From positions 868,001-932,000 of the forward strand of contig NZ_CP031015.1 in the NCBI RefSeq assembly GCF_003850245.1: a stretch of 64,000 bases of DNA, given 5' to 3'. Shown here piece by piece: positions 1-64,000 of this stretch. This stretch comes from Microbacterium sp. ABRD28 (GTDB taxonomy: Bacteria; Actinomycetota; Actinomycetes; Actinomycetales; Microbacteriaceae). The notes under the pieces were generated by a model, which worked only from the letters and a program-made list of their open reading frames with translations, was not told the DNA's origin and made no database searches. The position numbers and the translations under genes were made by a program. Position 1 is the stretch's first letter; each line of letters begins with the position of its first letter.

Positions 1-70
1 GACGGCGTGCAAGGCGTTGTACGAATGCCAGGAGTGCGGCGAGCCCTTCGATCACTTCAAGGTGCACTGA
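1..70 (+). CDS. paaD: Phenylacetyl-CoA epoxidase subunit PaaD, C-terminal end (partial)
   Basis: The window opens inside a gene whose last 22 residues are readable in the frame starting at base 2. They contain a C-x-x-C pair (ECQECGEPF) and the ending FDHFKVH, which matches the zinc-ribbon-like tail of PaaD, the small protein needed to mature the phenylacetyl-CoA ring-epoxidase complex. PaaE follows 13 bases later on the same strand, the usual paaABCDE order, which supports the call. The 5' part of the gene lies outside the window, so nothing can be said about its length or promoter. Confidence 0.8.
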   Translation, partial: TACKALYECQECGEPFDHFKVH

Positions 71-83
71 GGAGCGTCCCCCC

Positions 84-1241
84 GTGAGTACCGCACGGGC
101 GACCGACGAGGTCGCCGAAACCCTCCTCGCCAACGCCCGCGGCGGAGGATCTCGCCGTCGCGCCCGCTTCCACACCCTCGAAGTGAGTGGGGTGCGTCGG
201 CTCACCGACGACGCGGTCGAGGTGACCTTCGCGGTGCCGCCCGAGCTCGACGACGAGTACGCGTTCCTCCCCGGCCAGCACGTCGCTCTGCGCGCACACC
301 TCGACGGCGACGAACTGCGACGGTCGTACTCGCTGTGTCGGCCGCCGGCACCCGGATCGATCAGCGTGGCGATCAAGCGCGACGCTGGCGGCCGGTTCTC
401 CACCTGGGCGCAGACGGGTCTCCAGCCGGGAGAGCGCATCGACGTGATGAGTCCGCAGGGCTCTTTCACCTCCTCGCTCGCCGACCTCGATGGTGCCCAC
501 GTCGCCGGGATCGCCGCGGGGTCGGGCATCACCCCGCTCATGGCGCTGGCCACCGCGGTGCTCGGCCGGTCGACCTCGTCGCGGTTCACCCTGGTGTACG
601 CCAACCGTTCGTCGGCCGACGTCATGTTCCTCGACGACCTCGCCGACCTGAAAGACCGCTACCCGACCCGACTCGCGGTGCACCACGTCTTCTCCCGGGA
701 GGAGCGGACGGCGCCGCTCCTGTCAGGACGCCTCGATGACGAGCGCATCCGGGGGATCTTCTCCCGTGTCGTCCTCCCCGACACCGTGGACGAGTGGTTC
801 CTGTGTGGACCGCTGGAGTTGGTCGACCGGTGCCGCACGGCACTGACGGATGCCGGGGTGCCGCGCGACCGCGTGCGCTTCGAGCTGTTCACGACCGGCG
901 TCGATGGTTCCTTGGAATCGGCGGTCGCGCCGCCCCCGCGTCCGCGGGCCGACGAGCCGGTGCACCGCATCGACCTGCGCCTCGACGGGCAGAGTGCGAG
1001 CGTCGCCTCGCCGGTCCATGCGCGCGAGACGGTCCTCGCCGCGGCACTGCGGGTGCGGCCTGATGCGCCGTATTCGTGCTCTGGGGGCGTGTGCGGCACC
1101 TGTCGTGCGCGCCTCGTCGACGGTGCGGTCACGATGGACGAGAACTACGCGCTCGAGCCCGACGAGATCGCCGCGGGGTACATCCTCACCTGCCAGTCGC
1201 GGCCCACGACCGAGCGGGTGGTCGTCGACTACGACGTGTGA
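84..1241 (+). CDS. paaE: Phenylacetyl-CoA epoxidase reductase subunit PaaE
   Basis: This 385-residue iron-sulfur flavoprotein would pass electrons from NAD(P)H to the PaaABC oxygenase that epoxidises the ring of phenylacetyl-CoA. Domains in order are a FAD-binding beta-barrel with R80-S-Y-S83, an NAD(P)-binding domain with GSGITP at 146-151, and a C-terminal plant-type [2Fe-2S] ferredoxin domain with cysteines C332, C337, C340 and C370. The length is normal for PaaE (about 360-390). The GTG start at 84 lies 13 bases after the paaD stop, behind a GGAG, so the two are cotranscribed. A double stem structure after the stop probably ends the operon. No signal peptide; cytoplasmic. Confidence 0.92.
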   Translation: MSTARATDEVAETLLANARGGGSRRRARFHTLEVSGVRRLTDDAVEVTFAVPPELDDEYAFLPGQHVALRAHLDGDELRRSYSLCRPPAPGSISVAIKRDAGGRFSTWAQTGLQPGERIDVMSPQGSFTSSLADLDGAHVAGIAAGSGITPLMALATAVLGRSTSSRFTLVYANRSSADVMFLDDLADLKDRYPTRLAVHHVFSREERTAPLLSGRLDDERIRGIFSRVVLPDTVDEWFLCGPLELVDRCRTALTDAGVPRDRVRFELFTTGVDGSLESAVAPPPRPRADEPVHRIDLRLDGQSASVASPVHARETVLAAALRVRPDAPYSCSGGVCGTCRARLVDGAVTMDENYALEPDEIAAGYILTCQSRPTTERVVVDYDV

Positions 1242-1242
1242 C

Positions 1243-1314
1243 GTCGCGCCCCGCGGCGCGGCTGCGCCCCGTTCATCCGTCGCGCCCCGCGGCGGGGCAG
1301 CGGCTCGTTCATCC
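1243..1314. repeat. 36-bp tandem duplication after paaE
   Basis: Two 36-bp units (1243-1278 and 1279-1314) follow the paaE stop directly. Each starts GTCGCGCCCCGCGGCG and ends CGTTCATCC, with a handful of mismatches in the middle. The next seven bases begin a third unit that runs into the palindrome at 1308-1366. Non-coding. Confidence 0.8.
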
Positions 1315-1366
1315 GTCGCAGATGTACGCCTTTGGGGCCTCAAAACGTACATATCCGACGGATGAA
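1308..1366. terminator. Large inverted repeat, likely bidirectional terminator
   Basis: A long two-part palindrome: outer arms TTCATCCGTCG (1308-1318) and CGACGGATGAA (1356-1366) pair over 11 bp, then three unpaired bases on each side, then inner arms ATGTACG (1322-1328) and CGTACAT (1346-1352). The loop can fold further. It lies between two convergent genes (paaE and the ROK kinase), the usual place for a two-way terminator, but it has no U-run and could instead be a dispersed palindromic element. Confidence 0.55.
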
Positions 1367-1415
1367 AGGTGGGAGGGGTCGGGTTGCGCGGCGCGGGCGG
1401 CCTGGTGCGGCAGCG

Positions 1416-2411
1416 TCAGAGCAGGTCGGCGCGGGCGCGCAGCGCCGCGGCGCCGAGGAGCGGCCCGTCCGCCGACAGGCCCGAGGGCCGGACCATGACC
1501 GGCCGGGTGCGGGGGAGCGCGCTCCACCGGATGACGGCGGCATCGACGAGGTCGAGATAGTCGGTGCGCACGCGTGAGAATCCGCCGCCGATCGCCACGA
1601 CCTCGAGGTCGACCAGGGCGGACACGCTCGCGATCGCCTGTCCCACGGCCTCGGCAGAACGCCGGGTGGCCGTGTCGGCGACCGGGTCGCCGGCGGCCAC
1701 GGCGGCCGCCAGGTCTTCTCCGGTCTCGCCCCGCCAGCCGTGACGGCGGGCCCAGGCTACGGTCGCGGGGCCGGACGCCGTCTCCTCCAGCGTCGTCCCC
1801 TCGCTCCCTGCGGGCTCGACACCCGCATCCCGGGCACCTGCTGCGCGCTCGCCCCCGGCGCCCGCACCCGCGTCCCCCGCGCGCCAGGGGTCCACGACGT
1901 GGAGCTGACCGACGTGTCCGGCGTTGCCCGTCGTCCCCGACAGTAGCCGCCCGTCGACGATGAGTCCGCCGCCGACGCCGGTCGAGACGACCATGCCGAG
2001 CGACGTGGCAGCTCCTCGCGTCGCACCGAGCCAGTGCTCGGCGAGGGCGATGCACGTGCCGTCGAGCCGCAGGGTCGCGGGCGCACCCGCGGCGCTCTCG
2101 ACCAGGTCGCGCAGGGGGAACTCGCGGATCTCCGGCAGGTTGAGCGGGCTGACGGTGCCCCGGCCGAGGTCGATCGGGCCGGCAGCGCCGACACCCGCGC
2201 CGGCGACCGGGGCCGGCGCGCTCGCGAGCGCCGCGGTGACGAGCGACCGGATGACACGTGTGAGCGCGTCGGCACTGATCGCGCGGCCCGTCGCCTGCCG
2301 GTGCCGCGAGCCGGGCATCACCGCTCCGCGTCCCCGCTCGTCGACCATGACCAGGGCCGCCTCGGCTTTCGTGCCGCCGAGATCCACGGCCAGGAACACG
2401 TCGTTCGTCAC
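1416..2411 (-). CDS. ROK-family sugar kinase-like protein with altered motifs
   Basis: A 331-residue protein of the ROK (repressor, ORF, kinase) superfamily, expected to phosphorylate a hexose or amino sugar in the cytoplasm. The N-terminal phosphate-binding motif DLGGTK is at 10-15 and the glycine-rich GVGGG at 145-149. Two family hallmarks are altered. The usual E-x-G-H of the active site reads H-V-G-Q (166-169), and the zinc-binding CxCGxxGCxE segment is replaced by an Ala/Gly/Glu-rich stretch (about 176-206) without cysteine. There is no HTH domain, so it is kinase-like, not a regulator. GTG start at 2411. It may be a divergent or inactive kinase; the substrate cannot be read from the sequence. 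Confidence 0.75.
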   Translation of the reverse strand: MTNDVFLAVDLGGTKAEAALVMVDERGRGAVMPGSRHRQATGRAISADALTRVIRSLVTAALASAPAPVAGAGVGAAGPIDLGRGTVSPLNLPEIREFPLRDLVESAAGAPATLRLDGTCIALAEHWLGATRGAATSLGMVVSTGVGGGLIVDGRLLSGTTGNAGHVGQLHVVDPWRAGDAGAGAGGERAAGARDAGVEPAGSEGTTLEETASGPATVAWARRHGWRGETGEDLAAAVAAGDPVADTATRRSAEAVGQAIASVSALVDLEVVAIGGGFSRVRTDYLDLVDAAVIRWSALPRTRPVMVRPSGLSADGPLLGAAALRARADLL

Positions 2412-2440
2412 GGCTCACACGTTATCGCGCCCCGCATCTG

Positions 2441-2455
2441 CTTTAGTCGCTAAAG
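2441..2455. promoter_or_regulatory. Palindromic operator CTTTAG-TCG-CTAAAG
   Basis: A perfect 6+3+6 palindrome lies 9 bases before the ATG of the oxidoreductase at 2464 and within the gap to the divergent ROK gene. A MarR-family gene is the second gene of the downstream operon, and MarR proteins commonly bind short AT-rich palindromes at their own promoter, so this is probably its operator. Confidence 0.6.
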
Positions 2456-2463
2456 TAAAAACC

Positions 2464-3099
2464 ATGACCACCATCGCCCTCTTCGGCGCGACCGGCAAGA
2501 CCGGGCGACGCGTGCTCGACCGCGCGCTCGCCGCCGGTCACACCGTCCGCGCCCTTGTCCGAGACCCCCATGCGCTCCTCGTGACCTCCCCGCGCCTGAC
2601 CGTCGTCCCCGGCGACGTCCGCGACCCCGCCGCGGTCGCCGAGACCGTGCGGGGAGCGGATGTCGTCCTGAGCCTGTTCGGACAGGTGAAGGGCTCGCCC
2701 CCCACCCTGCAGACCGACGGCACCCGCGTGATCGTCGAGGCGATGCGCGAGGCCGGCGTGACCCGCATCGTCACGCTTTCGGGCGGGGGGCTCCGCGACG
2801 AGGAGCACGATCGTCCGAAGACGGCGGACCGCGTCATCCGATTCCTCTTGAAGACGCTCTCGGGTCCCGTCCTCGCCGACGCGGAAGGTCACCTCGCGGT
2901 GCTGCGCGCGTCGGGCCTGGACTGGACCGTGGTGCGCGGTCCGCGCCTCACCGAGAAGCCCGGCGTGGGCACGTATCGCGTCGGATGGGTCGGCGTGAAC
3001 GCCAGCACCCAGATCAGCCGCGACGACCTCGCCGACTTCCTCCTCACACAGATCGACGACCGCACCTTCGTCGGGTCGATGCCGTTCGTGAGCGCATGA
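2464..3099 (+). CDS. NAD(P)H-binding oxidoreductase (atypical SDR, NmrA-like)
   Basis: A 211-residue Rossmann-fold protein with the dinucleotide motif GATGKTG at residues 8-14 and the conserved middle pattern of the NAD(P)H-binding family (IVTLSGGGLRDEE, GLDWTVVRGPRLT). Such proteins are flavin or quinone reductases or redox sensors; the substrate is unknown. The ATG at 2464 was chosen because the Rossmann motif begins within eight residues and a palindromic operator lies directly upstream. It overlaps the following MarR gene by four bases (ATGA), so the two are translationally coupled. Length is typical. Confidence 0.82.
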   Translation: MTTIALFGATGKTGRRVLDRALAAGHTVRALVRDPHALLVTSPRLTVVPGDVRDPAAVAETVRGADVVLSLFGQVKGSPPTLQTDGTRVIVEAMREAGVTRIVTLSGGGLRDEEHDRPKTADRVIRFLLKTLSGPVLADAEGHLAVLRASGLDWTVVRGPRLTEKPGVGTYRVGWVGVNASTQISRDDLADFLLTQIDDRTFVGSMPFVSA

Positions 3100-3530
3100 G
3101 GACGGATGACCGCGACGCGGCCATCGGCAGGGTGCTCGAAGGAGTCGTCTCGGCCCGCCGGCTGCTCGGCGACGCCCGGCGGCGACCCTTCGCCTCGCTG
3201 ATGCTCACGAGCTCGCAGCTGGAGGCGCTCTTCGTCCTGACCCACGCGGCGCAGCCGGTCACCCCGAGCGCACTGGCCCAGCGGCTCGGGGTGACCGCCG
3301 GCGCGGTCACCCAGCTCCTCGACGGCCTGAAGCGAGCGGGTCTGGTGGAGCAGCTGGCTCACCCGGAGGACGCGCGCTCCCGTGTCATCCGACTGACGGC
3401 GTCCGCGCGCGACGAGGTCGATGTCTTCGAGGCCGGAGTGGTCGCCGAGATGCGACCCCATTTCGCGGATCTCTCGGCGGCCGAGCTGGACCAGCTCGCC
3501 GCTCTGCTCGGGCGGGTGGGTCGTGAGTGA
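3096..3530 (+). CDS. MarR-family transcriptional regulator
   Basis: A 144-residue winged-helix protein. The recognition segment LAQRLGVTAGAVTQLLDGLKRAGLVEQLAHPEDARSRVIRLT has the classic MarR helix-turn-helix followed by the D-x-R wing. It likely represses its own operon through the CTTTAG/CTAAAG palindrome at 2441-2455 and releases it when a small phenolic or oxidising ligand is present (family knowledge plus inference). The ATG at 3096 shares bases with the previous stop. The end overlaps the start of the next gene by eight bases, so three genes form one tightly coupled operon of two oxidoreductases and their regulator. Confidence 0.85.
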   Translation: MRTDDRDAAIGRVLEGVVSARRLLGDARRRPFASLMLTSSQLEALFVLTHAAQPVTPSALAQRLGVTAGAVTQLLDGLKRAGLVEQLAHPEDARSRVIRLTASARDEVDVFEAGVVAEMRPHFADLSAAELDQLAALLGRVGRE

Positions 3531-4434
3531 CGCCGGAGCCGGCGCGGTCCTCGTGACGGGCGCGACCGGAACGGTCGGGTCGTCGGTCGTCGCCGAACTG
3601 CGCGCCCGCGGCGTGACCGTGATCGCCGCCGTGCGGGATCCCTCGACGCCGGCGGCGCGGGCGCTCGGCGTGCCGCTCCGCCCGTTCGACTTCGACCGCT
3701 CCGCGAGCCGCGCCGCGGAGGCGATGAAGGGTGTCGACCGGCTCTTCCTCCTGCGGCCCCCGCCGATCGCCGATGTCGCGACCCACCTCTTCCCGGTGAT
3801 CGACGCCAGCCGCGCTCGCGGGGTGCGCCAGGTCGTCTTCCTCTCGCTCCAGGGCGTCCAGTTCAATCGCCGCACCCCGCATCACGCGGTGGAGGCGTAC
3901 CTGAGACGGACCCGGACCCCGTCGACGTTCCTGCGCCCGAACTTCTTCATGCAGAACCTCTCCTCGGTCCGCGCGGCCGAGATCCGCGACGACGACGAGG
4001 TCTTCGTCCCCGCGGGGCGATCGCGTACGGCCTTCATCGATGCCCGCGACATCGGCCGGGTCGCCGCGCGCGTCTTCACCGAGCCCGGCCATATCGGCAA
4101 GGCGTACACGCTCTCGGGTGAGCAGTCCCTGGGCTATCGCCGCGTCGCGCAGATCCTCGGCGACGTGCTGGGCAGGCCGATCCGCTATGCGCGCCCGAAA
4201 GAGGAGGTCTACCTCGAGCGTCTGCGCCGGAACGGCGCACCGCAGGAGTACCTCGCTGTGCAGCGGATGATCTACCGCATCGTGCGCGCGAACGTCTCAG
4301 CGCTGCCCAACCGGACGGTGCGTCGACTCACCGGGCGTCCCGCCACCACCTTCCGGCAGTTCGCGATCGATCATCGGGATGTCTGGATGCCCGACGGGGT
4401 CGGTGGCAGCCTCCAGCCAGGCCCAGAGGCGTGA
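3523..4434 (+). CDS. NmrA-family NAD(P)-binding protein
   Basis: A 303-residue Rossmann protein with TGATGTVG at 12-19 and the NmrA-type ending, where a short region like TTFRQFAIDHRDVW closes the domain. Relatives include quinone reductases (QorB type) and sugar epimerase-like redox sensors. The GTG start at 3523 overlaps the MarR stop by eight bases (GTGAGTGA), which shows coupling. Its last 138 bases overlap the 3' end of the convergent SDR gene, and both overlapping tails look genuine. The exact substrate is not readable. Confidence 0.8.
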   Translation: MSDAGAGAVLVTGATGTVGSSVVAELRARGVTVIAAVRDPSTPAARALGVPLRPFDFDRSASRAAEAMKGVDRLFLLRPPPIADVATHLFPVIDASRARGVRQVVFLSLQGVQFNRRTPHHAVEAYLRRTRTPSTFLRPNFFMQNLSSVRAAEIRDDDEVFVPAGRSRTAFIDARDIGRVAARVFTEPGHIGKAYTLSGEQSLGYRRVAQILGDVLGRPIRYARPKEEVYLERLRRNGAPQEYLAVQRMIYRIVRANVSALPNRTVRRLTGRPATTFRQFAIDHRDVWMPDGVGGSLQPGPEA

Positions 4435-5337
4435 TTGGCGGCCGGCGTCGAAGGTGACCGCCTCGGCGCGGGTCTCGCGACCGATCTCGATGTAGGCGTC
4501 ATTCCTGTCGCCGTGCCGGTCGCCGAGGGCGAGAGCGACGGCGTGGCGGGCGGTACCTCGCGGTGTCGTCGCCCCCGGGAGGACCGACATCGCCGGCATG
4601 ACGTTGCGCCACACCCAGTCCATGTAGGCGGGCATGCCGCGCACGAGACCCGTGCCCGCGACGAGCCCGGGGTCGTAGACGTTGAGGCGCTGTGCCGAGG
4701 CGCCCAACCGCGCCGCCCACGGGTGCGCGAGGGTGACGAGCGCCAGCTTGCTCGTCGCGTAGGCGATGCCGCCGCGCTCGCGTTCGATGCGGAACGCTCC
4801 ACGGGGTGTGTCATCGGTGAGGGCGAGCTCGGCCGGCTCCTGCCAGACGGGGTCGGGGACGAGCCCGAAAGACCGGCGCTTGCCGCGGTGGGTGGAGGAG
4901 CCGGCGAGGACGACGTGGCCCCCGGGACCGAGGAGCGGCTGGAGTCCTCGCAGCAGGGCGTGCTGGGCGATCACGTTGATCGCGAACGTCAGCTCGTACC
5001 CCTGGGCGCTCGTCTGACGGCGATCCAGGAACTGCCCGCCGGCGTTGAGCATGGCCACATCGATCGGGGAGAGCTCTCCCGTGCGGATGAGCTCGGTGAC
5101 CTCCTGGAGCGCCGAGCGGACGGAGTCGAGGTCGGCGAGATCGAGAAGGATGCCGCGGGCGTCGGCGCCCGCGTCGCGCGACGTCGCCACGGCCTCGTCG
5201 AGCGCGAGCGGGTCGCGCGCGAGGAGCACGAGGCGAGGGCGCGCGGGGTGGACGAGAAGGCGCTCGAGCAGGGCTCGGCCGATGCCCCGGGTCGGTCCGG
5301 TCAGCAGAACGGTGGGCGTGATGTCACTTTGTGTCAT
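4297..5337 (-). CDS. SDR-family oxidoreductase
   Basis: A 346-residue short-chain dehydrogenase/reductase. It has the cofactor motif TGPTRGIG at 13-20, NAG at 98-100, a Ser near 147 and the catalytic Y193-x-x-x-K197, plus a long C-terminal region typical of retinol-dehydrogenase/protochlorophyllide-reductase-like SDRs. It is divergent from a TetR gene, 50 bases apart, and its first six codons lie inside a copy of the TGTCAC palindrome that also occurs in the gap, so it is probably the TetR target. The 3' end overlaps the convergent NmrA gene by 138 bases. Substrate unknown. Confidence 0.82.
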   Translation of the reverse strand: MTQSDITPTVLLTGPTRGIGRALLERLLVHPARPRLVLLARDPLALDEAVATSRDAGADARGILLDLADLDSVRSALQEVTELIRTGELSPIDVAMLNAGGQFLDRRQTSAQGYELTFAINVIAQHALLRGLQPLLGPGGHVVLAGSSTHRGKRRSFGLVPDPVWQEPAELALTDDTPRGAFRIERERGGIAYATSKLALVTLAHPWAARLGASAQRLNVYDPGLVAGTGLVRGMPAYMDWVWRNVMPAMSVLPGATTPRGTARHAVALALGDRHGDRNDAYIEIGRETRAEAVTFDAGRQSRLWAWLEAATDPVGHPDIPMIDRELPEGGGGTPGESTHRPVGQR

Positions 5338-5369
5338 AGCGGTAGGATAGGCGATGTCACAATGTGACG
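5322..5369. promoter_or_regulatory. Two TGTCAC-type operators between SDR and tetR genes
   Basis: Copy one, TGTCACTTTGTGTCA (5322-5336), covers the start codon and first codons of the SDR gene. Copy two, GTCACAATGTGAC (5356-5368), lies between the two start codons and is a perfect palindrome apart from its three central bases. Their centres are 33 bp apart, about three helical turns, as expected for two regulator dimers on one face of the DNA. The adjacent TetR protein is the probable ligand. Confidence 0.7.
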
Positions 5370-5387
5370 CAAGGGTAGAGTGGGCGC

Positions 5388-5963
5388 ATGCCGCGTTGGC
5401 CGGAGGATTCCCGCGAGCGACTCGTGGACGCCGCGATCTCGCTCTTCGTCGAGCGCGGCTTCGCCGCGACGACGGTGGAGCAGATCGCCACGGCGGCGGG
5501 GGTCACGCCGCGCACGTTCTTCCGGCACTTCGGTGACAAGGAGGAGGTGCTGTTCACCGAGGAGGACGAGCTGCTTCCCCTTCTGCTCGGCGCGATCGCA
5601 TCGCTCGAGCCGCCGTTCCGCGCCGACGAGCTGATGCGCCACGCGCTCGGCACGCTGGCCGACAGGATGGAGCCGGAGCGGACGCGCCTGCGCGAACGGC
5701 ACGCGATCATCAAGACCGACGTCGCCCTCACCGGTCGCGAGCTCGCCAAACAGGCCGCATGGCAGCCGCAGATCGCTGCGGCCATCGCCGCGCGCGGCTA
5801 CACCGGGGCTGACGCAGAGCTGCTCGCGGCCATCGGGTTCGCCCTGTACCGGACCGCCTTCGTCGGCTGGCTCGAGGACGACGCACGCGAGCCGCTGCGC
5901 GACCGGGTGGACAGGGCGCTCCCGTCGGCGCGGACCGTGATGGACCTCGCGATCCCGGGCTGA
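5388..5963 (+). CDS. TetR-family transcriptional regulator
   Basis: A 191-residue regulator with an N-terminal TetR helix-turn-helix (about residues 29-48, TTVEQIATAAGVTPRTFFRHF) and an all-helical C-terminal ligand domain. The K-E-E-V-L-F stretch after the HTH is the usual start of helix 4. Divergent from an SDR reductase, with two TGTCAC palindromes in the gap, so it probably represses both genes until a small ligand binds. The ATG at 5388 gives a normal TetR length. Confidence 0.88.
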   Translation: MPRWPEDSRERLVDAAISLFVERGFAATTVEQIATAAGVTPRTFFRHFGDKEEVLFTEEDELLPLLLGAIASLEPPFRADELMRHALGTLADRMEPERTRLRERHAIIKTDVALTGRELAKQAAWQPQIAAAIAARGYTGADAELLAAIGFALYRTAFVGWLEDDAREPLRDRVDRALPSARTVMDLAIPG

Positions 5964-6001
5964 GTGCCGGCTGCCCGGCGAGGGCGGTGCGCGCGAACGG
6001 T

Positions 6002-6499
6002 TCAGAGGGAGCGCAGCAGCGCCTCGATCCGACGGGCGCGCGTGGCTGCCGTGCCCGCGCCGTCGACGGGCACGAGCTGACGGCGGCGGGTGGCCGGGGG
6101 CTGCAGATCCCATCGCTCCCGCAGCCCGGCGGCGGCGAGCGCCTCGGCGAGGTCGTCGGGCACCGGGACCTCGTCGGGGTCGACCGGCGCGAGCCACCCG
6201 GTGACGGGGTCGCCGGTCTCCAGGCGCAGCCGGCGCAGCAGGGAGGATCCGGCCCAGACGAAGGTGTCGTCGATCACCGGGGCGCGGGTCAGCGCCAGGT
6301 TCACCGCGACATCCTCCAGCCGCCCGGCGACCCGTCGAGTCGCCGCCTCCTCCGCGGCGGCGACGAGGGAGGCGGGCACCCGCAGCACGGTGTAGCGCGA
6401 CCGTCCCCACACCATCGGCTCGATGAACCCCGTCACCTCGTGCGGGTCACCCAGTAGCGGCCACGACTCGCTCACGTCATCCTCCGTCATCGCTCGCAC
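6002..6499 (-). CDS. DUF1905/YdeI-OmpD-associated family protein
   Basis: A 165-residue cytoplasmic protein. The first 105 residues resemble the DUF1905 beta-barrel (segments YTVLRVPASLVAAA, RRLRLETGDPVTGWL). The rest matches the YdeI/OmpD-associated helical tail, which runs PxDLaeALaaa...TRarRIeal. In other bacteria this pair is found in proteins linked to bacteriocin protection or envelope stress, but the molecular role is unknown. The ATG at 6499 or the in-frame ATG three codons later could be the start. It stands alone between tetR and a divergent membrane protein gene. Confidence 0.65.
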   Translation of the reverse strand: MRAMTEDDVSESWPLLGDPHEVTGFIEPMVWGRSRYTVLRVPASLVAAAEEAATRRVAGRLEDVAVNLALTRAPVIDDTFVWAGSSLLRRLRLETGDPVTGWLAPVDPDEVPVPDDLAEALAAAGLRERWDLQPPATRRRQLVPVDGAGTAATRARRIEALLRSL

Positions 6500-6577
6500 G
6501 GTCGGCGCACCCGGACTCTACCGGCCGAGACGACGCGGCGGTACGGTGACCTCACCCACCTCGTCGAAGGGGATGTC

Positions 6578-7663
6578 GTGACATCGTCCGCCGCTGAGCA
6601 CATCCCCGTCACCGCGACCGCCCGCGTGCGGGTCGAGAGCGAGGCGTTCTACGCCTTCGCGGCAGCCGCCGCGTCCGGCGGCGCGTTGGGCCTTCTTCTC
6701 GGATGGTTCGGGCCGCCCCGGCCCCTTGCCGGTGAGGGCTCTTTCGGGTGGATCTCCGCGGCGGCGTGCGCGGTGACGGCGATCGCCGCCGCGGGAGTCG
6801 GCTACGGGCGTGCCCGGAAGACCCGCGGAGACGAGGGGCGGCTGGTACTGCCGTCGTGGCGATTCGGCGTCAACTTGGTGGCGGTGTCGCTCGTGCATGC
6901 CGGACTTGCGGCGCTGGCGGCCCTCGCCGTCTTCCTCGTCCTCAGCGCGGGGATGATCGGCTGGCAGGTCGAACCGTTCTGGTCGGCCGTGCTGATGGGC
7001 GCGGCGACGGGTATCACCGCCTATCTTGTGTACCTGTCCGCTTCCGGGATGACGACGCGGCGGATGTCTTCGCTGCTGCTGGCGTTCGTCGTAGTCGGCA
7101 CCCTCACGGCCATGGTGTCGACCCCCGACCCCGACTGGTGGGAGATCCACTTCAGCCACCTCGGCACCTTCTGGCACCTTTCGAGCGTCGTGTTCAACGG
7201 CCCCCTGATCGTCGGCGGACTGCTCGTCACGGCATTCGCCGTCTACGTCGCCCACGACCTGGCAGCGGTGGCGGCGTCCGGGGGACTCGACCCGAGAGCG
7301 CGCTGGCGCGTGGTGCCGACGCTCTTCGTCATCATGGGCCTCATGCTCGCGGGCGTCGGAGCTGTCCCGGTGAATCTCAGTCTGCTGATCCACAACCTCT
7401 GCGCGATGGGGCTGGCGGCGATGTTCCTGGGCCTTCTGGCCGGAGGACGCTGGCTCATGCGGGGCTTGCCCCGCGCCTACTTCCGGTCGGCGGGGCTGTT
7501 CCTCATCGCGTTGCTGGTCTCGGTGGTGCTGTTCGTCACCGGCTACTTCGCCCTCACGGCTTTCGAGATCATCGTCTTCGCCCTGATCTTCGGCTGGATC
7601 GCTGTCTTCATCCGGTTCCTCACCGCCGATCGACCGACGGATGCGGTCGACGCGCTGGCGTGA
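6578..7663 (+). CDS. Multi-pass membrane protein, DUF998-like
   Basis: A 361-residue protein with about eight hydrophobic segments and short loops. The motif TPDPDWWEIHFSHLGT between the fourth and fifth segments, followed by a long helix pair, resembles the DUF998 family of bacterial membrane proteins, whose function is not known. It starts at a GTG at 6578; no cleavable signal peptide is evident. Flanking genes give no functional hint. Confidence 0.65.
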   Translation: MTSSAAEHIPVTATARVRVESEAFYAFAAAAASGGALGLLLGWFGPPRPLAGEGSFGWISAAACAVTAIAAAGVGYGRARKTRGDEGRLVLPSWRFGVNLVAVSLVHAGLAALAALAVFLVLSAGMIGWQVEPFWSAVLMGAATGITAYLVYLSASGMTTRRMSSLLLAFVVVGTLTAMVSTPDPDWWEIHFSHLGTFWHLSSVVFNGPLIVGGLLVTAFAVYVAHDLAAVAASGGLDPRARWRVVPTLFVIMGLMLAGVGAVPVNLSLLIHNLCAMGLAAMFLGLLAGGRWLMRGLPRAYFRSAGLFLIALLVSVVLFVTGYFALTAFEIIVFALIFGWIAVFIRFLTADRPTDAVDALA

Positions 7664-7750
7664 ACGGGGCCGACGCCGGGGATTCGGGCGGACGATGCAT
7701 CCGTTCTGGCCGTTCGGACCGAATACCTCTGTGACGCGGACGATGGTGTC

Positions 7751-7772
7751 CGCCGAGCCGCCCGGCTCGGCG
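7751..7772 (+). promoter_or_regulatory. Perfect 22-bp palindrome before the quinone reductase gene
   Basis: Arms CGCCGAGCCG and CGGCTCGGCG are separated by two bases and lie just before the AAGGGG ribosome binding site of the gene at 7792. The DNA palindrome could be an operator; as RNA it would be a stem in the 5' leader. No dedicated regulator is adjacent. Confidence 0.45.
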
Positions 7773-7791
7773 ACGGTGGAAGGGGACCGGC

Positions 7792-8784
7792 ATGGCGAAG
7801 AAGCTGACGGAAGCGACGGTCGTCGAGTACGACCGCACAGGCGATGCCGACGTTCTGGAGGTGCGTACCACCGAGCTCCGACCGCCGGGCCGCGGGGAGG
7901 TCACCGTGGAGATCATCACCGCGGGCATCAGCCACATCGACGGCTTCATCCGCAGTGGCCGAGAGGACGCATTCGCGAACGATCCGTTCCCGCGTCGCTC
8001 GGGGAGCGATTTCGCCGGCACGATCATCGCGGTCGGTGAGGACGTCCAGGGCTTCTCCAGGGGGATGGACGTCGTGGGGCACGTCCGCGCGGGAGCCCAC
8101 GCCTCGGCGATCACGGTGCCGACGTCGGTTCTGGTGAAGAAGCCGCGCACCGTGTCGTGGGAGGCCGCCGGTGGACTCTTCCTCGCCGGAGCGACGGCCC
8201 TCGACATCCTCGACCAGGTGCGTGTCGGCGAGGGCGACACCGTCGTCGTGTCGGCTGCGGCCGGCGGCGTCGGCAGCATCGAGGCGCAGATCGCGCGATA
8301 CCGCGGGGCGACGGTCATCGGCACGTGCGGTGAGCGCAACTTCGATTACCTGCGACAGCTCGGCATCAAGCCGGTGCTCTACGGGCCGGGCATCGCCGAC
8401 CGCATCCGCAAGGCGGCGGGAAAGCCCATCACCGCGATGATCGACAACTTCGGGCAGGACGGTCGCGCGCTCGCCGAGGATCTGGAGGTCTCCCCCTCGC
8501 GCTACCGCTCGAGCGAAGACCGTCGAGACGCCGAGGTGCGGTTGCTGCAGGACGACCCCGAGTCGGTCGCCCAGGCGACGTCACTCCTCGAACGGGTGGC
8601 CCAGCTCGCCGAGAAGCGCGCCTTCACCCTTCTGGTGTCGGGGCTCTACGCGCTCGGAGACGTGGCCGAGGCCTACGCCGATCTCGGCAAACTGCACGCC
8701 CGCGGGAAGGTCGTGCTCGCCACGCGACCGGTCACGACGGTGCGCACGCTCAAGGCCCGGGATGTCTGGGAGGCGGCGGGCTGA
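7792..8784 (+). CDS. Quinone oxidoreductase-like MDR protein (NADP-dependent)
   Basis: A 330-residue medium-chain dehydrogenase/reductase without the catalytic zinc ligands, so of the zeta-crystallin/quinone-reductase branch. The NADP-binding motif AAAGGVGS is at 155-162, with the family pattern SGSDFAGTIIAVGEDVQGF near 70-90. It likely reduces quinones or enones in the cytoplasm. A good ribosome binding site (AAGGGG) lies 8-9 bases before the ATG. The stretch 480-540 nt into the second half is Arg/Ser/Asp-rich (SPSRYRSSEDRRDAEV), unusual for the family and probably a surface insert. Confidence 0.85.
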   Translation: MAKKLTEATVVEYDRTGDADVLEVRTTELRPPGRGEVTVEIITAGISHIDGFIRSGREDAFANDPFPRRSGSDFAGTIIAVGEDVQGFSRGMDVVGHVRAGAHASAITVPTSVLVKKPRTVSWEAAGGLFLAGATALDILDQVRVGEGDTVVVSAAAGGVGSIEAQIARYRGATVIGTCGERNFDYLRQLGIKPVLYGPGIADRIRKAAGKPITAMIDNFGQDGRALAEDLEVSPSRYRSSEDRRDAEVRLLQDDPESVAQATSLLERVAQLAEKRAFTLLVSGLYALGDVAEAYADLGKLHARGKVVLATRPVTTVRTLKARDVWEAAG

Positions 8785-8790
8785 GAGCCG

Positions 8791-9222
8791 TCACAGCCGC
8801 TCCCGGTGCGCGCTGCTGACCCATCGGGCGTATGAGCCCCACGGATCGACGCTGCCGGGAAGGGCGCCGATGTGCGCGAGGAGGTCGGGCGCGGAGGTGA
8901 ACCATTCGCCCCCTTCACGCAGGTGGGCGAACAGGTCGTGCCGTGAGCGCTCGACGGTGCGGTCGCCGGGTTCGAAGGCGAGCAGCTCGTCGTGCCTGAT
9001 CGCGCGGAGGCGCGCGCGAGGCTCACGTGTGGTGCCGATCTTCACCCTCTCGGCGTACCCGAGGTAGTACACGACGTCGATCCGAGGCGGCGGGAGATCC
9101 GGATCGGGGACATCGCCGACGCGCCAGTCGCACACGGAGCAGAACCACTCGCCGTTCCGGCGATCGCCCCGACGCGCGCCGCACAGCACGCACGGCCCCG
9201 GCATCACCCGCCTGATCCCCAT
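8791..9222 (-). CDS. GIY-YIG nuclease-family protein with N-terminal zinc ribbon
   Basis: A 143-residue protein. Residues 8-32 carry two C-x-x-C pairs (CVLCG and CSVCDW), a zinc ribbon. The rest matches the GIY-YIG fold of the T5orf172/Mug113 kind: VVYYLGYAERVKIGTT at the start of the fold, an R-x-R-L helix, and a late E in GEWF. The ATG at 9222 was chosen because the upstream in-frame extension is low-complexity and overlaps the divergent gene. Probably a DNA-binding nuclease; its target is unknown. It starts head-to-head with a second zinc-ribbon nuclease gene. Confidence 0.72.
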   Translation of the reverse strand: MGIRRVMPGPCVLCGARRGDRRNGEWFCSVCDWRVGDVPDPDLPPPRIDVVYYLGYAERVKIGTTREPRARLRAIRHDELLAFEPGDRTVERSRHDLFAHLREGGEWFTSAPDLLAHIGALPGSVDPWGSYARWVSSAHRERL

Positions 9223-9292
9223 GGCGACACGGTACGTCACGTCTCCGACACCACAGCCGGCCGTGTCGGATGCCCACGCTAGGTTCGCCGCC

Positions 9293-10195
9293 ATGGCCGA
9301 GAGGGTGGAGCTGTGGTGGGCGAGGCGGCAGTTCTCGCGGGGCGCCGAGGTGCCGTACCCGCTCGGCACCTACCGCGAGGCGTGGGCCGCCTACCCGGCC
9401 GTCGCGCGCCAGTACCACCCCGACCTCAACGCCGGGATCGCGCTGTCGCAGATCCCTCCGGCCGCCGATGTGCTGCTGCGGTGGCAGTGCGACGCCGGAC
9501 ACCTCTTCGCCGCCACCCCGGCCGAGCAGCGCAGTCGCCCGGGGCGTGTGCGCCGGCGGTCGGCCTGGTGTCCCGAGTGCCTCGATGCGGCGACGGGGCG
9601 TGGCGCCTTCCCCGCACTGGCGCTGCCGCCGAAGGGCGTCGAGACCGCTCCGCCATCGCCCGCGTCGCCGCTCGCGGCGCCCGCCCACAGCCCGGCATCA
9701 CGTCCGCGGCGACCCCGCACGCGGCCCCGCCGCATCTGCGAGAAGACTCCCGACCTGCCCCCAGGCACCTCGTTCGCCAGCGCGTGTGCACCGAAGCCCG
9801 CGTCGGCGGCGGAGGCATTGCTGCACGAACGACTGTTCGGCGCGCTCGCGGTGACGCGAGGTCACACCGCGGTCCGCGTCTCGCGCCCCTTCTTCGAGCA
9901 CCGCGAAGTCTGGCCCGACCTCGTCCTGCCCGAGCTGCGCATCGCCGTCGAGTACGACACGATCGGCCGGTTCGGCCTGGAGCACGTGGGCGCCCGCGAA
10001 GACTCCGACCGGCGCAAGGACCGACTCCTCCGTGAGGCCGGGTGGGAGGTCGTGCGCCTGCGCAGCGGCAAGCTCGAGAAGCTGGGGCCCCATGATCTGC
10101 AGATCACCACGGCGGGCCCGCGGACCGTGGGACTGCTGCTCGACGCGTTCCGCGGCATCCGGGGTTCTCTCCTCATCGATGCCTACGCGACGTGA
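9293..10195 (+). CDS. Zinc-ribbon protein with C-terminal DUF559/Vsr-like endonuclease fold
   Basis: A 300-residue protein (324 if the ATG at 9221 is used). The N-terminal half has a zinc-ribbon of the DUF4379 style (LRWQCDAGHLFAATP...WCPEC), then an Arg/Pro-rich linker. The C-terminal third looks like a PD-(D/E)xK nuclease of the DUF559/Vsr group: WPDLVLPELRIAVEYD supplies the acidic residues, RRKDRLLREAGWEVVRLR the closing strand. I prefer the start at 9293 because a TAGGTT -10-like box sits just before it and family-like sequence begins there. No methylase partner is present. Head-to-head with a GIY-YIG gene; 9 bases from the convergent UBP gene. Confidence 0.7.
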   Translation: MAERVELWWARRQFSRGAEVPYPLGTYREAWAAYPAVARQYHPDLNAGIALSQIPPAADVLLRWQCDAGHLFAATPAEQRSRPGRVRRRSAWCPECLDAATGRGAFPALALPPKGVETAPPSPASPLAAPAHSPASRPRRPRTRPRRICEKTPDLPPGTSFASACAPKPASAAEALLHERLFGALAVTRGHTAVRVSRPFFEHREVWPDLVLPELRIAVEYDTIGRFGLEHVGAREDSDRRKDRLLREAGWEVVRLRSGKLEKLGPHDLQITTAGPRTVGLLLDAFRGIRGSLLIDAYAT

Positions 10196-10204
10196 GCAGT
10201 CGTG

Positions 10205-10555
10205 TCATCGGTCCTGGAGGATCTGCCTCCAGTTCAGTGGAACGCGACCCCGCGGCCCGGGTGCCGGCTGGTCGTCGGGATGACTGCGAGGCGGCGCCAG
10301 CGCGGGCCCGTCGACGATCCGCTCGTCGACATAGTCCCAGAACCAGTCTTCGCCCGGTTCGAAGCTCTGGATGACGCGGTGCCCCGTCTGGCGGAAGTGG
10401 TCCGTCGCATGACGGCCGAGCGAGTCGTCGCAGCATCCGACGTGACCGCAGGCCGCGCACCGCCGCAGGTGCACCCACCAACCGTCGTGCGTCAGGCACT
10501 CCGCGCACCCGTCGCCGCTCGGGGGAGCCTCGGGATCGATGACTGTCTCACTCAT
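10205..10555 (-). CDS. UBP-type zinc-finger protein
   Basis: A 116-residue protein made almost wholly of a ZnF-UBP domain: C17, C20, C33, C36, C41, H49, H53 and H59 fit the family's zinc ligands, followed by the WFWDYVDE motif. In eukaryotes this fold binds free ubiquitin tails; bacterial versions have no known partner. It lies 30 bases downstream of the cNMP/thioredoxin-reductase-like gene on the same strand, an association I believe recurs in actinobacteria, so the two probably work together in redox or nitrosative stress handling (inference). Confidence 0.82.
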   Translation of the reverse strand: MSETVIDPEAPPSGDGCAECLTHDGWWVHLRRCAACGHVGCCDDSLGRHATDHFRQTGHRVIQSFEPGEDWFWDYVDERIVDGPALAPPRSHPDDQPAPGPRGRVPLNWRQILQDR

Positions 10556-10585
10556 GGGTTCCCTCTTTGTCGAACGATGGCACGG

Positions 10586-12226
10586 TCATCCCGCCAGAGC
10601 ACGGTGCACCGAGGCGACGGCGCTGGATCCCTCTCCGACCGCCGCCGCGACACGCTTCATCGAGCCGCGCCGCACGTCTCCGGCGGCGAAGATGCGGGGG
10701 AGCGAGGTCTCGAACGGGAGCGGCTCGCGCCCCATCGCCTGCCACCGCGTCAGCGACTGCACGGTGATGTCGGTGCCCGTGCGGACGAAGCCGTCGTCGT
10801 CGCGGTCGAGGTCGGGGAGCCAACCGGTCGCGGGGTCGGCGCCGATGAAGCAGAACAGGCCGCGCGCATCGACCTCACCCACGCTGTCGATCGCGACCCT
10901 GCGCAGTCCGCGGTCGCCCTCGAGCCCGACGATGTGCGACCGGGTGTGAACCTGGACGCGCGGGTCGTCGGTGAGACGGTCGACGAGGTAGCTCGACATG
11001 CGCGCCGAGAGGTCGTCTCCGCGCACGACGAGGTGCACGGGGCATCCGTTCGATGACAGATACAGCGCCGCCTGCCCGGCGGAATTCGCCCCGCCCACCA
11101 CGACCACGGGCGATGCGGCCACCTGGCGCAGCTCGAGCGGGGTCGCGGCGTAGTAGATGCCCGACCGCTCGAAATCCTCCCAGCGGTCCAACTGGAGCCG
11201 GCGGTAGCTGGCACCGGAGGTGACGATCGTGCTGCGCGTGCGGATGCGCCGCCCGTCGGCGAGGGTCACGTCGAGGTCGTCGCCGTGTCGCTCGATGGCG
11301 ATGGCTTCGCAGGGTGCGTAGACCCGCACGCCGAATTTCAGTGCCTGGAGCGTCGCCTGGCCGATCAGATCGCTGCCGCTGACCCCGAACGGAAAACCGA
11401 GGAAGTTCTCGATCCGTGACGTCGACGCCGCCTGCCCACCCGGCGCGACGGCATCGAGGAGCACGGTTTCGAGACCCTCCGAGGCGCCGTAGATCGCGGC
11501 CGCGAGGCCTGCCGGACCGCCGCCGACGACCACGAGGTCGACCACCTCGTCGGCCTGCCCCTGGTAGCTGAGTCCGAGGCGGTCCGCCACGATGCCCGGG
11601 GTCGCTCGGACGATCGGCTCACCCTGGATGAAGGCGACGGGAAGGTCGTCCGCCGTGAAGGCGGTCTTGCCCGACGACCCGGCTAGGTGAACGTCGTGAT
11701 CGGTCACCGCGTGCGCGGCGTGGATCAGGTCGATGCGCTCGGCGAATCGGCGGAGCGCGAGGAACTCACTCGACCCTTCGCGTCCGAGGAACTTCAGCGT
11801 CCACGCCGCCGACCCGCGCCGGAGGCTCTCGCGGCGGGCCCAGAGGGCGTGCAGGATGATGTCGCACAGCTCGTCGTCTTCGTTCATGATCCGACGCAGC
11901 TGAGACCGGGGGAGGACATACATCCGCCCCGCCTCGACCACGCGCGCGGAGAGGAACGCCGCCTGCCCGTTGAGCAGTCCGAGCTCGCCGACGATCGAGC
12001 CGGGACCGAGCCTGGCGAGGATCTCCTCTTCCGCCCAGGCGAGCGCGTCGCGCACGATCTCCACCTCGCCGGTGGCGACCAGGATCATGGGATAGTCGCG
12101 CTCACCCGAGCGGAAGACGTCGTCGCCGGCGGCGACATCCCGCGGCTCGGCGGCGGACGTGAGGCGCTCCCACTGGGAGTCGGTCAGCGTCGGTGATTGG
12201 ACAGGGTCGAGATTCGGACCGGCCAT
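10586..12226 (-). CDS. cNMP-binding domain fused to thioredoxin-reductase-like flavoprotein
   Basis: A 546-residue fusion. Residues 10-130 form a cyclic-nucleotide-binding (Crp-like) domain with PGSIVGELGLL; 145-225 look like a degenerate thioredoxin-fold linker; 228-546 match low-molecular-weight thioredoxin reductase with GGGPAG (FAD, 235-240), GGANSAGQ (NADPH, 378-385) and FAAGDVRR near the end. The redox-active CxxC of thioredoxin reductases is replaced (YYAATPLE, 358-365), so it cannot reduce disulfides in the usual way and may act as an NADPH oxidase or sensor. A TAGCCT -10-like box sits just before the ATG. It probably forms an operon with the downstream UBP gene. Confidence 0.82.
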   Translation of the reverse strand: MAGPNLDPVQSPTLTDSQWERLTSAAEPRDVAAGDDVFRSGERDYPMILVATGEVEIVRDALAWAEEEILARLGPGSIVGELGLLNGQAAFLSARVVEAGRMYVLPRSQLRRIMNEDDELCDIILHALWARRESLRRGSAAWTLKFLGREGSSEFLALRRFAERIDLIHAAHAVTDHDVHLAGSSGKTAFTADDLPVAFIQGEPIVRATPGIVADRLGLSYQGQADEVVDLVVVGGGPAGLAAAIYGASEGLETVLLDAVAPGGQAASTSRIENFLGFPFGVSGSDLIGQATLQALKFGVRVYAPCEAIAIERHGDDLDVTLADGRRIRTRSTIVTSGASYRRLQLDRWEDFERSGIYYAATPLELRQVAASPVVVVGGANSAGQAALYLSSNGCPVHLVVRGDDLSARMSSYLVDRLTDDPRVQVHTRSHIVGLEGDRGLRRVAIDSVGEVDARGLFCFIGADPATGWLPDLDRDDDGFVRTGTDITVQSLTRWQAMGREPLPFETSLPRIFAAGDVRRGSMKRVAAAVGEGSSAVASVHRALAG

Positions 12227-12548
12227 GCCCAGAAGGCTACTCAGCCGACGCGCCGGCGCGAGGGGCCTGCGGCTCCCCGCGTGACGCCTGCAGCGAACGG
12301 ATGAGGATCCGTGCGTCGGAGGAGCCGTGGCCGGCGACCGGTGCGCGCGACAGCAAGACAGCCCACCCCGCGGGGGTGCCCTCGTTCCCCGCGAGGGTGC
12401 CCTCGTTCCCCGCGAAGGCGCGCTCGTTCCCCGCGAAGGCGCGCTCGACAGCCACCCGGGGGCGGCAGCACACGTATCGCCCTCTCAATGGAGTGCACCG
12501 TCGCGTAAGGGAAGTGCACCCTCGGTGGGAGGGAGTGCACCGTCGGGG
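12227..12548. repeat. 322-bp intergenic region with two 21-bp-period arrays
   Basis: Array one (12376-12451) has three full 21-bp units and a partial fourth around the core CTCGTTCCCCGCGA. Array two (12493-12545) has GTGCACCGTCG or GTGCACCCTCG at 12493, 12514 and 12535, again exactly 21 bp apart. The region lies between cinA-like and cNMP-flavoprotein genes, upstream of the latter. On the minus strand an open frame (12237-12488, TTG start) crosses array one with a 7-residue repeat, but it has no ribosome binding site or recognisable domain, so I do not call it a gene. Confidence 0.7.
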
Positions 12549-13004
12549 TCAGGTGAGGCGCTCCAGGAAGACCTCGAGTGCCGCGTCGACGCTCGCCTCG
12601 AGCACCTTGAGGGGGTCATCGGCGTCGAGCTCCAGCATCCGGTGGCCGGTGCCGGAGTCATCCGCCCACCCGACGTAGACGGTGCCGGGAGGGTGCCCAT
12701 CCGACGGCTGCGGACCGCCCACGCCCGTCACAGAGACGGCGACGTCGGCGACGATCAGCTGCTCCACGCCGCGGGCGAGATGCTCGGCGCACTCGGGCGA
12801 ACAGGGGTCGGTACCCGGTTCGAGCCCGAGAACGCGCTCCTTCACATCGAGCGCGTAGCAGACCACACCCCCGGCGAACCACTCCTGCGCCGACTCGCCC
12901 TTCCCGATCGTCGAGGCGAGCAGGCCGCACGTCAGCGATTCGGCCACGGCAAGCCGTGCCCCGCGATCCTGGGCGCGCTGCGCGAGCGCCTCGACGGCGT
13001 CCAT
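12549..13004 (-). CDS. CinA-family (PncC-like) amidohydrolase domain protein
   Basis: A 151-residue stand-alone CinA C-terminal domain. It would hydrolyse nicotinamide mononucleotide (NMN) to nicotinic acid mononucleotide in pyridine nucleotide salvage. Visible motifs are AVAESLTCGLLAS (22-31) with the catalytic Ser, and VTGVGGPQPSDGHPPGTVYVG, the family's glycine-rich second motif. Length is normal for the single-domain form. The ATG at 13004 shares four bases (ATGA) with the stop of the upstream hypothetical gene, so they are coupled. Confidence 0.85.
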   Translation of the reverse strand: MDAVEALAQRAQDRGARLAVAESLTCGLLASTIGKGESAQEWFAGGVVCYALDVKERVLGLEPGTDPCSPECAEHLARGVEQLIVADVAVSVTGVGGPQPSDGHPPGTVYVGWADDSGTGHRMLELDADDPLKVLEASVDAALEVFLERLT

Positions 13005-13438
13005 CAGGAGTGGACGCCCGGAGCGGTGTCGTCGTCCGACGGGCTCTCCACCTCTCTGACCAGGGCGTCGAGGTCGACGTCGTCATCGAGTCCGGCATCG
13101 CCGAGGCGACGGGAGAGGATGTCGCGGAGCTGGTCTTCACGGGCGTTGCCCAGTTGGATGTCGGCCCGGGTCTGCACGAGGATGCCCCGCACCTCTTCGC
13201 TCAGCGTCGTGGCGTTCTGATCCTCGACGGGGGCGTCCTGCGTGCCGACCCCGTCGGATTCTCCGCCGCGGGGGCCGACGCCGGCGATGTCGTTCTGGCT
13301 CGACGCCTCGGCGTCGGTGGAACCCGTCCCCTCCGGGGCGACCGCCGGCGCCGCGCCGGAGTCGGCCCCGCCGCCGCCGGCGGGCGTCGGGCTCACGGAT
13401 GCTGCCTGGTCGTCGTCGTACGGGTGGTTCGAGGTCAT
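13004..13438 (-). CDS. Hypothetical acidic, disordered protein coupled to the CinA-like gene
   Basis: A 144-residue protein not recognised. Residues 1-75 are rich in Gly, Ala, Pro, Asp and Ser and look disordered; 76-135 are likely helical (LSEEVRGILVQTRADIQLGNAREDQLRDILSRRLGDAG) with heptad-like spacing. No cysteine, signal peptide or membrane segment. A GGGAAGGGAAC ribosome binding site precedes the ATG, and the stop overlaps the next start by four bases, which supports translation. Confidence 0.65.
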   Translation of the reverse strand: MTSNHPYDDDQAASVSPTPAGGGGADSGAAPAVAPEGTGSTDAEASSQNDIAGVGPRGGESDGVGTQDAPVEDQNATTLSEEVRGILVQTRADIQLGNAREDQLRDILSRRLGDAGLDDDVDLDALVREVESPSDDDTAPGVHS

Positions 13439-13653
13439 GTGGTGTTCCCTTCCCGGGGAGCGGTGCCGTCGATGGACGATACCGCGGCTGTCGCCCAGCC
13501 TGGCGCGCCGGAGCTCGGTTCACACCCGCTTGACGGCCCCGGGGCGGCGGGGTGGCGCCGGGAGGCGGAGCAGCAGAAGCGGTCCGATGCCCGCTGTCAA
13601 GGGTCTGGGCGACGCCGCTCCTCCGGGCGCACCATCGACACGAGGTGAAAGCC

Positions 13654-13938
13654 ATGTACAACCTCAGCGAAAGGTTCTTCGAGTTCACGCCGGCGTCGGG
13701 TGACTCGTGGCAGCTCCGCGATCGGGTCCTGCCCGACGGTGACCCCCGCGGCGTGATCGCGATCGTGACGCGCGTCGCGTTCGGAGTCGATGTGATCTGG
13801 GGCCGAGGCATCCGCGCACCCCACCACTTCGGCGGCCTCGACGACGTGCTGCGCACCGCCGTGGAGGTGCTGTCGTGCGGCAGCGGCGGACCACGCCGCC
13901 CGGTGCCGATCCCGCACCGTCGGCCCGCGCGCGGGTGA
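13654..13938 (+). CDS. Small conserved-looking hypothetical protein
   Basis: A 94-residue protein starting MYNLSERFFEF. The ATG at 13654 was chosen because it follows a purine-rich GAGGTGAAAG ribosome binding site, and the upstream in-frame extension is low-complexity. The middle (GVIAIVTRVAFGVDVIWGRG) looks like two beta-strands; the tail is basic and proline-rich. No known domain recognised. The 215-bp gap to the divergent gene at 13438 holds no feature beyond TTGAC-like hexamers. Confidence 0.55.
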   Translation: MYNLSERFFEFTPASGDSWQLRDRVLPDGDPRGVIAIVTRVAFGVDVIWGRGIRAPHHFGGLDDVLRTAVEVLSCGSGGPRRPVPIPHRRPARG

Positions 13939-14065
13939 CCCCTCCTTCCCCCGATCAGGGCAGGTGCGAGCTGGACGCCACTCATCCCCGCGACCGGCTC
14001 CGACGAGGATGAGCTCACGTCCGGCACGCCGCCGTTGCGGGCACCGGACTGACTAGGATCTGATC

Positions 14066-14407
14066 ATGGGTAGGTTCATCTACGACACGATGGCGAACTC
14101 CGTTGACATCGAAGACCGGACGCTCGCTCACCTCCGGATCGTCGTGATGAACAAGCTCCGCCGGTCTGAGTCGTTCATGTTCGACGTCGAGATCGGCGAC
14201 GGCAGCGGACGGCGCAGCTTCTGGATGCATCCGTCGGTGCCGATGCAGTTCCACTTCTTCGGCAGCCGGAATCCGCGCATCAACCGCCTCTGGATCGAAG
14301 AGCTCATGCTCGCCGCAAGCGGCCCGAACGGCCTGAGCATCTCGCCCGAGCCTGCGGAGGAAGAGAACCCGCCGAGCCCGGGTTCAGCTCCCCGCGGTCT
14401 CAGCTGA
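14066..14407 (+). CDS. DUF7882-type small protein, copy 1
   Basis: A 113-residue cytoplasmic protein of a small actinobacterial family that, as I recall, is often mislabelled 'ATP-dependent DNA ligase'. Shared landmarks with the copy at 14552-14905 are a start MGxxxY, then IEDRxLxHLxxVxxxKLRRxESF, then WxHPSxPxxFxF, then a WIxELxxxAxS helix. No ligase motif is present. A TAGGAT box lies about 10 bases before the ATG. The function is unknown. Its convergent paralog is 144 bp away. Confidence 0.7.
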   Translation: MGRFIYDTMANSVDIEDRTLAHLRIVVMNKLRRSESFMFDVEIGDGSGRRSFWMHPSVPMQFHFFGSRNPRINRLWIEELMLAASGPNGLSISPEPAEEENPPSPGSAPRGLS

Positions 14408-14428
14408 CTCGTCGCGCCCGATCAACCT

Positions 14429-14485
14429 CGACCCGTCGAAGAACGCTGCGTCCGCGGCATCCGGACCGCATTTCTTGACGGATCG
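14429..14485. repeat. Solitary 57-bp palindromic element of the 49-kb array family
   Basis: The sequence opens CGACCCGTCGAAGAACG and closes CATTTCTTGACGGATCG, which are inverted copies of each other with few mismatches. It has the same length and arms as the six modules at 48746-49278. It sits between two convergent DUF7882 genes and may serve as a two-way terminator. Confidence 0.75.
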
Positions 14486-14551
14486 CGTGACGTCGGGGGC
14501 CTCGCGGGTCGGTGTGGGCGCCCGCGTGCGGTGGCGGCGCGGGCGAGCAGG

Positions 14552-14905
14552 TCAGCGGAGGGCGCGCAACTCGGCGATGTGCGCCGGGGTGTTCTCGTTC
14601 GAGGCGTCCATGTGCTCGGTGATCAAGGTGATGCCGCCGCTGGAGTTGGCCGAACCCACGAGCTCGTCGATCCACGCGCGGCTGATGGTCGGCTGCTCAG
14701 GTTCGTCGAAGACGAAGCGCAAGGGAATCGACGGGTGCAGCCAGATCGTGCTGCGCCCGGTCGGCTCGTCGTCCGGATGCCGCCACGAAACGGTGAAGCT
14801 CTCGTCGCGGCGGAGTTTCGTGGCGATGACGACCTTCAGGTGCGACAGTGCTCGGTCCTCGATGTGGATGGGGGTCGCCGAGCTCCCGTAGAAGATGGTG
14901 CCCAT
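14552..14905 (-). CDS. DUF7882-type small protein, copy 2
   Basis: A 117-residue paralog of the protein at 14066-14407, in convergent orientation. It keeps the IEDRALSHLKVVIATKLRR block, the WLHPSIPLRF strand and the SRAWIDELVGSANSSGG helix. The start has no clear ribosome binding site of its own, and it lies seven bases after the stop of a 52-residue ORF with a very good one, so it is probably translated by coupling. Function unknown. Confidence 0.72.
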   Translation of the reverse strand: MGTIFYGSSATPIHIEDRALSHLKVVIATKLRRDESFTVSWRHPDDEPTGRSTIWLHPSIPLRFVFDEPEQPTISRAWIDELVGSANSSGGITLITEHMDASNENTPAHIAELRALR

Positions 14906-14912
14906 GCTCGGA

Positions 14913-15071
14913 TCACGCCCGCCCGAGTGGCGCGACCGAGCGCTCGGGGGGAAGGAGCGGATTCGGTTCCGCCGGGTTCGGAGCGGTCGGTTCGTCCGGC
15001 GTCGGGACGAGAGGCTCCGAGGGGGTGGAGCCCGGTGTCTCCTCAGGAAGAGGGAGTGCAGCGAAAGTCAT
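14913..15071 (-). CDS. 52-residue Pro/Glu-rich small protein
   Basis: A short open frame, MTFAALPLPEETPG onward, with 16 prolines and six glutamates and ending in PLGRA. It is preceded by a perfect AAGGAGG with five bases to the ATG, the best ribosome binding site in this part of the window, and its stop is seven bases before the DUF7882 copy-2 start. The protein looks disordered. It could be a real small partner or a leader that drives translation of the next gene. Confidence 0.55.
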   Translation of the reverse strand: MTFAALPLPEETPGSTPSEPLVPTPDEPTAPNPAEPNPLLPPERSVAPLGRA

Positions 15072-15104
15072 GACAACCTCCTTCACGCTCCACCCTGCGA
15101 CGAA

Positions 15105-15137
15105 CCGGGCCGTCAGCCCAGTGGGTTGACGGCCCGG
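15105..15137 (-). terminator. Terminator hairpin after the GH3/importer operon
   Basis: Arms CCGGGCCGTCA and TGACGGCCCGG pair perfectly over 11 bp with an 11-base loop, about 50 bases after the GH3 stop. No U-run follows, which is common for actinobacterial terminators. Confidence 0.7.
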
Positions 15138-15188
15138 CGTCGGAGGTATACCCGCGCGCCCGCGTGAGGGGACCCGACGTTCCGCCTG

Positions 15189-17522
15189 TCAGCGGACGCC
15201 GGCGGCCACGGAGGTCGGTGCCGTGCCGCGGGAGGTCGCCGCAGGCGTGACGCGGGCGGTCGCCATCCGCGGATCGCCCGCCCCGACGGGGTGGACCCCT
15301 CCGGTGATCTCGAGCGTCGTCGTCGTCTCGCGCTCGGCGACCGACGGTCCCACCCACAGGTGGATCGTGCCCGGCTCGACGATGCGGGTGAGGTCGCGTC
15401 CGCTGAAGGCGAGCCGCTGGGTGGGGACCTCGAACGTGACCGTCGCCGATTCACCGGGCTCGAGGGTCACCCGCTGGTAGGCGAGCAGCTGGGCCTGGGG
15501 CCTGGTGATCGTGGCGACGGGATCGTGGGCGTACAGCTGCACCACGTCGGTGCCGCTCCGCTCGCCCGCGTTGCGCACCGTGACCGTGGCCGTGAAGGTC
15601 CCGCCGGCGGCCACAGACCGATCGGCGGTGAGGTCTTCGCGGGCGAACGCGGTGTACCCGAGCCCGTGCCCGAACGGCAGGACGGGAGCGTTGGCGGCGC
15701 TGGTGACGTCGGAGGGTCCCCCCAGGAGCGGGTGCAGGTAGGTGTAGGGCTGCGCCCCGGCCGAGCGGGGGAGCGACACCGGCAGCCGGCCCGACGGGTT
15801 GACCGCGCCGGTGAGGACCGCCGCGAGCGCCGCGCCGCCCTCTTCCCCGGGGAAGAACGACTGCACGACGGCGGCAGGGCTGCGCTCGCCCTCGACCGCC
15901 CACGCGATGGCGTAGGGGCGCCCCGTGAGGAGCACCATCACGACCGGGGTGCCGGTGGCGACGACAGCCTCGACGAGCTCTCGCTGCAGGCCCGGAAGGT
16001 CGAGGGACTCGACGTCGTTGCCTTCGCCGACCGTGCCGCGGCCGAACAGGCCCGCGCGGTCGCCGACGACGATCACCGCGACGTCGCTCGCCGCGGCCCG
16101 CTCGACCGCCGACGCGATCCGCGACCGGTCGTCGCCCTCGACGTCGCAGCCGGGCTCGTGGGAGATCTCCGCGTCGGGGAGTGCGGAGCGCAGCGCCTCG
16201 AGCACCGTGGGGATCTCGAAGCCCATCGCGGTTCCGGGGTGGTGCGCGAGAACGTGGTTGGCGAACGAGTAGCAGCCCATGAGGGCTTCCGCGCTGTCGG
16301 CGTTGGGCCCGAGGACCGCGATCCGACGCGCATCGGGGCCGAGCGGCAGCATCCCGTCGTTGGTCAACAGCACCGTGCTCTCCTCGGCGAGCCGGCGGGC
16401 CACGCGGCGATGGGCGGGGCTGTCGAGGTCGATCTGCTGGGGCGGGGTGTCGAAATCGGCGTCGAGCAGACCCAGCTCCTCCTTCTGGGTGAGGACCCGC
16501 GTCACCGCCCGATCGATCACCGCCTCATCGAGGAGGCCGGAGCGCACGCGCTCGATCAGCGCGGGGTAGGCGTCGAGGGTGGGGAGCTCGACGTCGATAC
16601 CGGCCTCGAGCGCGAGCTGCGCCGCCTCGCCGAGGTCGGCGGCGATCTGGTGCATGGTGTGGAGGAAGGCCACGGCGAAGTAGTCGGCGACCACGACGCC
16701 GTCGAAGCCCCACCGGTCGCGCAGCAGCTCGGTGAGGTACTCGGAGGACGCGGCGACGGGCACGCCGTCGATCTCGGCGTAGGAGTTCATCACCGAACGC
16801 ACTCCGCCGTCGCGCACCGCCATCTCGAACGGCGGCAGGAAGACATCCGCCATCTCGCGAGGGCCCGCGTGCACGGGCGCGTGGTTGCGACCGGCCTGCG
16901 AGCCGGAGTAGCCGACGAAGTGCTTCAGGGTGGCGTGCACCCCCGCATCCTGCAGTCCCCGCACGTACGCCGTGCCGATCGTGCCGACGACGTAGGGGTC
17001 TTCGGCGATGCACTCGTCGACCCGGCCCCATCGCGGGTCGCGGATGACATCGAGCACCGGAGCAAGTCCCTGGTGGATGCCGAGCTCTCGCATCGATCCG
17101 CCGATGAGGCGGCCCATCTCGGCCACGAGGTCGGGGTCGAACGCCGCGCCCCACGCGAGCGGGGTGGGGAACGTCGCTGCCTGCCACGCGGCGAGACCAG
17201 TGAGACACTCCTCGTGCACGAGCGCGGGGATGCCCAGCCGGGTCTCACGCTGCAGCCGGCGCTGCTCGCTCCACAGCCACTCCGCCCGGGCGATGGGATC
17301 GACCGGGCGGGTGCCGTAGACGCGCGTGAAATGCCCGATGCCGTGCGTGACGGCGTCCTCGAACCGGGTGGAGGTCTTCATCTCGCCCGCGAGCGGGGCG
17401 ACCACTTCATCACCCTGGTCGATCCAGAAGCCGACGAGCTGGCCGAGCTTCTCTTCGAGGGTCATGCGGCGGACGAGGTCCAGGACGCGCTCGGATGCCG
17501 AGAGGGCAGGAGGGAGTGTCAC
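15189..17522 (-). CDS. Glycoside hydrolase family 3 (beta-xylosidase/beta-glucosidase)
   Basis: A 777-residue GH3 enzyme with three domains: the (beta/alpha)8 barrel (about 12-345), the alpha/beta sandwich (385-590) and a C-terminal fibronectin-III-like domain (650-750). Conserved RDPRWGR is at 161-167, KHF at 200-202, and the nucleophile is D280 in GVVVADY. There is no signal peptide, so it acts in the cytoplasm on imported oligosaccharides. It is the last gene after the ABC importer, 37 bases behind the second permease, within a xylan locus, so beta-xylosidase activity on xylo-oligomers is the likeliest specificity (inference). Confidence 0.88.
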   Translation of the reverse strand: MTLPPALSASERVLDLVRRMTLEEKLGQLVGFWIDQGDEVVAPLAGEMKTSTRFEDAVTHGIGHFTRVYGTRPVDPIARAEWLWSEQRRLQRETRLGIPALVHEECLTGLAAWQAATFPTPLAWGAAFDPDLVAEMGRLIGGSMRELGIHQGLAPVLDVIRDPRWGRVDECIAEDPYVVGTIGTAYVRGLQDAGVHATLKHFVGYSGSQAGRNHAPVHAGPREMADVFLPPFEMAVRDGGVRSVMNSYAEIDGVPVAASSEYLTELLRDRWGFDGVVVADYFAVAFLHTMHQIAADLGEAAQLALEAGIDVELPTLDAYPALIERVRSGLLDEAVIDRAVTRVLTQKEELGLLDADFDTPPQQIDLDSPAHRRVARRLAEESTVLLTNDGMLPLGPDARRIAVLGPNADSAEALMGCYSFANHVLAHHPGTAMGFEIPTVLEALRSALPDAEISHEPGCDVEGDDRSRIASAVERAAASDVAVIVVGDRAGLFGRGTVGEGNDVESLDLPGLQRELVEAVVATGTPVVMVLLTGRPYAIAWAVEGERSPAAVVQSFFPGEEGGAALAAVLTGAVNPSGRLPVSLPRSAGAQPYTYLHPLLGGPSDVTSAANAPVLPFGHGLGYTAFAREDLTADRSVAAGGTFTATVTVRNAGERSGTDVVQLYAHDPVATITRPQAQLLAYQRVTLEPGESATVTFEVPTQRLAFSGRDLTRIVEPGTIHLWVGPSVAERETTTTLEITGGVHPVGAGDPRMATARVTPAATSRGTAPTSVAAGVR

Positions 17523-17559
17523 GATGCTGCTTTCTTCGATGTCGACGAGGAAGGAGGCG

Positions 17560-18441
17560 TCAGCCCTTGACGGCGCCGGTCAGTCCGCCGACGATGCGAC
17601 GCTCGAACAGGCTGAAGAAGATCAGCGCGGGGAGCATCGACAGGGACGTGAACGCCAGCACCCGTGCGGTGTCGACGGAGTACTGCGAGGAGAACTGCTG
17701 CACACCCAGGGGGAGGGTGAAGGCCGCCTCGTTGTTCAGGATGAACAGGGGGAGCAGATAGGCGTTCCAGCTGCCGATGAAGGCGAGGATCGACACCGTG
17801 ATGACCCCGGGCACGGCCAGGGGCAGCACCATGCGCCAGAAGAACGCCAAACGGCCGCAGCCGTCGATGTACGCCGCCTCCTGGATCTCATCGGGGATGG
17901 CACGCAGGAACGGCACCAGGATGATGATCGTCACCGGGAGCGCGAACGCGATCTGGGGCAGGATGACGCCCGGGAGGCTGTTCATCAGGCCGAGGTTGCG
18001 GATCACGATGTAGAGCGGCGTGATCGCTACGGTGATGGGGAACATCAGCCCTGCGGCGAAGAGGGCGTAGAGCGCGCCGCGTCCGCGGAAGCTGTAGCGC
18101 GCGATCACGTAGCTGGCCATGAGCCCGAGCGCGACGGCGCCGACGGTGGTCGCCAGGCCCACCAGGGTGGAGTTGCCGACCTGCGTCCAGAACTGCGGAG
18201 CCGTCAGGACGCTGGCGTAGTTCTCCCAGCGCCACTCGGTGGGGAGTCCGGCGGGGTTGACGGTGATCTCGGAGTTGCTGCGGAATCCTCCGATGATGAT
18301 GTACAGCACCGGGCCGAGCATCATCCCGATGACGACGAGGGCGATGAAGTAGACGCTCGGCGGGCCCCACGGGAGCTTCTTCGCGGGAGCGCCCTTGTCG
18401 CGTCGCCCGGCGACGCGGGTGGTGATGGTCATGGTGCTCAT
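17560..18441 (-). CDS. Carbohydrate ABC transporter permease (MalG/CUT1 type)
   Basis: A 293-residue inner-membrane permease with six hydrophobic segments and the EAA loop EIQEAAYIDGCGRLAFFWRMVLPLAVPG that docks the ATPase. It forms the pore with the permease encoded directly upstream, whose stop overlaps this start by four bases. No ATPase gene is in the cluster, so a shared MsiK-type ATPase encoded elsewhere must energise it (common in actinobacteria). Likely substrate: xylo-oligosaccharides, from context. Confidence 0.9.
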   Translation of the reverse strand: MSTMTITTRVAGRRDKGAPAKKLPWGPPSVYFIALVVIGMMLGPVLYIIIGGFRSNSEITVNPAGLPTEWRWENYASVLTAPQFWTQVGNSTLVGLATTVGAVALGLMASYVIARYSFRGRGALYALFAAGLMFPITVAITPLYIVIRNLGLMNSLPGVILPQIAFALPVTIIILVPFLRAIPDEIQEAAYIDGCGRLAFFWRMVLPLAVPGVITVSILAFIGSWNAYLLPLFILNNEAAFTLPLGVQQFSSQYSVDTARVLAFTSLSMLPALIFFSLFERRIVGGLTGAVKG

Positions 18442-19451
18442 CCGGCACCCCTTTCGGTGATCGCGCCGGCGGTGTCGCGTCGCAGCACGTAGCGCTGGTA
18501 GACCAGGGCGACGACCAGCGAGATGAGGAAGATGACGACGGCGACGGCGTTGCCGTAGCCGAAGTTCCCGGCGTTGCGGCCGGTGGCGACCATGTAGATG
18601 GCCATGGTGTTGGTGCCCGCCACGGATGCGACGTACTGACCCCAGATGATGTAGACGAGGTCGAACAGCTGCAGCGCGCCGATGATCGACAGGAACGCCC
18701 AGATGCGGACGGTGGGTCCGAGCAGCGGCAGGGTGATCCGCCGCTGGATCTGCCAGTATGACGCCCCGTCGATCGCGGCGGCCTCGTACAGCTCTTCCGG
18801 AATCGACTGCAGACCCGCGAGGAAGAGGATGACGGCGAAGCCGACGTACTTCCAGGTGAGGATCGCCATCAGGGTCCAGATCGCGATCGCCGGGTCGGAG
18901 AGCCAGTCGGCCGCGAGGAACCCGAGCCCGGCGTTCTCGAGGAAGCCGTTCAGTGCTCCGCGGGTGGCCAGCAGGAGGCTGAACCCGGTCCCGACGACGA
19001 CCTCGGCGATGACGTAGGGGACGAAGATCAGCACGCGGATGACGGACTGGCCGCGCATCTTGCGGTTCAGCAGCAGGGCTAGGAGCAGCGCGACCGGTCC
19101 CTGCATCACCAGGGAGGCGATGACGATGAAGGCGTTGTGCCCGAGCGCGGCCTGGAAGTTCGGGTCACTGAAGATGACGAAGTAGTTCTGCAGGCCGACG
19201 AAGTCGGTGGCCGGGCCGAACCCCGACCAGCGGAAGAAGCCGTAGTAGGCCGCCATCACCACGGGGAGGATGACGAAGCCGACGAAGAAGGCGACGGCGG
19301 GGCCCACCATGAGGAGGACCTCGAGGCGGCCGGACCAGCCCAGGCCGCGCGGACGGCTCTTGTCCCGCCGCACGGACGGGGGCGGCGTGGCGCCGCCCCC
19401 GTCGTGCTGCGCGAGATCGGAGTCCGTGGCGGACATCTCGCGAACGGTCAT
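18438..19451 (-). CDS. Carbohydrate ABC transporter permease (MalF/CUT1 type)
   Basis: A 337-residue permease with six membrane segments after a polar N-terminal region of about 45 residues. The EAA loop SIPEELYEAAAIDGASYWQIQRRITLPLLGP is complete. The start lies next to the stop of the solute-binding protein gene (1-base gap), and the end overlaps the next permease by four bases, so all are translated from one mRNA. The first ATG or the ATG five codons later could be the start. Confidence 0.9.
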   Translation of the reverse strand: MTVREMSATDSDLAQHDGGGATPPPSVRRDKSRPRGLGWSGRLEVLLMVGPAVAFFVGFVILPVVMAAYYGFFRWSGFGPATDFVGLQNYFVIFSDPNFQAALGHNAFIVIASLVMQGPVALLLALLLNRKMRGQSVIRVLIFVPYVIAEVVVGTGFSLLLATRGALNGFLENAGLGFLAADWLSDPAIAIWTLMAILTWKYVGFAVILFLAGLQSIPEELYEAAAIDGASYWQIQRRITLPLLGPTVRIWAFLSIIGALQLFDLVYIIWGQYVASVAGTNTMAIYMVATGRNAGNFGYGNAVAVVIFLISLVVALVYQRYVLRRDTAGAITERGAG

Positions 19452-19452
19452 G

Positions 19453-20742
19453 TCAGCCCTGCGCGCCGGCGGTGTTGACCGACTGGATGAACTGCTCGGG
19501 GTCGCTGTTGCCCGCGAGCATGTCGACGACCGCGACGTTCAGTGCGTTGCCGACGTTCTGACCGAGAACCGTGTCGAGCCACTGCGAGACGAACGGGGCG
19601 CTGTTGTACGCCTCGAGGATCTGCTGCAGGTAGGGCTCGGTCACCGCTTCCTGCGCCACCGTGTTCACCGGGGGCGACTGGAAGGCCTCGTAGTACAGCT
19701 GCTGCTGCTCGGCGCTGGCGACGAAGTTGAGGAAGTCGACGCACTCGTCGGGCGCATCCGCGGCGCACGAGTATCCGTCGACGCCACCCATCATCGACCC
19801 GGGCTCACCCTCGCCGCCCTCGATCTCGGGGAACGGGAACCAGGCGAGGTCGGGGAGCGGCTGCTCGTCGGGTGTGAGGGAGGCGATGACACCCGGGTTC
19901 CAGGCGCCCATGAGCTCCATCGCGGCCTGGCGGTTGGCCAGGAGTCCCGCCGACGATCCCGCTCCCTGCTGGGCGGGCGTGGTCAGGAAGCCCTCGTTGA
20001 AGGGCTCGATCGCGGCGAAGTCCTGAAGGTTCTCGGCGGCGCGGGTCCAGCATTCGTCGCTGAAGTCCTTCGAGTCGCCGGTCTCTTCGATGACCTCGGG
20101 GCTGCACTCGCGGAGGGCGAAGAAGTAGTACCAGTGCGCGGCCGGCCACGCGTCCTGCGCACCGAGGGCGATCGGCGCGATGCCGGTGCCCTTCAGCGCC
20201 TCGACGGCCGATTCGAGGTCGTCGATCGAGGCGGGGGTCTCCTCGATGCCGGCCGCGGCGAACGCGTCCTCGCTGTACCAGAAGCCACCGGGGAGCACCG
20301 ACAGCGGCATGGCCCACACCGAGTCCTGGTACGTCTCGGCGGCGAAGGAGCCCTCGGGGATCTCGGCGCGCACGTCGTCGGAGATCAGGTCGGTGAGGTC
20401 CTTCAGCTGACCGGCGTTGACCATGTCGGCCATCTTTCCGCCGCCGCGCTGCAGGAAGATGTCCGGCGGGTCGCCGGCGTTCAGCGCCGTCTGGAGCAGG
20501 CCGTCGAGGTCTTCGTTCTGCACCGACTGCATCTCGATGGTGACGCCCGGGTTCTCCTCTTCGAACGCGTCGATGGCGTTCTGCCAGAACTCCTGGCCGG
20601 GGCCGGTGGTGGAGTTCTGCCAGAGGGTCATCTGCACGCTGCCGTCCGCGGACTCGCCTCCGCCTCCACCGGCGCATGCGCTCAACACGAGCGCGCCGGC
20701 GAGCAGTGACACTGCGCCCGCTGTGATTCTGCTGGCTTTCAT
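19453..20742 (-). CDS. Sugar ABC transporter solute-binding lipoprotein
   Basis: An extracellular solute-binding protein of family 1 (about 429 residues). The lipobox LVLSAC gives a lipidated Cys at residue 23 after a short signal peptide, so the mature protein is tethered outside the membrane. I chose the ATG at 20742 because an AGGTGA ribosome binding site stands before it; a GTG three codons upstream is also in frame. Aromatic residues and Asp/Glu are abundant in the mature part, as in sugar binders. First gene of the importer-GH3 operon, divergent from lacI. Confidence 0.9.
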   Translation of the reverse strand: MKASRITAGAVSLLAGALVLSACAGGGGGESADGSVQMTLWQNSTTGPGQEFWQNAIDAFEEENPGVTIEMQSVQNEDLDGLLQTALNAGDPPDIFLQRGGGKMADMVNAGQLKDLTDLISDDVRAEIPEGSFAAETYQDSVWAMPLSVLPGGFWYSEDAFAAAGIEETPASIDDLESAVEALKGTGIAPIALGAQDAWPAAHWYYFFALRECSPEVIEETGDSKDFSDECWTRAAENLQDFAAIEPFNEGFLTTPAQQGAGSSAGLLANRQAAMELMGAWNPGVIASLTPDEQPLPDLAWFPFPEIEGGEGEPGSMMGGVDGYSCAADAPDECVDFLNFVASAEQQQLYYEAFQSPPVNTVAQEAVTEPYLQQILEAYNSAPFVSQWLDTVLGQNVGNALNVAVVDMLAGNSDPEQFIQSVNTAGAQG

Positions 20743-20854
20743 GTGATTCACCTGTTCTCTTCCTTGAGGTGCACTCTCGGTCCTCGAGGTGCTGCGAATT
20801 CCGGGCTGCTGTCGGGACCCGGACGGCGTCCAGTCTTCGTAACCGAAGGAAGTG

Positions 20855-20874
20855 TGTCAAACGTTTTCGAAAAC
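20855..20874. promoter_or_regulatory. LacI-type operator over the importer promoter
   Basis: GTTTTCGAAAAC (20863-20874) is a perfect 12-bp palindrome with the central CG typical of LacI/GalR operators. On the minus strand a consensus TTGACA (complement of 20855-20860) lies next to it and is a good -35 box for the importer operon. Binding would block the importer and probably the divergent lacI gene. Confidence 0.75.
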
Positions 20875-20900
20875 AGTTTCAATGGCGCTAGCATCCCCCC

Positions 20901-21899
20901 ATGGGATCCCGTCCGACCATCACCGACGTCGCCCGTGCCGCGGGCGTCTCGGCGGCGACGGTGTCGAAAGCCGTGAACGGTCGCTACGGCGTCGCTCCCG
21001 ACACCGTCGAGCGCGTCCTGCAGGTCGTCGCCGAGCTCGGTTACGAGTCGAGCCTGGTCGCGTCGAGCATGCGATCGCGCAGGACCGGCGTGATCGGGGT
21101 GCTCGTTGCCGACTTCGAGCCGTTCAGCGCCGAGATCATGAAGGGCGTCGGGCGTGCCCTTCGCGACACGCATTACGACCTGCTGGCCTACAGCGGCTCG
21201 CGTCAGCAGAACGGCGAAGGGTGGGAGCGCCGTTCGCTCAGCCGGCTGAGCGGAACCCTCATCGACGGGGTCATCATGGTCACCCCCACCGTCGTCGGCG
21301 CGAGCGCCGAGGTGCCGATCGTCGCCGTCGACCCCCACACCGGTCGAGCCGACCTGCCCACCGTCGAATCCGACAGCTTCGCGGGTGCCCGCGAGGCCAC
21401 CCGGTACCTGCTCGAACTCGGCCACCGGCGGATCGGCTTCATCGCCGGTCGCCCCGACCTGCGGTCATCCATCCTGCGGGACGCCGGGTACCGTCGTGCG
21501 CTGTCGGATGCCGGGGTGGCCTACGACCCGTCGCTGGTGCGGGTCGGGATGTATCAGCCCGACGTCGTGCGCGAGCAGGCCCGCGCGCTGCTGGCGCAGA
21601 CCCGCCCGCCCACCGCCGTCTTCGCCGCGAACGACCTGTCCGCGCTGGCGGTGATCGACGTGGCCGCAGGGATGGGGCTGCAGATCCCCGACGATCTGTC
21701 GGTGATCGGCTTCGACGACATCCCCGAGGCGACGCAGGGGCCGGTGTCGCTGACGACCGTGCGCCAGCCGATGCAGGGACTCGGGGCGACCGCCGCCGGC
21801 ATGCTCGTCTCGCTGATGAACGGCGAGACGCTCGACGCCACGCACGTGGGGCTCGCGACGCGGTTGGTGGTCAGGGGGACGACGGCGCCGCCGCGATGA
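20901..21899 (+). CDS. LacI-family transcriptional regulator (importer/GH3 operon)
   Basis: A 332-residue regulator with the N-terminal LacI helix-turn-helix (ITDVARAAGVSAATVSKAVNGRYGV, about 6-30), hinge helix, and a periplasmic-binding-protein-like sugar domain. It is divergent from the importer operon with a LacI-type palindrome between them, so it is very likely its local repressor, relieved by a xylan- or glucan-derived sugar. Its 3' end overlaps the convergent ROK regulator gene by 29 bases. Confidence 0.9.
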   Translation: MGSRPTITDVARAAGVSAATVSKAVNGRYGVAPDTVERVLQVVAELGYESSLVASSMRSRRTGVIGVLVADFEPFSAEIMKGVGRALRDTHYDLLAYSGSRQQNGEGWERRSLSRLSGTLIDGVIMVTPTVVGASAEVPIVAVDPHTGRADLPTVESDSFAGAREATRYLLELGHRRIGFIAGRPDLRSSILRDAGYRRALSDAGVAYDPSLVRVGMYQPDVVREQARALLAQTRPPTAVFAANDLSALAVIDVAAGMGLQIPDDLSVIGFDDIPEATQGPVSLTTVRQPMQGLGATAAGMLVSLMNGETLDATHVGLATRLVVRGTTAPPR

Positions 21900-23103
21900 C
21901 CTCGGCGCCGACATCGACCGGCTCGGAGAGCTCCGGAACGCTCGAAGGATCGGCCAGGAGACCGTCGAAGACGACCTCGGCCGCGCCGATGAGCAGACGG
22001 TCTTCGGCGAGCGAGGCCAGGCGCAGCTGCAGGTCTTCCGTCGCGGCCGGCATCGCCTGGGCGCGCACGCGGGCGAGAAGGTCGTCGACGTCCACGTCGG
22101 CGATGGTCGCCAGGAACCCGCCGAGCACGACCACGGAGGGATTCAGGACGTTCACGGCGTTGGCGAGAGCGGTGGACAGGATGCGGCGCTGCCGCGCGAC
22201 CTCGGCGGAGACGGCGGCGCGGCTGCCGGGATCGGGCGGATCGGCCAGGGCGGCGGCGAGTGTCGGCTCGTCGGCGGAATCGAGCCCGACGGCCGCGAGG
22301 AGTCGCGATCTGCTGACCTCGTCCTCGAGGACGCCGTCGGCGGCGAGCCGGTCTGCGCCGTCGGCGATCCCCGGTCGATTCTGACCGAACTCGCCCGCGT
22401 ACCCGCCGGAGCCTCCGACGGCGACCCCGCCGACGATGAGTCCGCCGCCGATGCCGCTCGCGCCGCCGTTGAGGTAGACGACGTCGTCGACGCCGCGGGC
22501 GGCGCCGAAGAGGTGCTCGGCCATCGCCCCGAGGCTGGCGTCGTTGGCGACCCGGGTGAGCAGGCCGGTCGCCTCGGCGACGAGGTCGCCAAGGGGGACA
22601 TCGCGCCAGTGCAGGTGGGGGGCGTCGCGGACCAGGCCGTCGGAGGCGCGAACGAGGCCCGGGACGGCCAGGCCGATCCCCACGATCGCGGCATCGGAGA
22701 GCACCCCTTCGCGCCACGCCTGCAGCCGTGCTGCGAGGAGGGCGGTGGCCTCCTCGGGAGTCGGCGGCCGGTCGACTTCGTGACGCTCGCGGACGACGGT
22801 CGTCTGGTCGAGGCGTACGGCGGCGAGCGTGATCGCGTCGACCTCGGGATTCACGGCGATCGCGACGACACGCGGTGACACCGAGACGATCGGCGACGGC
22901 CTTCCCACCCGCCGGGCGGGGTCGGGTGCGCGCTCGGTCACGAGACCGTGGCGCACGAGCTGACCGACGAGATCGGCGATCGTCGAACGATTGAGTCGCG
23001 TGGCCTCGGTGAGGCTCGCCCGGGAGAGGGGCCCGGTGCGATGCAACAGCGTCAGGATCGTCGACAGGTTCCGCTGCCGACCGCCGGGCCCGACCAGACT
23101 CAT
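21871..23103 (-). CDS. ROK-family transcriptional regulator (XylR/NagC type)
   Basis: A 410-residue regulator. An N-terminal winged helix (residues 5-60, STILTLLHRTGPLSRASLTEATRLNRSTIADLVGQLVRHGLVTE) is followed by a ROK sugar-binding domain with GGASGIGGGLIVGG. The zinc-binding cysteines of ROK proteins are absent. I chose the ATG at 23103, just before the winged helix; the longer frame upstream crosses a terminator. Placed in a xylan/xylose locus, it is a good candidate for the xylose-responsive repressor of xylA-xylB or the xylanase. A hairpin separates it from the xylanase gene upstream. Confidence 0.85.
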   Translation of the reverse strand: MSLVGPGGRQRNLSTILTLLHRTGPLSRASLTEATRLNRSTIADLVGQLVRHGLVTERAPDPARRVGRPSPIVSVSPRVVAIAVNPEVDAITLAAVRLDQTTVVRERHEVDRPPTPEEATALLAARLQAWREGVLSDAAIVGIGLAVPGLVRASDGLVRDAPHLHWRDVPLGDLVAEATGLLTRVANDASLGAMAEHLFGAARGVDDVVYLNGGASGIGGGLIVGGVAVGGSGGYAGEFGQNRPGIADGADRLAADGVLEDEVSRSRLLAAVGLDSADEPTLAAALADPPDPGSRAAVSAEVARQRRILSTALANAVNVLNPSVVVLGGFLATIADVDVDDLLARVRAQAMPAATEDLQLRLASLAEDRLLIGAAEVVFDGLLADPSSVPELSEPVDVGAEVIAAAPSSP

Positions 23104-23123
23104 CGCTCCAGTGTAGGGAGAAG

Positions 23124-23155
23124 GGTGCCCCGCGCCCGGACGGACGCGGGGCACC
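23124..23155 (-). terminator. Terminator hairpin after the xylanase gene
   Basis: Arms GGTGCCCCGCG and CGCGGGGCACC pair perfectly over 11 bp with a 10-base loop, 28 bases after the xylanase stop and before the ROK regulator start. Strong candidate for ending the xylanase transcript. Confidence 0.75.
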
Positions 23156-23183
23156 GCAGTGGGGGAGGTGGGGAAGGTGCGCC

Positions 23184-26100
23184 TCAGCCCTGCATCCGCT
23201 CCCGTCGTCGCTGCACGAGGATCGCGCCGGCGAGAAGGGCCAGCAGGCCCGCGAGGCCCAGACCGATCGGCAGACCGCCGCCGGTCGCGGCGAGCGGGTT
23301 GCGCGGGTCGTCCGCCGTGCCGCCGCCCGCCCCGCTGGACGCCGGAGGCGTGGTCGGCGTGCCGGGCTCACCGGGTGCACCAGGCTCGGTCGGCGGCGTG
23401 GGCTCACCGGGATCGGTGGGCGTGGCGTCGTCCGCGGCGACCAGCTCTCCCACGCCCCAGCGAGCGGTGGACTGGTACCCGGCGCCGGTGGGGTCGGCCC
23501 AGTTGCGGATGCCGGTGCGCGCGCCCTCGGAGGCGTCGTTGACCTGGAAGTCCAGACCGTGGAACGTCCCCTCGCCGCCCGAATCGAGCAGGCTGATGCG
23601 GGCCTCGACGATGTAGCCGCCGTCGACGGTCGACACCTGCGACTCCACGCGGTTTCGCTGGAACGCCTCGTCACCGGTTCCGAACGACACCGCGCCGGCC
23701 GCACTGATGCGGATCTGGGTGTCGTCGTAGCGGTACGAGCCGTTCTTGACGTTGCCGGCGTCGACGTAGATCTCGACCGAGTCCTGGATCCAGGGATCCG
23801 AACCGGAGACATCCACCACCGGGTCGGCGACCTCGGCCAGGACGAACAGCGCGTTGTCCTGCCAGAGGGTCCGCACCGACGCCGTGGCACCGTCGGTGCC
23901 CTCGACCTGGCGGTCGGTGGTCACGGCGTTCGCCGCTGCCCACGCATCCTCCACGGCGCCGTCGATGGTCGGCGTCTCGGGGGCCTCGACGACCTCGACG
24001 AACGACAGCGGCTCGACGAGGGTGAGGTTGCCGAGCTCGCCGGCCGTGTTCCACCCGGCCGTGGCGTCGCCGTCGTCGATGCGCACGTCGAAGCGGACCA
24101 CGTCACCGACGGCGGCCTCGCCGAGCGGCAGGGCGGTGACGATGAGGTAGCCGGTCTCTGTCTCGGCGACCGACGCGGACACGTCGCCCTCACCGTCTCG
24201 GCCGACGACGTACTCCTGGCCGCCCACGGTGAAGCCGACGCCGTCGGCGTCATCCCTCGATCCGTCCGTCACCTCGACGTACGCAGTGAGGGTGCCCGGC
24301 TCCCAGCGCAGCTGGAACGCGCCGCTCTGCTCGATCGGCAGCAGAGGAAGGCGCGCCCACTCGGACGCGGTGGTCGCGGCGTCGTCCACCGGGACGGAAC
24401 CGCCGAACACGAACGCGCTGCGCTGCCGCGCGGGCAGCTCCTCGTCGACGGCACCGAAGTAGGCGGGCTTGCCCTGGTAGGCGTCGTCGAACAGCAGCGG
24501 AGCGCCGTTGGCGGAGCGCCAGCTGCGGCCGTCGGTGAGACCCCACACGGTCACGCTGTAAAGCTCGTCGATGTTCTCGCGGAACACCCGGAAGGCGTCA
24601 CGGTAGTAGTAGCCCTGCTCGATGAGCAGCGCCTCGCTCACCGGAGTCCCGGTGGTGACGTCGAGCTCGGTGACCACCTGGGTCACCGGCAGATCGGCGA
24701 ACGTCCGGATCGCCTGCTCCAGAGCCGAGACCGGCATCGCCAGGCTCACGTGGAACTGGTGCCCCACCCCGTCGATCGGCACGCCGCGGGCGAGGAGCCG
24801 CTCCACGAGTGCGAGGTAGCGCCCCTGCTTGCCCGACTGCTCGGTGTTGTAGTCGTTGATGAAGAGCGTCACCGGTCGGTCGGTGCCGTCGGCGGCGTAG
24901 ACGTCGTTGAACGCTTCGTCGGCGTACTGGAACGACAGATCGATGAACTCCTCACCGAGGATGCGGTACCACTCGCTGCGACGGAGCCCGTCGGCGTACT
25001 CGGAGCCGTCGGAGACGACCTCGTTCACCACGTCCCACGCGTTCAGCGGGTTGGTGCCGCCGAACTCGCCGTACTCGGTGGCCAGCCACTCGGCGACGTT
25101 GAAGATGTGCTCGCGGAGGCGATCCCGCAGGATCTGCTTGTCCGCGTCGCTCGTCGTCAGCGGCGAGCCGTCGGCTGCCTGGAAGAAGAACGCCGGCGTC
25201 TGGCTGTGCCACACCAGCACGTGGCCGTACACCGCCAGGTCGTTGGCCTCGGCGAAGTCCATCAGCGCGACCGCCTCGGGGTTGGCGCGGAACTGGCCGT
25301 TCGCGTCGTACCAGGCCTCGGGCTTCATGTAGTTCTCGCCCGTGATCTGGTCGAAGTGACGCAGCAGCAGCTCCGAGGCGACACCCGTCGTCTCGCGACT
25401 GTCGATCGCGACGCCCACCGGCACGTCGAGCGTGTCCTGCAGCGGCGTGAGGTCCTGGATCTCGCCGGGCTCGGGAACGCTCACCTGGATGTCGTCGAAG
25501 TACAGGTCGGATGTGTTCGTGCCGTTGTAGTCGGTCTCGAAGTAGAGCAGGCCCGTGTCGAATGCCTGGAGCGGGAAGGATGCCCGCACCTGGGTCCACC
25601 CCGAGTTCGTGACGGTCGCGAACTGCGCCAGGGTCGAGAAGGTCGTCGCCCCCTGGTAGTCGCGCTGCAGGCTCAGCCAGACCGGACTCGTCGGCTGACC
25701 CTCGCCGAAGCGCACCCAGGCGGTCACCTCGTAGGTGGTGTTTGCCTGGAGCTCGGCGATGTCGTGGCCGAAGCCCGAACCCTGCGAGCTGCGTCCCGTC
25801 AGGGCTGCCGCCTGGCTGCCCTGCTGCGCGTCGTCGGTGGTGAGGGCCACCGTCGGAGCGCCGCTGCCGCTGTCGCGCGGACCCCAGCCGCCGAGACCCT
25901 CTTCGAAGTCGTTCGAGAGCGCGGTCGGACCGGTCACCGGCGGGGTGCCCGGGTCGGTCGGGTCGGTGGGATCCGTCGGGTCGGTCGGCTCGGTGTCGAG
26001 CGCTGTGACGACGAGGTCGTCGACGTAGTACGTGTAGGGCGCGGGCGTCGCGAGCTCGGACGTGCCGATGTAGAGCTGCAGCGTGGTCAGATCGGCCCCT

Positions 26101-26525
26101 TCGGGCACGGTGTACTCGCCGGTCACGGTCGTCCATGAGGTGGCCGAGATGGTGGTGTTTCCGATCCAGGTGAAGTCGGGCTTCATCACGAAGCGCGCCT
26201 GGGTGTCGGGCACGCCCTCGGCGAGCTTCATCCGTGCCGAGACCTCGTACGTCGTTCCGGCCTCGAAGATGCCGGTCGGGCTCTGGATGCCGTCGAAGTC
26301 GGCGGTCCTGTCCTGGACCGCCAGCACGCGGCTGCCGTCCACCTCGGGGAAGGCGAGCGTGTTCTCACCTCCTCCGCTCTGACTCCAGCTGCCAGTGCTG
26401 GCGTCCTCGAAGTCGATCGAGGCGATCACGGTGTCGGCGGCCGAGGCGGCCGACAGGGGGGCGACGATCAGTGCTGCGGCTGCCAGGACGGCGGCCGCAG
26501 CGGATCGGGCGCGATGTCGTCTCAC
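23184..26525 (-). CDS. Secreted, wall-anchored GH10 endo-1,4-beta-xylanase with CBMs
   Basis: A 1,113-residue multidomain xylanase. Order: signal peptide (about 1-30, cut after ASA); two CBM22/CBM4_9-like beta-sandwiches (about 32-175 and 200-360) joined by a TDP-repeat linker; a GH10 barrel (about 370-720) with acid/base E502 in VVNE and nucleophile E620 in VTELD; a CBM9-like C-terminal module (about 850-1,040); a Pro/Gly linker; and an LAATG sorting signal (1078-1082) with a membrane helix and RRRER tail. LAxTG is the class E sortase signal, so the enzyme is probably fixed to peptidoglycan. The GTG at 26525 was chosen because AAAGGAG precedes it. Confidence 0.9.
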   Translation of the reverse strand: MRRHRARSAAAAVLAAAALIVAPLSAASAADTVIASIDFEDASTGSWSQSGGGENTLAFPEVDGSRVLAVQDRTADFDGIQSPTGIFEAGTTYEVSARMKLAEGVPDTQARFVMKPDFTWIGNTTISATSWTTVTGEYTVPEGADLTTLQLYIGTSELATPAPYTYYVDDLVVTALDTEPTDPTDPTDPTDPGTPPVTGPTALSNDFEEGLGGWGPRDSGSGAPTVALTTDDAQQGSQAAALTGRSSQGSGFGHDIAELQANTTYEVTAWVRFGEGQPTSPVWLSLQRDYQGATTFSTLAQFATVTNSGWTQVRASFPLQAFDTGLLYFETDYNGTNTSDLYFDDIQVSVPEPGEIQDLTPLQDTLDVPVGVAIDSRETTGVASELLLRHFDQITGENYMKPEAWYDANGQFRANPEAVALMDFAEANDLAVYGHVLVWHSQTPAFFFQAADGSPLTTSDADKQILRDRLREHIFNVAEWLATEYGEFGGTNPLNAWDVVNEVVSDGSEYADGLRRSEWYRILGEEFIDLSFQYADEAFNDVYAADGTDRPVTLFINDYNTEQSGKQGRYLALVERLLARGVPIDGVGHQFHVSLAMPVSALEQAIRTFADLPVTQVVTELDVTTGTPVSEALLIEQGYYYRDAFRVFRENIDELYSVTVWGLTDGRSWRSANGAPLLFDDAYQGKPAYFGAVDEELPARQRSAFVFGGSVPVDDAATTASEWARLPLLPIEQSGAFQLRWEPGTLTAYVEVTDGSRDDADGVGFTVGGQEYVVGRDGEGDVSASVAETETGYLIVTALPLGEAAVGDVVRFDVRIDDGDATAGWNTAGELGNLTLVEPLSFVEVVEAPETPTIDGAVEDAWAAANAVTTDRQVEGTDGATASVRTLWQDNALFVLAEVADPVVDVSGSDPWIQDSVEIYVDAGNVKNGSYRYDDTQIRISAAGAVSFGTGDEAFQRNRVESQVSTVDGGYIVEARISLLDSGGEGTFHGLDFQVNDASEGARTGIRNWADPTGAGYQSTARWGVGELVAADDATPTDPGEPTPPTEPGAPGEPGTPTTPPASSGAGGGTADDPRNPLAATGGGLPIGLGLAGLLALLAGAILVQRRRERMQG

Positions 26526-26603
26526 GAATACGCTCCTTTGCGCGGGGGTTTGTCGTGGTCGCAAACCTATGTGCGCGCAGAGCTCGTGAGGGGCTTCCTC
26601 ATG

Positions 26604-26635
26604 GAAACGTTACGAAACTTCTCACTTAAGTTTCG
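26604..26635. promoter_or_regulatory. LacI-type sites upstream of the xylanase gene
   Basis: GAAACGTTAC (26604-26613) differs by one base from the LacI core GAAACGTTTC, and an inverted pair CGAAACTT (26613-26620) / AAGTTTCG (26628-26635) overlaps it and the last codons of the neighbouring lacI gene. A similar CGAAAGTTTCG lies before xylA, so one regulator may control both. Confidence 0.6.
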
Positions 26636-27641
26636 ATGGGGGCGCGGGTGCCGTGCTCTCCCTCACCACGAGGTGGGTGGCCAGGTCCATCCGCAGCGTC
26701 TCGGGGTGCCCGCCCGCACCGAGTCGGAGTGCCAGACGGGTGGCTTCCTCTCCCATGCGGCGCAGCGGCTGATGCACCGTCGTCAGCTGCGGGCTGAACC
26801 AGCGCGCGAGCGCGATGTCGTCGTATCCGACGACGGAGAGACCAGCCGGAACCTCGAGTCCCGCACCGCGCGCCGCGGCGATGACCCCGATCGCCTGGAG
26901 GTCACTGCCGGCGAAGATCGCCGTGGGTCGGTCGGGGAGTGCGAGCAGTTCCCGGGCCCACGTTTCGCCGCCCGAGGGGTGGAAATCGCCGAAACGCACC
27001 CAGCCCGCGTCGACGGGCAGGCCCGCGGCGTTCATCGCCGAGCGGTAGCCGTCGAGGCGGGCGTGCGAGCACATCGCATCGGAGGGGCCGGTGATCGCAG
27101 CGATCCGTCGGTGCCCGAGCTCGATCAGGTGGCGGGTCGCCACCAGGCCTCCCGTCCAGTTCGCCGATCCCACCGCGGGTACATCGGCGGCCGGGTCACC
27201 GGACGGATCGACGATGACGAACGGGATGCCACGACGCTTGAGCTTGTCGCGATGGGCGGGTGCGAGGTCGGAGAAGACGAGGATGACGGCGGCCGGGCTT
27301 CGGCGCAGGACGCCGTCGATCCAGTCGTCGCCGGGGGCATGCCGGTCGCCGCTGAGCGTGAGCACGGTCGACAGGCCCGACTCCGCCGCGACGGTCTCGA
27401 CGCCGGTGATGAGGTCGGTCGACCAGCTCGGCTCGAGCTCGTGGAGGACAAGCTCGACATACTCGCCCCGACGGTTGCCGGCTCGGCGGGTGTAGCCATG
27501 CTCGGCCAAGAGCCGCTCGATCCGCGCCCGGGTCGCCGAGGCGACATCCGTCCGGCCGTTGAGGACTTTGGACATCGTCGCGATCGAGACCCCGGCCTCT
27601 TCGGCCAGCTGCGCCAGCGTGACGCGCGTGGTGTCCGTCAT
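26622..27641 (-). CDS. LacI-family transcriptional regulator (xylanase/xylA)
   Basis: A 339-residue LacI/GalR regulator: helix-turn-helix VTLAQLAEEAGVSIATMSKVLNGRTDV near residues 8-33, hinge, and sugar-binding core. Divergent from xylA and directly upstream of the xylanase. Sites of the form CGAAAxTTTCG flank it on both sides (26613-26635 and 27657-27667), so it is likely the local repressor of xylose isomerase and xylanase and of itself. It is distinct from the importer LacI protein. Confidence 0.9.
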   Translation of the reverse strand: MTDTTRVTLAQLAEEAGVSIATMSKVLNGRTDVASATRARIERLLAEHGYTRRAGNRRGEYVELVLHELEPSWSTDLITGVETVAAESGLSTVLTLSGDRHAPGDDWIDGVLRRSPAAVILVFSDLAPAHRDKLKRRGIPFVIVDPSGDPAADVPAVGSANWTGGLVATRHLIELGHRRIAAITGPSDAMCSHARLDGYRSAMNAAGLPVDAGWVRFGDFHPSGGETWARELLALPDRPTAIFAGSDLQAIGVIAAARGAGLEVPAGLSVVGYDDIALARWFSPQLTTVHQPLRRMGEEATRLALRLGAGGHPETLRMDLATHLVVRESTAPAPPSKLK

Positions 27642-27656
27642 GGAACGAGTGTACGG

Positions 27657-27735
27657 CGAAAGTTTCGAAGCTCGATGGCGGGCTTCGCGCGAGGCTGGAC
27701 CCGCCGTTGCTCATGGTATAGGTTGTTAACCGCAA
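27657..27735 (+). promoter_or_regulatory. xylA promoter region with two operator types
   Basis: CGAAAGTTTCG (27657-27667) is a LacI-type palindrome close to the divergent lacI start. Further down, GTTG-x7-CAAC (27722-27736) with a central TTAAC resembles the XylR (ROK) operator style. A TATAGG -10-like box (27717-27722) overlaps the second site. This suggests dual control by the LacI protein and the ROK regulator. Confidence 0.55.
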
Positions 27736-27757
27736 CATTTTCCCGCGAAGGAGCGCC

Positions 27758-28945
27758 ATGCCCACCCCTACCCGCGCCGACAAGTTCTCGTTCGGCCTCT
27801 GGACCATCGGATACAACGGCACCGACCCGTTCGGCGGCCCGACGCGACCCGCGCTGGACGTCGTCCATGCGGTGGAGAAGCTCGCCGAGCTCGGCGCCTA
27901 CGGACTCACGTTCCACGACGACGATCTCTTCGCCTTCGGCTCGAGCGACAGCGAGCGCCAGACGCAGATCGACCGGCTGAAGGGCGCCCTCGCCGACACC
28001 GGCCTCATCGTTCCGATGGTGACCACCAACCTCTTCTCCGCGCCGGTGTTCAAGGACGGGGGCTTCACCTCCAACGACCGCCAGGTGCGGCGCTTCGCCC
28101 TGCGCAAGGTGCTCCGCAACATCGACCTGGCCGCTGAGCTCGGCGCGAAGACGTTCGTCATGTGGGGCGGCCGCGAGGGCGCCGAGTACGACGCGGCGAA
28201 GGACATCCGTGCCGCCCTGGAGCGCTACCGCGAGGCCGTCAACCTTCTCGGCGACTATGTCACCGACAAGGGCTACGACATCCGCTTCGCCATCGAGCCG
28301 AAGCCCAACGAGCCCCGCGGCGACATCCTGCTGCCGACGCTCGGTCACGCCCTCGCGTTCATCGACTCGCTCGAGCGGCCGGAGCTCGTGGGCCTGAACC
28401 CCGAGGTCGGCCACGAGCAGATGGCGGGGCTGAACTTCGCCGCCGGCATCGCCCAGGCGCTGTACCACGGCAAGCTCTACCACATCGACCTCAACGGGCA
28501 GCGCGGCATCAAGTACGACCAGGACCTCGTGTTCGGTCACGGCGACCTGCACAATGCCTTCGCCCTGGTCGACCTGCTCGAGAACGGCGGCCCCGGCGGG
28601 GTGCCCGCCTACGACGGCCCCCGTCACTTCGACTACAAGCCTTCGCGCACCGAGGACGAGACCGGCGTCTGGGACTCGGCTGCTGCGAACATGCGCACCT
28701 ACCTGCTGCTCAAGGAGCGCGCCGCGGCCTTCCGCGCCGATCCCGAGGTGCAGGAGGCGCTCGAGGCGTCGAAGGTCACCGAGCTCGCCCAGCCCACGCT
28801 GAACGCCGGCGAGTCGTACGACGACCTGCTCGGCGACCGCTCGGCGTACGAGGACTTCGACGCGCAGGCCTACCTCGGCGGCCACGGGTTCGGCTTCGTC
28901 CGTCTGCAGCAGCTGGCCACCGAGCACCTGCTCGGCGCGCGCTGA
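27758..28945 (+). CDS. xylA: Xylose isomerase
   Basis: A 395-residue actinobacterial-type (class I, short) xylose isomerase that converts D-xylose to D-xylulose in the cytoplasm using two divalent metal ions. The metal and substrate residues sit in [41 protein letters not shown] and [14 protein letters not shown], all intact. A GAAGGAG ribosome binding site precedes the ATG. Divergent from a LacI gene; xylB follows 99 bases later past a strong hairpin. Confidence 0.97.
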
Positions 28946-28949
28946 CCCT

Positions 28950-29016
28950 CGAAACCCACCTATCCGCGCGAAACCCACCGTGACGCCGTCGGTCTCGACG
29001 GCCGCGGTGGGTTTCG
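28950..29016 (+). terminator. Long hairpin between xylA and xylB
   Basis: Arms CGAAACCCACCG (28969-28980) and CGGTGGGTTTCG (29005-29016) pair over 12 bp, enclosing a second stem GCCGTC/GACGGC. A further direct copy of CGAAACCCACC lies at 28950-28960. It may be a partial terminator or an mRNA-stabilising stem that lowers xylB relative to xylA. Confidence 0.65.
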
Positions 29017-29044
29017 GCGGCTCACGCCACACGCAAGGAGAGCC

Positions 29045-30343
29045 ATGGCACTCGTGATGGGGGTCGACTCGTCGACCCAGTCGTGCAAGGTCGTCATCGT
29101 CGACACCGCCACGGGCGACGTCGTCCGCCAAGGACGCGCCACGCACCCGGAGGGCACCGAGGTCGACCCGGCCGCCTGGTGGCAGGCCCTGCAGAAGGCG
29201 ATCGAGGAGGCCGGGGGCCTGAACGACGTCGAGGCGTGGGCCATCGGCGGGCAGCAGCACGGCATGGTGGTGCTCGACGCCGACGGGCGCGTCATCCGTC
29301 CGGCCCTGCTGTGGAACGACACCCGTTCGGCGGGCGCCGCCCGCGATCTCATCGCCGAGTTCGGTGCCGACGACCTGGCGCAGCGCTCCGGCCTCGTGCC
29401 GGTGGCCTCGTTCACCATCACCAAGCTCCGCTGGCTCCGCGACGCCGAGCCCGCAAACGCCGCGCAGGTCGCCGCGGTCGCCCTCCCGCACGACTGGCTC
29501 ACCTGGCGGCTGCGCGGGTTCGGGCCCGCGGGCGAGGCCCCGCGTGGTGGGGTTCTCGACGAGCTCGTCACCGACCGATCGGATGCCTCGGGCACCGGGT
29601 ACTGGGATCCCGAGACCGGCGGCTACGATCATGCGCTCCTCGAAGCCGCGCTCGGGCACGACGCCCGCCTCCCGCGCGTGCTCGGCCCCGACGAGTACGT
29701 CGTCGATGCCGACGGGCGGCGCGTGGGCGGCGGAGCCGGCGACAACGCCGGTGCCGCACTCGGCCTCGGCGCGGCCCCGGGCGACGTCGTGATCTCGATC
29801 GGCACGAGCGGCACGGTCTTCGCGGTCAGCGACGAGCGCACGATCGACCCGACCGGCACGGTCGCGGGCTTCGCCGACTGCACCGGCCGGTTCCTCCCGC
29901 TCGTGGCCACCCTCAACGCCGCGCGCGTGCTCGACGCGATCGCCCGCCTCCTGGGCGTCGATCACGCCGAGCTCAGCCGTCTCGCGCTCGCCGCGGAGCC
30001 GGCTGCCGCCGGGCTGACCCTCGTGCCGTACTTCGAGGGCGAGCGCACACCGAACCTGCCCGATGCCACCGCATCGCTCGACGGCATGACCCTCGCCTCC
30101 ACGACCCGCGAGAACCTCGCGCGCGCCGCGGTGGAGGGGATGCTCGGGGGTCTCGGCGCAGGTCTCGACGCCCTCCGAGGCCTCGGCGTGCCGCTGCAGC
30201 GTGCGCTCCTCATCGGCGGCGGCGCCCAGTCCGAAGCGGTGCGCGAGATCGCGCCCCTCGTGCTCGACATGCCCGTCGAGGTGCCGGCGCCCGGTGAGTA
30301 CGTCGCCCTCGGCGCGGCGCGGCAGGCCGCCGGCATCCTCTGA
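29045..30343 (+). CDS. xylB: Xylulokinase
   Basis: A 432-residue FGGY-family kinase that phosphorylates D-xylulose to xylulose-5-phosphate for the pentose phosphate pathway. The N-terminal phosphate-binding segment [13 protein letters not shown] is at 5-17, the IGGQQHGMV substrate block near 70, GTSGTVFAV in the middle and a [14 protein letters not shown] adenosine-binding region near the end. It is shorter than many XylB proteins (about 480-500), but all blocks are present. AAGGAGAG ribosome binding site before the ATG. Pairs with xylA. Confidence 0.93.
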
Positions 30344-30411
30344 TCTTCGCGCCCTCACGAGCGTCGCAGCTCTCCCAGCGCGCTCAGAGCCGGCGTGCCT
30401 AGCGTCGGAGC

Positions 30412-31125
30412 ATGGATCCCGCACCCGACGACGACGACCGCATCTCGGTGAGCCCGGCCGAGATGCGCGCGCTCCGCGACGAGATGCAGCGGTTCCTCCT
30501 GGAGTACCGCTTCGGCATGCAGGAGATCGAGACGAAGATCGCCATCCTCCGCGATGAGTTCCTGTACCTGCACGACTACAACCCCATCGAGCATGTCTCG
30601 AGCCGGGTGAAGTCGCCCGACAGCATCGTGGACAAGGTGGCGCGCAAGGGCATCGATCCCGAGTTCGCCGCGGTCCGCGAGCACATCACCGACATCGCGG
30701 GCGTCCGCATCACCTGCAGCTTCGTCACCGACGCCTACCGGCTGTTCGACCTGTTGACGCGCCAGGACGACGTGACGGTGCGCACCGTGAAGGACTACAT
30801 CACCGACCCCAAGCCGAACGGCTACAAGAGCCTTCACGCGATCGTGGAGGTGCCGGTGTTCCTCTCCACCGGTCGTGTCACCGTGCCGGTGGAGGTGCAG
30901 TTCCGCACCATCGCCATGGATTTCTGGGCGAGCCTCGAGCACAAGATCTACTACAAGTACGACCGGCAGGTTCCCGAGGGACTGATCGAGAGTCTGAGGG
31001 ATGCCGCCGACACCGCGGCCGAGCTCGACGCCCGCATGGAGCGGCTGCACCGTGAGCTGCACGCGCCGGCCGTCCCGCCCGCCGAGCCGGCACCGGTGCC
31101 ACGCCGGGGCGCGCTGGCGGTCTGA
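30412..31125 (+). CDS. Small alarmone synthetase (RelA/SpoT synthetase domain)
   Basis: A 237-residue protein holding only a (p)ppGpp synthetase domain, with no hydrolase or regulatory domains. Motifs: SRVKSPDSIVDKVARKG (64-80), DIAGVRI (94-100), PKPNGYKSLH (133-142, substrate loop) and EVQFRT (161-166). It would transfer pyrophosphate from ATP to GDP/GTP in stress. The C-terminal 25 residues are Pro-rich and likely disordered. Stand-alone synthetases of this sort are transcriptionally controlled in other bacteria; no regulatory signal is evident here. Confidence 0.9.
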   Translation: MDPAPDDDDRISVSPAEMRALRDEMQRFLLEYRFGMQEIETKIAILRDEFLYLHDYNPIEHVSSRVKSPDSIVDKVARKGIDPEFAAVREHITDIAGVRITCSFVTDAYRLFDLLTRQDDVTVRTVKDYITDPKPNGYKSLHAIVEVPVFLSTGRVTVPVEVQFRTIAMDFWASLEHKIYYKYDRQVPEGLIESLRDAADTAAELDARMERLHRELHAPAVPPAEPAPVPRRGALAV

Positions 31126-31180
31126 CGCCGCGCGACAACCCCGCCCGGTCGGCGTGAGCGGCACGGGGCAGAATGGGGCG

Positions 31181-32056
31181 ATGGCCGGTGGTGCGGGCGA
31201 CGAGAACGGCGGCGACGCCGGCGAGCTCGATGCCGTCGCCGCCGAGCTCTACGCCCTACGCCCCGACGAGTTCACCGTCGCACGCAACGCCCGCGCCCAG
31301 GCCGCGTCGCGGGCGCTCGGCACCCGCATCCGCGCCCTCCGCAAGCCCGCGGCCTCCGCCTGGGCGGTCGACCTGCTGGCCCGCGAGGGCCTCCTCGCCG
31401 AGGTGCTCGAACTCGCCGCGGCGCTGCGCGAAGCGCAGGACGACCTCGACGCGCGGGAGCTGCAGCGCCTCGGCCGGGAGCGCCGCGCTCTGGTCCAGGC
31501 GCTCACCCGCCAGGCGGTGTCGCTCGCCGCAGATCAGGGCGTGACGGTGAGTGCGGCCGCGCGCGACGACGTCGCCGCGACGATCACCGCCGCTCTCCTC
31601 GACCCGCTCGCCGGTGCGGCGGTCGCGACCGGGCGCCTCATCCGGCCCCTCGAGGCGACCGGCGTCGATCCGGTCGACCTGTCCGAGGCCGTGGGCGGCA
31701 GCATCCCCGGGGTTCCCGACGCTCCGGCTCGCCCGGCTCGCACGGATGATCTCGCCGCGCGCCGGGCCCGCAAGGCCGCCGAGCAGGCGGTGCGCGCAGC
31801 GGAGCGCGGCGCGAGTGACGCCGAGCGTGAGCTCGCCCGGGCCGCCGCCGTGCTCGCCACAGCGACGGAACGTGCCGAGCACCTCTCCGACCGGGTGGAG
31901 GAACTGCGTGCGCAGCTTGCGCGCGTGGAGAAGGATGCTCGCGCCGCCGCCGACGCGCGGACGGCGGCCGAGGGCGCGCGCGCCGCCGCCGCCGAGCGGG
32001 TCGACGTCGCGCGCCGCACCCTCGAAACCGCCCGCGAGGCCCTTCCCCCGGAATGA
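31181..32056 (+). CDS. Hypothetical Ala/Arg-rich coiled-coil protein
   Basis: A 291-residue protein not recognised. It starts at the ATG at 31181, after which the conserved-looking segment LRPDEFTVARNARAQAASRALGTRIRALRKPAASAWAVDLLAR appears; residues 180-285 form a long predicted coiled coil. No cysteine, no signal peptide. Upstream in-frame sequence overlaps the alarmone synthetase and is discarded. A cytoplasmic scaffold or DNA-associated role is possible but not supported by any motif. Confidence 0.65.
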   Translation: MAGGAGDENGGDAGELDAVAAELYALRPDEFTVARNARAQAASRALGTRIRALRKPAASAWAVDLLAREGLLAEVLELAAALREAQDDLDARELQRLGRERRALVQALTRQAVSLAADQGVTVSAAARDDVAATITAALLDPLAGAAVATGRLIRPLEATGVDPVDLSEAVGGSIPGVPDAPARPARTDDLAARRARKAAEQAVRAAERGASDAERELARAAAVLATATERAEHLSDRVEELRAQLARVEKDARAAADARTAAEGARAAAAERVDVARRTLETAREALPPE

Positions 32057-32105
32057 TCGCCGCTCTGCGCTGACTCGCGACCCGCCGCTCGCTACGCTGA
32101 GCGAC

Positions 32106-33326
32106 GTGAACGGGTTGGACATCGCCGCCGTGGTGATCGCGCTGGTCGCCGTCGCGGCGCCGCTGCTGGTCCGCGGCCTCAGCCGCTGGGTCGCCGTGCC
32201 CATCGTGGTGTTCGAGCTCCTCCTCGGGATCCTCGTCGGGCCGCAGGTTCTCGGCTGGGTCGGCGAGTCGGCGTTCATCGACTTCCTCAGCGAGTTCGGG
32301 CTCGTCGCGCTGTTCTTCATCGCCGGCTCCGAGATCGAAGCAAGCGCACTGAGAGGGCGGAGCGGCCGCTTCGCGTGGTTGGGCTGGGCGATCAGCATCG
32401 CCGTCGGCGTGGGGATCGGCTTCGTCCTCTCCCCGGGCGAGGCCGGCGTCATCATCGGCATCGCGCTGGCCTCCACGGCGCTCGGCGCCCTGGTGCCGAT
32501 CCTCCGCGACAGCGGCGACCTGCCCACCCCGTTCGGCCGCTCGGTCATGGCGGTCGGCACTGTCGGCGAGTTCGGTCCGCTCATCGCGATCACCCTGTTC
32601 CTCGGCGGACGCGACATCGGCACGGCGACCGTGGTCCTCCTGGTCTTCCTCGTCGTCGCGGCCGGTGCGATGGTGCTCGCGTACCGGATGCCGCAGGGCC
32701 CGCTCTACACGGTCGTCACCGCCACCCTCCACACCTCGGGCCAGTTCGCCATCCGGGTGATGTTCCTCATCATCGCCGCGCTGGTGGTGCTGAGCGTCAT
32801 CCTCGGTGTCGACGTGCTGCTGGGCGCCTTCGCGGCCGGGGTGATCTGGCGCCTCCTCATGCGAGGGGCGGGCGAGAAGCAGCGCAAAGACGTCGAGACC
32901 AAGGTCGAGGCGGTGGCGTTCGGCTTCCTCATCCCGGTGTTCTTCATCGACACCGGCATCGAGTTCGATCTGGCGAGCTTCATCGCCGAACCCCTGCTGA
33001 TCCTGGCCGTCCCCGTCGCCCTCATCGGGCTGCTGGTCGTGCGGGGGCTGCCCTCGATGCTGGCTGCGCCGCCGGGATCGAGTGCGCGCGACCGCGTGGC
33101 GACGATGTTCATGGGTGCGACCGCTCTGCCCATCATCGTCGCGGTGACGACGATCGGCGTCGACGAGCAGGTGCTCGACGGGTCCACGGCGGCGGTGCTG
33201 GTCGGGGCCGGGATGCTCTCGGTCCTCCTCTTCCCGCTCCTCGCCGCGATCACGCGCGGGAAGCGCGCGAGATCCGCAGGCGACAGTCTCGAGTGGGATT
33301 CCGCCCCGATGGCCGATCCCGCGTGA
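32106..33326 (+). CDS. CPA2-family cation:proton antiporter
   Basis: A 406-residue integral membrane protein with 11-12 hydrophobic segments of the Na+/H+ exchanger fold. The segment VELLLGILVGPQVLGW-like start, FFIAGSEIE, GIALASTALGALVPILRD and GEFGPLIA match CPA2 antiporters (KefB/GerN-like), without the C-terminal RCK/TrkA-N domain. The GTG at 32106 was chosen because the first membrane helix starts within a few residues and earlier sequence overlaps the previous gene. It overlaps the next gene by four bases (GTGA). Confidence 0.88.
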   Translation: MNGLDIAAVVIALVAVAAPLLVRGLSRWVAVPIVVFELLLGILVGPQVLGWVGESAFIDFLSEFGLVALFFIAGSEIEASALRGRSGRFAWLGWAISIAVGVGIGFVLSPGEAGVIIGIALASTALGALVPILRDSGDLPTPFGRSVMAVGTVGEFGPLIAITLFLGGRDIGTATVVLLVFLVVAAGAMVLAYRMPQGPLYTVVTATLHTSGQFAIRVMFLIIAALVVLSVILGVDVLLGAFAAGVIWRLLMRGAGEKQRKDVETKVEAVAFGFLIPVFFIDTGIEFDLASFIAEPLLILAVPVALIGLLVVRGLPSMLAAPPGSSARDRVATMFMGATALPIIVAVTTIGVDEQVLDGSTAAVLVGAGMLSVLLFPLLAAITRGKRARSAGDSLEWDSAPMADPA

Positions 33327-33814
33327 GCTCCCTCGACGATCTGCTCGCCGCCGCCCGTACGCGGCTGGCCGACGCGCCGCGTGAGGGGCTCGGGGAGCTG
33401 CTCCCCCCTCGGCGCCTGCTGGGCATCCCGCGCGCTCCCCGGATCGTCCGGCGGGGCGCCGCGTGGCATCTCGGAACACTCCTGCTCACCGACGACGAGC
33501 TGCTGGCGACGGGTGACATCCTGCGTGCGCGCGCCGAAGTGCGGCGCGGGTTCACCGCCGAGTCGCAGCGGCAGCGGGCGGCGCTGGCCGCGGCGGCTCG
33601 ACGGGGCGGGTTCGCCGAGGGCGAGACCGTCCACGTCGGATGGCAGCGCCTGGACCTCGACGCGATCGGCCGCGGCGTCGCATCCGGCCCGGTGAAGATG
33701 GTCGACGACGAACCATGCGTCCGGTGGAGCGCGACCGGCGGCTATGTCCCGCTCGCGGGATATCTCGACGAACGGGTCGGACTGCTCATCGATCCCCCCG
33801 GAGGGGCGACCTGA
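33323..33814 (+). CDS. Hypothetical protein coupled to the antiporter
   Basis: A 163-residue soluble protein, not recognised. It starts at the GTG at 33323, inside the stop of the antiporter gene (GTGA), so it is translationally coupled and may help the transporter. Residues 30-75 form beta-rich segments (IVRRGAAWHLGTLLLTDDELLATGDILRAR) with a later helix and a second beta region near the end. One cysteine only. No catalytic motif seen. Confidence 0.7.
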   Translation: MSSLDDLLAAARTRLADAPREGLGELLPPRRLLGIPRAPRIVRRGAAWHLGTLLLTDDELLATGDILRARAEVRRGFTAESQRQRAALAAAARRGGFAEGETVHVGWQRLDLDAIGRGVASGPVKMVDDEPCVRWSATGGYVPLAGYLDERVGLLIDPPGGAT

Positions 33815-33835
33815 GCGCTCCTGCCGGAGCAGGTG

Positions 33836-34582
33836 TCAGGCCGGTGCGCCGAAGCGCGCACCGAACGCGGCGAGCAGGCGAGCCGGTTCGCTGACCGGCG
33901 TGGCGAGCACCCGCTCGGCGATGACGTCGTAGTCGCGCGCGTCGTAGTAGCCGTCATTGCGGTAGACCTGCATGCGCTCGGTGAAGGCCCTCGGGGTCAG
34001 CTCGGGGTGGAACTGCGTGGTGTAGAGCCGATCGCCGACGCGGTAGGCCTGCACCGGGCAGGCCTCGTTCGTGGCGAGGTGCACCGCGCCCGTCGGCAGG
34101 GCGGCGGTGCCCTCCTTGTGGCCGGTCAGAGCCGAGAACGTCGACGCGAGCGAGGCGAAGAGCGGGTCGTCCTGCGCGGCGGGCGTCAGCGACACGTCCG
34201 TGGGGCCGGCATCCTCGGGGAATCCGCGGCTGACCTGGCCGCCGAGGAGGCGGGTGACCACGCTGATGCCGTAGCACGTGAACATCGCCGCGAGGCTGTC
34301 GCCCCCGGCCGCGGCAGCGGCGACCCGCTCGAGGTCGCGCTCGACGCGGCGCTGCACCTCGGTCTTCGACGACTCCGGGTCGACGACGTTGAAGGGGCTG
34401 CCGCCGATCACCACGGCGCGGTAGGTCTCGAGCGCGTCATCCGGCAGAGGAGAGCGAACCAGATCGTGGCGATGCATCCGCTCGGTGCCGACACCCATCG
34501 CCTCACGGAAAGACGTGTATTCGGCCTCTGCCGCAGCTTCCTGGGGCCGCGCGCAGAGATAGAGCAGATCGGCGGAGGTCAC
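33836..34582 (-). CDS. Class I glutamine amidotransferase-like protein
   Basis: A 248-residue stand-alone GATase1 domain, similar to the GMP-synthase-type glutaminases. The triad is visible: C103 in AMFTCYGIS, H192 and E194 in TTQFHPEL. The conserved IGGSPFNV is at 59-66. There is no fused synthetase domain, so the acceptor is unknown; relatives act on diverse amide-transfer or glutamyl-peptide reactions. Divergent from the sigma-factor gene by 78 bases. Confidence 0.82.
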   Translation of the reverse strand: MTSADLLYLCARPQEAAAEAEYTSFREAMGVGTERMHRHDLVRSPLPDDALETYRAVVIGGSPFNVVDPESSKTEVQRRVERDLERVAAAAAGGDSLAAMFTCYGISVVTRLLGGQVSRGFPEDAGPTDVSLTPAAQDDPLFASLASTFSALTGHKEGTAALPTGAVHLATNEACPVQAYRVGDRLYTTQFHPELTPRAFTERMQVYRNDGYYDARDYDVIAERVLATPVSEPARLLAAFGARFGAPA

Positions 34583-34607
34583 CCGTGAAGTTTAGGTCGG
34601 CCGAGGA

Positions 34608-34614
34608 TGTATCA
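34608..34614 (+). promoter_or_regulatory. TGTATCA motif before the sigma-factor gene
   Basis: TGTATCA lies 47 bases before the sigma-factor ATG. The same 7-mer on the same strand occurs at 39949-39955 and 40120-40126, just after the last gene of the sigma/S8/CHAT unit. It could be a recognition element of the local sigma factor, but no common -10 element is seen at a fixed distance. Closer to the gene, CACAAT (34648-34653) is a possible -10 for a nearly leaderless start. Confidence 0.35.
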
Positions 34615-34660
34615 CACGCCCGGGTGGTGCCTCTGTTCGGGTGTGGCCACAATGGGCGCT

Positions 34661-35278
34661 ATGACGCATGCTGACGCGGATGCCGGGGTCGACCCTGCCC
34701 GCCCCCTGCGTTGGGAGCTCGCCGCCACCCTGTTCCAGCGGTGGCGAGACGGTGACCGCAGCGCGATGGACGATCTCGTCCGACTGATGACCCCGACCCT
34801 GTGGCACGTGGTCCGGGCGTACGGCATCGACGCGGCGCTCGCCCAGGACGTCGTGCAGACGACGTGGCTGACCCTGGTGCGTCGGCACGAATCGATCGTC
34901 GAGCCCCTCGCCGTCTCGGGCTGGCTCACCACCACCGCCCGCCGCGAGGCGTGGCGGGTCGGTCGCCAGCAGCGCCGTGCCGACCCCACCGAGGTCGACG
35001 ACCTGGAACCGCATCTGCCGACCCAGGAGTCGGCCGAGCGGACGGCGCTTCGCGACGATGCGTCGCGGCGTCTCTGGGTCGCGGTGGCCCGACTCAACGA
35101 ACGCTGCCAACGCCTGCTGCGCGTGGTCGCCTTCGACGAACGACCCGATTACGCCCGCATCGCGACAGATCTCGCGATGCCGATCGGCTCCATCGGTCCG
35201 ACGAGGCAGCGGTGTCTCGGCAAACTGCGGGCGATCCTCGCAGAGGAAGGAGAGGACGGCAGAGATGACGACGGATGA
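34661..35278 (+). CDS. ECF-like sigma-70 factor of the S8/CHAT unit
   Basis: A 205-residue sigma factor with region 2 (about 23-105; LAQDVVQTTWLTLVRR, GWLTTTARREAWRVGRQQRR) and region 4 (about 135-195; LNERCQRLLRVVAFDERPDYARIATDLAMPIGSIGPTRQRCLGKLR), linked by an acidic stretch. It would redirect RNA polymerase to the promoters of a stress response. No classical anti-sigma gene is adjacent; instead a small protein gene overlaps its 3' end by 14 bases. I chose the ATG at 34661; an ATG three codons upstream is also possible. Confidence 0.88.
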   Translation: MTHADADAGVDPARPLRWELAATLFQRWRDGDRSAMDDLVRLMTPTLWHVVRAYGIDAALAQDVVQTTWLTLVRRHESIVEPLAVSGWLTTTARREAWRVGRQQRRADPTEVDDLEPHLPTQESAERTALRDDASRRLWVAVARLNERCQRLLRVVAFDERPDYARIATDLAMPIGSIGPTRQRCLGKLRAILAEEGEDGRDDDG

Positions 35279-35735
35279 CTCCGCCGATGCCCGTCTGTTC
35301 GCACGGCTTCGCGCGGTGTGGGAGGAGGTCGACCCGATGCCCGCGAGCCTGGTCGATCGGATGGTCGCCGCCGTGGCGGTCGAAGACCTCTCCCGCGAAT
35401 ACGCGCTCCTGACGCTCGTCGAGGGCACGCTCTCGGCGACACGCGGCGACGCCGATACGGCCACGCTGCAGTTCAGCGACGGCCGCACGAACGTGCTGCT
35501 GCACCTCTCCGTCGCCGACGACGGCCGTCGCCGGGTGGACGGCTGGGTCGATGCGGCCCCGGTGTCGATCCGGCTCGTGCAGCAGGCTCGCGAGTGGACG
35601 ACGGATGCCGGCGAACACGGCCGGTTCGCCTTCATCGACATTCCGCCGGGCCTGACCCGCCTCCGACTGTCGCTTCCCGGCGTGCAGGGGGAGACCGACC
35701 CCCGCGAGTTCCAGACCCCGCAGTTCGAAATCTGA
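35265..35735 (+). CDS. Small protein coupled to the sigma factor (unknown function)
   Basis: A 156-residue cytoplasmic protein with two parts. Residues 1-52 are helical (LFARLRAVWEEVDPMPASLVDRMVAAVAVEDLSREYALLTLV). Residues 60-156 are a beta-sandwich, of which GRFAFIDIPPGLTRLRLSL resembles a carboxypeptidase-regulatory-like (transthyretin-type) fold, ending TPQFEI. The ATG at 35265 overlaps the sigma gene by 14 bases behind GGAAGGAGAGG, so it is coupled. It may take the place of an anti-sigma factor or be a target of the proteases downstream (inference). Confidence 0.75.
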   Translation: MTTDDSADARLFARLRAVWEEVDPMPASLVDRMVAAVAVEDLSREYALLTLVEGTLSATRGDADTATLQFSDGRTNVLLHLSVADDGRRRVDGWVDAAPVSIRLVQQAREWTTDAGEHGRFAFIDIPPGLTRLRLSLPGVQGETDPREFQTPQFEI

Positions 35736-35788
35736 TCCTGCCGCGCCCGCGGGCGCGGCCTCGCCCATGATCGAGGAGACGCTTCACC

Positions 35789-37444
35789 ATGGTCCGACCC
35801 GACGGAACACCTGATTGGCGCGATCGCGTCGACGCCGCCCGCCCCCGCGGGGTGCCCCTGGATCCCACCAGCGAACGCGTCGAGGGGGTGCGGCCCTACC
35901 CGACCGCATACGACCCCGACCATCTCCTCCTCACCGACGATGAGCTGCTGGACGAGATCCTGTCGATCCTCCGCGGCGCGGCCGGCGACTTCGGATGGGG
36001 TGTGCGCCTGGAGACGGTCAGGGGTGAGCGCCTCACCGACGAAGCGGCGCGGGAGCGCGCGGGCGCCGCGCGGCGCGAGCTCGGTCTTCCTCTTGTGCTC
36101 GTCGCGCGGATCTTCCCCGACCCGCAGCCTGATCGCGACGACGAACCGGTTCCCCCCATCGACGCGTGGCGGCTGCTGCAGCGGGCGCGCGGCCGTTCGG
36201 GGAAAGGACTGCCGGGGGTGGGGCTCGACCACATCATCTCCATCGACCCGTACGGGTCGACCAATCCGTACGGGTCGACGAACCCCTACGGGTCGACGAA
36301 CCCCTACGGTTCGACGAACCCCTACGGTTCGACCAACCCCTACGGGTCGACCAACCCCTATGGGTCGACCAACGCACCCGGACCCGGTTCCTACGCCTAC
36401 CCCGGTTCCGGTGGTCGCGAGGTGGTGTCGTACATCGGAGACCCGCCTCGCCGCGACGACGAATCGATCACGGGGCGGCGCCCCGTGGTCGCCTTCATGG
36501 ACACCGGATGCGGGCGGCACGCCTGGCTGCCCGACAGCATCGTCGATCGTCATCTGCACAACGGTGGTGAGCCGGTCGGCGTCGTGGGGGCGGCCACCGA
36601 CCCGGAGGAGATCGGCGACGTGTCAGGCCCCTTCGACGGCTTCCTCGACCAGGCCGCGGGACACGGCACCTTCGTCGCCGGGGTGGTCCGGCAGATCGCG
36701 CCTGACGCCGATCTCATCTCCATCCGCGTCGCCGACAGCCAGGGGACCCTCTTGGAGGGTGAGTTCCTCGAGGCCGTGCGGACGGTGGCGGAACTGGTGA
36801 TCCGCTACGCCCGCGGTGAGGGTGGTCGGCCGATCGACGTGCTGAACCTCTCCCTGAGCTACTACCACGAGACGCCCGAGGACGGTCAGTTCGACCAGAC
36901 GCTGGTGACCTACCTGGTGGCGGCGCGCCGCCACGGCTGCGCGGTCGTCTGCTCCGCCGGCAACGACGCCACCGACCGCCCCGCGTTCCCCGCGGCACTG
37001 TGGCAGTGGCCGGATGCCGACTTCACGGTCGAGGACCCCGATGACGCCGCACCGCACCTGTCGGTCGGAGCGCTCAACCCCAACGGCAAGAGCGTCGCCC
37101 TTTTCAGCAACGTCGGCGACTGGGTCCGCGTGTACGCCCCGGGGGTCGCCGTCGTCAGCTCGGCGCCACCGCTGAACGGGGGCATCCAGGCCGGCACCCG
37201 AAACGACCGCTACGGCCTTCGACGCGAGACGATCGACCCCGATGACTTCACCGGGGGCTTCGTGATCTGGAGCGGCACCTCCTTCGCCGCCCCGCATATC
37301 GCGGGCGCCCTTGCCGAGATGGTCGGGGTGGGGCTCATGGACGGCTCGCTCGATGACAAGCCCGAACCGCGGGTGAAGGCTCTCCGCAAGGCCGGTGCGA
37401 AGCTCGAGAAGCAGTGGAAGGGCACGACGCGGGCACCCGCTTGA
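35789..37444 (+). CDS. Cytoplasmic S8 (subtilisin-like) serine protease with hexapeptide repeats
   Basis: A 551-residue subtilase without signal peptide. Residues 1-150 are an N-terminal domain of unknown fold; 153-194 consist of seven tandem hexapeptides (DPYGST then six NPYGST); 230-530 form the S8 catalytic domain with D238 (AFMDTG), H292 (GHGTF), the oxyanion AGN and S498 (SGTSFAAPH). All triad residues are intact, so it should be active inside the cell, which is unusual for this family and implies tight control, perhaps by the N-terminal domain and repeat. It lies between the sigma-coupled gene and a CHAT protease, all co-directional with short gaps. Confidence 0.9.
   Translation: MVRPDGTPDWRDRVDAARPRGVPLDPTSERVEGVRPYPTAYDPDHLLLTDDELLDEILSILRGAAGDFGWGVRLETVRGERLTDEAARERAGAARRELGLPLVLVARIFPDPQPDRDDEPVPPIDAWRLLQRARGRSGKGLPGVGLDHIISIDPYGSTNPYGSTNPYGSTNPYGSTNPYGSTNPYGSTNPYGSTNAPGPGSYAYPGSGGREVVSYIGDPPRRDDESITGRRPVVAFMDTGCGRHAWLPDSIVDRHLHNGGEPVGVVGAATDPEEIGDVSGPFDGFLDQAAGHGTFVAGVVRQIAPDADLISIRVADSQGTLLEGEFLEAVRTVAELVIRYARGEGGRPIDVLNLSLSYYHETPEDGQFDQTLVTYLVAARRHGCAVVCSAGNDATDRPAFPAALWQWPDADFTVEDPDDAAPHLSVGALNPNGKSVALFSNVGDWVRVYAPGVAVVSSAPPLNGGIQAGTRNDRYGLRRETIDPDDFTGGFVIWSGTSFAAPHIAGALAEMVGVGLMDGSLDDKPEPRVKALRKAGAKLEKQWKGTTRAPA
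36245..36370 (+). repeat. Seven 18-bp tandem units encoding (N/D)PYGST
   Basis: Seven exact-length 18-bp units within the S8 protease gene, each encoding NPYGST (the first DPYGST). Differences between units are confined to third codon positions except the first Asp/Asn change, so the amino acid sequence is conserved by selection or recent duplication while codons drift. The encoded linker joins the N-terminal and catalytic domains. Confidence 0.95.
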
Positions 37445-37482
37445 GATCCCCGGTGGCGAACCTGTCTGCGCGAAGATGAAGG

Positions 37483-39930
37483 GTGGCCACGAGAAGCGCC
37501 GACGATCTGCACCGACTCGCCGTCGAGTTGTGCATCTCCGGACGATACGCGCGCGCGCTCCGCGTGCTTGCGCAGGCCTCCGGCCGCACCGCTGATCCCG
37601 ACCTCCTCGCGCGCATCGAGGGGACCCGGGCTCTGGCGTTGCAGCGCACCGGGGCGCCCGCCGACGCCGAGCAGGTGCTGCGAGGAGCCCTTTCCGCACG
37701 CGGACTGACGACGCACACCCGCGCCATCCTTCGCGGGCAGCTCGGGGCGCTGGCGATGTACGGCGGACGGCTCGACGAGGCCGAGCGCCTGTTCGGCGAG
37801 GCGATCCAAGCCCTGGACGAGGTCGACCCTCTCGCCTCCGCCCGGGTGCGGATGAACCGGAGCCTGGGACGGATGCAGCTGCGCGATCTCGAGGGGGCCG
37901 CGGCGGACGCCGAGTGGGCTGCCGCGCGCTTCGCCGCCTCGGGCCTCGCGACCGACGAAGCGCACGCCCGGCACAACCTCGGCTACATCGCCCTCCTCTC
38001 GGGTGACCTGGTCACGGCGCTGGAGGCGATGCTCACGGCTCGCCCCGCGGCGGCGACGACCCCCGTCGCGGGCGCGGTGGGCGACATGGACCGAGCCGAG
38101 GTGCTGCGAGAAGCGGGGCAGACAACCGAGGCCGAGCGCCTGCTCGAGCGCGTCGCGGCCGTCTTCGGCGCCCACCGGATGCCGCAGTCGCGGGCGGAGG
38201 CGGAGTTCCAGCTGGCGCGATCGCTCCTCACTCACGACCCCGAGCGTGCGCGAAAGGTCGCGCTCGCGGCATCCCGCAGATTCCAGCGCCTCGGGAACGA
38301 GGCCTGGGCGCACCGGGCGGAGGCGATCCGCCTGCGTGCCCAGCTGCACACGTCACGCCCTGGGTCGAGGCCGGAGCTCGCCGAGCGGGTGGAGGAGACC
38401 GCGGCCGGTCTCGGGCGGGCGGGGTTCCGCGGCGAGGCGACCGCGCTGCGTCTGACCGCCGGCGCGGCCGACCCCTCGCTCGACGCGCGTCGCGTGCGCA
38501 TCGGTGAGGATGCCCCCCTGGAGGTGCGCCTGATCGCCCACGAAGTGAGGGCCGCGCGCGCCCGGCGACGGGAGCGGTACGCCGACGTGCGACGGCATGC
38601 GGCGCGGGGGATCGACACCCTGGCATCGTGGACGGCGACCTTCGGGAGCCTGGATCTGCAGACCTCGGCGGCGATGCACGGTGCGCGGCTCATGTACGCC
38701 GGCCTCGACGCGGCGCTGCGCTCGCAGGACCCGGAGGTGGTGTTCGCGTGGACCGAGCGCGCCCGGCACCTCAGCCATCAGTCGACTCCGCTGCGCCCGC
38801 CCCCTGACCCGCAGCTGGCTGCCGAGCTCGCGGAGATGAGGACGATCCGCGCGGAGCGGCCGGGGATCGACTGGCTCGACGATCCGCGCGCGGCCGAGCT
38901 GCGGGAACGCGCGCGCCGACGGCAGTGGGCGGGAACCCGTGCCGGCGAGGCGTCGGAGCGCGCGACGCTGCAGACCCTGCGCGAGGTCCTGGGCGCCGAT
39001 ACCGCGGTGTTGAGCTTCCTGTACACCGGGGCCGAGCTCGCCGTCCTGGTGACGGACAGTGAGCAGGACAGCCTCATCCGGCTCGGTGACCCCGACCGGG
39101 TCAGCCGGCTGCTGCCGGGACTGCGTGCGGATCTCGACATGGCGGCCGCGGTGCGGTCGGGCCCGATGGTCGCCGTCGTTCAGGCCGCGCTGCAGACCCG
39201 GTTGGCCGAGATCGGCGCCGACATCCTCGATCCCGCGCTGGCACGCACCGATCGCCGGCGACTCGTGCTCACCGTCCCCGGCATCCTCAGTGGTGTGCCG
39301 TGGGGGATGCTTCCGTCGATGGCAGGACGGGTGTTCACGGCGGCGACGTCGGCGACGCGCTGGGTGCGCGCGATGTCCGAGACGCCCGTGGTGGGAGGTT
39401 CGACCGGGTTCGTCGTCGGGCCGGGCGTGCCGCGTGGCGAGGAGGAAGTCGCCAGGGCGGGGGCTGCCTGGCCGTCGTCGGCGACGCTGCTCGCCGACGA
39501 CGCGACGGTGCGCGCGGCGGCCGGGCTGGCCGCGTCGTCGGGCATCCTCCACATCGCCGCGCACGGCCGCCACACCGCTGACAATCCGCTGTTCTCGGGT
39601 TTGGAACTCACCGACGGCGTGCTCTTCGGATACGACATCGACCTCATCCCCGAGGTTCCCCGCGTCGTGGTGCTGTCGGCGTGCGAGGTCGGGCGGTCCT
39701 CGGTGCGGTGGGGGGAGGAGGCGCTGGGCATGGCCCGCATCTGGCTGCACGGCGGAGCGGAGTCGGTGATCGCCGCACCTGTCCGGGTGGCCGACGACGA
39801 CGCATGCGAACTGCTGGCGGTGATGCATGAAGGCCTCGCCGCGGGCGAGGCCCCGGCTGAGGCGCTTGCTGCGGCCGCGCGACGGACGGGAATTCGGGCA
39901 CCGTTCCAGGTGCACGGCCGCGGCTTCTGA
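37483..39930 (+). CDS. TPR-CHAT domain protein (caspase-like protease)
   Basis: An 815-residue protein. Residues 1-430 are helical repeats with TPR-like periodicity (for example GRLDEAERLFGEAI and DEAHARHNLGYIALLSGDLVTALEAM). Residues 500-815 form a CHAT domain, a caspase-like cysteine protease fold, with catalytic H694 in ILHIAAHGRH and C734 in VVLSACEVG, followed by the conserved GxxxLxxGA-like GMARIWLHGGAESVIAAP region. No signal peptide. In other bacteria TPR-CHAT proteins act as signal-activated proteases in immunity or programmed death. Here it is the last gene of the sigma/S8 unit. GTG start at 37483. Confidence 0.9.
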   Translation: MATRSADDLHRLAVELCISGRYARALRVLAQASGRTADPDLLARIEGTRALALQRTGAPADAEQVLRGALSARGLTTHTRAILRGQLGALAMYGGRLDEAERLFGEAIQALDEVDPLASARVRMNRSLGRMQLRDLEGAAADAEWAAARFAASGLATDEAHARHNLGYIALLSGDLVTALEAMLTARPAAATTPVAGAVGDMDRAEVLREAGQTTEAERLLERVAAVFGAHRMPQSRAEAEFQLARSLLTHDPERARKVALAASRRFQRLGNEAWAHRAEAIRLRAQLHTSRPGSRPELAERVEETAAGLGRAGFRGEATALRLTAGAADPSLDARRVRIGEDAPLEVRLIAHEVRAARARRRERYADVRRHAARGIDTLASWTATFGSLDLQTSAAMHGARLMYAGLDAALRSQDPEVVFAWTERARHLSHQSTPLRPPPDPQLAAELAEMRTIRAERPGIDWLDDPRAAELRERARRRQWAGTRAGEASERATLQTLREVLGADTAVLSFLYTGAELAVLVTDSEQDSLIRLGDPDRVSRLLPGLRADLDMAAAVRSGPMVAVVQAALQTRLAEIGADILDPALARTDRRRLVLTVPGILSGVPWGMLPSMAGRVFTAATSATRWVRAMSETPVVGGSTGFVVGPGVPRGEEEVARAGAAWPSSATLLADDATVRAAAGLAASSGILHIAAHGRHTADNPLFSGLELTDGVLFGYDIDLIPEVPRVVVLSACEVGRSSVRWGEEALGMARIWLHGGAESVIAAPVRVADDDACELLAVMHEGLAAGEAPAEALAAAARRTGIRAPFQVHGRGF

Positions 39931-40123
39931 AAAAACTTGCACGCGGCGTGTATCAGGGGACCGACGTGCCGCTCCGACACTGTGAAGCGGCAGTGAGTGC
40001 GGTCGGCCGAAGCCCGACCGGGGGGCACTCGAGGATCTGCCGGGGGGCGCGCTCCCGCGGGGCGTGATGATCCGTGTCGCTTCCGGGGGTGTCGCGGGAG
40101 TTTCGGTCCGCGGCACCCCTGTA
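39931..40123. other. Intergenic region after the CHAT gene
   Basis: 193 bp between convergent genes. It holds two TGTATCA motifs (39949-39955 and the edge copy at 40120-40126), GC-rich imperfect stems (for example CCGACCGGGG near 40012) and no credible open frame. No classical terminator is seen. Confidence 0.5.
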
Positions 40124-40735
40124 TCACGTGCGCGAAGAACGGGCGCTGCGGCCGCGAACGATGCCGATGAAGGTCTGGATGTGGGCCTCGATCTCCCCGT
40201 CGGGAGGATCGATCGGCCACGCGAGACCGACGGATGACACGGGGCCGTCGCTCAGCGGACGGAACGTCGCATCTCGACGATGGTGCAACCGCGCCAATGA
40301 CATCGGGACGATGACGATCCCGGCACCGCTTGCTGCGGTGGCGATGGCCTCTGCGGTGTCGAGCGAGCCACCGAAGGTCGCTGCTGTCGTGCCCGCCACC
40401 TCGACACCGAGCACATCGTCCGACGGAGTGAAGACGGTCTCTCCGGCCAGATCGCCGGAGCTCAACTCGTCGGCAACGGTCAGGTGGGAGTCGGTGGACA
40501 TCACGACGACGGGCTCTTCGTCGTAGAGAGGGATGAGATGCAACCCCGCCTTGTCGATCGGCTGCCGTACGAGAGCCGCGTGGACCTCCCCCGCAACGAG
40601 ACGACGACGCTGATCTGACACCGAGATCGGCACGAGCTCGAGCGCGACCCGCGGCATCCGCTCCCGCCAGATCCCGATCCACTTCCCGGGGGTGGCTCCG
40701 GGAACTGCACCGAGAAGGAAGGGCCGCGCCGTCAT
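40124..40735 (-). CDS. LysR-type substrate-binding domain protein without HTH
   Basis: A 203-residue protein that matches only the effector-binding half of LysR regulators: GAVPGATPGKWIGIWRERMPRVALELVPIS at the start, then HAALVRQPIDKAGLHLIPLYDEEPVVVMSTDSHLT. There is no DNA-binding helix-turn-helix, and upstream sequence does not provide one. It may bind a small ligand and act with another protein, or be the remnant of a split regulator. I recall similar orphan domains in actinobacteria. The C-terminal RGRSARSSRT tail is basic. Confidence 0.75.
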   Translation of the reverse strand: MTARPFLLGAVPGATPGKWIGIWRERMPRVALELVPISVSDQRRRLVAGEVHAALVRQPIDKAGLHLIPLYDEEPVVVMSTDSHLTVADELSSGDLAGETVFTPSDDVLGVEVAGTTAATFGGSLDTAEAIATAASGAGIVIVPMSLARLHHRRDATFRPLSDGPVSSVGLAWPIDPPDGEIEAHIQTFIGIVRGRSARSSRT

Positions 40736-40780
40736 GCGTTCAGGCTAGCGGCGGCAGCCGGAGCTGCGCGGCGGATGAGA

Positions 40781-41188
40781 TCAGGCGGCCAGTCGGAAAC
40801 CGCGGCGGTCGGTCGCCACCCGCTCACCGTCGGCGATCGTCTCGTCGTCGCGAATGAGGGAGTTCACCGCGACCCGGGCGTTCGCACCGATGTTCGTGCG
40901 GACGCCGATGCGTGCGCCGCCGCCGATGACCGCGCCGGGTCCGACGTGAGCGTGGGGAGCGATGTGGACCTCGGGGCCGATCATGGCCTCCGCCTCGATC
41001 CACGCGCCGCGCCCGATTCGGGCACCGGCGGCGATCTGGGCACCCGGTTCGACGTAGGCGCCGGCCTCGACGATGGCGGTCGGGTGCACTTTCGCGCCGT
41101 GGGCGATCAGTCCGCGCCCGTTGACGTGCTTGCGGTAGCGGAGCGTCTCACCCTGGTCGTTCTCGATGTCGACGTAGTTCTTACCCAC
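40781..41188 (-). CDS. Left-handed beta-helix (hexapeptide-repeat) protein
   Basis: A 135-residue protein dominated by hexapeptide repeats of the [LIV]-G-x4 type from about residue 30 to 110 (for example AHGAKVHPTAIVEAGAYVEPGAQIAAGARIGRGAWIEAEAMIGPEVHIAP), the pattern of a left-handed parallel beta-helix as in acyltransferases and gamma carbonic anhydrases. No catalytic His triad typical of acetyltransferases is obvious, so the role is unknown. The GTG at 41188 was chosen because GGAGGAG precedes it by four bases. Confidence 0.75.
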   Translation of the reverse strand: MGKNYVDIENDQGETLRYRKHVNGRGLIAHGAKVHPTAIVEAGAYVEPGAQIAAGARIGRGAWIEAEAMIGPEVHIAPHAHVGPGAVIGGGARIGVRTNIGANARVAVNSLIRDDETIADGERVATDRRGFRLAA

Positions 41189-41222
41189 GATCTCCTCCTT
41201 CAGCGCGGTTGTTGCGCCGAGT

Positions 41223-41252
41223 ACAGATACAACCGATGCCTGCACAGATACA
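41223..41252. promoter_or_regulatory. Direct repeat ACAGATACA, 21-bp spacing
   Basis: ACAGATACA occurs at 41223-41231 and 41244-41252, exactly two helical turns apart, 35-64 bases upstream of the beta-helix gene start. A pair of 9-bp direct repeats at 21-bp spacing is the arrangement bound by some response regulators, so it may be an activator site. No regulator gene is adjacent. Confidence 0.45.
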
Positions 41253-41340
41253 TTCCCTCGCATCAGCCTTCTTGGATGCAGGGGCTTGCAAAGTCTTCGT
41301 CGCGGAGGTAGGCAGCGGATGGGTGGACGGGCTCGACAGA

Positions 41341-42114
41341 TCAGGTCTGACAGACCGGGCACCAGAAGATGATGCGCTCCCGCGTCGGATCGGCCCCGAG
41401 TTCTCCGCCGATGATCTGCGTGCCGCATCGTCGGCAGGGCCGTCCCTCACGGCGATAGACCCAGGTGCTCTGACCGGGGCGCGAGTCGCCGGTGAACGTC
41501 CGACCCGAGCGATCGCGGTTGGCCCGGATCATCCGTGCCCCGACATCGAGCAGTGCCGCCGCGTCGACCTCGGGTGCGGGGGTGGTGGGACGGATGCCGC
41601 GGACGAAGAGGATCTCGTTGGCGTACTCGTTGCCGAACCCCGCGACGTTGCGCTGCTCCAGCAGGGCGACATGGATCTCGCGGGGGTCTGCGGAGACCCG
41701 TCGTGCCGCCTCGGCCGGGTCCCAGTCCTTCGACAGGGGATCGGGGCCGAGGTGATCGACGAGCTCGCCTTCGCGTTCGGTCGGGACGACGGCGATGTCC
41801 GCCAGGTCGAATCCGACGGTGTCCCATTCGGTCGTGCCGACGATCGCACGGACCTTGTACCCGGGCTTGCGCCACCTCCCGCCGCGGCGATAGACGTGCC
41901 ACTCGCCCTCCATCTTCAGATGGCTGTGCAAAGTCCAGGAGCCGATGCGGTGCAGGATGTGCTTGCCCCGCGGAACCACCGCGTGCACGGTCTCACCGGA
42001 CAGGTCGACCGTCGCCACCTGCGGAACCCGCAGATCGAAGCGCGCCACCGGGTGACCGGCGAGTGCCTCGTGGAGCCGCCGCGCCGCACGGAACACGGTG
42101 TCGCCCTCAGGCAC
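41341..42114 (-). CDS. nei: Endonuclease VIII/Fpg-family DNA glycosylase
   Basis: A 257-residue bifunctional glycosylase/AP lyase for oxidised bases. With the GTG start at 42114 the protein begins MPEGDTVFRAARRL, giving the catalytic P2 and E3; K51 in PRGKHIL is the conserved lysine. The H2TH domain (about 120-210, ERNVAGFGNEYANEILF-like) and a C-terminal zinc finger (CRRCG...WCPVC) are present. The PEGDT start places it with actinobacterial Nei-type (Nei2) enzymes. It overlaps the lhr stop by eight bases, so it is coupled to that helicase. Confidence 0.92.
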   Translation of the reverse strand: MPEGDTVFRAARRLHEALAGHPVARFDLRVPQVATVDLSGETVHAVVPRGKHILHRIGSWTLHSHLKMEGEWHVYRRGGRWRKPGYKVRAIVGTTEWDTVGFDLADIAVVPTEREGELVDHLGPDPLSKDWDPAEAARRVSADPREIHVALLEQRNVAGFGNEYANEILFVRGIRPTTPAPEVDAAALLDVGARMIRANRDRSGRTFTGDSRPGQSTWVYRREGRPCRRCGTQIIGGELGADPTRERIIFWCPVCQT

Positions 42115-45100
42115 GGCGCCCCGGTCCTCCCGCACCGGCTGCGGCCGCGGTGGCGCGGCGCAGTGTCAGACCGCGCGGGCTCTCGACGAAACCGGCCTCG
42201 CGCAGGGCGCCTCCCACGGGCGTGCCGAGAACGAACGAGCCGTTGACCTGTTCGATCGTCACCGTGTCGAGCCGGCGCGCGGCGATCGTCGCGGCCAGGT
42301 CGCGCGCTGCCGACTGCAGTGAGGCGACATCATCGGTGAAGGCGAGGGTCGATTTGCCCCCGCGCTCGACGTACAGCACCAGACGACCGTCGACGAGGAC
42401 GACGAGGCCGCCGGCTTTCCGGCCGGGGCGGTGGGAGACGCCCTCGACCCGAGGCCAGCCAAGAGCGGCGCCGTAGGGGTTGGCGGGGTCGGTCGCAGCG
42501 AGGGTGACGGCGGCCCGTGGCGGCGGGTCGGCCAGAGCGGCGAAGTGGCGCAGGCGATCGACCGTGCTCGACGCGGCGAACTGGGCGGCGCCGAGCTTCT
42601 CGATCACGTACCCGCGTCGGCAGTGACCGGCCTCCTCGAAGCCCGCGAGCACCCGGTAGGCCTGAGCGAAGCCGCCCGGCATCCCCTCGGATTGGACGGA
42701 GCCGCGCGTCACCACCCCGTAGCGGTCGAGCAGCAGGCTCGCCGCCGCCGTCGCCCGCAGCGCGGGGTCGGGCTCGACCGCGGGAAGGAGCGCCCAGCGC
42801 CCGCCGATCGCCGGCGGGCGCGGCGGTGCCGACGGGGTGACACGGGGCAGGGCCGCGCCGCGATACATCCGCGCGCGCGGCGCACGCCGGCTGACGCGGT
42901 GGGCCTGCGAGCCACCGGCGAGAAGGGTGCGAATGGGCGCGAAGGTGTCGTTGGTGACGCGACCGGTCCACGTCAGCGCCCAGAGGGCATCGATCACGGA
43001 CTGCTCGTTCTCGGCGTCGGCCAGTGAGCGCAACTGAGCCGCGAAGTAGGCGCCGCCGGCCTCGAGCACCTCGATGATGCGCGCTTCGAGCGAACCCTCG
43101 GTGAGCTCGTCCTCGGTCGGTGCGAGCGTGAGCGGCACGGAGTCGGCCGGATGCAGGGCGATCCAGCCGTCGCGCCCGGGAAGCGACCCGTGTCCGGACC
43201 AGACCACCTCGCCGCTGGTGGTCAGCTCATCCAGGAGGGCCGGGGTGTAGTCGCTGACCCGCGAGGGGAGGATGAGCGACTCCCATGCGCTGGCCGGGAC
43301 GGGAACCCCCGCCAGCTGCTCGACGACGGCGGCGACGCCGTCGATGCCTTCGAGGGGCCGGGTGACATGCTGCCATTCGGGCAGGAATCGCGCGAAAGCG
43401 TCGGGGGGAACGGGCTCGACGCTGCCACGGATGGCGGCGAGCGAGCGCATCCGCAGGCGGCGCAGCACCTCGCTGTCGCACCACTCGGCCTCCTCGGCGC
43501 GACCGGTCCGGTCGTCGCCCACGGGAAGGAAGAACCCGCTCGAGAGGCGCCCCTGCGCTTCGAGGCGCTGCAGGGTGAGGCGGGCGACGGCGGTGCCGAT
43601 GCCCAGGCGGGTGGCGACGTCATCGGTTCGGAACGGGCCGTGGGTGCGCGCGTAGCGCGCGACGAGGTCGCCGAGCGGATCGGCCAACGGCTCGAGGAAC
43701 GCCACCGGGATGCCCACGGGCAGGGCCACGCCGAGAGCGTCGCGGAGACGGCCGGCGTCTTCGATGCCGGCGACGCGGGGCACACCGCCGATCGTGACGG
43801 GGATCGCGCGTCGCGACTCGACGAGGGCGTCGAGCAGTGCCTGGGCGGTCTTCCGCTCGGGTGCGGCGGATGCCGCCCCTTCGTCCGGCTGAAGGCGCGC
43901 GGTCACGTCGTCTGCGTCGAGCGGCCCGAGCAGTCGCAGCAGATCGGCGACCCCTTCGATCCCCTTCACTCGGCGTTCCGGGTCGAGCCGTTGCACTTCG
44001 CGTTCGAATTGCGTGATGACGTCGGGATCGAGCAGCTCCCGCATCTCGACCTTGCCGAGCAGTTCGCCCAGAAGCGCGGGGTCGACCGACAGGGCGGCAG
44101 CGCGACGCTCGGCGAGCGGCGAGTCGCCCTCGTACATGAACGCTCCGACATATCCGAACAGCAGGTCGCGAGCGAAGGGGGACGGCTGGCTGGTGGTCGT
44201 CTCGATCAGCCGGATGCGACGGTCGGCGATGCTCGCAGCGATGCGCAGCAGCGCCGGCAGGTCGTACACGTCCTGCAGCACTTCGCGGAGTGTCTCGAGG
44301 ATGATCGGGAAGGTCGGGTAGCGCCGCGCGACCTCGAGCAGCTGGGCGGCACGTTGACGCTGCTGCCACAGCGGGCTCCGCCGGTTGGGGTTCGTCCGCG
44401 GCATGAGGAGGGCGCGGGCGGCGCATTCGCGGAACCGGGAGGCGAACAGCGCCGACCCGCCGACCTCGTCGGTGACGATCTGCTCGAGCTCGTCGGGTTC
44501 GAACACGAACAGCTCCGCGCCGGGCGGCTCGGCCGTGGCATCCGGCACCCGGGCGATGATGCCGTCGTCGCTGGCGACGGCCGCGCCTTCGACGCCGAGG
44601 CGCTCGCGGATCCGGGCGTTCACCGCGAGCGCCCAGGGCGCGTGCACCTGCATGCCGAACGGGGAATGAAGGATGACACGCCAGTCGCCGACCTCGTCGC
44701 GGGAGCGCTCGACCGTCAGCGTGCGGTCTGTCGGGAGGGATCCGGTCGCCTCGCGCTGCTCGGCGAGGTAGGTGAGGAGGTTCTGCTGCGCGTGGGGGTC
44801 GAGCCCCGCGGCGTCGAGGCGCTGCGCCGCCTTCTCGGGCCCCGCCGAGGTCACTTCTCGGGAGAACTTCCCGAGGGCTTCGCCGAGTTCGGCGGGGCGA
44901 CCGATCCCGTCACCGTGCCAGAAGGGAAGCTTGCCCGGCTGGCCGAAGGCCGGCACGACGTTCACCCGATCGTGCGTGATCTCCACGATTCGCCAGCTGG
45001 TCGTGCCGAGCGTGAACACGTCGTTGACGCGGGATTCGTAGACCATCTCCTCGTCGAGCTCGCCGACGCGGGCGTTGCTGCTCTCGCCGGCGACGAACAC

Positions 45101-46858
45101 CCCGAACAGCCCCCGGTCGGGGATCGTCCCCCCACTCGTCACGGCGATCCGCTGGGAGCCGGGACGACCGGTGAGGGTGCCGTGGTCGCGATCCCACACG
45201 AGCCTCGGCCGAAGCTCGGCGAACTCGTCCGACGGGAAGCGCCCGGCCAGCAGGTCGAGTGTGGCCTCATAGGCGGAGCGGGGGAGGGTGCGGAAGGGGG
45301 CGCTGCGTTTGACCGTCTCGAACCAGCCCTCCACGTCGATCGGTCCGAGGGCGCATGCGGCGACGGTCTGCTGGGCGAGGATGTCGAGGGGATTCTGCGG
45401 GACGGCGATCGCCTCGATCTGTCCGGCGAGCATCCGCTCGGTGACGATCGCCGTGTGCAGCACATCGCCGCGGTGCTTGGGGAACAGGGCGGCGCGGCTG
45501 ACCTCGCCCACCTGGTGGCCCGCACGCCCGATGCGCTGCAGCCCCGATGCGGCCGACGGCGGAGCTTCGACCTGGATGACGAGATCGACCGCGCCCATGT
45601 CGATACCGAGCTCGAGGCTCGACGTCGCCACGACGCAGCGGAGCACGCCCGACTTCAGCTCCTCCTCGACCTGGGCGCGCTGCTCCTTCGACACCGAGCC
45701 GTGGTGGGCCTTCGCGAGAACGGCGGGCGCGCCGGCCGACGACCCGGCCTGGGCCATCATCGCCGCCGGGACCGTCGGATCGGGGACCTCGGCGCCGATG
45801 CGCTCGGCGTAGATCTCGTTCAGCCGACCGGTCAATCGCTCGGCGAGACGTCGAGAGTTGGAGAACACGATCGTCGATCGGTGGGCGAGGATGCGGTCGA
45901 CGATCGCCTCCTCGACGTGCGGCCACAGCGACCCGGTCCGCTCCTCCGGAGCGGAGTCCGGTGCGTACCAATCGCCGGAGGCGTCGCCGCCGTCCACCGG
46001 TTCGGGGGGTGCTCCCGGCGGCGGTGGCGGATTGAGCATGTCTTCGACGGGCACCACCACGCGCAGGTCGAACGCCTTGGCCGATCGTGGTGCGACGATC
46101 TCGACCGGTTGCGACCCTCCGAGGAACCGGGCGACCTCGTCGATCGGACGGACCGTGGCCGAAAGGCCGATGCGCTGCGCCGGCGCCGCGCCCGCATCGT
46201 GCGACTGACGCAACGCGTCGAGGCGTTCGAGGCTCACCGCCAGGTGCGCGCCGCGCTTGGTGGCGGCCACCGCGTGCACCTCGTCGATGATGACCGTGTG
46301 CACCTCGCGGAGAGTCTCACCGGCCTGGCTGGTGAGCATGAGGTACAGCGACTCGGGCGTCGTGATCAGGATGTCGGGGGGATCGGTGACGAGCTTGCGG
46401 CGGTCGCTCGATGAGGTGTCACCCGACCGCACACCGACGGTGACGTTCGGCACAGGCTGGCCCAGGCGCCGGCCCGATTGGCCGATGCCGACCAGCGGAG
46501 AGCGGAGGTTGCGCTCGACGTCGACCCCCAGGGCCTTCAACGGCGAGATGTAGAGCACCCGGGTGTGGGCAGGCGGAGTCGCCCGGGCGCCGCGGCGGCG
46601 ACGGGGAGCATCGTCGGAGGTCGTCGCCGGGGCATCCTTCTCCCGGAAGATGCGGTCGATGGCCCACAGGAACGCCGACAGCGTCTTGCCCGAGCCGGTC
46701 GGTGCCACCACGAGTGCGTGCTTGCCGTGGGAGATCGCATCCCATGCCCCGGCCTGCGCCGCGGTCGGTTCGGCGAAGGCGCCACGGAACCAGTCCTGGG
46801 TCGCAGGACCGAAGCGGCCGAGCACCTCAGGTGCCGCCACCGTCGAGGCGTCGCTCAT
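42107..46858 (-). CDS. lhr: Lhr-type ATP-dependent helicase
   Basis: A 1,583-residue superfamily 2 helicase, the long form (lhr-core plus C-terminal extension). Walker A APTGSGKT is at 52-59, the DEVH box in VIIDEVHAVA, motif III-like SATVRP, and QRIGRAGHQ as motif VI, followed by a winged-helix region and a long C-terminal part with repeated WH-like folds. In mycobacteria Lhr unwinds RNA:DNA hybrids and is induced by DNA damage. The start at 46858 gives the usual family N-terminus; the open frame extends further upstream but overlaps the ABC-F gene. Coupled to nei. Confidence 0.93.
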   Translation of the reverse strand: MSDASTVAAPEVLGRFGPATQDWFRGAFAEPTAAQAGAWDAISHGKHALVVAPTGSGKTLSAFLWAIDRIFREKDAPATTSDDAPRRRRGARATPPAHTRVLYISPLKALGVDVERNLRSPLVGIGQSGRRLGQPVPNVTVGVRSGDTSSSDRRKLVTDPPDILITTPESLYLMLTSQAGETLREVHTVIIDEVHAVAATKRGAHLAVSLERLDALRQSHDAGAAPAQRIGLSATVRPIDEVARFLGGSQPVEIVAPRSAKAFDLRVVVPVEDMLNPPPPPGAPPEPVDGGDASGDWYAPDSAPEERTGSLWPHVEEAIVDRILAHRSTIVFSNSRRLAERLTGRLNEIYAERIGAEVPDPTVPAAMMAQAGSSAGAPAVLAKAHHGSVSKEQRAQVEEELKSGVLRCVVATSSLELGIDMGAVDLVIQVEAPPSAASGLQRIGRAGHQVGEVSRAALFPKHRGDVLHTAIVTERMLAGQIEAIAVPQNPLDILAQQTVAACALGPIDVEGWFETVKRSAPFRTLPRSAYEATLDLLAGRFPSDEFAELRPRLVWDRDHGTLTGRPGSQRIAVTSGGTIPDRGLFGVFVAGESSNARVGELDEEMVYESRVNDVFTLGTTSWRIVEITHDRVNVVPAFGQPGKLPFWHGDGIGRPAELGEALGKFSREVTSAGPEKAAQRLDAAGLDPHAQQNLLTYLAEQREATGSLPTDRTLTVERSRDEVGDWRVILHSPFGMQVHAPWALAVNARIRERLGVEGAAVASDDGIIARVPDATAEPPGAELFVFEPDELEQIVTDEVGGSALFASRFRECAARALLMPRTNPNRRSPLWQQRQRAAQLLEVARRYPTFPIILETLREVLQDVYDLPALLRIAASIADRRIRLIETTTSQPSPFARDLLFGYVGAFMYEGDSPLAERRAAALSVDPALLGELLGKVEMRELLDPDVITQFEREVQRLDPERRVKGIEGVADLLRLLGPLDADDVTARLQPDEGAASAAPERKTAQALLDALVESRRAIPVTIGGVPRVAGIEDAGRLRDALGVALPVGIPVAFLEPLADPLGDLVARYARTHGPFRTDDVATRLGIGTAVARLTLQRLEAQGRLSSGFFLPVGDDRTGRAEEAEWCDSEVLRRLRMRSLAAIRGSVEPVPPDAFARFLPEWQHVTRPLEGIDGVAAVVEQLAGVPVPASAWESLILPSRVSDYTPALLDELTTSGEVVWSGHGSLPGRDGWIALHPADSVPLTLAPTEDELTEGSLEARIIEVLEAGGAYFAAQLRSLADAENEQSVIDALWALTWTGRVTNDTFAPIRTLLAGGSQAHRVSRRAPRARMYRGAALPRVTPSAPPRPPAIGGRWALLPAVEPDPALRATAAASLLLDRYGVVTRGSVQSEGMPGGFAQAYRVLAGFEEAGHCRRGYVIEKLGAAQFAASSTVDRLRHFAALADPPPRAAVTLAATDPANPYGAALGWPRVEGVSHRPGRKAGGLVVLVDGRLVLYVERGGKSTLAFTDDVASLQSAARDLAATIAARRLDTVTIEQVNGSFVLGTPVGGALREAGFVESPRGLTLRRATAAAAGAGGPGRRA

Positions 46859-46947
46859 CCCTCCATCTTCCCGCGCACCTCCGACATCGGGGCGGGCTTG
46901 ACCGGACCCCTCCTCATTCCCCGTCCTGCGGGTTCTCTCCGCTGAGG

Positions 46948-48543
46948 TCAGAGCTCTTCCAGCGCACCGTCCCGCAGCTCGAGCACGAGGTCCACGCCGA
47001 GCCGGCCGAGGAACGCGTCGTCGTGGCTGACGACCAGTACCGCCCCCCGATACGACGAGAGTGCTGCGACGAGCTGGTCGACGGTGTCGAGATCGAGGTT
47101 GTTCGTCGGTTCGTCGAGCACCAGAAGGTGAGGTGCCGGGTCGGCCAGGAGGAGGCGGGCCAGCGCCACCCGGAATCGCTCCCCGCCTGACAGCGCCGAC
47201 ACCGGGCGGTCGACCGCCGCGCCGCGGATGAGGAATCGGGCGAGCCGGTTGCGCAGTTCCACCGTGCCGGTGTGCGGCGCGGCGGCGGCGATGTTCGCGA
47301 GCACGGAATCCTGATCGTTCAGCCCGTCGACCCGCTGCGGGAGGTAGCCGATCCGGTCGGTGTGAGGTTCGATCAGGATGTCGCCGACGGAACCGCCCCC
47401 GCCGACGAGCCGTTCCAGCAGGGTGGTCTTCCCCGCCCCGTTGGGGCCGACGAGGGCCACCCGTTCTGGGCCCTGGATGATCCACGCGCGCTGATCGCCG
47501 GCGATGGTGGCGATGCGGCGTCCCGCCGCGACCCCCGGGTCGGGCAGGTCGATGCGCACCGCGTCGTCGTCACGGATCCGACGCTCGGCGAGGTCGAGGG
47601 CTGCACGGGCGGCCTGCTCGCGGTCTGCCATCTCGCTGCGGTACTTGCCCGCAGACACCTGGGCGGCCCGCTTCAACCCGCCCGCGACGATCTTCGGAAC
47701 GCGCTTCTCGCGCTCTGCCTTGCGTCCCATCGCCAGGCGGTGCGAGATCTTCGTCTCGGCTTCGATGCGGTCGCGGCGCTCTCGGCGGTAGTGCTGAGCG
47801 GCGGCGCGCTCGGCCTGGCGCGCCGCGTCTTGTTCCGCATCGAGCCAGGCTCGCCACTGCGAGTAGGGCCCGCCGAACACCGACAGCGTGTGGTCGTACA
47901 GCTCGGCGGTGTCGTCCATGCGCTCGAGCAGGGAGATGTCGTGGCTGACGACGATGAGCGTTCCCTGCCACTGGTCGACCAGGTCGTAGAGGCGGTGGCG
48001 CGCATCGCGATCGAGGTTGTTCGTCGGTTCGTCGAGCAGGGTGATGGCCGCCCCGCCCGCGCGGAGGCCCGCGATCGCGGCGAGCACGGCCTCGCCGCCC
48101 GAGAGCTCTCCCACGCGGCGGTCGAGCATGTCGGGCTGGAGGCCCGCCTCCGCGAGGGCGGCGTGACAGCGCGCCTCGATGTCCCAGTCGTCGCCGACGG
48201 CGTCGAAGTGCCGCAGGGCGACATCGCCGGCCTCGATCGCGCGGACCGCGCGCAGGGCCGGGCCGGCGCCCAACAGGTCGGCGACGGGGATATCGACGTC
48301 GAGCGTCAGCCGCTGCGCGAGGGTCGCCACATCACCGGTGCGCTGGATGCGCCCCGCAGTCGGGATGAGATCGCCGGCGACGAGGCGGAGGAGAGTGGTC
48401 TTGCCCGTGCCGTTTCGGCCGACGAGGCCCGTGCTGCCCGCGGGAAAGGAGCCCGAGACGTCGCGGAGCGCGACCGTCCCGTCGGGCCAGTGGAAAGAGA
48501 CGTCGTCGAGGACGACGGAGGGGTGAACGGATGACTGCGGCAC
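46948..48543 (-). CDS. ABC-F family ATPase (ribosome-protection type)
   Basis: A 531-residue soluble protein with two ABC ATPase domains and no membrane segment. Walker A boxes are GRNGTGKTT (about 42) and GPNGAGKTT (about 345), with signature motifs LSGGEAVLA and LSGGERFRV and an inter-domain linker rich in Arg/Glu (about 215-310, the P-site tRNA interaction motif in this family). ABC-F proteins bind the ribosomal E site and can free it from antibiotics. The GTG start at 48543 follows GGGAGG. The upstream leader peptide and hairpin suggest drug-inducible translation. Confidence 0.9.
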
Positions 48544-48547
48544 GAGG

Positions 48548-48581
48548 CCTCCCGGGTGTCTGAGGGATGCGCAGACACCGG
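48548..48581 (-). promoter_or_regulatory. Hairpin touching the ABC-F ribosome binding site
   Basis: Arms GGTGTCTG (48555-48562) and CAGACACC (48572-48579) pair perfectly, and two more G-C pairs form across a one-base bulge, taking in part of the GGGAGG ribosome binding site (complement of 48548-48553). Folding would partly hide the site; ribosome stalling on the leader could favour another fold (inference). Confidence 0.65.
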
Positions 48582-48631
48582 GCGCCGAAATGCGGCAGAG
48601 AAGACCTGACGGATGCGGCGGGTCGACGGTG

Positions 48632-48667
48632 TTAGCGCGTGAACGCGGAGCCGTCGGATACCTTCAC
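48632..48667 (-). CDS. Candidate 11-residue leader peptide of the ABC-F gene
   Basis: GTG start, encoding [11 protein letters not shown], behind GAGGAAA (complement of 48672-48678) at a normal distance. It lies 88 bases before the ABC-F start, the usual place for a drug-sensing upstream ORF. A TACAGT -10-like box (complement of 48701-48706) would start transcription just before it. A second mini-frame (48677-48715, 12 residues) overlaps that box and is less likely. Confidence 0.5.
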
Positions 48668-48724
48668 CGGATTTCCTCACGTCGGGGACAGGACCTGAAC
48701 ACTGTAGCGGGTCATCCCGGGCGG

Positions 48725-49297
48725 CGCGCAAGGGTGACGCGGCCTCGACCCGTCGAGAAACGCTGCCCGTGGGCCGTGCGGGCCGCGCTTTCTGACGGCT
48801 CGCGGGGTGAGTCGCGCTTCGGGCGCGCCGGCGCGTAGCCGACCCGTCGAGAAACGTCGCCCTCGCGCCGTGCGAGCCGCACTCTCTGGCCGGTCGCGGG
48901 GCGAGCGGCGCTTCGCGCGCAAGGGTGACGCGGCCTCGACCCGTCGAGAAACGCTGCCCGTGGGCCGTGCGGGCCGCGCTTTCTGACGGCTCGCGGGGTG
49001 AGTCGCGCTTCGCGCGCGCCGGCGCGTAGCCGACCCGTCGAAAAACGTCGCCCTCGCGCCGAGCGAGCCGCACTTTCTGGCGGGTCGCGGGGCGAGCGGC
49101 GCTTCGCGCGCAAGGGTGAAGCGGCCTTGACCCGTCGAGAAACGCTGCCCGTGGGCCGTGCGGGCCCCACTTTCTGACGGGTCGCGGGGTGAGTCGCGCT
49201 TCGCGAGCGCCGGCGCGTAGCCGACCCGTCGAAAAACGTCGCCCTCGCGCCGAGCGAGCCGCACTCTTTGACGGGTCGCGACGGGATGCGCCGCTTC
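48725..49297. repeat. Three 191-bp tandem units, each with two 57-bp palindromes
   Basis: The 191-bp unit repeats exactly three times. Each unit contains module A (48746-48802, 48937-48993, 49128-49184) and module B (48840-48896, 49031-49087, 49222-49278). Every module opens with CGACCCGTCGAGAAACG or a near copy and closes with its inverted form (CTTTCTGACGGSTCG). 191 is not a multiple of three, so it is not coding. Confidence 0.95.
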
Positions 49298-49352
49298 GCG
49301 CGGTAAAGGCCGGGTCGCGCGGAGCGCGCGGCAGCGCGCGCTGTGGGCCCCA

Positions 49353-49384
49353 CGGCCCGACGGCCCGACGGCCCGACGGCCCGG
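49353..49384. repeat. Four 8-bp CGGCCCGA units
   Basis: CGGCCCGA repeats three times exactly and a fourth time with one change, next to the palindrome array. Low-complexity GC tract, non-coding. Confidence 0.8.
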
Positions 49385-49393
49385 CGATTCGGC

Positions 49394-49449
49394 CACCCGT
49401 CAAGAAGTGCTGCCTTGGCGATGCGCGAGCCGCATATTGTGACGGGTCG
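49394..49449. repeat. Divergent single palindromic element downstream of the array
   Basis: Opens CACCCGTCAAGAAGTGC and closes CATATTGTGACGGGTCG, the inverted form. Same length and core as the modules of the 191-bp array, but 171 bases from the last one and more diverged. Confidence 0.75.
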
Positions 49450-49572
49450 CGTGCCGCGCGCCATCGACCCGGCGACCCGATCGCGCGCCCCTCGCACTCT
49501 CCGCCGAGGGGCGGAGCGGAATCCGCCCGGCGAGGGACGCGCACAGCAGACGCCGCGCATAGCGTGAGGCCC

Positions 49573-49917
49573 ATGGTCGAAGACGAAGGCGCCGACGGGG
49601 ATCGCCCCGATCGGCGGGCAGGGGGATGGATCGGCGGGATCGCCATCGGAGTCGCCGTGGGCGTGGCCATCGGTCTGGCGCTCGGCAACGTCGGCGTGGG
49701 CATGGCGATCGGCGCGGGAATCGGAATGGTGCTCGCCCTGGCGTTCGGCGCGGCCCGGTCGCCGTCGAGGCGTCGCCCCGATCGCTCGGGTGGAGGGGAG
49801 GCCGCCGGAGCTACGGGGGCTGCGACCTGGGATGATCGGCACTCCACCGACGGCGGCTTCGACGGAGGCGCGGGCGCCGGCGGCGACGGGGATGGCGGGG
49901 GCGGCGGAGGCGACTGA
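49573..49917 (+). CDS. Small membrane protein with glycine-zipper helices
   Basis: A 114-residue protein with an acidic start, two hydrophobic glycine-rich helices (about 17-34 and 38-60; GGIAIGVAVGVAIGLALGNVGVGMAIGAGIGMVLALAFG), then a basic patch and a Gly/Asp-rich disordered tail. The small-xxx-small pattern suggests tight helix packing. The ATG at 49573 is the first start before the helices; the earlier frame runs through the repeat array. Function unknown; such proteins are common in actinobacteria. Confidence 0.65.
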   Translation: MVEDEGADGDRPDRRAGGWIGGIAIGVAVGVAIGLALGNVGVGMAIGAGIGMVLALAFGAARSPSRRRPDRSGGGEAAGATGAATWDDRHSTDGGFDGGAGAGGDGDGGGGGGD

Positions 49918-49938
49918 CGCCGACCCTCTCGGCCCGAC

Positions 49939-50628
49939 CTACCCGGCCCCGGCCTCGGTCTCCGTCATCGCGGCGAGGCGCTTGTCGAGGAAGACCTGCA
50001 CATCGCGCAGCTCGTCCTCCGAGACACTGTGGGTGAGCCCCGGGTACAGCCTCCCGCTGAGGTCGACATGCTCGGGGAGCCAGCTCGTGGTGTGGTCCAC
50101 CAGAGCCGCGGGGATGACGTCGTCGCGGGAGCCGCGACCCCAGAACACCGGCGGACGCCGGGCGGCGAGGGCGGCGTCGCCGGGAAGCGCACCCGGCGTG
50201 ACGTAGCCCGACAGGTTCACCGCGAAGGCGAACCGCTCGTGGTCCAGGCGCAGCGCCTGCAGGGCGACGGCGGCGCCCTGCGAGAATCCCAGGAGGCCGA
50301 CGCTCGTCGCCGGCGCGGACGCGGCATCCAGCCAGTGCAGGAATGCCTGCGCAGCCGACGTGACGGCCCCCGGATCGCGGCTCTGCAGACCCTCGATGGG
50401 GTACCAGGAGTATCCGGGTGAGGGCCACGGCGGGGTCAGCGGCGCCCGCACCGCGGCGACGACGAAGTCGGACGGGAGGAAGGGGACCAGCCCGAAGAGG
50501 TCGCGCTCATCGGCGCCGTAGCCGTGCAGCAGCACCAGCAGCGGACGCCCGGTGCGGTCATCGGGATCCGCCGACCACAGCACCAGGTCGTCATCGAGGG
50601 CGAGGGTGGGAGCGGGCTCGTCGGACAT
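49939..50628 (-). CDS. Phospholipase/carboxylesterase-type alpha/beta hydrolase
   Basis: A 229-residue serine hydrolase of the acyl-protein-thioesterase/carboxylesterase group. HGYGADERDLFGL (oxyanion region) is near residue 35, the nucleophile Ser is in GFSQGAAVA (about 118), the Asp in GSRDDVIP and the His in GLTHSVSED. No signal peptide; cytoplasmic. The ATG at 50628 was chosen as the first start with a normal family length. Substrate is probably a short acyl ester. Confidence 0.85.
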   Translation of the reverse strand: MSDEPAPTLALDDDLVLWSADPDDRTGRPLLVLLHGYGADERDLFGLVPFLPSDFVVAAVRAPLTPPWPSPGYSWYPIEGLQSRDPGAVTSAAQAFLHWLDAASAPATSVGLLGFSQGAAVALQALRLDHERFAFAVNLSGYVTPGALPGDAALAARRPPVFWGRGSRDDVIPAALVDHTTSWLPEHVDLSGRLYPGLTHSVSEDELRDVQVFLDKRLAAMTETEAGAG

Positions 50629-50715
50629 GCCGACATCCTTCCAGAGGTCGCCGACAGCTCCGCCCCGGCGTCCCTGCTCCTCGGTGATCGCGACACCTCG
50701 GGGTATACATGACCT

Positions 50716-51339
50716 ATGCCGGTGCGCACCCCTGATCCCGACCCGAGCGAGAACGACGACGCCCGCAGCGCTCGCCGCGATCCGCTCGACGGGCTCGGCG
50801 GCGGTTCGACGGGCTCGTCGGCCAACCCCGGATGGCTGAGCGACATCGAGCTGGCCGAGGCCCGCCGGCGCCTCCCGATGCTCTACGTCGAGGCCATTCC
50901 CGTCCGCACCGACGGCATGGGGCAGGTGATCCAGGTCGGCATCCTGCTGCGCGCGACCCCTGTCGGCGAGATCACCCGCTCGATCGTGTCGGGGCGGGTG
51001 CGGTACGGCGAAACGGTTCGCGACGCGCTGTTCCGCCACCTCGAGAACGACCTCGGGCCGATGGCTTTCCCGCTGCTGCCACCGCAGCCGGTGCCGTTCA
51101 CCGTCGCCGAGTACTTTCCCCTCCCCGGCGTCAGCGCCTTCCACGACGACCGGCAGCACGCGGTGTCACTGGCGTTCGTCGTTCCGGTCACCGGCACGTG
51201 CGAGCCGCGTCAGGACGCCCTCGAAGTCACCTGGCTCTCGCCCGACGAGGCGTCGTCCGATGCTGTCGCGGCCGAGATGGAGGGGGGCCGGGGAACCCTC
51301 ATCCGCCTCGCGCTGGCGAGCGTGGGCGCGCTGCGCTGA
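50716..51339 (+). CDS. Nudix-fold family protein (DUF4916)
   Basis: A 207-residue protein. After a disordered acidic stretch of 35 residues comes the DUF4916 pattern: NPGWLSDIELAEARRRLPMLYVEAIPVR, SGRVRYGETVRDALFRHLENDLGP (the Nudix-box position, but without the full REUxEEx signature) and DDRQHAVSLAFVVPVTG. The missing Glu residues raise doubt about hydrolase activity. Ends 9 bases before the next gene, likely an operon. Confidence 0.78.
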   Translation: MPVRTPDPDPSENDDARSARRDPLDGLGGGSTGSSANPGWLSDIELAEARRRLPMLYVEAIPVRTDGMGQVIQVGILLRATPVGEITRSIVSGRVRYGETVRDALFRHLENDLGPMAFPLLPPQPVPFTVAEYFPLPGVSAFHDDRQHAVSLAFVVPVTGTCEPRQDALEVTWLSPDEASSDAVAAEMEGGRGTLIRLALASVGALR

Positions 51340-51348
51340 GAGGGACGG

Positions 51349-52185
51349 ATGCCGCAGAGCCCCCTCCTGGTCGACTTCGCCGTCGCGCTGCCGATCTCCG
51401 TCGGCATCGCCTATCTGCTCGCCCGGCTGATCCTGGCGATCTTCGGTCGCCGGTTGTCCCTGAGCGTCACGGCGATGACACTGATCTCACTCCTCGGGTT
51501 CAGTGTCGGCATCTTCCTGGCGGGCATGTTCCTCTACGGCCAACGACTCTGGATGCCCACGACCCTCCTCCTCACCTTCGGAACGAGCCTCGGTCTGTCG
51601 TTCCTCGTCGCGTCGATCGTGGCCCTCACGCAGCGCGGGGTGGGCGACGCTGACATCTCGGCGCTGCTGCGGGCGGGAGAGTCGGAGCGCGCGGAGTTCA
51701 AGGAGACGGCGCGCTGGAACGTGCGGGAGAGTAAGAAGGATGCCCGGATGGAGCTCGCGATCGCGAAGACGATCGCCGCGTTCCTCAACAGCCGCGGCGG
51801 CGTGCTCGTCATCGGCGCGAACGATGCCGGTCAGGCGGTGGGACTCGACCGCGACCTCGCGACCCTGCGGACGCCCGATCACGACCGATTCGAGCTGTGG
51901 CTGCGCGACATGCTCTCCACGGCGCTCGGTCGGAACGCGGCGGCGCTGCCGCGCATCCGGTTCGTCAGCGTCGCTCCCGGCGACGCGGTCGTCTGCGCCG
52001 TGGAGTGTCCGCCGTCGCCGAAGCCGGTGTTCCTCGCAGGAAGTGGGGGTGGTGCGACGACAGAGCTCTGGATCCGGGTGGGCAACTCCACCCGGGCGCT
52101 GCCGGTCGATGAGGCCCTGGAGTACGTGCAGCGGCACTGGCGCCCGACGCTCGCGTCGGTCTTGACGGGGCGCCCCGCCGGCTGA
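51349..52185 (+). CDS. Membrane protein with cytoplasmic AlbA_2/Schlafen-type domain
   Basis: A 278-residue protein: three hydrophobic segments (about 8-32, 40-65 and 69-92) then an AlbA_2 (divergent AAA-4/Schlafen-like) domain from about 105 to 265. The domain start ESERAEFKETARWNV and the block IAAFLNSRGGVLVIGANDAGQAVGL are diagnostic. In other proteins this domain binds nucleotides or nucleic acids and is linked to regulation or defence. Membrane attachment of it is uncommon. Next to a DUF4916 gene. Confidence 0.75.
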   Translation: MPQSPLLVDFAVALPISVGIAYLLARLILAIFGRRLSLSVTAMTLISLLGFSVGIFLAGMFLYGQRLWMPTTLLLTFGTSLGLSFLVASIVALTQRGVGDADISALLRAGESERAEFKETARWNVRESKKDARMELAIAKTIAAFLNSRGGVLVIGANDAGQAVGLDRDLATLRTPDHDRFELWLRDMLSTALGRNAAALPRIRFVSVAPGDAVVCAVECPPSPKPVFLAGSGGGATTELWIRVGNSTRALPVDEALEYVQRHWRPTLASVLTGRPAG

Positions 52186-52222
52186 GCCGCGCGCGGATCC
52201 TCCCCGCGCGCAGGACGCGGCG

Positions 52223-52894
52223 TCACTCGCGAAGGACGGTCCAGCTGCCCTCCGACACGATTCGTCCCTCGCCGCCGGTCACGGCGATCGCAGTGTCGTC
52301 GTCGATCGCGAAGGCACGGTGGCCGATGTCGGCTGCCCACTCGTGGGCACGTTCGAGGGTGTTCGACTCCCAACCCGGGTAATCCAGGTGGGGGAAGATC
52401 GAGAAGTCCACCAGGCCCAGCGTCTCGTCGCCTTCGTCGGGTCGCCACTCGACGAAGCGCGACCCGATGCGCGGGGTCAGCACCATGCTCCCCGCGCTGA
52501 CGCCGACCCACACCGTATCGGTCAAGGACGGAAGGATGTCGGCGAGCCCGGACTCCCGCAGCCAGTGTGTGAGGAAGACCGCCTCACCGCCGTCGACGAG
52601 CAACGCGTCCGCCTCTCTGACCCAGGGCACCCACCGATCGCGGTCGATGCTCGGGAGTGCGGTGAGTTCCAGCATCCCGAGCGAGCGCCAGCCGAGCCCC
52701 GTGAGCGCCGATTCGCCGGGGGAGCGAGCGGCGACGGTTCGCCTCGCGGTCTGCGGCGAGCACAGGGGATGACCCCACTGGGCGGTCGGGATGACGAGCG
52801 CATCCGATTCTTCGATGGGCTTGCCGAGCATCTCGACCAGAGCGGTGCGGATCGTGGGGTTCGTCACGCCGCCGGATGTCAGGAGGAGCCTCAC
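52223..52894 (-). CDS. Peptidase E-like (family S51) protein
   Basis: A 223-residue protein of the S51 dipeptidase E group with a class-I-GATase-like fold. The nucleophile Ser is in WVGVSAGSMVLTP (the family's GxSAG), preceded by the DALLVDGGEAVFLTHWL strand-helix. Family members cut Asp-x dipeptides; cyanophycinase is a relative. Convergent with the AlbA gene, divergent from terC across 184 bp. Confidence 0.8.
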   Translation of the reverse strand: MRLLLTSGGVTNPTIRTALVEMLGKPIEESDALVIPTAQWGHPLCSPQTARRTVAARSPGESALTGLGWRSLGMLELTALPSIDRDRWVPWVREADALLVDGGEAVFLTHWLRESGLADILPSLTDTVWVGVSAGSMVLTPRIGSRFVEWRPDEGDETLGLVDFSIFPHLDYPGWESNTLERAHEWAADIGHRAFAIDDDTAIAVTGGEGRIVSEGSWTVLRE

Positions 52895-52965
52895 GATCGC
52901 ACCCTACGCTCCGTCTTCCCGCCGCACGAGCTTGCCCCTGAAGCATGAAGTGTGCTTCACTGTTT

Positions 52966-53056
52966 CTCGAAGGGGAGTAATCCTCGCGACGCATCGACAG
53001 TACGGTCACCCGACGTGACCCGGTGCGTGGGGCGATGAACGCCGATGAGACCTTCA
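52966..53056 (+). ncRNA. yybP-ykoY (manganese) riboswitch, copy 1
   Basis: The leader of the terC gene has the class-specific pieces in order: an AAGGGGAGTAA box (52970-52980), a stem region with GACAGTACGGTCACC, and a GATGAGACCTTC box (53044-53055) just before the GTGGAGG ribosome binding site. These match the yybP-ykoY Mn2+ riboswitch, which often precedes TerC-family genes. A TGAAGCA/TGCTTCA inverted repeat lies just upstream. Confidence 0.82.
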
Positions 53057-53078
53057 CGACATTCGTGGAGGTTTTCTC

Positions 53079-54107
53079 ATGTCCGTCCCGCTCTGGGCCT
53101 GGTTCGTCGTCCTCGGCGTGATCGTCGCCATGCTCGTGGTCGATCTCGTCGCCCACCGCAAAGCCCACGTGATCGGCATCCGCGAAGCAGCGGCCTGGTC
53201 GATCGTCTGGGTGCTGTCCGGCATCACCTTCGGCATCGTCGTCTGGAACTCGTGGGGTGCGGAGTTCGGTCAGCAGTACTTCGCCGGATATGTGATCGAG
53301 AAATCCCTCGCCGTCGACAACGTCTTCGTCTGGGCGATCATCTTCGCCGCCTTCGCCGTCCCGCGCGAGTACCAGCACCGGGTGCTCTTCCTCGGTGTTC
53401 TCGGAGCTCTAGTGTTCCGGGGGATCTTCATCGCCGCCGGCGCTGCGCTCATCGAGAACTTCTCGTGGATCCTCTACGTCTTCGCCGCGTTCCTCATCCT
53501 CACCGGCATCCAGATGATCCGCACCCGCAACGAGCACGTCCACCCGGAGAAGTCGCGGACGCTGAAGCTCTTCCGCCGCTTCGTGCCGATGACCGACGCC
53601 TACCACGGGCAGCGCTTCCTGATCCGCAAAGCCGGCGTGCTGGTCGCCACACCTCTTCTTGCGGTGCTCGTGCTGGTCGAGGTGACCGACATCATCTTCG
53701 CTGTCGACTCCATCCCGGCGATCTTCGCGGTCACCAGTGAACCCTTCCTCGTCTTCACCGCCAACGCGTTCGCGATCCTGGGCCTTCGGGCGATGTACTT
53801 CCTTCTCGCCGACCTCATCCACCGCTTCCGCTACCTCAAGATCGGGCTCGCGTTCGTGCTGGTCTGGGTCGGCGTGAAGATGGCCCTCCTCGACGTCGTG
53901 AAGATCCCGACCCTCGTCTCGCTCGCGGTGGTCGCGCTCATCATCGCCGTCGCCATCACCGCTTCCCTCATCGCCACCCGCGGTCAGGGGCGCCGGGAGA
54001 TCGAGGTGGAGTCGGCGGGAGCCTTCCGTCTCGCGACCGAGGAGGAGATGGCCGAGCTCGAGCCGGTCTTCCGCTCGCGTCGCGCCATGGCCGGGAGCCG
54101 GCGGTGA
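53079..54107 (+). CDS. TerC-family membrane protein (metal exporter), copy 1
   Basis: A 342-residue integral membrane protein with nine or so helices. The family core is present twice: EKSLAVDNVFVWAIIFAAFAVP (acidic residues in helices) and TDIIFAVDSIPAIFAV. TerC/Alx proteins export manganese or protect from it; the Mn2+ riboswitch before the gene supports that role. GGAGG ribosome binding site before the ATG. Overlaps the next gene by four bases. Confidence 0.9.
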   Translation: MSVPLWAWFVVLGVIVAMLVVDLVAHRKAHVIGIREAAAWSIVWVLSGITFGIVVWNSWGAEFGQQYFAGYVIEKSLAVDNVFVWAIIFAAFAVPREYQHRVLFLGVLGALVFRGIFIAAGAALIENFSWILYVFAAFLILTGIQMIRTRNEHVHPEKSRTLKLFRRFVPMTDAYHGQRFLIRKAGVLVATPLLAVLVLVEVTDIIFAVDSIPAIFAVTSEPFLVFTANAFAILGLRAMYFLLADLIHRFRYLKIGLAFVLVWVGVKMALLDVVKIPTLVSLAVVALIIAVAITASLIATRGQGRREIEVESAGAFRLATEEEMAELEPVFRSRRAMAGSRR

Positions 54108-54517
54108 GCGAGACCACCCGAACGCGTCGGCCCCGCGCGGCTCTCCTCATCGCCCTCCCGGCCTTCGGGCTCGTCGCTCTGCTGATGCTCCCCTTCGTCA
54201 GCGCACCGTCGAGCAGATGTGGCAATCCGTTCGGGTGCGGCAGCGTGCGAAACGCCGGGGAGTCAGACCTCACCGTTGTCGCTTTCCTGGCCGACGGCAC
54301 GGAGCGTGCCACCTACGCCATCGCACCGGATTCCCGCGATCTGCTGCTCGGAGTCACGAACGAGATCCTGGTGCCCGAGGCGTCCTGCCTCACGGTCCAC
54401 GGCGGACCTTTCTGGTCGGACCGGACGGTGGTGCAGACCGCCGGCGACCCGGCGCGAGTGCCGATCGATCACTGGGGCGCGCGGGTCGACCTGCAGGGCG
54501 GCGCCTGCGCCGGCTGA
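54104..54517 (+). CDS. Hypothetical membrane-anchored protein
   Basis: A 137-residue protein with a basic N-terminus, one hydrophobic helix (about 12-33), then an exported domain with four cysteines (SSRCGNPFGCGS, ASCLTV, GGACAG) that may form disulfides. The GTG start overlaps the terC stop (GTGA), so it is cotranslated with the transporter. No family recognised. Confidence 0.65.
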   Translation: MSETTRTRRPRAALLIALPAFGLVALLMLPFVSAPSSRCGNPFGCGSVRNAGESDLTVVAFLADGTERATYAIAPDSRDLLLGVTNEILVPEASCLTVHGGPFWSDRTVVQTAGDPARVPIDHWGARVDLQGGACAG

Positions 54518-54583
54518 CGAGGGATCGATCGACGACGGCGGCCCGGGTTGGCATCCCGTCACCCGGGCCGTCACAATCGTGTG

Positions 54584-54883
54584 ATGGCGAGCGGCGGAGC
54601 GTGGACATTCCTCACCCACCACGCGCACGTCCTCGTCGCCGTCGCCGACAACAACGACGTCACCCTCGCCGAGATCGCCCGCATCGTGGGGATCTCCGAG
54701 CGGTCAGCGGTGACGATCCTCAACGACCTCGTCGCCGAGGGCTACGTCGAACGCGAGCGTCGCGGGCGTCGCAACCACTACACGGTGCGTTCGAGACGAC
54801 CCCTGCGGCATCCTTCGAATGCCGGTCATACGATCGGCGACCTGATCGGCGCTCTCAGCCGAGTCTCGATCAGCAGCGCATAG
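54584..54883 (+). CDS. Small winged-helix DNA-binding protein (MarR/ArsR-like)
   Basis: A 99-residue protein that is nearly all winged helix: VTLAEIARIVGISERSAVTILNDLVAEGYVERERRGRRNHYTVR gives helix-turn-helix and wing. The remainder (GHTIGDLIGALSRVSI) may dimerise. No metal-binding cysteines, so not a classical ArsR sensor. The ATG at 54584 has little upstream signal. Target genes are unknown. Confidence 0.75.
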   Translation: MASGGAWTFLTHHAHVLVAVADNNDVTLAEIARIVGISERSAVTILNDLVAEGYVERERRGRRNHYTVRSRRPLRHPSNAGHTIGDLIGALSRVSISSA

Positions 54884-54892
54884 CCTGAAACG

Positions 54893-55819
54893 GTGTTCGA
54901 CAGTCCGTTGTCCGCCTCGGCCTACGAGGTGCTGCAGGTCGACCCCGCCGCCGATGACGAGACGCTGCGCCGCGCCTACCGCCTGCGGCTGCGGCAGACC
55001 CACCCCGACACCGGGGGCGATGCGGCGGTGTTCGTCCAGGTGCAGCGCGCCTGGGAACTCGTCGGCACCGCCGAGGCCCGCGCCGCCTACGACCGCGGGC
55101 ACGGCTTCGGCGCCGAACCGGCACCGGAATGGTCGGGATGGCGCCCGCCGGCGCCCCGCGCCGACACGCGTCCCCGCGCCCGGTCGTACGGGCACCCGGG
55201 GGGATGGCGTCGCGAGCGATACCTGACCCTGGTCCGCGAGTGGGTCGGACGTGGTGTCACCGTGGACGATCCCTACGACCCGGCGCTCGTCCGCTCCGCG
55301 CCCCACCACCTGCGCCGGCTGCTGGCCGACGCCCTCGCCGAGGAGGAGACCGCCCGCACCGTCGCCGACCTCGGCATGGGCTACACCGTGTGGCACGACG
55401 TCGCCGCCTCCGGTCGCGATGGCGACCCCGACGTCAAGCTCGACCACATCGTGCTGGGCCCGAGCGGGCTGTTCGGGATCCTCTCCGAGGACTTCGGGGG
55501 ACCGGTCGGGGTCCGCCGAGGCGAGATCGTCGGCGACGGCATCCCCGAGGGATCCGTCGCGGGATTGCTGTCGCGGATGCGGGTGGTCTCCCGCGCCGCG
55601 AGGGTGAAGTTCACCGGGGCCGTCGTGGTGCTCCCCGACGAGGACGTCACCGAGATGATCCAGGAGCTCGGCAAGGTCAAGGGCGTCCCCGTGGCGCTCG
55701 TCTCGCGAAGTGCCCTGGCCACGGTGCTGCGTCGAGGGCTGCCCGGCGCGCGCGCCATCGGCGGCACGGAACTGTTCGAGATCCGCACACGGCTCCAGCA
55801 CACGGCACAGTTCGTCTAG
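54893..55819 (+). CDS. J-domain protein with NERD-like C-terminal domain
   Basis: A 308-residue protein. Residues 8-70 form a DnaJ J-domain with H37-P-D39, the motif that stimulates Hsp70 ATPase. Residues 140-280 resemble the NERD nuclease-related domain (MGYTVWHDVAASGRDGDPDVKLDHIVLGPSGLFGILSEDF). The two are joined by a Pro/Arg-rich linker. A chaperone-linked nuclease-fold protein is an odd combination. GTG start at 54893, nine bases after the winged-helix gene. Confidence 0.72.
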   Translation: MFDSPLSASAYEVLQVDPAADDETLRRAYRLRLRQTHPDTGGDAAVFVQVQRAWELVGTAEARAAYDRGHGFGAEPAPEWSGWRPPAPRADTRPRARSYGHPGGWRRERYLTLVREWVGRGVTVDDPYDPALVRSAPHHLRRLLADALAEEETARTVADLGMGYTVWHDVAASGRDGDPDVKLDHIVLGPSGLFGILSEDFGGPVGVRRGEIVGDGIPEGSVAGLLSRMRVVSRAARVKFTGAVVVLPDEDVTEMIQELGKVKGVPVALVSRSALATVLRRGLPGARAIGGTELFEIRTRLQHTAQFV

Positions 55820-55865
55820 GCCGATTCGCCTGGGACGATGCCCCGGAGCCGCGACGCCGCCGCGC

Positions 55866-57383
55866 TCAGCCGGTCAGGCCGAACAGCTCCAGCGGGTGGG
55901 TGAGTCGCCACCAGAACGACGGATCCTCGACGTCCTGCGCGAGCTCGAGCCCGACCACGCTGTCATCGAGCGCACCGGTCGCGGTGAGCGCGCCGACGGT
56001 TTCGCCCTCGGCGCGCGCGTCGTCGAGGTCGAAGGTCGACTCCACGGTCGCCGATCCTCCGTTCCACGCGATCACCGTGGCATCCGCCGCCGTCACGACG
56101 GGAACGTCCTCGCCCCACGCGGTTCGCACATACCCGGCCGTCGTCCCGGCCGGTACCGCGACCGTCGGCTGCAGTTCGGCCTCGAGCTGCGTGTACAGGG
56201 CGCGGGATGCCGCGAGGCGCGCCTCGTCGTCGGGCTGACCCAGGACGGCGGCGTAGAGGGTGATCGGGGTCTCGGCGACGGTGATGTTCTTCGCCGACAG
56301 CAGACTCCAGCGATCGAGCGTGCCGGTCTTGATGCCGACCACTCCGGGGTCGGCGAGAAGTCCGTTGGTGTTGGTCACGAGCCCGGCGCCGGGAAGTTCG
56401 ACGGCCTGCTTGGCGACGATCTCGGCGACGACCGGGTTCGCGAGGGCGCGCTGGGCGAGCGGGATGAGGGCGTCGGGGCTGGCGCTGTTGCGCTCGTCGA
56501 TGCCGGTGGGTTCGACGATCGTGATCCCGTCGATCCCGTGTCGGTCGAGCCAGCTCGCCGCCGCGTTGGCGAAGACCGCGTCGGTGGGGTACAGGTACGA
56601 CGCGAGGCGGTCGGCGTAGTTGTTCGCCGATCCGATGAGGATGCCCTCGAGCATCTGATACATCGAAAGAGTGCCTCCGACGGGAACGTCGAGGGCGGAC
56701 TCGCCGCCGGCCAGGTAGTCCCAGTACTCGTCGCTGTCGCGACCGGTGAAGCGGAACTCCGGACCCGGCTCGCCGGGGCCGAGCTGGAGCTCGTCGAGGA
56801 CGACGAGTGCGGTCACGACCTTGGTGATGCTCGCGATGGCGTCGCGGTCGGCGCTGGATGCCACCGGCCCTCCGATGCCCTCGACGGCGACCGCAGCGCT
56901 TCCCTCAGCGGGCCAGACCGGCGCCGCCGCGGGCGCCGCGGCGGGGAGCACCTGCACGGCTTCGACCTCGGGGGCTACGGCGTAGAGGGGCCAGAGCCCG
57001 GTGGTGGCGGCGTAGCCGCCGATGAGACCGAGGATCACCGCGGCGGGAAGCAGCACGCCCGGACGGAGGATCGAGCGGCGCGGAGCGCCGGCGAGCAGGT
57101 CGGGCCCCACCGGCACGTACGGCACGCCCCCGCCGGAGAGGTCGGTGAACCCTGGGGGGCGGGCGAGGATCGCGGACTCGTCGACCCAGGTGAGCGCGGT
57201 GGGATGCCGCGACGCGGCGACGATCGACGGCTCGGCAAAGCTCGATCTCGTCGGTGACGGGGCGGCATCGCCCTCGGGTGCGGTCAGCACTCCGGCATGA
57301 GACGGCGACTCCGCAGCATCGGACTCCCCCTGGTGCCGGCGCAAGGCGCGACGCGTGAGGGGGTGCCGGTCGTCCTCCGCCAT
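55866..57383 (-). CDS. D-alanyl-D-alanine carboxypeptidase (S11)
   Basis: A 505-residue penicillin-binding protein that trims the fifth D-Ala of peptidoglycan stems. A 105-residue disordered cytoplasmic tail precedes one membrane helix (about 108-127), then the S11 domain with S185-x-x-K188, S252-A-N254 and a later KTG in VGIKTGTLD. The long cytoplasmic tail is unusual and may be a regulatory or binding region. Convergent with the J-domain gene; divergent from the thiamine locus. Confidence 0.88.
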   Translation of the reverse strand: MAEDDRHPLTRRALRRHQGESDAAESPSHAGVLTAPEGDAAPSPTRSSFAEPSIVAASRHPTALTWVDESAILARPPGFTDLSGGGVPYVPVGPDLLAGAPRRSILRPGVLLPAAVILGLIGGYAATTGLWPLYAVAPEVEAVQVLPAAAPAAAPVWPAEGSAAVAVEGIGGPVASSADRDAIASITKVVTALVVLDELQLGPGEPGPEFRFTGRDSDEYWDYLAGGESALDVPVGGTLSMYQMLEGILIGSANNYADRLASYLYPTDAVFANAAASWLDRHGIDGITIVEPTGIDERNSASPDALIPLAQRALANPVVAEIVAKQAVELPGAGLVTNTNGLLADPGVVGIKTGTLDRWSLLSAKNITVAETPITLYAAVLGQPDDEARLAASRALYTQLEAELQPTVAVPAGTTAGYVRTAWGEDVPVVTAADATVIAWNGGSATVESTFDLDDARAEGETVGALTATGALDDSVVGLELAQDVEDPSFWWRLTHPLELFGLTG

Positions 57384-57414
57384 TCGCCTACGCTACAACG
57401 CCGACGGCGATATG

Positions 57415-57515
57415 ATGATCGCCGATACCACGGGAGTCCGGCGAGCCGGGCTGAGAGGGAGCGAATCGCGCTCCGACCGTCGAACCTGATCTGGGTCATG
57501 CCAGCGCAGGAAGGA
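57415..57515 (+). ncRNA. TPP riboswitch (THI element)
   Basis: The leader of ykoE carries the thiamine pyrophosphate aptamer: ACGGGAGTCC, then GGGCTGAGAGGGAG (57446-57462 region), ACCTGATCTGG and GTCATGCCAGCGCAGGAAGG. The ribosome binding site AAGGAG directly follows the closing stem, so control is probably at translation initiation. Confidence 0.93.
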
Positions 57516-57521
57516 GTACTG

Positions 57522-58166
57522 ATGCATACGCACACGTCCACGACCGGGTCCGCCCCGTCGACCACCGGCGCCGGAGGCGGCCACCGCTTCCGGTGGCGCG
57601 TCATCGACATCGTCATCGCGAGCGTCCTCGGGGTCGCGGCGGGTCTGGTGTTCCTGCTGTGGAACATCGCCTACCTCGGGCCGAGCAACGTTCTGAGTCC
57701 GCTGCTTCCGGGTCTCCAGGGCCTTCTCGACGGCCCGTGGCTGTTCGCCGGAGTGCTCGGAGCGCTCATCATCCGCAAGCCCGGCGCGGCGATCTACACC
57801 GAGACGCTCGCGGCGGTCGTCTCGGCCCTCGTCGGCAACACCTGGGGCGGCTTCCTCACGATCGAGGCAGGGCTCGTCCAGGGCCTCGGCGCCGAGCTCA
57901 TCTTCCTGCTGTTCTTCTACCGGCGCTGGAGCCTCCCGGTCGCCGTGCTCGCCGGCATGGGCGCGGCGCTCGCCGGCGGCATCAACAACCTGATCCTCTG
58001 GTACCCGGGCTCGGGGGGCCTCTTCATCACGGTGTACCTCGCCAGCACGCTCGTCTCGGGGGCGCTCATCGCCGGGGCGCTGTCGTGGGTGCTCGCACGG
58101 GGCCTCGCCGCCACCGGCGCACTCGACCGCTTCGCGATGGGGCGCGAGGCGCGCGCCCGCGTCTAG
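57522..58166 (+). CDS. ykoE: YkoE-like ECF transporter S component (thiamine/HMP uptake)
   Basis: A 214-residue membrane protein with five or six helices, the substrate-binding component of an energy-coupling-factor transporter. It fits the YkoE family (GPWLFAGVLGALIIRKPGAAIYTETLAAVVSALVGNTWGG), which in Firmicutes and actinobacteria imports thiamine or its pyrimidine precursor HMP. The TPP riboswitch directly upstream supports this. ATG at 57522, next gene 4 bases after the stop. Confidence 0.92.
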   Translation: MHTHTSTTGSAPSTTGAGGGHRFRWRVIDIVIASVLGVAAGLVFLLWNIAYLGPSNVLSPLLPGLQGLLDGPWLFAGVLGALIIRKPGAAIYTETLAAVVSALVGNTWGGFLTIEAGLVQGLGAELIFLLFFYRRWSLPVAVLAGMGAALAGGINNLILWYPGSGGLFITVYLASTLVSGALIAGALSWVLARGLAATGALDRFAMGREARARV

Positions 58167-58170
58167 ACCG

Positions 58171-59643
58171 GTGGACTCGACCGGTACACGTCCGGGGGCG
58201 CTGGAGGCGCGCAGCTGGGGGTGGCGACACGCCTCGCGTCGCGCGTGGGCGCTGAACGACGTCACGGTGCGCATCCATCCGGGGGAACGCGTGCTCGTGC
58301 TCGGCGCGTCGGGGGCGGGCAAGTCGACCCTCCTGCACGGGTTCGCCGGCGTGCTCGGCGAGGGGGAGGACGGCGAGCGGGCCGGCGAGCTCCTCATCGA
58401 CGGGGCGCCGGCGGCCCAGGCCCGCGGGCGGGCGGGACTGGTGCTCCAGGACCCCGACGCCCAGGTGATCCTCGCCCGCGTCGGCGACGACGTCGCCTTC
58501 GGCTGCGAGAACCTCGGCGTCCCGCGCGCGGAGATCTGGCCGCGCGTGCGGGCGGCCCTCGACGCCGTCGGGCTCGACGTCCCCCTCGACCGCCCGACCA
58601 AGGCGCTCTCGGGTGGGCAGAAGCAGCGGCTCGCGCTCGCCGGGGCGCTGGCGATGCGTCCCGGCATCCTGTTGCTGGATGAGCCGACCGCCAACCTCGA
58701 CCCGCTGGGCGTGGTCGAGGTGCGCGACGCCGTCGCCCGCGTCGCGGCCGAGACCGGGATGACGCTGGTCGTGGTCGAACACCGGGTCGAGGCGTGGCTC
58801 GGGGTCGTGGATCGGGTGATCGTGCTGGGTGGTGCCGGTGCGGGCGCGGGGGGAGTCATCGCCGACGGCGCACCCGACGAGGTGCTGCGCCGCGACGGCG
58901 CGGCGCTCGCCGCGCAGGGGGTCTGGGTGCCCGGTCGGCCGCCGCGCCATCCGGCGCCGGCGTCCCTGCCGCCCGGTCGCACGCTCCTGGAGGCCCACGA
59001 CCTCGCAGTCGCACGCGTGCGCGACACCCCCGTGGCCCGTGTGGAGCGGGCCACCGTGCGGGAGCGCGGCGTGCTGGCCGTCACCGGACCGAACGGCGTG
59101 GGCAAGTCCACGCTCGGGTTGACGCTCGCGGGACTTCTGCCCGCGGCATCCGGTGCTCTTCTGGCGACCGAGACGCTCTCCGACGGAGCGGGGCCGACGC
59201 CGATCCGGTGGAGTTCGCGGGCGCTTCTCACCCGCATCGGCACGGTGTTCCAGGAGCCCGAGCATCAGCTCCTCACGCGCACCGTGCGCGACGAGCTCGC
59301 CGTCGGGCCGCGTGCGCTCGGCATGGCCGAGCCCGACGTCGAGGCGCGGGTCGACGACCTGCTGCGGCGGCTGAGGCTCGACCACCTCGGCGCCGCCAAC
59401 CCGTACACCCTCTCGGGCGGTGAGAAGCGCCGCCTGACGGTCGCGGCGGCGATCGCGACGCGGCCGCGCGTGCTCGTCCTCGACGAGCCGACCTTCGGGC
59501 AGGACGCCCGCACCTGGAGCGAGCTCGTCGCGTTGCTTGCAGAGCTCCGCGACGCCGGGACGGCGATCGTCGCGATCACGCACGACCGCGAGGTGGTGCG
59601 CGCGCTCGGCGCCGACGAACTGGAGATGGGGGCGGTCGGATGA
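58171..59643 (+). CDS. ykoD: ECF transporter double ATPase (YkoD-like)
   Basis: A 490-residue cytoplasmic protein with two ABC ATPase domains fused in tandem: first Walker A GASGAGKST (45-53) and signature LSGGQKQRLALAG, second GPNGVGKST (about 308) and LSGGEKRRLTVAA. It energises the YkoE/YkoC complex. GTG start at 58171. Its 3' end overlaps the next gene by four bases (ATGA). Confidence 0.92.
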   Translation: MDSTGTRPGALEARSWGWRHASRRAWALNDVTVRIHPGERVLVLGASGAGKSTLLHGFAGVLGEGEDGERAGELLIDGAPAAQARGRAGLVLQDPDAQVILARVGDDVAFGCENLGVPRAEIWPRVRAALDAVGLDVPLDRPTKALSGGQKQRLALAGALAMRPGILLLDEPTANLDPLGVVEVRDAVARVAAETGMTLVVVEHRVEAWLGVVDRVIVLGGAGAGAGGVIADGAPDEVLRRDGAALAAQGVWVPGRPPRHPAPASLPPGRTLLEAHDLAVARVRDTPVARVERATVRERGVLAVTGPNGVGKSTLGLTLAGLLPAASGALLATETLSDGAGPTPIRWSSRALLTRIGTVFQEPEHQLLTRTVRDELAVGPRALGMAEPDVEARVDDLLRRLRLDHLGAANPYTLSGGEKRRLTVAAAIATRPRVLVLDEPTFGQDARTWSELVALLAELRDAGTAIVAITHDREVVRALGADELEMGAVG

Positions 59644-60428
59644 CGCTCGAGCGCACCCGCGCGCGCACCGGCCCGGTCGCCGCGATCAACCCCGTCGCCA
59701 AGCTCGGCGCGGCGGCACTTCTGACCGTGCCGCTCGTGCTGACCCTCGACCCGGTGTCGGCGGGGGTGGCCCTGCTGCTCGAGTTCGCGCTGTTCCCGTT
59801 CGCAGGCCTCGGCTGGCGCGAGTTCTGGCGGCGCACGTGGCCGGTGTGGCTCGCCGCACCCCTCACGGCGCTGACGATCGCGCTCTACGGCGAGACGTCG
59901 GGACGGGTGCTGCTGGAGCTGTTCGTCGTCCGCGTCAGCGAAGGGTCGCTCGAGCTGGCGTTCGCCACGATGCTGCGCGTGCTCGCCATCGCGCTGCCCT
60001 CGGTCGTGCTGTTCGTCACCGTCGACCCCACCGACCTCGCCGACGGGCTCGGCCAGGTGCTGCGGCTGCCCTCGCGCTTCGTGCTCGGGGCGCTCGCGGG
60101 GCTGCGCATGGTAGGGCTGTTCCTCGACGACTGGCGGGCGCTCGAGCTCGCGCGCCGCGCGCGCGGCGTGGCCGACCGCGGCCGGGTGCGCCGATTCCTC
60201 GGCATGGCCTTCGCGCTGCTCGTGCTGTCGCTCCGCCGCGGGGCGACGCTCGCCACGGCGATGGAAGCCCGGGGCTTCGGCGCGCCGGGCCGCCGCACCT
60301 GGGCCCGGGAATCGACGTTCGGCCCACGCGAGTGGGCGCTGCTGGCCGTGGGCGCCGCCGTCGGAGGGATCGCCGTCGCCGCGGCCGTGCTCGCCGGGAC
60401 GTGGAACCTCATCCTCGGCCCGTCCTGA
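59640..60428 (+). CDS. ykoC: ECF transporter T component (YkoC-like)
   Basis: A 262-residue membrane protein with about five helices and the two short Ala-Arg-Gly motifs (RRARGVADR and MEARGFGAPG) of EcfT-type components that couple the ATPase to the S component. It overlaps the ATPase gene by four bases. Together with ykoE and ykoD it makes a dedicated thiamine/HMP importer. The operon ends here, 22 bases before a convergent gene. Confidence 0.9.
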   Translation: MTLERTRARTGPVAAINPVAKLGAAALLTVPLVLTLDPVSAGVALLLEFALFPFAGLGWREFWRRTWPVWLAAPLTALTIALYGETSGRVLLELFVVRVSEGSLELAFATMLRVLAIALPSVVLFVTVDPTDLADGLGQVLRLPSRFVLGALAGLRMVGLFLDDWRALELARRARGVADRGRVRRFLGMAFALLVLSLRRGATLATAMEARGFGAPGRRTWARESTFGPREWALLAVGAAVGGIAVAAAVLAGTWNLILGPS

Positions 60429-60450
60429 CCCTGCGGCCGCGCGGCCGGTG

Positions 60451-60960
60451 TCAGCCCGCGTCGACCCTCAGGTACTCCTCGCGGAGCGCGGGGTAATACG
60501 CGCTCCACTCGATCTCGGCGACGTCGCGCCCCTCGCGCGCCGCGACGAGCCGGTCGAGGTAGTACTCCCAGCCGGGGCCGATCGAGCCGACGTCCTCACC
60601 GCCGTCCAGCCGCTGGCCGAACGAGAGCAGGGTCTCGCCCTCGTCCTCCCTGAGCTCGAACCACAGGTGCCAGGTCCCTTCGCCGACAGCGGTGTCGGCG
60701 ACGAGCCGCCGTGGCTTGTCGCACTCGCGGATGGTGAAGGTCTCGGCCGGCACATTCTCACCCTCGGCGGTCATGCGGAACATCACCTGCCCGTCGGCCG
60801 GGTCGCCCTCCCACGTGCCGATCCACCGCTCGAGCCGGTCGGCGTCGGTCAGGTCGCGCCACACCTTCTTCGCCGAGGCGGTGAACGTCCTCCGCAGCAC
60901 CAGGTGGCGCTCATCGTCGATGGTCTCGACCGTTCCGGTCACCCGCGGGGTATCTGTCAT
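60451..60960 (-). CDS. SRPBCC-domain (AHSA1-like) protein
   Basis: A 169-residue START/Bet v1-type protein with the AHSA1 pattern: HLVLRRTFTASAKKVWRDLTDADRLERWIG at the start and FGQRLDGGEDVGSIGPGWEYYLDRLVAAREG near the end. Such proteins bind hydrophobic ligands or, less often, modulate Hsp90-like partners. The ATG at 60960 overlaps the stop of the upstream APH-family gene (ATGA), so the two are coupled. Confidence 0.82.
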   Translation of the reverse strand: MTDTPRVTGTVETIDDERHLVLRRTFTASAKKVWRDLTDADRLERWIGTWEGDPADGQVMFRMTAEGENVPAETFTIRECDKPRRLVADTAVGEGTWHLWFELREDEGETLLSFGQRLDGGEDVGSIGPGWEYYLDRLVAAREGRDVAEIEWSAYYPALREEYLRVDAG

Positions 60961-61700
60961 GTCGCGTTCCACAGCTCTCGGTAGTACGTCATCCGACTCC
61001 GGTCCGGGGCGATGCCGTAGGCCTCGAGCAGAGTCTCGGTCCATCCTGGCCCATAGTTCCACTCCAGGCTCATCGCGGCGACGGCGATGTCGGCCCAGCG
61101 GTCGGCGACGCCGAGCGCGCCGAGATCGACGTGCCCCGAGACGGTCCCCTCGTCGGTGAGCACCGTGTTGGGGCTGCAGGCGTCGCCGTGGCAGACCACG
61201 AGGTCCTCCTCGTCGGGTGCCTCCCGCAGAGGCTCGGGCACACGGATGCCGCGGCGCGCCGCCCCCGCGAGACGATCGGCGACCCGCCACGAGAACGGGC
61301 AGTCGGTCACGGGGAGCCGGTCGTGGAGCGATCGGAGGCCCACCCCGATCGCCGACACGGCGATCCCGGGTGCCGCGATCCACCGCGGCGCGACGGCACT
61401 CTCGCCCGGGAGAGCCTCGGTGACGAGCCACTCCTCGTCGTCATCTCCGCCCCGCGCGATCACTCTCGGCACCGGTGTGAATGCGGCCGCCCACACCAGG
61501 CGCTCCGCCTCCCCCTCGACGGTGGTCTCGGCGTTTCTCGGTCCCCACTTCACGTAGCGGATGCCGGCGGCCCCGGTCGCGCGGAAGGTCAGCCCACCCA
61601 GTCCGTTCCGCCAGACGGGTATCAGGTCGTCAGAGCCGGCGAGATGGCGCACCCGCGTGGGCACCACCACCTCGTCCGTCGGAATCGACACGCGAGCCAC
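60957..61700 (-). CDS. APH(3')-family phosphotransferase
   Basis: A 247-residue kinase of the aminoglycoside-3'-phosphotransferase fold. The catalytic loop VVCHGDACSPNTVL and the metal-binding GHVDLGALGVADRWADIA are intact. Such proteins phosphorylate aminoglycosides or related sugars; in an environmental actinobacterium the physiological substrate is open, and resistance is only a possibility. Coupled to an SRPBCC gene. Confidence 0.85.
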   Translation of the reverse strand: MARVSIPTDEVVVPTRVRHLAGSDDLIPVWRNGLGGLTFRATGAAGIRYVKWGPRNAETTVEGEAERLVWAAAFTPVPRVIARGGDDDEEWLVTEALPGESAVAPRWIAAPGIAVSAIGVGLRSLHDRLPVTDCPFSWRVADRLAGAARRGIRVPEPLREAPDEEDLVVCHGDACSPNTVLTDEGTVSGHVDLGALGVADRWADIAVAAMSLEWNYGPGWTETLLEAYGIAPDRSRMTYYRELWNAT

Positions 61701-61738
61701 CCTAGCCCGGCGGGGTTTGGTACCCTGGTACCCGCAAC

Positions 61739-61830
61739 AAGGGGAGTACTCCCGTTTGCGGCGTGCCCGTCAATACGAATCCGATGCAGCGTTCCGGGCC
61801 GCCGACCCACTCTGGGCGGAGGAGACCTTG
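61739..61830 (+). ncRNA. yybP-ykoY (manganese) riboswitch, copy 2
   Basis: AAGGGGAGTACTCCC (61739-61753) and GGAGGAGACCTTG (61818-61830) are the two conserved boxes of the yybP-ykoY class, in the right order and spacing before a TerC gene. Between them the stems are degenerate in sequence. A GGTACC pair separated by two bases lies upstream and may be part of the promoter. Confidence 0.8.
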
Positions 61831-61869
61831 GGCGGTACGACGCCTGCCCTCACTCTTGGAGCATTTTCC

Positions 61870-62904
61870 GTGGACATCACTCCTCTCGTCTGGATCATCA
61901 CGATCGCGGTCACCATCGCGTTCTTCATCTACGAGTTCTTCGCCCATGTGCGAAAGCCCCACGAGCCGAGCATCGGCGAGTCGGCCCGCTGGTCGGCCTT
62001 CTACATCGGCCTCGCCCTCATCTTCGGCGTCGTCATCGGCATGGTCTGGGGTTGGGACTTCGGTGGCGAGTACTACGCCGGCTACCTCACCGAGAAGGCG
62101 CTGTCGATCGACAACCTCTTCGTCTTCCTCATCGTCATGACCGGGTTCGCGGTGCCGAAGATCTATCAGCAGAAGGTGCTGATGATCGGCATCGTGATCG
62201 CGCTGGTCATGCGTGGAGCGTTCATCGCGGTCGGTGCGGCCCTCATCGAGAACTTCTCGTGGATCTTCTACATCTTCGGGGCGCTGCTGCTGTTCCTGGC
62301 CTACCGACAGGCGTTCTCGCACGGCGAGTCCGACCCCGCCAACGGCAAGTTCATGACGTTCGTGCGTCGTCACCTGCCGGTCAGCGACGAGTACAACGGC
62401 GACAAGCTGACCGTCAAGAAGGACGGTCGTCGGTTCGTCACCCCGATGCTGCTCGTCATCGTCGCGATCGGGTTCGTCGACCTCATCTTCGCCGTCGACT
62501 CGATCCCCGCGATCTACGGTCTGACCGAGGAGGCGTACATCGTCTTCGTCGCCAACGCATTCGCCCTGATGGGTCTGCGTCAGCTGTACTTCCTCATCGG
62601 CGGTCTGCTGGAGCGCCTGGTCTACCTCGCACAGGGTCTCGCGGTCATCCTCGCCTTCATCGGCGTGAAACTCGTCTTCCACGCTCTCCACGTCAACGAG
62701 CTGCCCTTCATCAACGGCGGCGAGCCGCTGCTGTGGGTTCCCGAGATCCCGATCTGGCTGTCGCTGCTCTTCATCGCCGGCACGATCACGGTGGCGACGA
62801 TCGCGAGCCTCATCAAGACCCGCAACGACCGCGAGGCGAAGGACCGTGAGCAGATCGAGGGCGAGCCGGTCGTCGTCGCGAAGGACGAGTCGCGCGGCTC
62901 GTGA
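61870..62904 (+). CDS. TerC-family membrane protein (metal exporter), copy 2
   Basis: A 344-residue paralog of the protein at 53079-54107, with the same nine-helix plan and the motifs EKALSIDNLFVFLIVMTGFAVP and VDLIFAVDSIPAIYGL. The GTG at 61870 follows TTGGAG at a good distance. Its own Mn2+ riboswitch is upstream. Two riboswitch-controlled TerC proteins in 10 kb suggest different affinities or conditions for metal export. Confidence 0.9.
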   Translation: MDITPLVWIITIAVTIAFFIYEFFAHVRKPHEPSIGESARWSAFYIGLALIFGVVIGMVWGWDFGGEYYAGYLTEKALSIDNLFVFLIVMTGFAVPKIYQQKVLMIGIVIALVMRGAFIAVGAALIENFSWIFYIFGALLLFLAYRQAFSHGESDPANGKFMTFVRRHLPVSDEYNGDKLTVKKDGRRFVTPMLLVIVAIGFVDLIFAVDSIPAIYGLTEEAYIVFVANAFALMGLRQLYFLIGGLLERLVYLAQGLAVILAFIGVKLVFHALHVNELPFINGGEPLLWVPEIPIWLSLLFIAGTITVATIASLIKTRNDREAKDREQIEGEPVVVAKDESRGS

Positions 62905-62929
62905 CGTCTCGGCGAACCCGTTAGCCTGG

Positions 62930-62989
62930 TGTCAGCGATACGGCGGTGACACTCAGTCCCATGGAGACTGACACGCCGTGTCGCTGACA
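62930..62989. terminator. Long imperfect palindrome after the second terC
   Basis: TGTCAGCGATACGGCG (62930-62945) pairs with CGCCGTGTCGCTGACA (62974-62989) with a single T-G wobble, and an inner CAGTC/GACTG stem closes the loop. It may end the terC transcript, or be a dispersed palindromic element. No U-run. Confidence 0.6.
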
Positions 62990-63015
62990 GGCGGAACGGT
63001 TCGAAGGGGAACGGC

Positions 63016-63777
63016 ATGGAGATCTCGGGCGCAGCAGCCCTCGTCACCGGCGGCGCGAGCGGGCTCGGCCTCGCCACCGCCGACAGACTCGCCCGCGCGG
63101 GTGCCGTCGTGACCATCGTCGATCTGCCCTCATCGCCCGGAGCCGAGGCCGCGGCCGGCTTCGGTGGGGCCTTCGCCCCCGCCGATGTCACCGACCCCGA
63201 GCAGGTCGCCGCCGCGGTCGCCACGGCGGCGAGCACAGGACCGCTGCGCATCGTCGTGAACTGCGCCGGGATCGCCCCGCCGGCCAAGGTGCTCGACCGT
63301 GACGGCCGGCCCACGCCCCTGGCCGACTTCGAACGCCTCATCCGGGTGAACCTCATCGGCACGTACAACGTGATCGCGCAGGGCTCCGCGGCCATCGCCC
63401 GCACCGAGCCCACCGCCTCCGGAGACCGGGGCGTCATCGTCAACACCGCCAGCGTCGCCGCCTTCGACGGGCAGATCGGTCAGCCGGCCTATGCGGCGAG
63501 CAAGGGAGGCGTGCACGCCATGACCCTTCCGATCGCGCGCGAACTGGCCCGCCACGCCATCCGGGTCGTCACGATCGCCCCCGGCATCATGGAGACCCCG
63601 ATGCTGAAGGGCCTGCCGCAGGCGGCTCAGGACTCGCTCGGCGAACAGGTGCCCTACCCCGCGCGCCTTGGAAGGCCCGACGAATACGCCTCCCTGGTGC
63701 AGCAGATCGTCGAGAACGGCTACCTCAACGGCGAGACGATCCGCCTCGACGGCGCGATCCGGATGGCTCCCCGATGA
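63016..63777 (+). CDS. SDR-family dehydrogenase, 3-hydroxyacyl-CoA dehydrogenase type
   Basis: A 253-residue short-chain dehydrogenase with TGGASGLG (10-17), NCAG, the catalytic Ser in NTASVAAF and YAASK. The pattern, including IAPGIMETPML and the missing usual TGxxxGIG, resembles the HSD10/type II 3-hydroxyacyl-CoA dehydrogenase branch. It overlaps the next gene, an enoyl-CoA hydratase, by four bases, so a fatty-acid or aromatic acyl-CoA beta-oxidation step is likely. GAAGGGG ribosome binding site. Confidence 0.87.
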   Translation: MEISGAAALVTGGASGLGLATADRLARAGAVVTIVDLPSSPGAEAAAGFGGAFAPADVTDPEQVAAAVATAASTGPLRIVVNCAGIAPPAKVLDRDGRPTPLADFERLIRVNLIGTYNVIAQGSAAIARTEPTASGDRGVIVNTASVAAFDGQIGQPAYAASKGGVHAMTLPIARELARHAIRVVTIAPGIMETPMLKGLPQAAQDSLGEQVPYPARLGRPDEYASLVQQIVENGYLNGETIRLDGAIRMAPR

Positions 63778-64000
63778 CCGGCGTCGCCGAGGACAGCATC
63801 CTCCTCGCCGTCGCGGACGACGGCCTCGCCCGGGTCACCTTCAACCGCCCCGCGCGGTTGAACGCGATGGACTTCGCGATGGCCGAACGCTGGCGCGAGA
63901 TCGCCCACCGGGTGGCCGACGACCCCGCGATCGGCGCGGTGATCCTGGATGCCGCGGGGCCCGCCTTCTGCGCGGGCGGCGACGTGGTGGCGATGTCGAC
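63774..64000 (+). CDS. Enoyl-CoA hydratase/isomerase, N-terminal part (partial)
   Basis: The first 75 residues of a crotonase-family protein, cut by the window end. The start VADDGLARVTFNRPARLNAMD and the oxyanion-hole block GPAFCAGGDVVAMS are diagnostic. The ATG overlaps the SDR stop (ATGA), so both are translated together. Specificity cannot be read because the C-terminal part is missing. Confidence 0.9.
   Translation, partial: MTGVAEDSILLAVADDGLARVTFNRPARLNAMDFAMAERWREIAHRVADDPAIGAVILDAAGPAFCAGGDVVAMS

Follow-up and report, generated by a model that had tools for sequence, protein, structure and literature searches.

We analysed a stretch of 64,000 nucleotides from Microbacterium sp. ABRD28 (hereafter the window), in which an ECF sigma factor, a small protein, an S8 subtilase and a TPR-CHAT protease are encoded one after another (Table 1). 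A first-pass annotation of this DNA had described the four genes, with a 14-base overlap between the sigma and small-protein genes, and both coordinates and family matches agree: all four are real genes, conserved as a unit. In Pfam and NCBIfam profile searches, the sigma factor matched Sigma70_r2 (Pfam, 3.8e-9) and sigma70-ECF (2.9e-16), the subtilase matched Peptidase_S8 (Pfam, 1e-23), and the CHAT domain was recognised at 2.3e-20, with TPR matches below cut-off. The unit's CHAT protein is the sole CHAT match in the ABRD28 genome. The active sites, previously called intact, are invariant: D238, H292 and S498 in 14/14 aligned S8 proteins and in 62/62 of a wider alignment, and H694 and C734 in 11/11 aligned CHAT proteins. 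The subtilase had also been described as lacking a signal peptide, and by eye we see no N-terminal hydrophobic stretch. The two neighbours of the unit are a GATase gene and a gene with a LysR-type substrate domain (Pfam).

Table 1. Features of the unit, in positions of the window
Feature	Position	Strand	Description
Promoter 1, TGTATCA-N16-CTC	34608..34633	+	Promoter-like; upstream of sigma
Palindrome TGTGGCCACA	34642..34651	.	Between promoter 1 and sigma start codon
ECF sigma factor	34661..35278	+	205 aa; ECF54-type by gene context
Small protein	35265..35735	+	156 aa; two N-terminal helices and a beta-sandwich
S8 subtilase	35789..37444	+	551 aa; triad D238/H292/S498; no evident signal peptide
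Proposed S8 prodomain	35906..36241	+	Residues 40-151; strand-helix-strand-helix-strand-helix-strand, I9-like by order
Seven tandem hexapeptides	36245..36370	+	DPYGST, then NPYGST x6; between the two S8 domains
TPR-CHAT protease	37483..39930	+	815 aa, GTG start; CHAT domain residues 574-800; H694/C734
Promoter 2, TGTATCA-N16-CTC	39949..39974	+	Promoter-like; starts 19 bp past last base of CHAT stop codon
Proposed structured RNA	39982..40119	+	About 138 nt; 5' end inferred from promoter 2
Outer stem of proposed RNA	39984 to 40083	+	Covarying
Terminator hairpin of proposed RNA	40085-40119	+	After outer stem

Conservation of the unit and its two halves

The annotation had allowed for a chance arrangement if the genes were seldom neighbours in relatives. 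We found that they recur together: at least sigma, small protein and S8 follow in that order at 14 of 16 Microbacteriaceae matches, and all four genes are present in 46 of 73 class stretches from Actinomycetes. Two small-protein matches in Microbacteriaceae that stand without the other unit genes (G056 and G298, E about 4e-4) are excluded from the 14, and two partial class matches (E about 8e-4) were left out. The order of the four families is mostly constant across genera, the exceptions being genomes with S8 first or CHAT divergent. Co-occurrence of the four families is thus more than chance.

Sequence comparison divides the unit into two halves, sigma-small and S8-CHAT, which are usually linked. 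Among 166 loci located via the small protein or S8, none has only one of the sigma factor and the small protein, and the latter directly follows the former in 161 of the 162 loci with both. The pair stays adjacent even where S8 and CHAT sit elsewhere in the genome. We considered whether such pairs are leftovers of protease loss and rejected this for the genus in question, because CHAT is present in all 8 genomes checked (of 12 matches there); it adjoins S8 in 5/5 loci looked at. Similarly, G106 is not a CHAT-less genome, since its CHAT gene sits about 4 kb behind S8, with other genes between. No other gene product of the unit accompanies the sigma factor as closely as the small protein does.

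This four-gene association is already in print as the context of the ECF54 sigma group, which includes carboxypeptidase-type, subtilase and CHAT genes (PMC8999054). The window has an ECF sigma factor, a subtilase and a CHAT gene, and its carboxypeptidase-type match is a weak one: CarboxypepD_reg at 0.0079, below cut-off, is the sole Pfam match of the small protein. We found no recognisable anti-sigma domain in the small protein (Pfam, NCBIfam) and no PDB fold match at E<=0.001 (Foldseek), and we propose it as a candidate sigma-binding regulator. The mechanism of ECF54 is itself only proposed: in the available part of that account, control is by proteolysis without an anti-sigma factor (PMC8999054). 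The unit may accordingly be an ordinary ECF54 stress regulator, whose proteases degrade the sigma factor directly and keep it low, with the small protein as another substrate or an adaptor. We regard this as possible but on the unlikely side: direct proteolytic control is what has been suggested for the group, but the small protein stays beside the sigma factor when the protease genes are elsewhere, and the promoter-like motif described below is, in its exact form, enriched only at this locus, which is not the pattern of a broad stress regulon.

A promoter-like motif at both ends and a candidate RNA

Of 49 named Microbacterium/Microbacteriaceae loci, 46 have an exact TGTATCA-N16-CTC motif ahead of the operon, compared with 0/49 in shuffled controls. 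(Here and in the class counts below, the truncated locus L108 was left out.) The palindrome recurs as well: by eye, TGTGNNCACA or a near form is present in most sequences aligned from upstream of the Microbacterium operons. The ABRD28 genome has three exact matches. CHAT is patchy in Microbacterium, being carried by 30 of 59 genomes, and in these 30 an exact motif lies within 100 bp after CHAT on the same strand in 23 and in the region in 27. Motif matches outnumber those of a reversed-pattern control, 102 versus 36, in the 30 genomes with CHAT, whereas the 29 without it show no excess (23 versus 33). The excess of the exact motif is therefore confined to the locus in CHAT-carrying Microbacterium genomes. 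In nine loci ordered S8-sigma-small with CHAT divergent, the motif precedes S8. The motif ahead of the sigma operon occurs across the class, but both copies are less common further afield. The relaxed upstream motif is found in only 21/70 class loci, and a relaxed second motif within about 120 bp after CHAT in 6/21 other named loci outside Microbacterium and in 6/28 class loci, a set that includes some Microbacterium.

The first-pass extent, 34661..39930, is right for the genes but too short at its ends: the unit should extend to the promoter at 34608 and, on the other side, to the second promoter and RNA at 39949-40119. The annotation's central observation, two intracellular proteases beside one sigma factor, is sound, because the unit is conserved and a shared promoter-like motif probably ties the sigma factor to the operon.

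In most Microbacterium loci, the second motif copy precedes a candidate structured RNA. Its outer stem covaries (0/20000 permutations); L071 was in the first stem test and out of the second, because the site after its CHAT gene reads into an ORF. Two genomes retain the RNA although it lies 1.5-8 kb from CHAT. A simpler account, that the element is a mere transcription terminator behind a fortuitous promoter-like word, fits several observations. Folding energy is only modestly below that of shuffles (mean z -1.1, window z -0.97), a weak signal and not a proof of structure. RNAalifold returns the terminator hairpin alone for group A and does not choose the outer stem in the group-B alignment. 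R1, a covariance model of group B, recovers B-type RNAs beyond those it was trained on (L220, L222, L052, L054, L219 and L050) but misses the window's group, where its matches at the right place are weak (L034, E 0.37; L033, E 3.2), and we therefore rejected a single model for all RNAs. Against this account stand the stem covariation, the retention of the RNA far from CHAT, and the same-strand motif in 23/30 genomes, and we consider a terminator alone very unlikely.

No Rfam family matched at its gathering score: positions 39800-40300 gave only chance-level matches at E<=10, and seven relative loci gave none. Type III toxin-antitoxin systems likewise have a small structured RNA encoded beside a potentially harmful protein; the candidate RNA differs in being downstream, under its own promoter-like motif. 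In some Nocardioides, a protein of about 100 aa is encoded where the RNA stands. The idea that it is a chagasin (I42) was unsupported by Pfam and PDB profile searches.

Zymogen-like architecture of the subtilase

In the AlphaFold model of the subtilase, the N-terminal domain forms a confident block (pLDDT 81-98), and the hexapeptide tract that follows is of low confidence or disordered. Foldseek matched the protein to pro-subtilisins (among them PCSK9, ProN-Tk-SP 3afg and pro-subtilisin E 3whi), which also carry a domain ahead of the S8 domain, over 497-544 columns with gaps included (TM by query 0.36-0.41). Pfam gave no match to the I9 prodomain model. Unlike in these pro-subtilisins, no signal peptide is seen in the unit's S8, and the joint is a species-variable tandem hexapeptide tract. 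The hexapeptide is constant within one protein and differs between species, with 58 units in 89 proteins; an earlier count of 69 depended on reading phase and was replaced. Copies differ almost only by silent codon changes (467 silent versus 9 replacing, first copy excluded). This architecture suggests a cytoplasmic zymogen, with tandem hexapeptides linking the two domains of the subtilase.

A proposed sigma circuit with two proteases

We hypothesized that the locus encodes a sigma circuit that is closed, amplifies itself and controls two cytoplasmic proteases. Of the readings considered this is the most likely, and we give it an even chance. The sigma factor would recognise the TGTATCA-N16-CTC motif and so act mainly on its own operon and on the RNA. 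Binding by the small protein would hold the sigma factor off, the N-terminal domain of S8 would act as an inhibitory prodomain, and TPR-CHAT would be the sensor protease. Once triggered, CHAT might cut the small protein, or dock on and cut the S8 hexapeptide linker, or both, releasing the sigma factor and freeing S8; positive feedback would then load the cell with both proteases. The second output would be the RNA (in some Nocardioides, the protein encoded in its place), which might act as a brake or as an effector.

Several lines favour this circuit: co-conservation of the genes, the locus-confined motif excess, the motif before S8 in the nine rearranged loci, the zymogen-like S8, the sigma-small adjacency, the mostly silent repeat differences, and a precedent in which the TPR-CHAT protease Csx29 cleaves Csx30, an inhibitor of an ECF sigma factor (PMC10028731). 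We count against it the small protein's want of an anti-sigma domain, the unmatched I9 model, the control without an anti-sigma factor proposed for ECF54, and the lower frequency of both motifs outside Microbacterium. The precedent, type III-E CASP/Craspase, likewise unites in one locus a TPR-CHAT protease with a regulator protein and an ECF sigma factor (CASP-sigma). In contrast, the two genes flanking our unit are not cas, S8 is additional, and the small protein has 156 aa compared with 565 aa for Csx30 (PMC10028731, as far as the available part describes it).

The annotation had also suggested a signal-triggered cascade for stress, phage or programmed death. In an abortive-infection or cell-death system, phage infection or damage would give the signal that sets off CHAT, and S8 would then degrade the proteome. 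The role of a TPR-CHAT protease in CRISPR immunity (PMC10028731), the patchy presence of the unit in Microbacterium and the variation of the S8 linker between species would all suit abortive infection. However, the adjoining genes are the GATase and LysR-domain genes, and PADLOC found no complete defence system, only weak single-gene matches (S8 to subtilase, 4.7e-10, and IetS, 4.3e-5; CHAT to BovA, 0.042). The cascade, like a role in stress, phage defence or death, stays hypothetical, and we judge abortive infection or cell death unlikely.

By analogy with the target RNA of Craspase, the RNA, with its G-rich, partly looped runs, might bind TPR-CHAT (or S8) and set its activity. CHAT would then use the hexapeptide ladder of S8 as a species-specific track on which to dock or cut, and in some Nocardioides the protein would replace the RNA as a sigma-driven brake. 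This RNA-gated caspase-subtilase switch is a distinctly improbable extension of the sigma circuit; if true, RNA-controlled caspase-like proteases would exist outside CRISPR.

The available part of the ECF54 description (PMC8999054) does not include the promoter motif, second promoter, RNA, hexapeptide linker or two-half split, and our literature searches for the RNA, linker and operon did not find the motif pair, the RNA or the linker. Taken together, the paired promoter-like motifs, the RNA and the hexapeptide-linked S8 could turn ECF54, a group with a conserved context, into a defined circuit, with the sigma factor's sites, the substrates of CHAT and the role of the RNA. EACC2 loci resemble the unit in combining a caspase domain with an ECF sigma factor and a TPR protein, and differ in gene set, with no S8 or small beta-sandwich partner in the available part of their description (PMC8195603). 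The hexapeptide tract offers a naturally diversified peptide code for finding its reader.

Conservation of the four-gene unit

The layout described in the first-pass annotation, in which an ECF sigma factor, a 156-residue protein (the small protein), an S8 subtilase (S8) and a TPR-CHAT protease (CHAT) follow one another, was borne out, including the overlap and the gaps. The window (G000:C1:868001-932000) holds the single CHAT match of its 3.27 Mb host genome. S8 proteins of the nearest named relatives, which are Microbacterium, show 96-97% identity, and on this basis the host is assigned to that genus. Matches of the window genes to PADLOC were weak. The association of the sigma factor with these gene families is itself not new, because a review (PMC8999054) gives carboxypeptidase, subtilase and CHAT genes as the conserved context of ECF54 sigma genes; the same review notes that control of ECF54 by proteolysis without an anti-sigma factor has been proposed.

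Coordinates of the unit and of neighboring features in the window
Feature	Position	Strand	Remark
ECF sigma gene	34661-35278	plus	
Small-protein gene	35265-35735	plus	156 aa
S8 gene	35789-37444	plus	
CHAT gene	37483-39930	plus	
Promoter 1	34608		before sigma
Palindrome TGTGNNCACA	34642-34651		between promoter 1 and sigma start codon
Promoter 2	39949		after CHAT
Proposed structured RNA	~39982-40119		after promoter 2
LysR-type substrate-binding domain ORF	40124-40735	minus	203 aa
Third exact motif match	56662	minus	

The expected co-occurrence also held across actinobacterial genomes. Searches with the small protein matched 16 of 299 Microbacteriaceae genomes, 14 of which carry sigma, small protein and S8 in that order (in one of the 14, L029, the small protein was missed by tblastn and detected with a profile). 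CHAT comes next in 13 of these 14 loci, complete or up to the end of the fetched stretch; in the other, G106, it lies ~4 kb farther along, with other genes intervening. In L020 and L219 (G106), the genes that separate S8 from CHAT include, as judged by eye, ABC transporter components and a TetR-like regulator. Within the class Actinomycetes, the small-protein profile matched 73 of 394 genomes; the stretches around these matches (L143-L215) include 46 with all four families, 20 without S8 and without CHAT, and 7 with other combinations.

Among 166 loci collected via the small protein or S8, sigma and small protein are both present in 162 and directly adjoining in 161, and no locus had either one alone. 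One genus (12 genomes matched by the class profile) carries the sigma-small pair without S8 or CHAT nearby. CHAT was found elsewhere in the genome in all 8 cases checked, and in each of the 5 stretches fetched one or two S8 genes adjoin it, encoded on the other strand. Since CHAT and S8 occur together away from the sigma-small pair, the unit consists of two halves, sigma-small and S8-CHAT, which are usually joined. Two side observations were made: L223, L224 and L225 have two tandem S8 genes opposite the CHAT strand, with sigma-small located elsewhere, and L165 and L174 share a ~600-aa gene upstream of the unlinked sigma-small pair.

The small protein and the two proteases

In all 12 loci compared, the small-protein gene overlaps sigma or is separated from it by at most 3 bases, and because of this tight linkage we infer that the small protein may bind sigma. 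Its AlphaFold model (mean pLDDT 89.8) has helices at residues 5-22 and 29-55 and a beta-sandwich, and matched no PDB fold at E<=0.001. The mechanism proposed for the unit has a precedent in Craspase, in which, according to PMC10028731, Csx29 cleaves Csx30, an inhibitor of CASP-sigma. The CHAT profile matched TPR proteins in the PDB and no CHAT structure (E<=0.01), so it is the shared domain name, rather than an alignment, that links the window CHAT to Csx29.

In the AlphaFold model of S8 (mean pLDDT 80.3), residues 40-151 form an alpha-beta domain at the N-terminus; residues 152-216 are modeled with low confidence and precede the catalytic domain. Foldseek matches include pro-subtilisins over 497-544 columns counting gaps, in output that excludes aligned ranges, and the Pfam I9 model did not match S8; the N-terminal domain is therefore likely, but not settled, to be a prodomain. 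At least three tandem units lie between the S8 domains in 103 of 113 main-clade proteins (89 of 99 once the set is dereplicated at 90%), whereas the inspected parts of 28 more distant, lower-scoring S8 proteins showed no tract of this kind. The 89 proteins contain 58 distinct units, reading phase ignored. Adjoining copies differ by 467 silent versus 9 replacing codon changes with the first copy left out, and by 641 versus 95 with it included, under an 80% identity rule for repeat calling that is biased against replacing changes. The many silent changes nevertheless show that the copies did not arise by fresh duplication. The peptide unit is therefore kept constant inside one protein and differs from species to species.

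A putative promoter motif on both sides of the operon

The regions upstream of sigma share the motif TGTATCA-N16-CTC (spacers of 15-17 were allowed in locus counts). Among the 49 named Microbacterium/Microbacteriaceae loci, 46 have its exact form ahead of the operon. So do 9 of the 25 other named loci, a count that rises to 21 when the first base is relaxed, and 14 of the 70 class loci, which likewise rises to 21 in the relaxed form; shuffled controls gave 0 for every group. Nine loci from genomes of 8-10 Mb have S8 as the first gene, and there the motif sits between the divergently oriented CHAT and S8 genes. The palindrome, found in most Microbacterium rows, is possibly an operator or a translation element.

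Of the 44 named Microbacterium/Microbacteriaceae loci examined past CHAT, 40 have the exact motif again no more than ~120 bp from the gene. CHAT is present in 30 of 59 Microbacterium genomes, our own included; 23 of the 30 have an exact match on the same strand <=100 bp past CHAT, G686 and G710 have one within 500 bp, G683 and G679 have one 1.5 and 7.7 kb from CHAT, and none was found after CHAT in G692, G715 and G701. In the host genome alone, the motif and a reversed-pattern control each give three matches. The 30 CHAT-bearing genomes yield 102 exact matches versus 36 for the control, and the 29 without CHAT yield 23 versus 33; the excess of ~2 per CHAT-bearing genome is as large as the locus itself would contribute with its two sites, in a count limited to exact matches.

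A candidate structured RNA after CHAT

In most Microbacterium loci, an outer stem begins ~10 nt after the CTC of promoter 2, and the same region has inner hairpins, GGGG runs (often CTGGGG) and a strong terminator hairpin; in L071 the sequence runs into an ORF instead. Close relatives differ in this region by indels whose lengths are not multiples of three, which makes it unlikely that the region is coding; reading frames that begin with ATG or GTG are nevertheless present (24-99 codons for the longest frame of each locus). Pairing of the outer stem's 5' strand was scored against its own 3' region and those of other species in 29 dereplicated RNAs: the mean was 20.6 for own versus 15.9 for foreign partners, with 0 of 20000 permutations as high, and the own partner was best or tied best in just 9 of 29. 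For 31 RNAs, an earlier version of this test found 0 of 5000 permutations as high. Folding energies are only moderately low, with a mean z of -1.1, values under -2 in 7 of 32 RNAs and -0.97 for the window RNA. GGGG runs fall inside hairpin loops in 54 of 115 cases versus a shuffle mean of 26 of 75, and in 0 of 4 in the window RNA. Rfam gave no match in the window region or the relative loci scanned. G679 and G683 retain the RNA though it is far from CHAT, G106 keeps CHAT, promoter 2 and RNA together, and Nocardioidaceae loci (L077, L090, L099-L101) have similar RNAs past CHAT.

Elsewhere, a ~100-aa ORF follows a relaxed promoter 2 instead of the RNA (L082, L103, L110, L153, L154), and L095 and L109 have a relative of it past CHAT. 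The family is conserved across all these loci, with the core ...LGLSRWQV.DRP...HGF.FLVF..., and the five members scanned matched no Pfam family above cut-off. For the LysR-type ORF, a Pfam scan gave no DNA-binding family. A relative, judged by eye, also follows the unit in L092.
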